NCBI GenBank assembly: GCA_026991575.1
Contig: JALXBF010000184.1
Span: 1 to 33,605, forward strand
Direction of reading: 5' to 3'
From: Planctomycetota bacterium
GTDB taxonomy: Bacteria; Planctomycetota; Planctomycetia; JALXBF01
Length of the DNA: 33,605 nt
Under the pieces are notes generated by a model that saw only the letters and a list, made by a program, of their open reading frames with translations, was not told the DNA's origin and did not search any database. The position numbers and the translations under genes were made by a program. Shown here piece by piece: positions 1 to 33,605 of the stretch (its first letter is position 1; each line of letters starts with the position of its first letter).

Positions 1-2064
1 CGCAGGCGCGACGAACTGCCAACGGACCGGTTCGGACGTGTTCGTCGTGTCCAGATCGATCTTCCAACCATTCTTCGCTCGTTGGACCGACAGGTGCACC
101 TGTCCTAGTTGTCCCAGCGATAGCCGTCGGATGGTGACCGACTGCCAGTGCCGGGGCAACCGGGGAGCGAGTCGCACGCGGCGTCGGGGCAAGTCAGGAC
201 AAAACCCGAGGAATCCGTTGAAGAAGACATTCACCGGCAGGAGTTGGGAAAACATCTGATGCGGCACGGCCTCGGGCAACAGCTCAGCGCGGTCGCCACG
301 CAGCGCCTCTGGCATGTGCCCATTGGCTTCCGGCCGGAACATGAGCCTGCTAGCCGTAGCCCATACCTCGTACGGCCACGCTTCCCAACCGTGTTCAATG
401 GCGACGAGCATGGTTGCAGCAGTCCAGACCGGCCACACCGAGCCCATCTGATAGGAGTCCGGCGCGTAGCCCGGTGCGTCCGGTGGCCACGTGCGCACTC
501 CCCATCCACACCGGTACCTGCCCCGATCGAACCAGCGAAGGGTGGCCTTCAGCGCCACCGCGGGCCATGCCCCCAGCCAGCCGCTGACGAACACCTGAGG
601 GATAGGGCGGTCCACCACCGAGCCGTCTCGCCGAATGGCCCACCGGATTACGGAGCTATCTTTGGCGATGAACCGGCGGTAGACGAATGGTCGGAGCCGC
701 TCCAGTTCGCAGCGCGCCTCTGCGGCCAACCGAGCGTCCGATTGCCATTCGGCCAGCTCGGCCATGGCCGTCAGCGCCGCTAACCACATGCCGTTGGTGC
801 CACTGTCATAGCGGACATCGATTGTCGCTTCTGATGCTCCCCACTGACCCGGCCGAATCTCGAACAAGTTAGTCTCCCGGTTAAGCTGGCGTTGACACCA
901 GCGGAACGCGGCCACCACTGACGGCCACTGGCTCTGGATGAAGGCTCGGTCGCCAGTCGCACGGGCATAGAGCCAATGGCCAACGATGTAGTAGGGACCT
1001 GAGTCGGCGTGCATGTACGCGTAGCGGAATTCGTCGAAGTAGTTTGGCCAGTAGCGCAGCGACTGGGTCACTTCGTGTACCGGTTTGCCGTCAGCCCGCT
1101 GGTATTGCCTGAGCAAGCGGAAAGCGTGCTGTACGGGGCGGTCCAGGCCGAGCATCAGATAAGCGGCTGCAGCGAGCGTGGGTTCGTCGAAGAACCAGGC
1201 ATACCGTGGCCGGGTGGGACTTTGATCGCATGGCCCGTAGCCGGACACGAGGCCCCATCCGAGGTCGGGATTGTGGACCAGGAGGCGTTGGAGGCTGAGG
1301 CCGCTCCAGACCAGCGCCTTCTGAACCCACGGCTCCTGCTCGACGGCGACTTCCGGCAGCGTTTCCAGCTGCCGCGCGATCGCGCGGCGGCGTTGCTGCC
1401 AGAGGTGCGGCAGATGCTGGGGCTCAAGCGTCCGGACCTCGGCGCCGCCCAGCGCTAGCACCGCGGGGTGATCCGGGGCTGGAGGCTGGAGGGTGATCTG
1501 GAGGACGTCGTTGGTCTGCTGCCAGGTCGCTCGGCCCTGCAGGACCCGAGCCACGAGCACGGTGTCCGGCGGGCCGGTCACGCAGTAGCTGGTCTTTGCC
1601 TGTTCGAAACGTAGTGCGTCGCGGGGCGGTAGTGGGCGGTGCATTGGTGCAAGCACGACGCGCAGCGTGATGGTCACCGTGCCGGGGCCGTGGAACTCAA
1701 ACAACGTCGCACATGGCGAGCAGGCAGGCCAGATTCGCAGTGACGGTGTGCCGTCGCTGGCGGTGGCCGGCAGGATGGTCTGGTCCGACGGGCTGGTGTG
1801 AACCTGAAGGGGGAGTTCCTTGCCGTCGGTGGCAGCGGTCGTGATCCTGTAGTGGATCTTCTCGGCCAGCTTATGTGGCCAACGCCATAGTTGCAGGCCG
1901 GACTGTGGCGTGCCCCACATCGCCTGGTGGGGGCAGACCGCCTCAAGGAAGGACCGCGGCAGGTGGGGGGTGACCAAGCAGTATCGATGGCTGCCGTGGT
2001 TGGCGACCGGCCGTGTTGCCGGGAGCCAGCAGCTTAGCGCAGTCAGGAGGAATGGGATGAGCAT
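1..2064 (-). CDS. Glycogen-debranching-like (alpha/alpha)6 glycosidase, C-terminus cut by window edge
   Basis: An open frame of 688 codons runs from ATG at 2064-2062 to the left edge without a stop, so the C-terminus is missing. The start follows AGGA about 11 bases upstream and a hydrophobic stretch (residues 1-15, MLIPFLLTALSCWLP) that could be a weak signal peptide; it lacks the usual basic N-region. The first ~230 residues look like a beta-rich N-terminal domain. The remainder is helical, with aromatic-rich segments (GYGPCDQ, YAWFFDEPTLAA, YWPNYFDEF, HADSGPYY, GQWGASEATIDVRYDSG, YQMGSVWPVW) of the kind seen in amylo-alpha-1,6-glucosidase and related six-hairpin glycosidases. The substrate is not determined; a glycogen, trehalose-like or other alpha-glucoside is possible. 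It lies 73 bases downstream of csrA on the same strand, with a terminator-like hairpin between. Confidence 0.72.
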   Translation of the reverse strand, partial: MLIPFLLTALSCWLPATRPVANHGSHRYCLVTPHLPRSFLEAVCPHQAMWGTPQSGLQLWRWPHKLAEKIHYRITTAATDGKELPLQVHTSPSDQTILPATASDGTPSLRIWPACSPCATLFEFHGPGTVTITLRVVLAPMHRPLPPRDALRFEQAKTSYCVTGPPDTVLVARVLQGRATWQQTNDVLQITLQPPAPDHPAVLALGGAEVRTLEPQHLPHLWQQRRRAIARQLETLPEVAVEQEPWVQKALVWSGLSLQRLLVHNPDLGWGLVSGYGPCDQSPTRPRYAWFFDEPTLAAAAYLMLGLDRPVQHAFRLLRQYQRADGKPVHEVTQSLRYWPNYFDEFRYAYMHADSGPYYIVGHWLYARATGDRAFIQSQWPSVVAAFRWCQRQLNRETNLFEIRPGQWGASEATIDVRYDSGTNGMWLAALTAMAELAEWQSDARLAAEARCELERLRPFVYRRFIAKDSSVIRWAIRRDGSVVDRPIPQVFVSGWLGAWPAVALKATLRWFDRGRYRCGWGVRTWPPDAPGYAPDSYQMGSVWPVWTAATMLVAIEHGWEAWPYEVWATASRLMFRPEANGHMPEALRGDRAELLPEAVPHQMFSQLLPVNVFFNGFLGFCPDLPRRRVRLAPRLPRHWQSVTIRRLSLGQLGQVHLSVQRAKNGWKIDLDTTNTSEPVRWQFVAPA

Positions 2065-2088
2065 GCGGTCTGTTCCTGAGGGCGCAGC

Positions 2089-2113
2089 AAAAAGGCGGCC
2101 CACAGGCCGCCTT
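2089..2113 (-). terminator. Rho-independent terminator after csrA
   Basis: Read on the minus strand, a perfect 9-bp stem (AAGGCGGCC / GGCCGCCTT, 2105-2113 with 2092-2100) closes a 4-base loop and runs into a five-T tract (2093-2089). It lies 24 bases after the csrA stop and only 25 bases before the start of the glycosidase gene, so it would end or attenuate transcription between the two. Confidence 0.75.
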
Positions 2114-2136
2114 GCAGTGGCTGTTTGCTGGTGGTG

Positions 2137-2424
2137 TCAGTTGTCGGGGGAGTCGTCCGAGGCGGTCTGATCGCTGTCGGCTTGAGCCTCGGGGCCGGCT
2201 TCGGACGATGCCGCTTCAGCAGGCTGAGGCTGTTCCTCTTTCCTCCCGGGAATCTCGACCGGCTTGCCGTAGATCGCCTCGTAGACCTCTTCGCGGTGGA
2301 CAGGGATGTCGCGGGGGGCCGTGATGCCGAGCCGCACCTTGTCACCGCGGATATCAACGACCGTGATCTTGATGTTGTCGTTGATGACGATCGATTCGTT
2401 CCGTTTCCGTGAGAGCACTAACAT
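2137..2424 (-). CDS. csrA: Carbon storage regulator CsrA
   Basis: The 95-residue product starts [14 protein letters not shown] and contains the RNA-binding signature ([25 protein letters not shown] split over residues 28-52), which is diagnostic for CsrA/RsmA. CsrA dimers bind GGA motifs in mRNA leaders and control carbon metabolism and other traits. The core takes the first ~60 residues; the remaining ~35 form an acidic, Ala/Gln/Ser-rich tail that is likely disordered and longer than in E. coli CsrA (61 residues). The start has GAGGA about 10 bases upstream. A long structured leader and a promoter-like element precede it, and a terminator follows. GGA triplets overlap the ribosome-binding site, so autoregulation is plausible but inferred. 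Confidence 0.96.
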
Positions 2425-2466
2425 GGCTGGCTCGTCCTCAACCTCGTGTGATGTACTTCCTCATGC

Positions 2467-2481
2467 TGCGCCTCAGGCGCA
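2467..2481 (-). promoter_or_regulatory. csrA: Small hairpin in the csrA leader close to the ribosome-binding site
   Basis: A perfect 6-bp stem (TGCGCC / GGCGCA) with a 3-base loop sits 43 bases upstream of the csrA start. GGA triplets lie directly downstream (GAGGAAG, GAGGAC), the last of them in the Shine-Dalgarno region. This arrangement resembles leaders in which CsrA represses its own translation; the role is inferred. Confidence 0.35.
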
Positions 2482-2582
2482 CACGCACGGCGTTCTGGTC
2501 AGGTCGAAACACTGAGAGCATCCAGACCGTGACACGTCCGTGGGTGGGCCTCCGCACCCCTCACCGCCAGGTCCTTCCTCAG

Positions 2583-2651
2583 CGACGAACAGCAACTACG
2601 TACCGTGGCGGTGTCGGGCGTGGCATCCGTTTCCTGCCGTGCTGTTCGTCG
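2583..2651 (-). promoter_or_regulatory. Long stem-loop in the csrA upstream region, inner loop with two GGA motifs
   Basis: A perfect 12-bp inverted repeat (CGACGAACAGCA at 2583-2594, TGCTGTTCGTCG at 2640-2651) encloses 45 bases. Inside, on the minus strand, 2638-2622 can form a small 4-bp hairpin (GGCA / TGCC) whose 9-base loop GGAAACGGA presents two GGA triplets, one in an AACGGATG context like the CsrA consensus. This could be part of the csrA 5' leader or of a separate small RNA. Confidence 0.4.
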
Positions 2652-2859
2652 GATTGCTTTCTGAAGTTTGATTCCGTCAGGAACCAGCCAAAATCTATCT
2701 GGTGCTGTTGTGCCCTCCGACGGTCTCGCCCAGGTGGGCCTCAGGCAACGCGGCTTCCCGCGCGACGCCAGCCGTCGCAGCGCCCTCAAACTCTCGGCAA
2801 CGTGGAGGTGCCGTAAGGGCGGAGCCTGTCGCAGGCTCAGGGCGTAACAACTCATTGAA

Positions 2860-2888
2860 ACTTTAACCGCCCGCCACCCTCCTGTCAA
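2860..2888 (-). promoter_or_regulatory. Sigma70-type promoter upstream of csrA
   Basis: On the minus strand, TTGACA (2888-2883) is followed after exactly 17 bases by TAAAGT (2865-2860). The -35 box is a perfect match and the -10 box matches 4 of 6. Transcription would start near 2853, giving csrA a leader of about 430 bases. Between 2425 and 3109 I see no convincing protein gene; the stretch holds this promoter and the hairpins described separately. Confidence 0.55.
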
Positions 2889-3109
2889 GCGGTTGGAACG
2901 CGGTTTGCACCGCGCCGCTCGCTACCAGCTGCAGGAGTGGTCGCGAGCGAACAGACGGTACGGACCACAATTCCTTCCCTAGTCTCTCCGCTGCCCAACC
3001 AGTGACACTTCTGCCTGCGGCTGGCCGCCCGTCCACCCGGAACTCACGATCCGGCAATCCGTTCTAACCGCCAGCCCGTAAAACGCCACGCGCACCGCGA
3101 TGGTGCCGG

Positions 3110-3115
3110 TACAAT
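3110..3115 (+). promoter_or_regulatory. -10 box for tRNA-Arg
   Basis: TACAAT lies 14 bases before the tRNA 5' end, at the right distance for a promoter with a short leader. No good -35 box is visible at 16-18 bases upstream. Confidence 0.4.
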
Positions 3116-3129
3116 CAAGGAGTCGATAT

Positions 3130-3203
3130 GCCCCGGTAGCTCAGCTGGACAGAGCGGCGGTTTCCTAAACCGCAGGTCGCAGGTTCGAGTCCTGCCCGGG
3201 GTG
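3130..3203 (+). tRNA. tRNA-Arg (anticodon CCU)
   Basis: The 74-base sequence folds as a standard cloverleaf. The acceptor stem is GCCCCGG / CCGGGGT with a terminal G-U pair and discriminator G. The D-arm is GCTC...GAGC. The anticodon stem is GCGGT / ACCGC with loop TTCCTAA, which places CCT at positions 34-36. The T-arm is GCAGG TTCGAGT CCTGC. It reads AGG codons. CCA is not encoded. The 217 bases from here to the next gene (3204-3420) show nothing I can support. Confidence 0.96.
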
Positions 3204-3420
3204 CTTCGGCAGCGGGCCAGGGCACGCATGTGCACTGGCACGCCGGCGAGAGACGGTGTGGCGGCACTGAGGGGGGCGAGACCAACCGATGTCTTGGTAG
3301 CCTTCTCGACGTCCATCCGGGAAAGAGGGGCTCGCACCGACCGGCACACTGAGCCAGCCCATCGCATGGCATGATCGTTCAGGGAGCAGGGACACACTGT
3401 CCAGGCGGCTAACGGCGAAC

Positions 3421-4311
3421 CTACTTCCACGCGACCACTCCGTGCGCGCGGCCGTCGACACGGATCCGCCGGAATCCGGCCTCCTGCAGGCGTCGAACCA
3501 CGCCGCGGACAACACGGCGGCCATGCTGGCTGTGTGGATCGCCTGTGTAGTGGAACAGTCGGCCGCCGCGCCTCAGTACCCTGAACAGCTCGCGGTAGAA
3601 CCTCTCGCCGTATAGCTCACCGGCAAGTTCCACACTCGGGGGATCGTGCATGATCCGCTCAAAGGACTCGTCCGGCACGCTGCTGATCCATTCGGCGACA
3701 TCGCCGACTACCTGTTCGATCCTCGGGTCGTGGAACAGCTCAAGGCTCCAGGGGTTCAGCGCCGCCAGTTCCAGGACCGTTGGGTCTAACTCAACCGTTA
3801 TCACCTTCTCTGCGTGCCGGGCCGCCCGGATCGCGCTGTAGCCCAGCCCGGTGCACGTGTCCAGAACTGTTCCGCGGATCGGCCGCAGCGTGCGCAGCTT
3901 CGCTGCCGTGTCTGCCCATGGTTCGATGTTCTTGATCCGATGCATCGGAAAGCCGGCAAGCAGGAGGGTGGGGGCTCCGGAGGTTGCCATCAGGCTGCAG
4001 TAGCGGCCAAGCGCTTCGGAGTATGCGGCAATCGCCTGGAGCTGTCGGCCGTCCCACGTGAAGCAGCCGTGCTCTGAGCGGCCAGCCTCCGCGATCACGG
4101 ACCACGGAACCAATGCCGCAGTTCGCAATCGCTCGATTCCCGCTGCCACCGCGCGGGCGGGCTCGGCGGTGCGGTTCAGGTCGAAGCTGGTTGTGAACTC
4201 GACGCCGTCACGACCGCGGTGCCCAAGCCAGTGGCGCGCGGTTGGTCCGGAGAGCCAGAGTCTGGCCAAGACGAGGGGCAAGAGCGAGTCTGGATAGGGC
4301 ACGCTCTTCAT
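3421..4311 (-). CDS. COG2521-like SAM-dependent methyltransferase
   Basis: The 296-residue product carries a Rossmann methyltransferase core: motif I VLDTCTGLGYSA, an acidic strand end VELDPTVLELAALNP, then MHDPPSVELAGELYG, FYRELFRVLRRGGRLFHYTGDP and a C-terminal RGVVRRLQEAGF. The DPPS...AGELY...LFHYTG pattern recalls COG2521, a methyltransferase group known mainly from archaea. The substrate is unknown. I place the start at ATG 4311 because it forms an ATGA overlap with the stop of the heptosyltransferase gene; a longer frame extends to 4398 but would run inside that gene. The overlap implies translational coupling with the LPS core genes, so a glycan or lipid substrate is possible, though this rests on context only. 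Confidence 0.85.
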   Translation of the reverse strand: MKSVPYPDSLLPLVLARLWLSGPTARHWLGHRGRDGVEFTTSFDLNRTAEPARAVAAGIERLRTAALVPWSVIAEAGRSEHGCFTWDGRQLQAIAAYSEALGRYCSLMATSGAPTLLLAGFPMHRIKNIEPWADTAAKLRTLRPIRGTVLDTCTGLGYSAIRAARHAEKVITVELDPTVLELAALNPWSLELFHDPRIEQVVGDVAEWISSVPDESFERIMHDPPSVELAGELYGERFYRELFRVLRRGGRLFHYTGDPHSQHGRRVVRGVVRRLQEAGFRRIRVDGRAHGVVAWK

Positions 4312-5357
4312 GCCGTTCGACGGATCGCGGTGTTGGCAGCTTCCAGCAGCGCCAGCGCAGCGGCAGTTACCCGCTCTACGGTGATCGTAGCGTGGCAACT
4401 GAGATGGCTACATTGCTTGCGATAGCTTGCCACGCACGGCACCGTTGCTTGCACGGGCCTTACCGGAGCTCCCCTCGGCAGCGCGCGACGCGGTGACGTG
4501 CAGGTGAAGAGCACCACGGTTGGGCAGCCGGCTGCTGCCGCCAGGTGTGTCGGACCCGAATCATTTCCGATGAACAGCCTGGCGCGACGCACGAGCTCGG
4601 TCAGCGCCAGCAAGTCGGTTTGGCCCGTCAGATCCACGAGCGGCTTGGCCCCTGTGGCAGCCCGGATGCGTTCTGCCAGGGGGACATCCGACGCTGAGCC
4701 AACCAGAACAAACGGACCCACCCCGCGGTGTGCCAGACGGTCGATCAGCCCGGCGTACTGTTCAGGTGGCCACCGCTTTGTCGGCCAGCGGGCCCCGGGG
4801 GCAACCACCACCGGGGCGGTGCCGAGCCGCTCTAGCAGAGTCTCAGCCCAGGCGGTTGCTCTGGCTTCCGTCGGCAACGGGAACCGCGGGGAGCTCACCG
4901 GGCAGCCTGTGACGCGACGGGCTACGGCCAGGTAGCGGTCGACGGCGTGGGGAGTGGTCTTCGAAATCGGCACCACCTCGTTGTAGGCGAGCCGGGCTGC
5001 TTCGCGAGCGTCCGACATGCCGACGCGCAGGGCGGCCCCACTCAGGAGAGTGAACCACGCGCTACGTGCCAGTCCCTGCAGGTCGATGGCCAACTCGGCG
5101 CGAAAGGCGGCCAGTTCACGGGCCAGCCGCGTCTGATCGACCACCAGCGACCAGCTTCCGCCGGGATGTCTCCGGTAGGGAAACACGTGATCAAGTAGCG
5201 GGTGAGCCGTGAGGAAATCGGCATAGGCATCGGCTGCCAGCCAGCCGATCTGCGCCGATGGGAACGCGTCGCGAAGAGCCGCGAGGACCGGCAGGGCCTG
5301 GACAATGTCGCCCAGGGAGCTTGGCTTGATGATCAAGATACGCCGGGGTGATCTCAT
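4308..5357 (-). CDS. GT9 family LPS heptosyltransferase
   Basis: The 349-residue protein has the GT9 layout of two Rossmann domains. The N-terminus reads IIKPSSLGDIVQALPVLAAL, with the conserved SLGD loop. The C-terminal half has GARWPTKRWPPEQYAGL and FIGNDSGPTHLAAAAGCPTV, the nucleotide-sugar binding signature of WaaC/WaaF/WaaQ. It should transfer a heptose or similar sugar to the LPS inner core at the cytoplasmic face of the inner membrane. It is coupled by ATGA overlaps to kdsB upstream (5354-5357) and to the methyltransferase downstream (4308-4311). Which core position it acts on (I, II or III) cannot be told from the sequence. Confidence 0.93.
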   Translation of the reverse strand: MRSPRRILIIKPSSLGDIVQALPVLAALRDAFPSAQIGWLAADAYADFLTAHPLLDHVFPYRRHPGGSWSLVVDQTRLARELAAFRAELAIDLQGLARSAWFTLLSGAALRVGMSDAREAARLAYNEVVPISKTTPHAVDRYLAVARRVTGCPVSSPRFPLPTEARATAWAETLLERLGTAPVVVAPGARWPTKRWPPEQYAGLIDRLAHRGVGPFVLVGSASDVPLAERIRAATGAKPLVDLTGQTDLLALTELVRRARLFIGNDSGPTHLAAAAGCPTVVLFTCTSPRRALPRGAPVRPVQATVPCVASYRKQCSHLSCHATITVERVTAAALALLEAANTAIRRTA

Positions 5358-6106
5358 GCAGCCTGCTCCCGGCGGATTCGACCCGCGAGTAGCTGCTCGG
5401 CTCGCTGAAGATCCCGTTCGGTGTCGACCCCCAGCGTGTCGGAAGGAGCATCGAGCAGTCGGATTGCCACGCCGTGTTCGAGCAGACGGAGTTGCTCGAG
5501 CTTTTCGATCTGTTCAAGCCGACCCGGGGGGAGTCGATGGAAGAGCGCGAGGGCTTCAAAGCGGTACGCGTAGAAACCGAGATGCTTGAACCACACCCCG
5601 TCTGCTTCGCCATCCCGATCGTGCGGAATCGGCGCCCGCGAGAAGTAGAGCGCTCGACCATAGCGATCGGTGACCACTTTGACGACATTCGGATCGGCTG
5701 CCTCGTCACGGCTCAACGGATAGCGCAGCGTGGTAACCTGCTCGCTCGAGCCGTGCAACAGGGGCTGGAGCATGCGGGTGATGTGTTCGGCCGTTACCAG
5801 CGGTTCGTCCCCCTGAACATTGACGACGATCTCGGGCTGGTAGCGGCGGGCGAGCTCCCAGGCCCGGTCCGTGCCCGAGCGATGCTCCGGGCTGGTCAGT
5901 TCCGCAGGCACGTCGTACGCCGCGCACGCTGCACGCACCTCGTCGCTGTCCGTGGCAACCAGGACCGAGTCGAACAGCTCGCAGCGGCAAACTGCCCGGT
6001 AAACCCATACGACCAACGGCACGCCCAGCAGGGGCCGGAGCACCTTGCGCGGCAATCGCCGGCTTGCCAGACGGGCCGGAATGACGCCTAGTACCCTGAG
6101 AGCCAT
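5354..6106 (-). CDS. kdsB: 3-deoxy-manno-octulosonate cytidylyltransferase (CMP-KDO synthetase)
   Basis: The 250-residue protein activates KDO with CTP to give CMP-KDO for lipid A-core assembly in the cytoplasm. It shows the N-terminal nucleotide-binding segment VIPARLASRRLPRKVL, the metal-site strand NVQGDEPLV, ATDSDEV, the GFYAYR segment and the LEQIEKLEQLRLLEHG dimer helix, then DTERDL near the C-terminus. Length matches E. coli KdsB (248). The start at 6106 is preceded by AGGAG at a good distance; ten residues more could be read in frame but have no better site. It leads the operon kdsB-GT9-methyltransferase, each pair joined by an ATGA overlap. Confidence 0.96.
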   Translation of the reverse strand: MALRVLGVIPARLASRRLPRKVLRPLLGVPLVVWVYRAVCRCELFDSVLVATDSDEVRAACAAYDVPAELTSPEHRSGTDRAWELARRYQPEIVVNVQGDEPLVTAEHITRMLQPLLHGSSEQVTTLRYPLSRDEAADPNVVKVVTDRYGRALYFSRAPIPHDRDGEADGVWFKHLGFYAYRFEALALFHRLPPGRLEQIEKLEQLRLLEHGVAIRLLDAPSDTLGVDTERDLQRAEQLLAGRIRREQAA

Positions 6107-6353
6107 CGACCTTCTCCTGAAACGGGCACCTTCCACCGCTACGACCTACCAAACCGCCCGCCTGGGTACAACGCCAGTCGGCTGCCCGGTGCCAGTGGCG
6201 CCTCTCATCGGCCGGTCGCCTTCACGCCCGATCGTCTTTGATCGGCCGATTCGCGTGATTCAGACCGGTCACACGAGCGGCCATGCGTCTTGGTAGCAGC
6301 GTGGGCCGGCCGAGCAGGCCGGTGGCGGTCGGAGCTGCGCCCAGAAAGCACAG

Positions 6354-6380
6354 ACCCCACAGCAGCCCGTGCTGTGGGGT
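6354..6380. terminator. Perfect 11-bp hairpin downstream of apt
   Basis: ACCCCACAGCA (6354-6364) pairs fully with TGCTGTGGGGT (6370-6380) around a 5-base loop. It lies 34 bases after the apt stop, in minus-strand order, and within the 307-base gap before kdsB (6107-6413). The following T-run is poor, so termination is probable rather than certain. The rest of this gap shows no clear promoter. Confidence 0.55.
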
Positions 6381-6413
6381 GTGTCACAGAAGTTGGTGGG
6401 GGCTCAGTAAGGG

Positions 6414-7073
6414 CTACTCGTGGAGCGTTAGCACGGAGTGGATCTCGTATGGCTTGAGCCGGTTGCGGCCGTGGAGGTACGCGAGCTCCAATAGGAACAC
6501 GCATGCTACGATCTGGCCACCGGCCTGTTCCACGAGCCGGCAGCATGCTTCCATGGTCCCGCCCGTGGCCAGGACGTCGTCGACCAGCAGGATGCGGTGG
6601 CCGGCAACGATGGCATCGCGGTGCATTTCGACGGTGTTGGTGCCGTACTCAAGCTCGTAGCTGTAGGAGTGCGTCTCGTACGGCAGCTTGCCCGGTTTGC
6701 GGATCGGCACGAAGCCGGCGCGTAGCTCTAGTGCCAGCGGGGCGGCGAAGACGAAGCCGCGTGCCTCGGCCGCTGCGACCAGATCGATCGGGCGATCGCG
6801 ATAAGGCTCGGCCATGTACCGCACGGCTGCCCGGAACGCGTCCGGTGACGCCAGCAGGGGCGTAATGTCCCGAAACAGGATTCCCGGTTTCGGAAAGTCG
6901 GGCACGTCGCGGATCAGTGTCCTAAGGTCCTCACGGGATAGAAGCTTCTGTTCCATGGGCCGCTTCATCGAGCGCATGGCTGCCAGGTACCACGGGAAGT
7001 TCGGGGTGAAGACCTCGGTGAAGCCTCTCCCATGAGGACACTTATACCGAACTTTCGTCTTTTTTGCCAGCAT
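6414..7073 (-). CDS. apt: Adenine phosphoribosyltransferase with N-terminal extension
   Basis: This enzyme salvages adenine to AMP using PRPP. The core has IRDVPDFPKPGILFRDITPLL, AAAEARGFVF, the flexible loop region PIRKPGKLPYET and the PRPP-binding signature ILLVDDVLATGG, followed by T. A usual APT of about 175 residues would begin at the ATG at 6956 (MEQKLLSREDLRTL), but that ATG has no ribosome-binding site. The in-frame ATG at 7073 has a strong GGAGGAAG six bases upstream, giving 219 residues with a 39-residue basic N-terminal extension (MLAKKTKVRYKCPHGRGF and on). I chose 7073 on that ground. The gene follows the sigma factor gene by 73 bases on the same strand. Confidence 0.9.
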   Translation of the reverse strand: MLAKKTKVRYKCPHGRGFTEVFTPNFPWYLAAMRSMKRPMEQKLLSREDLRTLIRDVPDFPKPGILFRDITPLLASPDAFRAAVRYMAEPYRDRPIDLVAAAEARGFVFAAPLALELRAGFVPIRKPGKLPYETHSYSYELEYGTNTVEMHRDAIVAGHRILLVDDVLATGGTMEACCRLVEQAGGQIVACVFLLELAYLHGRNRLKPYEIHSVLTLHE

Positions 7074-7146
7074 GGTCTTCCTCCGCAGAGCCTCCGGGAC
7101 CTCCGTGACGTGGGTTACATCCTGAGTGGAAACGGGGTGTGACTGG

Positions 7147-8025
7147 TTAGTCGTTGTCGACCAGGCCAAGCTTGCGCGCAATCTTTTGCAGCGCTTCGTG
7201 TTCGATCTGGCGCACACGCTCGCGGGTCAGACCGAGCATCTGGCCGATCTCTTTCAACGTGCGTGGTTCTTCGTTGCCCAGCCCGTAGCGCATGCGGATG
7301 ATGGCAGCTTCGCGCTCGTCAAGCTGATCCAGCAGCGCCAGGGCCTTTTCGAGCACGTCTGCTTCGGCCAGCAGCTCATCGGGGCTGCGGGATCGTTCGT
7401 CGGTGAGTACCTCGCCGAGCGTGAAGCCATCGTCTTCGGTCTGCTCGCTCTGCGAGATCGCATCATAGACTTCCATGGCACGGCGGACGATTTCGAGCTT
7501 CTTCTTCGAGATGCCCAGGTGGCGTGCGATCTCTTCCTGCGTGGGCGTCCGATGCAGCGCCTCGGCCAGTTCGGCCTCGGCCCGTCGCCACTTGCTGAGC
7601 AGCTCCACCATGTACGCAGGAATCCGGATCGATTTCGCCGAGTTGATCAGCGCGCGTTTGATCGACTGGCGGATCCAGTAGCTGGCGTACGTCGAGAAGC
7701 GGGTGTTCATGTCCGGGTCGAACCCCTCGACGGCACGCAACAGCCCGAGGTTGCCCTCCTCGATCAGATCCTGCAGGGGCAACCCCTTGCCGGCGTAGTT
7801 CCGTGCGATGTTGACTACCAGCCGGAGATTGGCTCGGATCATGCGGTCGCGCGCCTCCGGATCACCCTGCGCAATTCGGCGCGCGAGTTCCTTTTCTTCG
7901 TCGGCACTTAACAAGGGGGTTTCGTTGATCTCACGGAGATACGCCTCTAGCGGACCACGCGGCCCGCGCCGCCGACGCCTCCGCCGCCGACGCGAACCCC
8001 GCTTCGTTGCTCGAACGCTGGGCAT
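7147..8025 (-). CDS. SigA/RpoD-family sigma factor lacking region 1.1
   Basis: The 292-residue protein has sigma70 regions in order: 1.2 (YLREINETPLLSADEEKEL), 2.1-2.4 (RANLRLVVNIARNYAGKGL, then QDLIEEGNLGLLRAVEGFDP, FSTYASYWIRQSIKRAL), region 3 (RTPTQEEIARHLGIS) and 4.2 helix-turn-helix (TLKEIGQMLGLTRERVRQIE). It would direct core RNA polymerase to -10/-35 promoters. The short N-terminus holds a run of nine arginines instead of region 1.1, which fits a group 2-like or planctomycete SigA form. Start ATG 8025 is weakly supported by AGAGG; a GTG at 8109 in frame would add 28 residues. The apt gene follows in the same direction. The 264 bases upstream hold only a possible leader ORF. Confidence 0.95.
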   Translation of the reverse strand: MPSVRATKRGSRRRRRRRRRGPRGPLEAYLREINETPLLSADEEKELARRIAQGDPEARDRMIRANLRLVVNIARNYAGKGLPLQDLIEEGNLGLLRAVEGFDPDMNTRFSTYASYWIRQSIKRALINSAKSIRIPAYMVELLSKWRRAEAELAEALHRTPTQEEIARHLGISKKKLEIVRRAMEVYDAISQSEQTEDDGFTLGEVLTDERSRSPDELLAEADVLEKALALLDQLDEREAAIIRMRYGLGNEEPRTLKEIGQMLGLTRERVRQIEHEALQKIARKLGLVDND

Positions 8026-8038
8026 AGCGGCCTCTGCA

Positions 8039-8080
8039 CTACTCCAGGTTGCACCGACAACGCCTGACCAGAGGGCGCAT
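8039..8080 (-). CDS. Possible 13-codon leader peptide upstream of the sigma factor gene
   Basis: An ATG at 8080 preceded by GGAGGAG begins a 13-residue frame (MRPLVRRCRCNLE) ending at TAG 8041-8039, 13 bases before the sigma factor start. The ribosome-binding site is better than that of the sigma factor itself. It may be a translated leader or simply chance; no homologue can be asserted. Confidence 0.25.
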   Translation of the reverse strand: MRPLVRRCRCNLE

Positions 8081-8289
8081 GCCTGTCTGCTCCTCCGTGC
8101 CCCATGCACCCGGCCCGGACGATCCTGCTCCGAAGCCGAAGCGAGCTACCGGCCCGCTTCTGTGCCTTCTATCGGCGGCTGCACGGTCCGGGCAGCTTGG
8201 TAATCAGGGCAAAAGACGTCAGAAACTGGCAAGTGTGCAGCCTGAGAGAACTGGGCAGGCTGAGTGGGATACGCCGCATGACGCATCGC

Positions 8290-9249
8290 TCAACGGCGTA
8301 CCACCAGATACAGCCCGCACACCAGCAGGGCGCAGCCACTGAGCAAACCGGAAGTCAACGGTTCGTCTAGCAAGAGATGACCAAGCACGATGCCCATCAC
8401 CGGCGTCGTCAGCCCGAAGACCGATAGGACCGTCGCCGCATACCGCCGCAAAAGCCACATCCACAGCACAAACCCCCCGGCCGATACCACGAACGCCTGG
8501 TATGCCAGGCCCACCAACGCGGACACCGGCAACGGCCCAGCGGGCAGCTCCTCCAGCGCGACACTCACCACTGCAAAGCACGGCACCGACAGGGCCAAGT
8601 TCCAGAACAGATACGGAAGCGGCCGGACCCAGCGAAGGCAGAGCTTCTGATAGACGATGTACGCTCCCAGGAACAGGCCGCTGCCCAGCACGACCAGATC
8701 GCCAACCATCAAACCCGAGGTCACCGCTGCCGAGTCCTTCAGCACAATGGCCACGCCCACCACCGCCAGCACGGCCCCCACCAGGGCCCTCAGCGGCAGT
8801 CGCTCCCCAAGCACGACCATCCCCAGCGGCGCCACGACCAGGGGATGAACATTGATCAGCGTCGTGGCCCGCCCAGCAGCGGTCCAGGAGGTACCCAGCG
8901 TAAATGAGCCGATCTGGGCGAAGTTGAACAGCCCGCCCAACAGCAGCAACGGCCAGTAGCGTCGTGGGACAGCTAGCCGATCCCCCTCGTAACGACACGC
9001 AAGCCAGATCAGCGGCAACGCCAGCGCGAATCGCAGCCCTGCACAGGCAAACGCAGGCAATGGCGGCACGGTGAACTTGATCGCCACACTATTGCCTGCC
9101 CAGAGCAGGCAGCAGAACAGCGATACGGCAATGCCCAACGCGTCGATCGGCCGTGAGGCCGAGGCAGGCGAACGTTGCCCCGGCTGCCGGGTACGATCGA
9201 TGACAATCGACACGCCAGTCTTGGGAGAGCCAACGATGTTCTTGCCCAC
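8290..9249 (-). CDS. EamA/DMT-superfamily transporter
   Basis: The product of about 319 residues has ten hydrophobic segments in two EamA repeats: the first from DALGIAVSLFCCLLWAGNSVA to VVGVAIVL, the second from GDLVVLGSGLFLGAYIVYQK to LLVCGLYLVV. LGERLPLRALVGAVL and LLDEPLTSGLLSGC near the repeat ends match the conserved G-E/D-P pattern of DMT exporters (RhaT/EamA/YdcZ group). It is an inner-membrane protein that probably exports or imports a small metabolite; the substrate cannot be read from the sequence. The start is uncertain: GTG 9249 with AAAGG upstream is chosen, GTG 9213 is possible. The TauE/SafE gene ends 39 bases upstream on the same strand, so they may be co-transcribed. Confidence 0.9.
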   Translation of the reverse strand: MGKNIVGSPKTGVSIVIDRTRQPGQRSPASASRPIDALGIAVSLFCCLLWAGNSVAIKFTVPPLPAFACAGLRFALALPLIWLACRYEGDRLAVPRRYWPLLLLGGLFNFAQIGSFTLGTSWTAAGRATTLINVHPLVVAPLGMVVLGERLPLRALVGAVLAVVGVAIVLKDSAAVTSGLMVGDLVVLGSGLFLGAYIVYQKLCLRWVRPLPYLFWNLALSVPCFAVVSVALEELPAGPLPVSALVGLAYQAFVVSAGGFVLWMWLLRRYAATVLSVFGLTTPVMGIVLGHLLLDEPLTSGLLSGCALLVCGLYLVVRR

Positions 9250-9288
9250 GGGAAGGAACCTTTGAGGCGGCGACGGCCGGCCTGCGTG

Positions 9289-10116
9289 TTAGGGGGACGA
9301 AAACGGCGCGAATGTCCGGGCCATCGTGACCAGTGCCGTGACGATCAGAAACCAGCCAAAGAACCGCTGGAGCGATCGGGTGCTGAGCCGGTGTGACAGG
9401 CGGCTGCCCATCTGCGCGCCGCAGAACACGGCAACGGCCGCCCACACCAGGTGCATGCCCCATCGCAAGTGGCCCACCGAGATATGGCCCACCAGCCCAG
9501 ACATTGCCGTCATGCCGACCATCAACGCGCTTGATCCAACGGCAATCCGCATGGGCACGCGAAACAGTAGCACCATGGCCGGCAGCTTCAGGATGCCGCC
9601 ACCCAACCCCACCATGCTGGTCGCGAAACCGATCGCGAACATGATCGGCGTAGTGACCAGCAGATTCAGGCAGTAGGTTTCGTCGGCACGACGCCGCACC
9701 CAGTGCCACGGCCTGCCGACGGCATCTGGCGCCGGCGCCGGCCTGGCCGGCCGCAGCTCCAGCCGGCTCATCGTCAGCCCAGCCACGACCAGAAGCCCGC
9801 ACAAGACCAGGACCAGCGCGATACCCGGCAGTACCCGTGCCACAAACGCCGCCCCCAGAGCCCCCACCAACGTCGGCGCTTCCAGGACGGCGCACATCGC
9901 CCAGTCGGTGTGCTGGGCACGATGAAAGACCAGCGTCGCCGACAGCGACGTGACCACGATAAGCAGCAGGCTGGTCGCAGCAGCGACGTGCGGGTCAATG
10001 CCCAGCCAGAGCTGGACAGGCGTGTACAGCGAACCCCCGCCCTGTCCAAAAACCGATGCCACCGCAGCAGCAAAAAACAGGGCGACGGGCAGAAGCAACG
10101 TCACCATCGAGTCCAT
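9289..10116 (-). CDS. TauE/SafE (TSUP) family permease
   Basis: The protein of about 275 residues is almost wholly hydrophobic with two related halves. Glycine-rich loops (SVFGQGGGSLYTPVQLW in the first half and TSMVGLGGGILKLPAMVLL in the second) are the repeated signature of the 4-toluene sulfonate uptake permease family, whose members export sulfite, sulfoacetate or similar sulfur or carbon anions. The substrate here is unknown. ATG 10116 lies just before the first membrane segment and is preferred; ATG 10107 and a TTG at 10215 with AGAGGG upstream remain possible. It is followed closely by the EamA transporter gene. The 271 bases upstream (10117-10386) show nothing else I can support. Confidence 0.88.
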   Translation of the reverse strand: MDSMVTLLLPVALFFAAAVASVFGQGGGSLYTPVQLWLGIDPHVAAATSLLLIVVTSLSATLVFHRAQHTDWAMCAVLEAPTLVGALGAAFVARVLPGIALVLVLCGLLVVAGLTMSRLELRPARPAPAPDAVGRPWHWVRRRADETYCLNLLVTTPIMFAIGFATSMVGLGGGILKLPAMVLLFRVPMRIAVGSSALMVGMTAMSGLVGHISVGHLRWGMHLVWAAVAVFCGAQMGSRLSHRLSTRSLQRFFGWFLIVTALVTMARTFAPFSSP

Positions 10117-10386
10117 CTCGACCGTACCGAACACGCAGCGAAGAGGATCACTTAGTGTACGGATCCCGGCCAGAAAGGACACGAACCCGCTGACAAGCGC
10201 ACGGTTCGCCGACAAGTTACCCTCTGCAGAGCTACCCCCTGCCGTCTCCCGAAGAACCCTTCAGCGAACCGCCCGTGCCGGCGGTTCCCTATTCCCAGAC
10301 GCTGACCGGCAACGGTGTGCGCGCAGTACGGAAAACACCTGCTCTGCCGTATCGCGCTGGCGGCAATCGCTGCCGTGGAACCCAGG

Positions 10387-10626
10387 TTAGCTCCTCGATG
10401 ACCCGTGGCTCGTACACTCACAGACCGAAATCCAGATCCACACCCCACGGGCAATCTCTTCGCCCACGGTTGGGATGCATGGCGTGCTGTCCTCAGGAAC
10501 CTCGTCGCGGCACTTGAAGACAACGACCCGGAGCTCCTCACTACGACAGCGACACGTAGTGCCTGTGCCCGAACCGTCCTGCACCACCGGGCGCGACAAC
10601 CGCTGTTCGACGCTGGCCTTGGCCAT
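10387..10626 (-). CDS. Small Cys-containing protein of unknown function
   Basis: The 79-residue frame begins at ATG 10626 directly after a very strong ribosome-binding site (GGAGGAGG, five bases spacing) and ends in TAA at 10387. The product starts MAKASVEQRLSRPVVQDG, then has CRC (residues 25-27), single cysteines at 39 and 50, and CEC (69-71), so six cysteines in 79 residues. There is no signal peptide or membrane segment. I do not recognise a family. The cysteines could bind a metal, but no standard CxxC pair is present. An extended promoter-like element lies about 50 bases upstream, which together with the ribosome-binding site argues for a real gene. Confidence 0.55.
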   Translation of the reverse strand: MAKASVEQRLSRPVVQDGSGTGTTCRCRSEELRVVVFKCRDEVPEDSTPCIPTVGEEIARGVWIWISVCECTSHGSSRS

Positions 10627-10678
10627 GACGCCTCCTCCGCTCCCGCACGGAGCGCTGACTGGCAAAAAAGCTGTCCCC

Positions 10679-10707
10679 AGTCTAGCACGTTTCCACGCCG
10701 GTTTCCA
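10679..10707 (-). promoter_or_regulatory. Promoter-like element before the small Cys-containing gene
   Basis: On the minus strand TGGAAA (10707-10702) and TAGACT (10684-10679) are separated by 17 bases, and a TG two bases before the -10 box makes it an extended -10. Transcription would start near 10672, about 46 bases before the gene at 10626. The rest of 10708-10964 shows no gene. Confidence 0.4.
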
Positions 10708-10964
10708 GGCGGTGTACGCGTGATTGTGAGGCGATTGCGATGTCCGCAAGCTGTTGACTGATCGGGTCTGTGCGTCGATTCCGAGGAGGCTTTCCCCGCA
10801 GAAGCGCTGTCTCAGTGGCGTTCTGAGCCCATGTCTGCGGGGCCGGAACAAGAAGTTCGAATTCTCGACCAAGGAGGGCTTGCAGCGGAGATAGATTGCG
10901 GTGCAGACGATCTTGGAGGGGCCTCCCTCGCCTTGAGAAAGCCGCTGACATCCGGAGAGGCGCA

Positions 10965-11440
10965 ATGGCCTGGAGCATGACGCGTCGGCTGTTTGCCCGG
11001 GCGACGTTGGAGGATAGTCCCACGATCCCAAGGATCCGCAAGCTTCTGGAAGGCAACTCCGACGAGCGGTTGCTGGCATCGTTAGCGAAAGGTCGTGGTT
11101 GTGGCCGAAATGATGTGCCCGTGCGGGTGACGTAGCGGATCCTGGTTCTGACTGCGGCATTGCGACACCAAAGCATTGAACGGTGCCTGCGGGAGTTGCG
11201 GCGGAACGAGTCACTGGGGAAAGTGGTGGGTATTGAGTCGGAAGAGGCAGTGCCACGGAAGTGGAACCTGTCGCGGCTATTAGAGCGGCTGGGCCAGGAG
11301 CCGTACCTGGATGAGTTGGTGCTGGTGTAGGGGGTGGCGACTCGGTCCGGCCCCGTGCCCGATGGCTTGTGGGCAGGCGGCGATCGAGGTTGCACTGGCC
11401 TGTTGCGGCGTCGCCGGGGGAGCAGAGAGGCCGTAGCGTG
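10965..11440 (+). pseudogene. Decayed DDE transposase (N-terminal part)
   Basis: From ATG 10965 (after GGAGAGG) a plus-strand frame reads a transposase N-terminus: LRELRRNESLGKVVGIES, PRKWNLSRLLERLGQEP and, before them, RNDVPVRVT-stop-RILVLTAALRHQSIE. This resembles the helical N-terminal domain of IS1182/IS5-like transposases common in planctomycetes. An in-frame TAG at 11133-11135 sits where the family normally has Trp, so a TGG-to-TAG change is likely. A second TAG is at 11328-11330, after which the same frame continues with a PVPDGLWAGGDRGCTGLL-RRRRG segment that recalls the VPDLG...AGD...RR region. No catalytic domain or clear inverted repeats remain. The right boundary is approximate. 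Confidence 0.6.
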
Positions 11441-11744
11441 TGGCGGGCCGACGGGGAGCACGGGGGCCATGCTCGGCGCAAGAGATCGCGAGTGGTCTCC
11501 CCTCGCTGGGGAAGCAGGGGCTCACGGGCTGTGTTTGCCAAGCGGATGGGGTGGCAGATTCACCCTGCGGGAGCGCGCGGCGGTCGCGTTCCGAGGGACC
11601 GTCGTAGGGTGGGCGCCGTGGCCCTGTGCACTCGCCCGCACGCCGGGGGGGCGAATCCATCTGCGAGATGGAGCACGGGACAACTCCCACCCGAAACCCT
11701 GCCGAGGGGGATTGCCGCATGAACCTGTCAGCTTGCTTCGACGG

Positions 11745-11775
11745 GCGGGAGGGGGGCTTTGTGCCCCCCTCCCGC
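11745..11775. terminator. Perfect 13-bp GC hairpin without an obvious gene
   Basis: GCGGGAGGGGGGC (11745-11757) pairs fully with GCCCCCCTCCCGC (11763-11775) around TTTGT. It looks like an intrinsic terminator stem, but neither side has a proper T tract and no intact gene ends here. It may be the terminator of a lost gene or part of the structured region that follows. Confidence 0.4.
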
Positions 11776-11837
11776 TCTGTTGATGGGTAGCGCGGGCCGT
11801 ACGAGCTTTGTTTTTTTCCGCCCCATGAAAGATCCCC

Positions 11838-12175
11838 CGACGCCGCGGACGCTGTGCGCGGCGTCGGCGAGGTGGCTGTGCGCTGCCGCCGGGCCGACAG
11901 CGAAATGTCTTTGCGCACACCGCCCGCCCGAGGAAAGTCGACCAGCCGGGCCGCGGGCGGGTCGATCCCGCCCGCGGGTCGGGTGGTGGGATCTGCCGAG
12001 GGCGGTGGTGAGGTCCCACGCTGGTGTGGGTCGTTGAGCCTGGAGGCAGCCCACACGGAAGGTCAGCCGGTCCTTATCTAGTAAGACCGCCGACCGCAGA
12101 GCCGGATGCAGGAAGTCCGCGTGGCCGGTTCGGAAGGAGCCGACCTCGGGTAACCGGGGCTTGCTACCCCTGTGT
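11838..12175 (+). ncRNA. Structured non-coding region ending in a group II intron domain V-like element
   Basis: No convincing protein frame exists from about 11440 to 12480, but perfect hairpins follow one another: 10 bp at 11838-11866, 7 bp at 11877-11919, 11 bp with a 5-base loop at 11951-11977, 7 bp at 12024-12056, and a nested pair at 12061-12095. Directly after these, 12099-12131 reads like group II intron domain V: GAGCCGGAT pairs with GGCCGGTTC, the AGC triad is present, and a two-base bulge (GT) separates the upper stem. It is one base short (33, not 34), with an AAG triloop and two mismatches. A GC-rich hairpin that could be domain VI follows (to about 12175). No reverse transcriptase is seen, so this would be an ORF-less or decayed intron; an unrelated structured RNA is also possible. 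Confidence 0.38.
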
Positions 12176-12480
12176 GTCTGAAGTGGCTTGCTCGATCAGT
12201 TCGTTTCCCGCTTCGCCTGTCACCAGCGTCATGTGGGGTATACCCGGAGGGCACACGCGAGTCGATGAGGCGACCGGACGCCGGAGCCCCACCCCCTGCA
12301 CCCCTGGGTCGTACACGTGCTGGAACCCCCCTGCACGTAGTCACTGCGAGCACGGCTGTCGGCCTGAGGAGTTCCTGTTCCAGCGATACGCTGGGCGCCA
12401 GAACGCCGGTCAAGCAGTCGGGGACGACGATAGGCCAATCGCGCAGACAGAGAGCGGCGGGTATGACAGTGAGCACGGGG

Positions 12481-13824
12481 TCACGCCCCGAAGTACTCGC
12501 GCACCTGCTCAATCAGCGCGTGTGCCTGTTGCTCGTTGCGTGACTCGGCGATGACCCGCACAATCGGTTCCGTGTTGCTGCCCCGCACATGAAGCCACCA
12601 GTCGGCTGTTTCCAGCCGAAGGCCGTCGGAGCGGTTCACGGCTGCGTCCGGAAAGCGATCGGGCAGTTCATTGAGCACGCGGTCTAGGGCGCCGCGTTCA
12701 AGCGGAAATGCAGACTTGACCATCGACCACTGAGGCAGAGCACCGGCGAGTTCGGAAAGTTTCTTGCCGGAGGCTGCCAGAGCGTCCAGTACGAGCGCCA
12801 TGCCCGTGAAGCTGTCCCGAATCCATACCACGTCACCGTGGATGACGCCACCGTTACCTTCTCCCGCCAGCCTTGCACCAACCTGGAGCGCCATTTCAAC
12901 GACGTTAGCTTCACCCACGGGGGAGCGGTACACGGTGGCCCCGTGCCGTCGGGCTGCTTCCTCGACGACGCGGGATGTGGACAGGTTGATCACGAACGGT
13001 CCAGGGCTGCGGCTGAAGACGTGCTCGGCCACGATCGCCAACGTGTACTCTTCGCGGAGCACCGAGCCGCGCTCGTCGATGAGCACGAGCCGGTCCGCGT
13101 CGGGATCCTGGGCGAAGCCGACATCGATGTTCGCTTCCCGCGCCAGCGCCGCGGTTTCGGTAAGGTGTTCGGGAAGCGGCTCGGGAGGGTGACGGAAAGC
13201 GCCCGTAGGTTCTACACCTACCGGCACGACGTCGCATCCCAGCGCTTCCAAGAGACGTTGCCCGAGCGGGCCGCCGGCCCCGTGGTTGGCATCAAGCAGC
13301 ACGCGAAATCGCCGCCTTCGTATGGCGTCGATGTCCACCAACCGCAGCACCCGGTCGAGGTGCTGCTGGTATGGATCGTCGATCGTCGTTGCGCGGTGCA
13401 CGTGTTGCCAGCTGACCGGGGTGAGGCGGCCGTCGCGGAACAGACTGGCGATCTTCTCGCCTTCAATTGCCGGCAGCGCGCGGCCGGACGGGTGGAACAG
13501 CTTGATCCCGTTCCACGCGGGCGGGTTGTGGCTGGCGGTGACCAGCAGGCCGCCGGCGGCTCCCTGTGCCTGAATGAGCACGCCGCAGGTCGGTGTCGGG
13601 ATGCAGCCGGCCAACAGCGGTTTGCAGCCAGCCTCCAGCAGACCACTGATCGCCGCATGATACAGCATCTCGCCGTGCGATCGGCTGTCTCGGCCGACAA
13701 CGATCGGTTGGCCATGGCGTGTGCTGCCGTATGCAAGCGCATACCGGTGCGCGACGGCGGCGGTGAGGCTCTCGCCGACCACGCCGCGCAGGCCAGAGAC
13801 ACTGATGATCAGACTGTGCGACAT
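12481..13824 (-). CDS. Phosphoglucosamine/phosphomannomutase (GlmM/ManB-like)
   Basis: The 447-residue protein belongs to the alpha-D-phosphohexomutase superfamily. The phosphoserine loop is TASHNPP with Ser98, the metal loop is DPDADR (240-245), a sugar-recognition loop GEANVVE lies in domain 3 and the phosphate-binding loop is RGSNTEP (414-420) in domain 4. Such enzymes interconvert 1- and 6-phosphates of glucosamine, mannose or glucose. Length and the RGSNTEP form suit the short GlmM/ManB type that also occurs in archaea; glucosamine-phosphate for peptidoglycan and LPS is the likeliest role but is not proven. It is divergent from the second mutase at 14007. Confidence 0.9.
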   Translation of the reverse strand: MSHSLIISVSGLRGVVGESLTAAVAHRYALAYGSTRHGQPIVVGRDSRSHGEMLYHAAISGLLEAGCKPLLAGCIPTPTCGVLIQAQGAAGGLLVTASHNPPAWNGIKLFHPSGRALPAIEGEKIASLFRDGRLTPVSWQHVHRATTIDDPYQQHLDRVLRLVDIDAIRRRRFRVLLDANHGAGGPLGQRLLEALGCDVVPVGVEPTGAFRHPPEPLPEHLTETAALAREANIDVGFAQDPDADRLVLIDERGSVLREEYTLAIVAEHVFSRSPGPFVINLSTSRVVEEAARRHGATVYRSPVGEANVVEMALQVGARLAGEGNGGVIHGDVVWIRDSFTGMALVLDALAASGKKLSELAGALPQWSMVKSAFPLERGALDRVLNELPDRFPDAAVNRSDGLRLETADWWLHVRGSNTEPIVRVIAESRNEQQAHALIEQVREYFGA

Positions 13825-14006
13825 TCCGTTGGGCTCCCGCTGCGAATGATCACGTCAGGCATCCCCGAGCCCTACTGCACCTATGGTACCAGCGGTCAGC
13901 GGTTGCCCAGGTCAACGTCAGGTGCCCGGGGGGCCGGGGATATGATTCGGAAAGACCGGGAGCAGGCCGTTGTTTCCGCGTACTTCGATTCAGCAGGGGG
14001 ACGCCG

Positions 14007-15833
14007 ATGCAAGGTGAACAGGCGATTGATGCGGCACGTCAAGCTCTTGACGAAGCCGTTGCACGTGGAGAGTTAAGCACGGCGGCGCGCGAGCGGATCG
14101 AGCAGTGGCTGACCGATCCGGAGTACGTCCGGTACCGCGACGCTGTGCTTGAGCACATCGAACGAAAACAGTTCCGCCTGCTCGATGACCTGTTCTGGAC
14201 CGTGATGCCGTTCGGCACCGGCGGTCGGCGAGGTCGCATGTATCCAATCGGCACGAATGCGATGAACGACCGGACCGTGGGCGAGTCGGCTCAAGGACTC
14301 GCCGACTACTTGCGAGAAACCTACGGACGTGGTGCAACGCTCACCGCTGTCATCGCGCATGACACACGGCACAACTCACGTCAGTTTGCCGAGTACACTG
14401 CCGCCGTACTGGCGGCCAACGGCATCCGTGCCTTTCTCTTTCCTGAGCACCGTGCGACTCCTGAGCTATCCTTCGCCGTGCGCTACCTCGGGGCGAGCAC
14501 CGGAGTGGTGATCTCGGCATCGCACAATCCACCCTCTGACAACGGGTTCAAGTGCTACTGGAGGGGGGGCTCGCAGGTGGTGCCGCCGCATGACCGAGGG
14601 ATCCTAGAAAAGGTCGGTGCCGTCCGCGCGGTGCGCGACATGCCCCTGGAGGACGCCGCGGCGCGTGGACTGGTGGAGGTGTTGACCGAGCAAGTCGACC
14701 GCGCGTACGTGGATGCTGTGGTCGCCCAGGCGGTCTCCGACGCTCGCGACGTGCGGATTGCCTACAGCCCACTGCACGGTGTCGGCCTCACAAACGTGCT
14801 GCCCGTGCTGAAGAAAGCCGGCTTCTCGGATGTCCATTTGGTCGAGCGTCAATGCACGCCAGACGGGAACTTTCCTGCGGTTGCAAACAACATCCCGAAT
14901 CCCGAAGTGGACGCGGCGATGGCCGACGTGATAGCCCTGGCTCAGGAGGTCGATGCCGACATTGCGTTGGCCAGCGACCCGGATGCCGACCGGATCGGCG
15001 TCGCCGTGCGGGCGGAGAATGGCCAGTGGTGTCGACTGAGCGGTAACCAGGTTGCCGCGCTGCTGACGTGGCATGTGCTTGATTCGCTCGCGCACTCGGG
15101 CCGGGTGCACGACGGCTACGTTGTCAAGACCTACGTGACGACCGACATGATGGCCGCTATCGCGGACAGCTACCGCGTGCGGGTCGTGGGTGACCTGCCG
15201 GTAGGCTTCAAGTGGATTGCTCAGACGATCGACCGCGAGCCAGGCGAGTTTCTGTTTGCGGCCGAAGAGTCGCTGGGTTACTTGCGGGGCACGTATGCGC
15301 GGGACAAAGATGGGGCTGTAGGAGCGCTGCTGGTGGCCGAAGCGGCCGCCTGTGCCAAGCGGCGCGGGCTAAATCTGACCCAGGTGCTGGACGAACTGTA
15401 CATGCGTTACGGCTACTTCCACGAGGCGGCCGATAGCCGAACGCTGCCGGGGCGAGAGGGTGTCGCGAGAATGCAGGAGCTGATGGCTCGTTTCCGGTCC
15501 GACCCGCCCGAACGCCTCGGACCGTTCAGCGTACGGCGTTTGTGGGACTTCCGCGCGCACGAGGTGCGCGACCTGCAGAGCGGCGTGCGGCAGTCGGTGG
15601 AACGGCCGGATGCGGACATGGTTGCCCTGGAGCTGGACCGCCCCGGCTGGCGTGTTGTCGTCCGGCCGTCCGGCACCGAACCAAAGGTCAAGTTCTACTT
15701 CTTCGGCAACGTGTCGGCTGAGGAGGTGGCTGCCGCAGGCGGGCCCGCTCGGGCACGTCAGCGGTGTCGGGCTGAGATGGCCGAGCTGCAGACTGCCCTC
15801 GGGCGCTTCATCGACAGCGTCGTCGGCAGCTAA
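14007..15833 (+). CDS. Phosphoglucomutase/phosphopentomutase-type phosphohexomutase (PGM2-like)
   Basis: The 608-residue product is the long form of the phosphohexomutase superfamily (PGM2/PgcA type). After a helical N-terminus, GTGGRRGRM marks the domain 1 start, SASHNPPSDNGFK holds the catalytic Ser172, DPDADR (324-329) is the metal loop, EESLGY the sugar-recognition loop, and RPSGTEPK the C-terminal phosphate loop. It should interconvert glucose-1-P and glucose-6-P, or act on pentose phosphates. ATG 14007 follows GGGGGA seven bases upstream. The 182 bases between it and the divergent mutase gene contain a -10-like TATGAT at 13941-13946 but no good -35 box. Confidence 0.92.
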   Translation: MQGEQAIDAARQALDEAVARGELSTAARERIEQWLTDPEYVRYRDAVLEHIERKQFRLLDDLFWTVMPFGTGGRRGRMYPIGTNAMNDRTVGESAQGLADYLRETYGRGATLTAVIAHDTRHNSRQFAEYTAAVLAANGIRAFLFPEHRATPELSFAVRYLGASTGVVISASHNPPSDNGFKCYWRGGSQVVPPHDRGILEKVGAVRAVRDMPLEDAAARGLVEVLTEQVDRAYVDAVVAQAVSDARDVRIAYSPLHGVGLTNVLPVLKKAGFSDVHLVERQCTPDGNFPAVANNIPNPEVDAAMADVIALAQEVDADIALASDPDADRIGVAVRAENGQWCRLSGNQVAALLTWHVLDSLAHSGRVHDGYVVKTYVTTDMMAAIADSYRVRVVGDLPVGFKWIAQTIDREPGEFLFAAEESLGYLRGTYARDKDGAVGALLVAEAAACAKRRGLNLTQVLDELYMRYGYFHEAADSRTLPGREGVARMQELMARFRSDPPERLGPFSVRRLWDFRAHEVRDLQSGVRQSVERPDADMVALELDRPGWRVVVRPSGTEPKVKFYFFGNVSAEEVAAAGGPARARQRCRAEMAELQTALGRFIDSVVGS

Positions 15834-15929
15834 CAGTCACGGTGCGGATTAGAACCGTTGCCCGGCTCGGTCCCGGAGGATACCTCCTGGCTGGCCGACA
15901 CAGCGAGTCCTCGTTGAGGGAAGACCGGC

Positions 15930-17111
15930 ATGCAGCCTTACGAGCACGGACCGTTCGAGGAACGCGAGCCGATGCGGCGTGAGCCGCCGGAGCTCAGGCG
16001 TCAGCGATGGGCCATGCTGATCCTTGCGCTGCTGGCTCTGGTGCTGGCCTGGCGCGTCATCGCCCCGTTCTTCTGGCCAGGCTCGTTGCATAACCCGGCG
16101 GCAGCGCCACGCGCGGTGACACCCCGAGGCGATCTGGCTGAAGATGAGAAGACGGCGATCGAGATCTTCCAGCGCGCAGCACCGTCGGTCGTGCATATCA
16201 CCACCGGCGTGCCCACCGCGGGCCCGTTTGAAGGGGTGCTGCAGGGCACGGGCTCTGGAGTCGTCTGGGACAAGGACGGCTACGTCGTGACCAACTACCA
16301 CGTGATCAAGGAGGTGGCCGAGAGCGGTACCGGGCGCACACGCGTGCGGTTCATCGACGGTACCGAATACCCGGCGGCAATCGTCGGCTATGACCCGGAG
16401 GTCGACTTGGCTGTGTTGAAAGTGGGGGTCCCGCCGGAGAAACTTGTTCCCATTCCGATCGGTACCAGCCACGACCTGCAGGTCGGACAGAAAGCGTATG
16501 CCATTGGCAACCCGTTCGGACTGGATCACACGCTGACCGTGGGCGTGGTCAGCGCGCTGGGACGAGCAGTGCGGTCGCCGTCGGGCACATACATGCAGAA
16601 CCTGATCCAGACCGACGCCGCAATCAATCCGGGTAATTCGGGGGGGCCCTTGCTGGATAGCGCCGGCCGCATGATCGGCATCAACACGGCAATTATCAGC
16701 CCTTCAGGTGCTTATGCCGGTATCGGGTTTGCCATTCCCGTGGACACGGTCAACCGGGTGGTGCCCGAGCTGATCCGGCACGGGCGTCGCGTCCGCGCCG
16801 GATTGGGGGTCATCGTGATGCCCGAGCGGATAGCGGCCCGTTTCGGCGTCGAACGTGGTGTGATGATCCGCGAAGTTGTGCCCGGCAGCGCAGCCGATCG
16901 CGCAGGGCTGCGCGGGCTGGCCATCGGTCCTCATGGCGAGAGCCTGTTGGGCGACATCATCATCGCGGTTGATGACATCGAGGTGAATAGCTTTGACGAT
17001 CTCCGTGCAGCCCTCAGCCAGTACAACGTCGGCGACACCGTGACGCTGACCATCATTCGCGAGGGCCGGGAGATGAAGGTCGAGGTGACGCTTCAGCCAC
17101 TGGTTCCCTAG
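15930..17111 (+). CDS. HtrA/DegP-like S1C serine protease with PDZ domain
   Basis: The 393-residue protein is a periplasmic or cell-envelope quality-control protease. A single membrane anchor spans about residues 28-49 (AMLILALLALVLAWRVIAPF), then a trypsin-like domain with the triad His124 (TNYHVI), Asp159 (DPEVDLAVL) and Ser237 (GNSGGP), and one PDZ domain from about residue 290 to the end. One PDZ and an N-terminal anchor fit the DegS/HtrA membrane-anchored type. The ATG at 15930 has GAGGGAAG at a proper distance. Its 3' end overlaps the 3' end of the convergent gene by 59 bases. Confidence 0.95.
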   Translation: MQPYEHGPFEEREPMRREPPELRRQRWAMLILALLALVLAWRVIAPFFWPGSLHNPAAAPRAVTPRGDLAEDEKTAIEIFQRAAPSVVHITTGVPTAGPFEGVLQGTGSGVVWDKDGYVVTNYHVIKEVAESGTGRTRVRFIDGTEYPAAIVGYDPEVDLAVLKVGVPPEKLVPIPIGTSHDLQVGQKAYAIGNPFGLDHTLTVGVVSALGRAVRSPSGTYMQNLIQTDAAINPGNSGGPLLDSAGRMIGINTAIISPSGAYAGIGFAIPVDTVNRVVPELIRHGRRVRAGLGVIVMPERIAARFGVERGVMIREVVPGSAADRAGLRGLAIGPHGESLLGDIIIAVDDIEVNSFDDLRAALSQYNVGDTVTLTIIREGREMKVEVTLQPLVP

Positions 17112-17808
17112 CGACCGCCTGCTGAAGCCACAACCGATACCGCTCCGGATCACGCTCGGCCAATTGCACCGGGATCGAAAGCGACAGCATCGCCTCATGG
17201 AGCCGGCGTCTCGCAAGCGGTTGCGCGAACGGCCGAATCGCCAACAAGAGGCGGTGCTGCGCAGGTTGCTCCAACCGAAATGCAGCCGACGCCTGGTGCG
17301 TCACATAGCTGCGGCCACGGTAGACCGCATCCGTGTACCGCCACACGACAACGACGCGGAAGGGAAAGGCGGTCGTTCTCAGCGGACTGAGGAACCGTCC
17401 TTCGCCATAAGCGACCGCCAGTGTCCGGCCCCTGTACACGTACCGCCACCTGCCGCGGTTGCCTAAGGTGTCTGAGGCGTGGAACCAGCCGTCCGGGCCG
17501 GCCGTGACCCGAGTGTTGCTGTAGCCGACGACGTGCCACAGCCGCGCCACCAGGTCGGGACGGAACAGGAGGAACTCGTACGTGTCGAGCGACCCGCGAA
17601 ACGTATCGCTGAGTGGCGGCACGACCAGGCTTGGCTGGCTCAGCACGGCAGCGACCCGGTCGCGATAGCCTTCCTGAACCTCCTCAATCCACTGGGATCC
17701 CGTCCCAGAGGACGACCGGGTTGCGGCCTGGGGGGGAAGCTGGCCAAGCAGCGTGGGGGTGATGCCGGCAGCCAGCACCATGGCTGCGGCGGCGGAGACA
17801 CGGATCAT
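17053..17808 (-). CDS. Secreted protein of unknown function
   Basis: From ATG 17808 (GGAG seven bases upstream) the product is 251 residues. It begins with a clear signal peptide (MIRVSAAAAMVLAAGITPTLLGQ), so it is exported. The mature part has LDTYEFLLFRPDLVARLWHV, GPDGWFHASDTLGNRGRWRYVY, and an arginine-rich beta-strand pattern to the end. I recall similar YEFLL-RPDL proteins from planctomycete genomes but no function. The frame can be extended to 17856, adding 16 residues before the signal peptide. The last ~20 residues are antisense to the htrA 3' end and are Pro/Ser-rich; the overlap may reflect loss of an earlier stop. Confidence 0.72.
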   Translation of the reverse strand: MIRVSAAAAMVLAAGITPTLLGQLPPQAATRSSSGTGSQWIEEVQEGYRDRVAAVLSQPSLVVPPLSDTFRGSLDTYEFLLFRPDLVARLWHVVGYSNTRVTAGPDGWFHASDTLGNRGRWRYVYRGRTLAVAYGEGRFLSPLRTTAFPFRVVVVWRYTDAVYRGRSYVTHQASAAFRLEQPAQHRLLLAIRPFAQPLARRRLHEAMLSLSIPVQLAERDPERYRLWLQQAVAREPVAEASPRPSSPGPRE

Positions 17809-17935
17809 CGGACCGCTCCGTGCAGGTTCTGGCCGAAAGGCTGGCATCGGTTGCATCGGCTGGACAGGCTCGGGGGCGCAAGCTACGTCGGTGCATCCAG
17901 TGGCCTCACAGCTGATCTAACCGCTACGGTTGGTC

Positions 17936-17964
17936 TTGCCCGCACGAGGCGAAAGCTCGATAAT
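17936..17964 (+). promoter_or_regulatory. Promoter-like element for the HEAT-repeat gene
   Basis: TTGCCC (17936-17941) and GATAAT (17959-17964) are 17 bases apart, matching 4 of 6 and 5 of 6 consensus bases. The start site would lie near 17971, about 140 bases before the HEAT-repeat gene. The rest of the divergent gap 17809-18110 shows nothing else. Confidence 0.45.
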
Positions 17965-18110
17965 CGCGGCCGCTTGGTGGACGGTCTGCCGCAGGCCCGC
18001 GGGGGCATCCCGTTACGCTTGTCGGTCCGCGCCTGGCGCGGTGGTGACACGAGCCAGGAGGGGCGGGTGGTGCATCTGTCAGAGCTGGCCCTACTTTGAG
18101 GAAGGAATCC

Positions 18111-19325
18111 ATGGCAGGAAGAAGGATGGGCAGGAAGCTGGCTTTCGCCGTAGGCTTGGCCATCTGTGCGGTGCTCGCCGGCACCGCGGCCTACTGGGTC
18201 GTCGGCCGACACGCGGACGTACCATTGCCGGAGAGCAGCACACGCACGATTGAGCAGTTGGAGGCACCCGACCCGTTCAGCTTCTTACCTGAGCAGGTTG
18301 CCAACGATATTCAGGCCGATCTGGGCAGACTGCTCAATCCGAACGAGGCTGCCAAGGCGATCGTGAGCCTGCGGCAGCGGATCGTCGAGCTCAACCGGAT
18401 GAAGACGCCGTACACGCACGCTGTTGTGGTCGTCACGATCGATGGCATTGCACGGCGGTTTGCCCAGCTTGACAAGCGAACCCGTCTGGCTTGCTTCTAC
18501 CTGCTCAGCGAGGCGTTCTCATGGTTTGAAGTGAACGAGGCGCCCACGTGGCCGCGGCTGCTGGCGCCGGCGGAGGAGATCGTGCGCGAACAGCTTGCGA
18601 CGACGGCAAACGAGAACCGGGTGCAGGCGCTGAACTTTGTGCGGGTGTACTGGGAGTGGTTGCCGGCCGCAGAGGCACTTAGCCCGTCCCAGCGCCAGCT
18701 CATCGCCGAGTGGAAGGCTTCCTTACACGAGGCAGCCACGGAACTGCTGCACGCGCCGGAGGCAGAGGTCCGTGAGGCGGCCGTGCGCGCCGTGGCAGCG
18801 GCCCCGATAGACGAGGCCGCCCGGGACGCGCTCGAAGGGCTCGAAGACCCCGAACCGAGCGTCCGCCGCGCGACGCTGCTGGCCTTGGCCGAAAGGCCGC
18901 AGGTACTGCCAAGCGAGCGAGTGTTGCCACTGCTGAATGATGCCGATTACGACGTGCGCACGACGGCACGCCTGGTGCTGACCTGTCGGGGGGTCAGTCA
19001 GGAGGCCATTTCGCTGGCGGCGATGGCGTTCCATCCGATGGCGCTGACACGCATTCAGGCCGTTCGGCATATTGCGATGAGCGACGCGGTGGACCGGGTC
19101 GTATGGCTCGGCTACCTGCTGAGAGACGACGATCCGGAAGTGCGGGCCGAGGCGGCTCGGGCACTGGCTTTCGTCGGCACGCCGGCAGCACTGGCGAAGC
19201 TGCGCGAGGTGGCAGAAACAGGCAAGGATCAACAGCTCAAGGCGCTGGCTCAGGACCTGCTGGCGCAGGTCACCGGTAAACCGGAAGGTGCCGTCCGCCA
19301 AGCGAGCCACGAAGCGGCGCGTTAG
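18111..19325 (+). CDS. Membrane-anchored HEAT-repeat protein
   Basis: The 404-residue product starts at ATG 18111 after GAGGAAGG. A basic N-terminus and one hydrophobic segment (about residues 9-31) would anchor it in the membrane with the rest outside the cytoplasm. The first half is helical with no known domain. From about residue 205 it has several HEAT-like helical repeats, seen in phrases such as EAEVREAAVRAVAA, DPEPSVRRATLLALAE, DADYDVRTTARLVL and DDPEVRAEAARALAFVG. Such repeats give protein-binding scaffolds. No catalytic motif is visible, and the partner is unknown. Confidence 0.82.
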   Translation: MAGRRMGRKLAFAVGLAICAVLAGTAAYWVVGRHADVPLPESSTRTIEQLEAPDPFSFLPEQVANDIQADLGRLLNPNEAAKAIVSLRQRIVELNRMKTPYTHAVVVVTIDGIARRFAQLDKRTRLACFYLLSEAFSWFEVNEAPTWPRLLAPAEEIVREQLATTANENRVQALNFVRVYWEWLPAAEALSPSQRQLIAEWKASLHEAATELLHAPEAEVREAAVRAVAAAPIDEAARDALEGLEDPEPSVRRATLLALAERPQVLPSERVLPLLNDADYDVRTTARLVLTCRGVSQEAISLAAMAFHPMALTRIQAVRHIAMSDAVDRVVWLGYLLRDDDPEVRAEAARALAFVGTPAALAKLREVAETGKDQQLKALAQDLLAQVTGKPEGAVRQASHEAAR

Positions 19326-19499
19326 GACGGCGCCTGCCGCGCAGCACGCAGGCTGCTCCCCGCCCGTGCCGTTCCCGGCGTACACCGCTTGAAGTCCGCG
19401 CGCGGATTTGGCATAACTAGATCAGCTCACGGGCTTGCCGGGTCGTTGAGCCTGGGGCGACGACCGGCCGGGGTCTCGGTCCTTGAAAGGGGTGCAGCC

Positions 19500-19874
19500 A
19501 TGTTCTTCCTGTTCTTCCGCCGCAAGTATCAGAACCTCGTCGCTGTCATGTACGAAGGGCCCGGGCGACTGCGGCTGAATGCCAACCGCAAGGCGGGACG
19601 CGACCTGGAACGCGCCAAGCGGGGCGCGATGGTTTACGAGGGGACCGTTTGCTGGTTCATCATGGACGATTCGGGTCAGTGCCTGGAGCGGGGCGAGGGC
19701 CCGGCGGCCGCACACTTCAGCCGGGAAGAACTCGCGGCGATGCTGCGCCAGTTGCCGCAGCACTCGGCCATGATCGCAGTCATCCGCGAACTGCTCCAGT
19801 ACAACCAGGATAAAGCGTCCAAGATCCTCACCTGGACTCAGCCCGGGCAGAGGGGCTCTGCCGTTCAGGCTTAG
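19500..19874 (+). CDS. Small protein of unknown function
   Basis: The 124-residue frame starts at ATG 19500 after AAAGGGG and begins MFFLFFRRKYQNLVAVMYEG. An earlier in-frame ATG at 19389 adds 37 residues without a ribosome-binding site. The N-terminal hydrophobic stretch is too short for a membrane span. The middle is mixed (GRLRLNANRKAGRDLERAKRG split around residue 28-45), and the C-terminal half predicts two amphipathic helices (SREELAAMLRQLPQ and AVIRELLQYNQDK). I do not recognise a family. It lies 174 bases after the HEAT-repeat gene, on the same strand. The gap 19875-19999 to the convergent gene holds nothing clear. Confidence 0.65.
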   Translation: MFFLFFRRKYQNLVAVMYEGPGRLRLNANRKAGRDLERAKRGAMVYEGTVCWFIMDDSGQCLERGEGPAAAHFSREELAAMLRQLPQHSAMIAVIRELLQYNQDKASKILTWTQPGQRGSAVQA

Positions 19875-19999
19875 GCCCGAAGCGGTTCGCAACGCGGCCA
19901 GCGACGAGCGTCTGTTTCCCGGCCGGCGGAGCAGCGCGGGACCATCCGCCTGACGGTAGCCTGTGCGTCGAAACACTTCCTCGTGCCCGAACCGCCGGT

Positions 20000-20263
20000 T
20001 CAACGGTTGAGTCGTTGCACCAGCTTGGCCAGCGCCTCCACATCACGGCGGTCAACAATGTGGCGCACCGTTACCTCCGGGACCTGGATCCGCACGAGCA
20101 GGCGCTCGATATTCCTCCAGACCTGATTGGCCTTCTTGCCTTCGGCCAGGTAGGCATCGCTGACCAGTTCGGCCAGCCTTGTGCGCGTGATCGCGTCGAG
20201 GTTCTCGTAATAGCGCCGGATAACCTCAAGCTGGTAGCGCGTGTATTCGCGTTCTTCTGCCAC
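20000..20263 (-). CDS. Small helical protein of unknown function
   Basis: The 87-residue product starts at GTG 20263, one base after the TAG stop of the upstream membrane-protein gene, with AGGGA before it. This coupling decides the start; frames reaching further upstream would lie within the neighbour. The sequence is mostly charged helix (YTRYQLEVIRRYYENLDAI, ARLVQRLN-type end) with no cysteines, signal peptide or membrane segment. I do not recognise a family. Its fate is likely tied to the upstream two-TM protein. Confidence 0.72.
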   Translation of the reverse strand: MAEEREYTRYQLEVIRRYYENLDAITRTRLAELVSDAYLAEGKKANQVWRNIERLLVRIQVPEVTVRHIVDRRDVEALAKLVQRLNR

Positions 20264-20264
20264 G

Positions 20265-21254
20265 CTAGTTCCCTGGTGTCGAGTCGCTGGTTCGTTCGGC
20301 GACCGCTTCCTGAGGCACCATCTCCGAGCGAGCCGAATCCTCCCGGAACGCACCGCGCACGGAATCTTCCGGCTCCTGACGCTTCACGGGTTCCGGGGCG
20401 CGGGCCGAGCTGCTGCCCATCAGTCTCAACAGGCCGTACCACAGCATTTGCCAGAAGCGGACGATCTCGTCTCGGGCACGTTTCAACGCGCGCATCACAC
20501 TGCGGACTGCCCGGTCCTGGAACCGCTCATACGGATCCCAGCGGCCGATGTCTCGGTAGTAGTGCTCGATTGTGCGCACGTCGGCTTTGGTCGTTTCGTC
20601 TGCCGCCTGCCGGTACTGCTCGTGCAAGAAGCCGATTGCTTCCCGGTAGGCTCTGGCCGGTTCGGGAACGCGAAGGAAGATCTCCTCCAGGGCAGCCAGC
20701 AGCGGGTGTTCTTGGAGCCGATGCGGACCTCGGGAAAGCCGCTCTTGAAGCAGATGTTCCATTCGGGAGCGGATGAGCACGTCCTCGCGGTAGCGGCGGA
20801 CGCCGTAGACGACGATCAATGGCAAGAACAGCAGGCCCGCCACGTGGGTTGGCACGATGATGAAGAGCACGACCTGGATGAAGAAGGCCGTCAACAGATT
20901 GCGGCCCACATGCGCACGGTGCTTCATCAGACCGCTGCGGATCACGCCACGCACCGCCTCCAGCGCCCATTCCTGGCCCATGCCCTCCGGCACGACAATC
21001 GTCAGCTCTTCGTCCTCGTCCATGGACACCACCAGCCGGGACAGGCGGATCTGTTCGTGGCCGTGGACGAGGTAGTCATACTCCCGCTTGGCAAAGGCCA
21101 ACGTTGCTTGCAACCCGTCCCAAAGGCGGACCAGGAGATTGCCCGGCTTGCTGTCGGAGCGGTGCCCGCGGCGGCGGCGCGGCCGATGTGCACGCTCCAG
21201 GCAGTAGCGGTAGCGCGGGTCCAGCGGATGGTGTGGCAGGAGATAGATCCTCAT
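20265..21254 (-). CDS. Two-TM membrane protein, possibly Mit_KHE1-like
   Basis: The 329-residue protein starts MRIYLLPHHPLDPRYRYC and has two close membrane segments at about residues 119-134 and 137-152 (a helical hairpin), with a long charged helical tail outside the bilayer and a Glu/Ser-rich C-terminus. The MR-hydrophobic-LP start and single helical hairpin remind me of the Mit_KHE1 group (linked to mitochondrial K+/H+ exchange), but this is a faint likeness and should be tested. It lies 25 bases after the MFS gene and one base before the small protein gene, so the three are very probably one transcript. Confidence 0.72.
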   Translation of the reverse strand: MRIYLLPHHPLDPRYRYCLERAHRPRRRRGHRSDSKPGNLLVRLWDGLQATLAFAKREYDYLVHGHEQIRLSRLVVSMDEDEELTIVVPEGMGQEWALEAVRGVIRSGLMKHRAHVGRNLLTAFFIQVVLFIIVPTHVAGLLFLPLIVVYGVRRYREDVLIRSRMEHLLQERLSRGPHRLQEHPLLAALEEIFLRVPEPARAYREAIGFLHEQYRQAADETTKADVRTIEHYYRDIGRWDPYERFQDRAVRSVMRALKRARDEIVRFWQMLWYGLLRLMGSSSARAPEPVKRQEPEDSVRGAFREDSARSEMVPQEAVAERTSDSTPGN

Positions 21255-21279
21255 GGCTTTCGTCCCGCGCGAGCCCGAC

Positions 21280-22476
21280 TCACGATCTGCCCAGGGTGGT
21301 ACTTAACAGCAAGACCACGGCAGCAATCACTGCCCCGCTAGTATAGGGTAGATTGTGCGCGGGATTGACGGCGTAGAGCAAGTTCCCCACCACCGGTCCG
21401 AGAATGCGGGCCATGGCCGACGCAGACTGGCCGATGCCCAAGACCGTGCCCTGCACCTGCTCACTGCTTCGCCGCGACATGAGTGCCTGCAGCGACGGCG
21501 GCAAAGCTGCATAACCGGTCACCGTCAGCACCGTTGGCACAATCAGGTACAGCCACTTGCCGGTCGACGCGGCCGCGGCCAGACCAGTCAGCCCGACAAT
21601 CAGCAGAACGCATCCAATGGCGATCATCGGCAACTCGTGGATCCTCCTTACCAGCGGTCGGACGATCACGCCCTGGGCGACCGCTAGCGTAAAGCCGACG
21701 GCTGCAAACAGCAGAAACAGCTCGCGGTAGCCAACCCCAAAGACATCCTTCACATACCGCGACAGCGTCGTTTCGAAGTTGGCAAACGCCAGCGTCACCA
21801 AGAACGAGCAGAGCACCAGCCACCGGACGCTCCGGGCCACCTGGCTGCTCCAGAGCACGGACCAGGCGAACCGTTCACGCGCAACGGTGGCTGCCGTCTG
21901 TCGTCGCTGCGGCGGTTCGGGCAACCACGCCAGACCAATCAGAAACGCAAAGCCGGACAACAAGGATGCGGCCAGCCCGGGGCCGACCGGCAAGTGGCCG
22001 GAGCGGACCCATCCGACCGTACCGGCACCTACCAGTGGTCCGAACGTGAAACCAAGGCCGAAGGCCATGCCAAGCAGTGCCATCCGTCCGGCACGAGCCT
22101 CCGGTTCGGTCACGTCTGCGATATAGGCCTGGGCCGTTGGAATGGTGGCACCGGCCACGCCGCCGCCAATGCGTGCCAGAAACATCAAGGTAAGACTGGC
22201 CTCGTGGCTGGCCAGCGCAAAGACGCCGTAGAAGATGCACGACGACGCCAGCCCCATCAGCAGGATGGGCCGGCGTCCGATCCGGTCCGATAGCCTGCCC
22301 CAGACCGGCGCGAACAGGAACTGCATGAACGAGAACGATGCCAGAAGCAGGCCGATGGCCAAATCCGACGCCTGCAACTGGTCCGCGTACACCGGCAACA
22401 GCGGAATGACAATCCCGAAGCCAAGCAGGTCGATGAAAACGGTGAGGAACAAAACCACCAGGGCGCGTCGAGACAT
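21280..22476 (-). CDS. MFS transporter, TetA/multidrug-like (DHA1)
   Basis: The 398-residue protein has twelve membrane segments. The N-terminus LTVFIDLLGFGIVIPLLPVY is typical of the DHA1/TetA group, followed by motif A GRLSDRIGRRPILL between TM2 and TM3 and motif C-like GFGLGFTFGPLVGAG-type glycine-rich TM5 (AFGLGFTFGPLVGAG). It should be a proton-driven exporter in the inner membrane; the substrate is unknown. ATG 22476 has AGGAG rather far upstream. The esterase gene ends 51 bases before it on the same strand. Confidence 0.92.
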   Translation of the reverse strand: MSRRALVVLFLTVFIDLLGFGIVIPLLPVYADQLQASDLAIGLLLASFSFMQFLFAPVWGRLSDRIGRRPILLMGLASSCIFYGVFALASHEASLTLMFLARIGGGVAGATIPTAQAYIADVTEPEARAGRMALLGMAFGLGFTFGPLVGAGTVGWVRSGHLPVGPGLAASLLSGFAFLIGLAWLPEPPQRRQTAATVARERFAWSVLWSSQVARSVRWLVLCSFLVTLAFANFETTLSRYVKDVFGVGYRELFLLFAAVGFTLAVAQGVIVRPLVRRIHELPMIAIGCVLLIVGLTGLAAAASTGKWLYLIVPTVLTVTGYAALPPSLQALMSRRSSEQVQGTVLGIGQSASAMARILGPVVGNLLYAVNPAHNLPYTSGAVIAAVVLLLSTTLGRS

Positions 22477-22527
22477 CGGTCCGGTCGCTTCTCCTACGTA
22501 GGGTTTGCGTGACCTTGCGCATGAGCT

Positions 22528-24480
22528 TCAATTGTTCCGCTCGATCCGTACTTCGGCACCGCATGCCCGGTACAACGCCGCCGTGGTCGCGAACGCTTCC
22601 GGCCGATCGGTCACAATCGTCAGTGGTCGCGGGGCAAGCATGCCCAGCGCTTCGGGCACGTCGACGATCCGGAGCACATTCAACAGCTGTGGCCCCTGGC
22701 GGTGAGAGGTTGTCGGGTTGACGACTCGTACGCGTTCCAGTTCCGGCACCAGCAGCGCGGCATAGGCCGACAGCACTCCGTTCGCCCCGCTGCCCGCAAT
22801 GGACCAGCGCGTCACTGCCTCCGGGTGCCGCAGGACGTGATCGGCGACGCGAACAACATCGAGCAAGCGGGTGCCGTCCACCGTTCGCCCCAGCAGGACC
22901 ATTGAGCGACGTACGAAGTAGGGGGCGGGATCTTGCCAGGCCAGCGGTCCGACGCCCCGGGGCACGACGACCAGAAGTGCGGAACCGTCGGCCGTCAGCC
23001 CGCTGACCCAGGCGGGGTATCGCTCTGGAGCGGTCGCCAGGGACTCGTCCGCAATCACGATCCAGCCATGGTTGCTGTCACGCGGGGGCGTATAGCGGAC
23101 GAGCACATGGATGCCCGGCTCGGTCTGGAAAGCTCCTTCGTACGGCTCCGTTCCCAACACTAATGCTGCCGGCGGGCTGTCCGTCCGCACCGGATCGCGG
23201 AAAACAAGCCGCTTCAAGTCTGCGAGCTTCCGGGCACGCCACACCGCGTAGCCGGAAGGATCCGTGGGCAAACGCTCGGACGGTAACCGAATGAACAATT
23301 CATCGATCCTTGTATTGATCTGATCCGCGGGCAGTTCCTCCGGGAACACCCGCAGCAGTTTGCCTTCGATCTTGGGCAGATCGCCTTCCCGGACCGGCTC
23401 GTTGGAGCCTTTCAGGTGCCGGTTGATCCAGCGGTAGGCCATGAGCCGCAACTCGGGCTGGTCACGGTGCGGCCCGGGTACGGTGCCAACGTCGAAGAGT
23501 TCTTCGGGCTTGTCGGTGTAGAGGCGGTAGAGGCGTTCGAGCCGCTGCCGGATCCGTTCATTACCGTCCATTGGAAAGATGCGGTCACGGCCTGAGTTCA
23601 GAAAGAGCATCGGGCGTGGCACGATGAGGGCGGCGATGTAGGTCCAGGGCCAGCGATAGGTGTTGACCAGGAACATGCAATCGCAGTGGCCATTGATGAC
23701 GCGGTTGGCCACGTAGTCTTCCAGGTCGCTCATGCCGCTGACCGGGACCGCCACCTTCAGTCGCTCATCCGCAGCTGCGATCCAGAACGTCGCGGCACCG
23801 CCGCCGGATCGCCCGGTGACCGCGATCCGGTCCGGATCCACGTCGGGGCGGGAGACGAGGTAATCGACTGCCCGAATGCCGTTCCAACATTCGACGCCTG
23901 CCGGCGTGTAGCCCAGCGAGTGCCACCACCATCGGTTGTAGCGGTAGGTGCCGTGGTGGATGCCAGCGATCTCGCCAAGTTGGAGCGTGTCGAGCATCAG
24001 ACAGATGTAGCCATGCTTGGCGAACCAGATGCCGTGGTGTTGGTAAGCCGTCTTGTTACCGTCGCGCCCGCGCCCGGCGTGGCCACACAGGTAGAGCACT
24101 GCGGGCAGGCGCCCTTCGACGTTGCGTGGCCGGTATAGGTTGGCGGTCACGTAGAGCCGGGGCATGCTCTGAAAGTGGATCTTCTCGACGACGAAGTCGT
24201 CGAACTCCAATGTCCCTGTGACGGTTGCCTTTAGCGGGGTGCGGGGCGGCAAGGGCCAGAGCCCGAGCATCTCGAGGTACTGCCGCTTAAGCAGAGGGCG
24301 GATCGCTTCCCAGTCGGCCCGGGACCGTACGTTCTCCAGGAAGCGGCCATCCAGACGGCGGGCCTCGGCGGCCAGGTAGCGGTAGATCGCGCTGTCGTCC
24401 GGCGGCTGCGGTCCGCTCTGGCCGAAAAGCACCGCGGGGCTAAACAGGAGCAGAGCGAAGGCCAGTCGATGGCGGCTCAT
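22528..24480 (-). CDS. Secreted alpha/beta-hydrolase, acetyl-xylan-esterase-like, with degenerate second half
   Basis: The 650-residue product starts at ATG 24480 (GGGAAG upstream) with a signal peptide (MSRHRLAFALLLFSPAVLFGQ). The first ~400 residues form an alpha/beta-hydrolase with lid: LPAVLYLCGHAGRGRDGN, LMLDTLQLGE, nucleophile elbow GRSGGG with Ser225, acid loop NSGRDRIFPMDGN, and a His in VPGPHRDQ. This layout is shared by acetyl-xylan esterases and prolyl-oligopeptidase relatives of planctomycetes. The C-terminal half has a second hydrolase-like fold with an elbow-like SIAGSGANG and APRPLTIVTDRPE, where the acid and His are not evident, so it may be non-catalytic. Likely substrate is an esterified polysaccharide; this is inferred. 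Confidence 0.82.
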   Translation of the reverse strand: MSRHRLAFALLLFSPAVLFGQSGPQPPDDSAIYRYLAAEARRLDGRFLENVRSRADWEAIRPLLKRQYLEMLGLWPLPPRTPLKATVTGTLEFDDFVVEKIHFQSMPRLYVTANLYRPRNVEGRLPAVLYLCGHAGRGRDGNKTAYQHHGIWFAKHGYICLMLDTLQLGEIAGIHHGTYRYNRWWWHSLGYTPAGVECWNGIRAVDYLVSRPDVDPDRIAVTGRSGGGAATFWIAAADERLKVAVPVSGMSDLEDYVANRVINGHCDCMFLVNTYRWPWTYIAALIVPRPMLFLNSGRDRIFPMDGNERIRQRLERLYRLYTDKPEELFDVGTVPGPHRDQPELRLMAYRWINRHLKGSNEPVREGDLPKIEGKLLRVFPEELPADQINTRIDELFIRLPSERLPTDPSGYAVWRARKLADLKRLVFRDPVRTDSPPAALVLGTEPYEGAFQTEPGIHVLVRYTPPRDSNHGWIVIADESLATAPERYPAWVSGLTADGSALLVVVPRGVGPLAWQDPAPYFVRRSMVLLGRTVDGTRLLDVVRVADHVLRHPEAVTRWSIAGSGANGVLSAYAALLVPELERVRVVNPTTSHRQGPQLLNVLRIVDVPEALGMLAPRPLTIVTDRPEAFATTAALYRACGAEVRIERNN

Positions 24481-24572
24481 GGTGTTCTTCCCACGTTCGA
24501 TGCTGCGTGCACGGCTTGGTGTGCGTCTGGACTCTGTCGGCGGGCCGGGCCGCATGGGCCGCGGGGGTCAGA

Positions 24573-24578
24573 TAGAAT
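24573..24578 (+). promoter_or_regulatory. -10-like box before the SelW-like gene
   Basis: TAGAAT within GATAGAAT lies 50 bases before the ATG at 24629 and at a proper place for a start near 24585. No clear -35 box is found. The same GATAGAAT stands before tRNA-Sec. Confidence 0.35.
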
Positions 24579-24628
24579 ACCACGAAGCGTAGACTCCAGG
24601 GCGCAGAACCACCAGGAGGAGGCGTGCG

Positions 24629-24868
24629 ATGAAGGTCAAGATCGTCTTCTGCTCGGTCTGAAACTACGAACCGCGAGCCGTCAGTTTGACGGAAAAGATT
24701 CTGACGACCTTCAAACGGCAGGTCGAAGAGCTGACGCTGGTTCCCAGTGACGGTGGTCGATTCGAGATCTATGTGAATGGCGACCAGATTTACTCCAAGC
24801 TGGAGACCGGCGAGTTCCCGGACGAGGACAGCATCATCGAGCAGCTTCAGGCGAAGCTGCCGGCTTGA
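24629..24868 (+). CDS. SelW-like (Rdx family) selenoprotein
   Basis: ATG 24629 follows a very strong AGGAGGAGG. The frame reads MKVKIVFCSV, then TGA at 24659-24661 as codon 11, then NYEPRAVSLTEKIL, and continues to TGA at 24866-24868: 79 residues with selenocysteine at position 11. The C-S-V-Sec motif matches the redox CxxU/CxxC of the Rdx family (SelW/SelT/SelH), and the rest (GRFEIYVNGDQIYSKLETG then EFPDEDSIIEQL) is typical of its thioredoxin-like fold. It probably acts in cytoplasmic thiol redox chemistry. Read without recoding it would look like a 60-residue fragment starting at TTG 24686. The neighbouring selD, selB, selA and tRNA-Sec supply the machinery for inserting selenocysteine. 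Confidence 0.93.
24662..24692 (+). promoter_or_regulatory. bSECIS element of the SelW-like gene
   Basis: After the UGA at 24659-24661, a 6-bp stem CCGTCA / TGACGG (24678-24683 and 24687-24692) with loop GTT (or 5 bp with loop AGTTT) lies 16 bases downstream. This distance and the small G-containing loop fit bacterial SECIS hairpins, which SelB binds. The pairing is seen; the SelB contact is inferred. Confidence 0.7.
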
Positions 24869-24894
24869 GCTCTGGCGTACCAGCGCGCAATCGG

Positions 24895-24941
24895 GCCGAC
24901 CAGCGAAGCGCCCCCGGGAGGCTTCGCCGGTCGGCTTTTTT
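24895..24941 (+). terminator. Rho-independent terminator after the SelW-like gene
   Basis: GCCGACC-A-GCGAAGC (24895-24909) pairs with GCTTCGC-C-GGTCGGC (24921-24935) with one A-C mismatch, and six T follow (24936-24941). It stands between the SelW-like gene and selD, so selD depends on readthrough or on a promoter I cannot identify in the 56 bases before it. Confidence 0.85.
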
Positions 24942-24997
24942 GTTTCCGCTAGTTCTGGGCAACAACCGGGCTGTTCCGGCATCATGGAGCCGTACCG

Positions 24998-26053
24998 ATG
25001 AGCACCGGTCGTGCTGCAAGACTGACCAACTACGCAAGCTGCGCGGGGTGAGCGGGGAAGTTGCCCGCGGAGGGCACCGCACAGGTTGTGCGGCAGCTAC
25101 CGAAGTTTGACGATCCTAACCTGATTGTCGGCGCCGAGCATTTCAGCGACGCCGGGGTCTACCGGCTCCGGCCTGACCTGGCCATCGTGCAATCGGTCGA
25201 CTTCTTCCCACCGCTGGTGGACGACCCGTTCGTGTTCGGGCAGATTGCTGCGGCCAATTCGATGAGCGATGTTTACGCCTGTGGGGCCCAGCCGCGCACG
25301 GTGCTGAACATCGTCGGCTTTCCGGACACCGAGCTGGAGCTGGCGGTCCTGGAGCAGATCCTGGCCGGGGGGGCCGAGCGGGTCCGTGAGGCTGGCGCGG
25401 TCGTAGTCGGTGGTCACAGCGTGCGGGACAGTGAAGTCAAGTACGGTCTGGCTGTGACCGGCACGGTGCATCCGGACGAGATCTTCACAAACGACGCGGC
25501 TCGACCGGGCGACGTCCTCTACCTGACGAAGCCGCTGGGGACGGGTTTTGTCACCACGGCGAACAAGAAGGGGGCCTGTCCGCCGGAGCTGCTGGATGCT
25601 GCATGCCGCAGCATGATTACGCTGAACGCGGCGGCCAGCCACGCCGCACGGGAGGCGTCGGTGTCGGCCGTGACGGACGTTACCGGCTTTGGGCTCATCG
25701 GACATGCGCTCGAGTTGGCGATGGCCAGCAATGTGACCGTTGTGCTGCGGCTCAACCAGGTTCCTTACTTCGACGGCGTTCTTGACCTGGTCCGGGCTGG
25801 TTTTCGGAACCGGGCCGTCAAGGGGAACCGTGCCTGGGCGGCGCCGCACGCGGAGTTTCAGTGTGAGCCGGACGATCCGTTGCTTGATCTGATCTGTGAC
25901 CCGCAGACCTCCGGTGGTCTGCTGATCAGCGTGCCGCAGCAGCGGGCGGCGCGGTTTGAGCAGGCCGCGCAGCAGGCTGGCGTTGCAACGGTTGCCCGCA
26001 TCGGGCACGTCGAACCGTTCGCCGAAAAATACCTGGTGATCACCGCAAGCTGA
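24998..26053 (+). CDS. selD: Selenide, water dikinase SelD, itself a selenoprotein
   Basis: SelD makes selenophosphate from selenide and ATP. The frame starts at ATG 24998 (GGAG upstream), reads MSTGRAARLTNYASCAG, then TGA at 25049-25051 as Sec18, then AGKLPAEG and onward to TGA 26051-26053 (351 residues). The Cys15-x-x-Sec18-x-x-Lys21 pattern matches the active-site loop of SelD, where the second position is Cys or Sec in different bacteria. VTDVTGFGLIGHALELA, and GGHSVRDSEVKYGLAVTG earlier, are family marks. A conventional call would start at about 25061 and lose the catalytic loop. It precedes selB by 125 bases (counting from the selB start at 26179). Confidence 0.95.
25052..25080 (+). promoter_or_regulatory. 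selD: bSECIS element of selD
   Basis: Directly after the UGA, GCGG (25052-25055) pairs with CCGC (25077-25080), then a six-base bulge (GGAAGT), then a 5-bp upper stem TGCCC / GGGCA (25062-25066, 25072-25076) with loop GCGGA. The upper hairpin begins 10 bases after the UGA and a T (25061) sits at its base, similar to the E. coli fdhF element with its 11-base spacing. Function is inferred from this geometry. Confidence 0.75.
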
Positions 26054-26071
26054 ATCGGCCTGCCGCCAAAC

Positions 26072-26110
26072 GCTTCTGCCGCGGCGGCCGCTGCCGGGCG
26101 CGGCAGAAGC
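26072..26110 (+). promoter_or_regulatory. Perfect 12-bp hairpin between selD and selB
   Basis: GCTTCTGCCGCG (26072-26083) pairs fully with CGCGGCAGAAGC (26099-26110) around 15 GC-rich bases. No T tract follows, so it does not look like an intrinsic terminator. It could set the ratio of selD to selB by mRNA processing, stability, or attenuation. Confidence 0.6.
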
Positions 26111-26178
26111 ACGCAGTGTCCGTCAGACCCGCTGCCGGCGCATCGGTGCTCGATGGCGCAGCGAAGGGCTTTGAGCCG

Positions 26179-28158
26179 ATGTCAGGCGAACAGCGAAGGT
26201 ATTACATCCTGGGCACGGCCGGCCACATTGATCATGGCAAGACCAGCCTCGTGCGCGCGATGACCGGCATCGACACGGACCGGCTGCCCGAGGAGAAGAA
26301 ACGCGGCATCACGATCGACATCGGCTTCGCGCGGCTGGACTTGGGCGATGTGCGGCTCGGTGTCGTGGATGTGCCCGGCCATGAGCGCTTCATCAAGAAC
26401 ATGGTGGCAGGAGCCAGCGGCGTGGACCTGGTGCTGCTGGTCGTTGCCGCCGACGATTCCGTCATGCCCCAAACGCGCGAGCACCTCGAGATCCTGCAGC
26501 TGCTTGGTGTGCGCCACGGTGCCATCGCCCTGACGAAGATCGACCTTGTCGACCGCGACTGGCTCGAGCTCGTCGAGGAAGACGTGCGCAGCCTGGTGGA
26601 AGGTACCTTCCTGGCGGACGCTCCCATCGTGCGCACCTCGGCAGAGACCGGAGAGGGAATCGAGCAACTGAAGGAAACGCTCCGAGCGGTCTGCCACCGC
26701 GTCAGTCGAGAGCGTCGTGACGAGTTCTTCCGCATGGCCGTGGACCGGTCGTTTGCGGTGCAGGGCTACGGCACGGTGGTGACCGGGTCGGTCTGGTCAG
26801 GAGTGCTCCGCGTGGGCGAAGAGGTTGAGTGGCTACCGGCCCAGAAGCGACTGCGCGTACGGAGCCTGCAGAACCACGAGGAGCCGGTGGAGGTGGTGCG
26901 CCGCGGTCAGCGCGCAGCCGTGAACCTGGGCGGTGTGCATCACACCGAGATCCAGCGCGGCCACGAGATCGCAACGCCCGGTCTGCTGCGGCCGTCTCAC
27001 CTGATCAGCGTCGAACTGCGCGTTCTCCGCTCCAGTCCGCTGCCGGTGAAACATCGCCGCCGTGTGCGGTTGCACGTGGGCACGGCAGAGACCATAGCGG
27101 TCGTTTCGCTGCTGGATGCGAACGAATTGCGTCCGGGCGAGGTCGGATTGGCTCAGCTTTTCACCAGCGACCCGGTCGCCGTCAGTTGGGGTCAACCGTT
27201 CGTGGTGCGGGCCGAGAGTCCGCTGGTGACGCTGGGCGGTGGCCGGATCCTGCAGCCGGTGGCCAGGCGAATCAGCCGGAGGCACACGGAGCGGCTCGAG
27301 CGGCTCGAAATGCTACGCAGCGCGGACGTGACCGAGCGGGCTGATGCCGCACTGTGGTTCTACCGGTTCGATCCGTGGACGCCGCTGGATCTGGCGCGCG
27401 ACACGGGTGCGAGTCGATCGGAACTGGACAGTGTGCTCGGCGAGCTGCGCGGTCGAGGCATTCTGCAGGAGCTTCCGCTCCGCCAGCGTAGGACCGTGCT
27501 CGTTCACCGCGACGTGCTCGCTGCCCTGCAACAGCGCCTGCTGCGGGCGGTGGAGGAACTGCATCGTTCGGCGCCGCTGCGGCTCTACCACCCGGCTCAC
27601 CAGGTGCTCAGCCTCGTGCAGGGAGTGGCAGAGGAAGCGGTGCTTCAGGCACTGTTGGAGCGGCTGCTGAAGCAGGGGGAACTCGTCGGCTCGCCGTCCG
27701 CTCTGGCTCGCCGCGGCCACACGCCGAAACTGACCCAGGCCGAGACAAGACTGAAGGAAAGCTTGGTCCAGGAGATCACCGCCAACCGGTTTACACCCCC
27801 TGATCTTGGCGCGCTGGTACGCGCCAGCGGGGCAAAGGAGGAAACGGTGCGCCAGCTTCTGGAGTTGGCCGCAGCCGAGGGGGCGCTGGTGGCGGTCTCC
27901 GAGACGATCTACCTGGCTAGCACCGTGGCCGAGCAGCTGCGCGCCGCGGTCCGCGAAGCACTGGAACGGAAACCTGAAGGCATGACGGTCGCCGAAATCC
28001 GCGACCTGTTGGGAGTCAGCCGCAAGTACGCCGTGCCTTACTGCGAATACCTGGATCGTATCGGACTGACGGAGCGGCGTGGCGATCTCCGTGTGCTCGC
28101 GTCGCCGACAGCAGCCGGGGCAGCCAGCGCAGAAGGGGCTTCGGAGTCGAGCGGCTGA
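26179..28158 (+). CDS. selB: Selenocysteine-specific elongation factor SelB
   Basis: SelB carries Sec-tRNA to the ribosome at UGA codons marked by SECIS. The 659-residue protein has the GTPase motifs G1 [11 protein letters not shown]2 [11 protein letters not shown]3 DVPGHERF and G4 TKID in the first ~190 residues, then EF-Tu-like beta-barrels, and from about residue 400 to the end the winged-helix repeats that bind the SECIS RNA ([17 protein letters not shown], and near the end [19 protein letters not shown] then [16 protein letters not shown]). ATG 26179 is chosen because family members begin shortly before GHIDHGK; a GTG at 26116 would add 21 residues. Its TGA stop overlaps the selA ATG by one base (28158). 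Confidence 0.96.
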
Positions 28159-29573
28159 TGGACAAACAGGACCAAATCCAACAACTGCTGCGGGCCCTGC
28201 CTTCGGTCGACCGACTGTTGGAGCATCCGAAGGTCCGAGCTCTGCAGGGGGAGCTGGCCCGAGGACTGTTGGTCCGGGCAGTACGGCGCGCGCTGGATCA
28301 GGCTCGCTCTTTGCTACGCGGCGGCGGCGGGGCCTCTGGCGCGGATATCGATGCGCTGCTAGAACGGCTCCTGGATCTGGAGCTTGCTGCCGCGACGCGT
28401 CATCGCCTACGTCCCGTCATCAACGCCACCGGTATCCTACTGCACACCGGTCTGGGCCGCGCTCCACTGGCCGAGAGCGTCGCACGCCACGTCTACGAAG
28501 CAGCCCACAACTACGTCTGCCTGGAGATTGACCTCGACAGCGGCCGCCGCGGCAAGCGTACGGCTCTGGTGCGCGATCTCCTCTGTGAGCTGACCGGGGC
28601 CGAAGCCGCGACGGTGGTGAACAACAACGCAGCGGCGACGGTGATCGTCCTCGCTGCCCTGGCAGCCAACAGGGAGGTCGTCGTCTCGCGCGGGGAGTTG
28701 ATTGAAATCGGCGGCAGCTTCCGGCTACCAGAAATCATGGCCGTCTCTGGCGCCGTGCTTCGCGAGGTCGGTACCACCAATAAGACCCGGCTCGCCGATT
28801 ACGAACGGGCCATCGGCGAACGGACCGCAGCACTGATGAAGGTGCACACGTCCAACTACCGCGTGGTCGGGTTTAGCGAAGCGGTGCCGATCGAGGAGCT
28901 GGTCCGGCTCGGCCGGCGATACGGTCTGCCCGTGATCGACGACATCGGCTCCGGCGCGCTGGTGGACCTGGCTGCCATTGGCCTGGCAGGTGAGCCGGTG
29001 GCGGGACGGTCAGTGAGGGCGGGGGCTGACGTGGTGCTGTTCAGTGGTGACAAGCTCCTGGGGGGGCCTCAGGCGGGCATCATCGTCGGTCGCGCGGCGG
29101 TGATCGAACAGATCGAGCGGCACCCACTAGCGCGCGCGTTCCGCGTCGATAAGCTGACACTCGCTGCGCTGGAGGCCACGCTTCGGCTGTACCTGGACCC
29201 GGACACGGCCTGGCAGCAGGTGCCGGTGCTTGCCATGGCCGCCGCGCCGGAGGCGGTGGTGCGGGCCCGCGCCGAACGGCTCCGAACACAACTGGCCGAG
29301 CTGCCCGGGGTAAACGAGCTACTGATGCGACCAGACCAGGCTTATGTTGGTGGCGGTTCGCTGCCGATGCAGGCGATCAAGACCTGGGTTGTGGGCGTGC
29401 GGTCGACCGGACTCAGCGAGCAAGAGCTGGCCCGCCGCCTACGCACCGGCGACCCGGCGGTTGTGCCGCGTGTGCAAGATGGCCTGGTGCTGTTCGATGC
29501 CCGTACGGTGCGTGACGATCAGGTAGCGTCGGTTGTCCGGGCCGTGGCGGCGGCGCTGGCATCGGACGGTTAA
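28158..29573 (+). CDS. selA: L-seryl-tRNA(Sec) selenium transferase SelA
   Basis: SelA turns Ser-tRNA(Sec) into Sec-tRNA(Sec) with selenophosphate, using PLP, as a large ring-shaped oligomer. The 471-residue product has LLRALPSVDRLLEHP at the N-terminus, the substrate-binding segment INATGILLHTGLGRAPL, the catalytic lysine loop FSGDKLLGGPQAGI, and the DIGSGALVDL strand that binds the cofactor. Length is close to E. coli SelA (463). The start codon shares a base with the selB stop, so the pair is translationally coupled. tRNA-Sec follows 121 bases after the stop. Confidence 0.97.
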   Translation: MDKQDQIQQLLRALPSVDRLLEHPKVRALQGELARGLLVRAVRRALDQARSLLRGGGGASGADIDALLERLLDLELAAATRHRLRPVINATGILLHTGLGRAPLAESVARHVYEAAHNYVCLEIDLDSGRRGKRTALVRDLLCELTGAEAATVVNNNAAATVIVLAALAANREVVVSRGELIEIGGSFRLPEIMAVSGAVLREVGTTNKTRLADYERAIGERTAALMKVHTSNYRVVGFSEAVPIEELVRLGRRYGLPVIDDIGSGALVDLAAIGLAGEPVAGRSVRAGADVVLFSGDKLLGGPQAGIIVGRAAVIEQIERHPLARAFRVDKLTLAALEATLRLYLDPDTAWQQVPVLAMAAAPEAVVRARAERLRTQLAELPGVNELLMRPDQAYVGGGSLPMQAIKTWVVGVRSTGLSEQELARRLRTGDPAVVPRVQDGLVLFDARTVRDDQVASVVRAVAAALASDG

Positions 29574-29668
29574 CCGGCCTTTGGGCGGAGTGCCCGGCAT
29601 ATGGCGTTCGCGGTGCCTAACAGGTCGGTCTTCGCGGCCGGTGGGCCGAGCCGGCGGTGGACCACCGA

Positions 29669-29674
29669 TAGAAT
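29669..29674 (+). promoter_or_regulatory. -10-like box before tRNA-Sec
   Basis: TAGAAT in GATAGAAT is 20 bases before the tRNA 5' end, giving a start near 29681. There is no clear -35 box. The tRNA could also be part of the selBA transcript. Confidence 0.35.
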
Positions 29675-29694
29675 CAATGAGTTGGCGGCGTATC

Positions 29695-29791
29695 GGGAGT
29701 GTCTGCACGCCTGGTGGCGGCCCCGGGCTTCAAACCCGGTGCGAGGTCTGGCGAGCAGGCCTCGGGTGGGTTCGATTCCCATACACTCCCG
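29695..29791 (+). tRNA. selC: tRNA-Sec (anticodon UCA)
   Basis: The 97-base sequence has an 8-bp acceptor stem GGGAGTGT / ACACTCCC with discriminator G, a T-arm GTGGG TTCGATT CCCAT, an anticodon arm CCGGG CTTCAAA CCCGG with TCA at positions 34-36, and a long variable arm around GAGGTCTGGCGAGCAGGCCTC minus its last bases. An 8-bp acceptor stem, UCA and a long extra arm are specific to bacterial tRNA-Sec. CCA is not encoded. It ends the selenocysteine locus. Confidence 0.97.
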
Positions 29792-29880
29792 TTGTTTCCT
29801 TTCCGGTGACCACCGCGCACCATGCATCCAGGCGCCAGTGCGCGCCGCGGCGGTGCCAGTAGCGGGCTGGAGTTGGGACG

Positions 29881-31818
29881 GTGGCGGACCACGAACCGTC
29901 GGATCGACAACCAAGAGGCGGCCGGCGAAGCGTCCTGGACCTGTTGGGCCATTACTGGCGCAGATTCGCCAGCCTGCCCTTTGTCCGCTACCTGCTGCCC
30001 GGCCCGGTCTACACCCGACTAATACTGCTGAGCCCCCTGGTCGGCCTGGTCGCGGCGTTTGTGGCCGCGGCGTTCTATCTGGGCCTGGCCCAGATGACCA
30101 CCTTCTGCATGCAGGACCTCATGGGCTACGTGCCGCCGCCGGCACGGGGTGAGGAGCCGGACCGTCCGGCCGACCAGTTCCAGCTGCCGAGGCGGAAGCT
30201 GGCCGTGTTGCTGGTGCCGGCGGTTGGTGGTTTACTGTGCGGCCTGATCGTCTGGCGGTTCGCGCCCGAAGCAGAGGGGCACGGCACGGACGCGGTCATC
30301 CGCGCGTTTCATCGGGAAGGGGGCCACATCCGGCCACGGGTGCCGCTGATCAAAGGGATCGCCTCGATCATCACGATCGGCACAGGTGGATCAGCCGGGC
30401 GCGAAGGGCCGATTGCACAGATCGCTGCCGGTGTCGGCTCTACGCTGGCCAGTTGGCTTAGGCTCAGCGAGCGGGAGCGACGCGGCTTGCTCATGTGCGG
30501 TGCCGGTGCCGGCATCGGCGCCATTTTCCATTCGCCTCTAGGCGGAGCGCTCTTTGCAGCGGAGGTGCTCTACAGCACGGCGGCCGTGGAGCATGAGTTG
30601 ATTGTGCCGGCGACCATTGCATCGGTCGTCGCCTACTCGCTCTACCCATTGTCGCACGGCGCAATCTTCGCCGTGCCGGAGAATCTGCGATATGGTTCGC
30701 CTCGGGAGCTGATCGCGTACACGCTCTTCGCTGCTTTCCTGACCCTGTGGGGCTGGGTGTACGTGCGGGTCTTCTACGCCGGGCGGGACCACGTGTTTCG
30801 CCGATTGCCGGTGCCGTTCTGGGTCAAGACCACGCTCGGCGCGCTGGGCTTGGGACTGGTGGCGCTGGTGTTCCCCCATGTGCTCGGTGGTGGTTACGGC
30901 TGGATCCAGCAGGCTCTCGACGGGAAACTTTCTATCCAGCTGATGCTCATGCTGGCCGTGGCCAAGATCATCGCCACGACGACGACCATTTCCAGCGGCG
31001 GCAGTGGTGGCGTCTTTGCGCCATCGCTGTTCATCGGAGCGATGCTAGGCGGCGCGTTCGGCAAGTTCATGCATGCGATCGCACCCGATCTGGCGCCTCA
31101 GCCTGCGGCGTTTGTGCTGGTGGGCATGAGCGGTTTTTTTGCCGGCGTCGCCAAGGTGCCGCTGACCGTGATGATCATGGTCTGCGAAATGACTGGCTCC
31201 TACGACCTGATCGTGCCGCTGATGCTGGTCAACGTGATCACCGCTTCGTTCTCACGCCGCTGGCAGCTCTACGAAGAGCAGGTACCCGTGCCGGCCGACA
31301 GCCCGGCTCACGCCGGCGAAGTGGTCGTGGACGTGCTGGAGCGGTTGCGGGTCGCGGACGTGTACGACCCGAAGCGACCAGTGGACCTCGTGCCCGCTTC
31401 GGCCACGCTCCACGACGTCCTCGAACTCGTTGCCCACTCGAACAACACCTACTTCCCGGTCGTGGATCGCGACGGCAACCTGATCGGGATCTTCTCGCTC
31501 CGCGATCTTCGCTCGGCACTTCTTGGCGTCGACAGCCGCGATGCGATCCGCGCCATCGACGTGGCCACCTTCCCCGTGCTGACGGTTTCGCCGTCGGATG
31601 ACCTGGGCAAAGCGTTGAAGATCCTGACGGCCAAGAACATCGAGGAGATTCCAGTAGTAGAACAGGATGACCAGGGACACAAGCGGGTGAAAGGTTTCCT
31701 GTCACGCCGAGCCATCATCAACGCCTACCGCCAGGCCGTAGGCCAGTGGCGGCGGCAACACCAGAGTGTCCGGGGAACCCGACAGCCGGTGACCCGCGAA
31801 GAGGAAGAGCACCCCTGA
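29881..31818 (+). CDS. ClC-family chloride channel/transporter with two CBS domains
   Basis: The 645-residue membrane protein begins at GTG 29881 (GGGACG upstream). The ClC core holds GHGTDAVIRAF in place of GSGIP, then GSAGREGPIAQ with the gating glutamate Glu175, and GGVFAPSLFIGAMLGGAFG later, all standard ClC filter motifs. The C-terminus has two CBS domains (VADVYDPKRPVDLVPASATL then TYFPVVDRDGNLIGIFSLRDL; and VATFPVLTVSPSDDLGKALK with EEIPVVEQDDQGHKRVKGFL), which often bind adenine nucleotides. It moves chloride or fluoride-like anions; whether it is a channel or a proton exchanger is not decidable here. It starts 89 bases after tRNA-Sec with no visible link to selenium metabolism. Confidence 0.94.
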   Translation: MADHEPSDRQPRGGRRSVLDLLGHYWRRFASLPFVRYLLPGPVYTRLILLSPLVGLVAAFVAAAFYLGLAQMTTFCMQDLMGYVPPPARGEEPDRPADQFQLPRRKLAVLLVPAVGGLLCGLIVWRFAPEAEGHGTDAVIRAFHREGGHIRPRVPLIKGIASIITIGTGGSAGREGPIAQIAAGVGSTLASWLRLSERERRGLLMCGAGAGIGAIFHSPLGGALFAAEVLYSTAAVEHELIVPATIASVVAYSLYPLSHGAIFAVPENLRYGSPRELIAYTLFAAFLTLWGWVYVRVFYAGRDHVFRRLPVPFWVKTTLGALGLGLVALVFPHVLGGGYGWIQQALDGKLSIQLMLMLAVAKIIATTTTISSGGSGGVFAPSLFIGAMLGGAFGKFMHAIAPDLAPQPAAFVLVGMSGFFAGVAKVPLTVMIMVCEMTGSYDLIVPLMLVNVITASFSRRWQLYEEQVPVPADSPAHAGEVVVDVLERLRVADVYDPKRPVDLVPASATLHDVLELVAHSNNTYFPVVDRDGNLIGIFSLRDLRSALLGVDSRDAIRAIDVATFPVLTVSPSDDLGKALKILTAKNIEEIPVVEQDDQGHKRVKGFLSRRAIINAYRQAVGQWRRQHQSVRGTRQPVTREEEEHP

Positions 31819-31875
31819 ACCACGTTTCGGACCATACCCTGAAACGGCCGAAGCGACACCGAAGTGGCACAGCCG

Positions 31876-33605
31876 ATGCCAATTCTGGCGACCGACCAAG
31901 AACGTTTGCAGCGTCAGCAGCAACAAGCGTTGGTAACGGCAGCACCGACCGGTAGCTGGCGACGGAGTCTGTTGCTGGTGTTGGTCGCCCTGCTGGCCTC
32001 GGTCCCGTTCGTCCGCAAGCCACTGCACATCGACGATCCTGCTGACCTGCAATACGTGCGTCAGATACTAAACGAACCGCTCGATCCGTACGGCTTCGAG
32101 TTTGACTGGGGCGAGGGGCCACGGCCAGCGATTCGCAACTATCATCCCCCTTTGAAGTTCTACTACCACGCCGCGGTGCTGGCAGTCGTGTTCCGCGGGC
32201 AGGATCCGTTCCGTTCTGATTGGCTTGAAGAGGTGCTGCACCTGAGCTACTTGCCGTTTGTCTGGTTGATCGTCGTTTCTGTCTATAGGCTCTGCGGTCA
32301 CTTCGAAGTGCCTGCATGGTCGGTGCTGTTGTTCTGGCTGTTTGGGCCCGGATTCCTGCCTGGCCAGAATGCCATGCTCGATGTGCCGGCGCTGGCCCTT
32401 GGGCTAACCGCCGCGGCGCTGCTGAGTGGCTACTGGGCGGATCGGAGGTTGCGCCGCGCGCTGGCTGCGGGCGTTGTGCTGGCAGCTGGTTTGCTGACGA
32501 AGTACTCGGTAGCCATCGTCTGGATCGTAGCGGCCTATTGGCTCTGGCTGGAGCGTGCCGAGTGGCGTGCTGTGCTGGCAGTGTTGCTGCCGGGGGTGGC
32601 GGCCGTTGCACTGTGGGCGGTGGTGTCGCAGCTGGCCTATGGCACGGCGCATCCGTTGATGGTGCTGCGTGGCGTGCCGGGCCAGGTCGGCGCGCAGTCG
32701 CCTGGTCTGAACAACCTGATCGACTCGGTCGTCTTCCTCGGCGGTGCCGTGCCCGCTGTGGTCGTGCTGTTAGCGCTTCGGGGAGGGCGGCTGACACTTG
32801 TGCTGCTAGGCGCGATTCCCGCCGCGCTGGGATTGTTCACCGTGCGACGTCCGGAGCTGAACATCGTGGGCAACGTGCGCGACCTGGCCCGTGAGAACCT
32901 GGTCTGGTGGTTCGTGCTTGCCGTTGCCGGGGCCGCGCTGGTGTTCGTCGTCGGCGTGACCGTGTTACGCGCGTGGCGCAATGGCGCGATCACGCGGCGA
33001 CGGCTAGTGTTGGCTGTGTGGTTTGCGGTTAGCCTGGTACTCGGCTCCGCAGCGGCACCGTTTGTCGCCATGAGGCGGGTGCTGGACACGGCACTGGTGG
33101 GCAGCATGCTCGTTTTCGCGGAGGTGCCGGTTGCGGGCAACGGGCTGGCACGCCGCTGGGTGGAGCTGTTTGTTGTGCCCGTGACACTGCTGCTGAATGC
33201 CTTTTTGGGGTACACGGCAGCCATTTCTGACTATGAGCTTGCGGCAGTCTACCCGAAGTATGCCGCGATCATGGCGCGGGATCAGCGCAAGTTCACCAAC
33301 AAAGCGTGGTGCTATGGCTATTGGGGTTGGATGTTTTATGCTGAGCGTAACGGGCTGAAACGCTACGTGCCGGGCCGCGAGGAACCGGCCGACGGCGATA
33401 TGTTTGTCTGGTTGGATGTGGTTGCCAAGCCAGCGGTTATCCCGGACTCGCTGCGTTCCCGCCTGCGCGACCTCTTCAAGGAGTACCAATGGGGCAATGC
33501 CCCGCTGAGGATGATGAGCAAACAGGCCGGTGCCGGCTACTACAGCAATGTCTGGGGGCCGCTTCCGTACGCCTGGTCTCAGGTGCCGGTCGAAACACTG
33601 AAGGC
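31876..33605 (+). CDS. GT39/ArnT-like membrane glycosyltransferase, cut by window edge
   Basis: An open frame of 576 codons runs from ATG 31876 to the right edge without a stop. After a hydrophobic first segment, HIDDPADLQYVRQIL gives the acidic DD of the first periplasmic loop, and NYHPPLKFYYHAAVL holds the HPPL motif; both are typical of GT-C fold enzymes of the dolichol/undecaprenyl-phosphate sugar type (GT39, ArnT, PMT). Many membrane segments follow, then a polar C-terminal part with YWGWMFYAERNGL. It likely moves a sugar from a polyprenyl-phosphate carrier to lipid A, protein or another acceptor outside the membrane. The start has no strong ribosome-binding site. Confidence 0.75.
   Translation, partial: MPILATDQERLQRQQQQALVTAAPTGSWRRSLLLVLVALLASVPFVRKPLHIDDPADLQYVRQILNEPLDPYGFEFDWGEGPRPAIRNYHPPLKFYYHAAVLAVVFRGQDPFRSDWLEEVLHLSYLPFVWLIVVSVYRLCGHFEVPAWSVLLFWLFGPGFLPGQNAMLDVPALALGLTAAALLSGYWADRRLRRALAAGVVLAAGLLTKYSVAIVWIVAAYWLWLERAEWRAVLAVLLPGVAAVALWAVVSQLAYGTAHPLMVLRGVPGQVGAQSPGLNNLIDSVVFLGGAVPAVVVLLALRGGRLTLVLLGAIPAALGLFTVRRPELNIVGNVRDLARENLVWWFVLAVAGAALVFVVGVTVLRAWRNGAITRRRLVLAVWFAVSLVLGSAAAPFVAMRRVLDTALVGSMLVFAEVPVAGNGLARRWVELFVVPVTLLLNAFLGYTAAISDYELAAVYPKYAAIMARDQRKFTNKAWCYGYWGWMFYAERNGLKRYVPGREEPADGDMFVWLDVVAKPAVIPDSLRSRLRDLFKEYQWGNAPLRMMSKQAGAGYYSNVWGPLPYAWSQVPVETLK

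Follow-up and report, generated by a model that had tools for sequence, protein, structure and literature searches.

A planctomycete rdx gene upstream of selD, selB, selA and selC probably encodes a SelW-like CxxU selenoprotein

The window analysed here, a stretch of 33,605 nucleotides from a bacterium of the Planctomycetota, carries on its forward strand a small SelW-like gene, rdx (24629..24868), whose eleventh codon is an in-frame UGA (24659..24661). Read through this codon, the product has 79 residues and the sequence MKVKIVFCSVUNYEPRAVSLTEKILTTFKRQVEELTLVPSDGGRFEIYVNGDQIYSKLETGEFPDEDSIIEQLQAKLPA; selenocysteine (Sec) would occupy position 11 in a CSVU motif. A Shine-Dalgarno-like AGGAGG (24614..24619) lies nine bases 5' of the ATG at 24629, in agreement with the strong ribosome-binding site claimed in an earlier note on this DNA, and the frame closes with a TGA (24866-24868). 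As that note had anticipated, what a standard gene caller could offer is a 60-residue open reading frame (ORF) starting at a TTG (24686-24868). Directly 3' of rdx and on the same strand follow selD, encoding selenophosphate synthetase (24998..26053, by profile matches), selB, encoding the Sec-specific elongation factor (26116..28158; TIGR00475, 386.9 bits), selA, encoding selenocysteine synthase (28158..29573; TIGR00474, 559.4 bits) and selC, the tRNA-Sec with anticodon UCA (29695..29791; ARAGORN and Rfam RF01852, 73.3 bits). The earlier note made no mention of these four genes. selD has an in-frame UGA of its own (25049-25051, in a CAGU motif) with a hairpin downstream. Between rdx and selD lies a likely Rho-independent terminator (24893..24943, forward strand), formed by a long stem rich in GC with U6 behind it (-32.2 kcal/mol, z -3.55), which a simple terminator scan did not list.

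The read-through product matches Pfam Rdx (PF10262) with 81.9 bits (cut-off 22.6) over residues 2-73 and NCBIfam TIGR02174 (SelT/SelW/SelH family) with 72.2 bits (cut-off 34.2). Both matches span the UGA, and the Rdx-type sequence proposed downstream of it continues to residue 73. The product also aligns over residues 3-73 to NF041051 (SelTWH_Campy, a SelT/SelW/SelH family (seleno)protein), scoring 81.7 bits against an equivalog cut-off of 88 bits. Cys-type Rdx proteins of known structure (2p0g, 2fa8 and 3dex) belong to the same family and have an aligned redox motif. 2p0g and 2fa8 carry CxxC (CRQC/CTQC) where the window protein carries CxxU, and their second Cys aligns with residue 11. Homologues with Cys at this position, suggested beforehand as a check, are thus provided by these two proteins, as well as by Cys-type Rdx proteins of related genomes; homologues ending at residue 10, or without Cys or Sec at residue 11, were not seen among the relatives examined.

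In the Sargasso Sea set (PMC1088965), SelW-like selenoproteins with CxxU ranked first in abundance, with 48 genes, and the family again came first in the GOS set (PMC2398784), with 427. For complete bacterial genomes it was noted that Sec-using organisms have few or no Cys forms of SelW-like proteins (PMC1794560). A 2026 review of prokaryotes (PMC13188914) assigns the family to PF10262 and gives it CxxU and a single Sec. One paper has described planctomycete selenoproteins, but its main text names neither SelW nor Rdx (PMC4807772). The gene had been described as overlooked, which holds for plain gene callers but not for the family, since TIGR02174 and the published selenoprotein surveys describe it. 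With bacterial SelW-like proteins (PF10262/TIGR02174) rdx shares the family match, an N-terminal CxxU with the UGA aligned to the second Cys of CxxC forms, a single predicted Sec, a host with SelA, SelB, SelD and tRNA-Sec, and a SECIS-like hairpin just 3' of the UGA with G in its apical loop, weak by single-sequence energy alone. No defining difference separates it from them; it is a planctomycete sequence of this family. Judged from sequence, rdx is a real selenoprotein gene of the well-known bacterial SelW-like family, with every family feature that could be tested and none that is new.

The hairpin that had been noticed after the UGA corresponds to a putative bacterial SECIS apical hairpin (24677..24693, forward strand; GCCGUCA-GUU-UGACGGA) with an invariant GU in the loop; in the window's own copy the outermost G-A of the seven stem positions is unpaired. 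Taken as a single sequence, its folding energy does not go beyond that of dinucleotide shuffles (z about -0.5), and only the comparison with relatives makes the hairpin convincing. Across 34 distinct UGA-rdx sequences its first base is the 16th past the UGA, and it has a stem of seven base pairs and a loop of three bases. Standard pairs fill 93.7% of the stem cells, compensatory changes on both sides occur at five of the seven pairs, the covariation score was reached by none of 500 shuffles, and the pairing is lost when the partner is slid by 1-3 columns. Because the stem falls within the codons of the conserved AVSL residues, two controls took the coding constraint into account. When the genes were recoded synonymously, hairpins were weaker on average (-6.0 kcal/mol versus the observed -10.5 kcal/mol), and in 35 of 35 genes the observed hairpin was more stable than the mean of its recoded versions. 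The Ser codon in the loop is AGU in all 33 genes with Ser there, as compared to 9 of the 105 other Ser codons of those genes. Third-position entropy of the UGA-rdx genes collapses at codons +7 to +10 past the UGA. In six UGA-rdx genes (L097, L124, L139, L141, L149 and L151) the loop codon is AGC or GCC instead of AGU/GGU, and these lineages may have a SECIS that is displaced or of another form.

Our genome set comprised 99 genomes, i.e. the window's own genome and others of the same class. After inspection of partial matches, 34 of them contain a UGA-interrupted rdx, and SelB scores above cut-off in 44. SelB is present in 33 of the 34 UGA-rdx genomes versus 11 of the 65 others (Fisher p about 1e-15, shared ancestry ignored) and in none of the five genomes with Cys-type rdx only (p about 1e-5, shared ancestry again ignored). 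The sole UGA-rdx genome without SelB, G043, is a fragmented assembly of 600 contigs in which a UGA-containing selD is present. Two weak Rdx matches proved to be UGA-type genes in genomes with SelB, one with an apparent frameshift (L034 in G029), the other with loss of the first Cys and other decay (L035 in G091). A match in G058 was rejected, as on inspection it does not resemble an Rdx protein. Beyond this set, a search of GTDB genomes for the best-scoring relatives gave 80 named loci, all 80 with UGA at the rdx codon, though a search of this kind is no unbiased census of Cys forms. These loci are mainly from Planctomycetota, and also from Acidobacteriota, Poribacteria, Chloroflexota, Nitrospinota and one bin labelled Bacteroidales; the highest identity of the window protein to the sampled named relatives is 63%.

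The central claim of the earlier note, that of a SelW-like gene with a C-S-V-Sec motif and its UGA in a conserved frame, is borne out by family matches across the UGA and by retention of this codon in relatives. A single base change would turn a Cys codon (TGC or TGT) into UGA, and the decayed look of L035 would also fit a Cys-type rdx broken by mutation or sequencing error and yielding no full-length product. Conservation across genomes already contradicts such a loss: the UGA is kept in dozens of genera from several phyla, the rest of the frame is intact, the hairpin is conserved and UGA-rdx is strongly linked to SelB. We regard a broken gene as extremely improbable. No more credence is due to read-through without selenocysteine, be it by near-cognate decoding as Trp or by reassignment of UGA. 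It would fit the open frame past the UGA taken alone, but selA, selB, selD and tRNA-Sec are all present, the UGA coincides exactly with the redox Cys position, and UGA serves as the terminal stop in rdx and in most relatives.

UGA 24659, which aligns with the Cys of solved homologues and with the UGA of relatives, almost certainly codes for selenocysteine. We are highly confident that rdx encodes a SelW-like selenoprotein with a CxxU redox motif. Comparison with relatives shows its frame, its family, the conserved place of the UGA, the conserved hairpin and the co-occurrence with SelB; selenocysteine insertion, fold, redox activity and partners are what we infer. SelB with Sec-tRNA would read UGA 24659 as selenocysteine, guided by the SECIS hairpin within the coding sequence 16 bases 3' of this codon. 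From homology to the solved Rdx structures, a thioredoxin-like Rdx fold is expected for the product, which would work as a small redox protein of the thiol-selenol type and form a selenenylsulfide between C8 and U11. As a clean and correctly read example of selenoprotein genes that plain gene callers miss or shorten, rdx serves as the anchor for a broad set of planctomycete UGA-rdx genes.

The position of rdx beside selD would be explained if Rdx, besides being a selenoprotein, served selenium assimilation, e.g. by shielding reduced selenium near SelD or passing it on. Of 19 UGA-rdx genomes searched for both genes, 10 have rdx immediately 5' of selD, and of 71 named contigs that were scored, 17 have selD a short way 3' of rdx. 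However, rdx is far from selD in many relatives, and adjacency may reflect only shared transfer or shared selenium regulation. Moreover, the GC-rich stem and U6 in between make it probable that rdx forms its own transcript here, suggesting that it is not co-transcribed with selD. This strong terminator-like element argues against an assimilation role, which we consider unlikely, and it counts as a point against the selenoprotein explanation given above as well.

The idea that the Sec machinery serves Rdx alone was rejected. Its own genome holds six further UGA-interrupted oxidoreductase ORFs (L067-L072), five matching AhpC-TSA and one CMD, each with one in-frame TGA. In five of the six the UGA lies in a recognisable redox motif, namely PVU (peroxiredoxin), PGU (Bcp-like protein), UPVC, UGGC and CEYU; the sixth reads LNUIAC. 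These six are likely to be selenoproteins, and Rdx is thus one of at least eight probable selenoproteins, a lower bound for the genome. A search of the genome for a Sec-type formate dehydrogenase found Cys in the two closest proteins. The genome would thus use selenocysteine in several oxidoreductases while its formate dehydrogenase-like molybdenum enzymes are Cys-type. Run against the genome, a SECIS model built from rdx matched rdx alone; since it missed the hairpins of selD and of peroxiredoxin genes, it is unusable for counting selenoproteins.

In three relatives (L101, L128 and L152, recovered also as L153-L155) both redox positions are UGA codons (Y-U-x-M-U), and the two UGAs, nine bases apart, are followed by a single SECIS-like hairpin. 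Among 398 genomes of the class, three from two genera show the UxxU form, and L152 differs very little from L144, a CxxU protein. At least two origins are forced by the starred branches of an 81-sequence tree, in which many forks are weak because it rests on few columns. All three are metagenome bins, in which base errors are possible; error is less credible since three different sequences share the change. To our knowledge, the UxxU form is otherwise restricted to eukaryotic SELENOW. PMC7539508 reports UxxU SELENOW from amphioxus and Ostreococcus, and for the SelW-like family the 2026 prokaryotic review gives only CxxU (PMC13188914). The amphioxus and Ostreococcus proteins show the same change as the three planctomycete relatives, whereas the window protein is CxxU; their hosts are eukaryotic and their SECIS is of eukaryotic type. 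It is conceivable, if quite improbable, that the SelW-like protein of this lineage, at the head of the sel cluster, handles selenium and that some relatives moved to a two-Sec UxxU form with a diselenide centre and one hairpin. The UxxU relatives are a natural experiment on what a second selenium contributes to proteins of the SelW-like type, and on how one SECIS hairpin is shared by two UGAs at a distance of nine bases.

Two side observations concern the relatives. One genome with SelB (G076 C190) has a second, Cys-type Rdx (L046) with an in-frame UGA elsewhere (GF-UGA-GTF), which may be a nonsense mutation, an error or an unusual Sec site. In four genomes (G008, G038, G053 and G056) the SelD matches lie in frames of 739-856 amino acids, and SelD is probably fused to another domain there.
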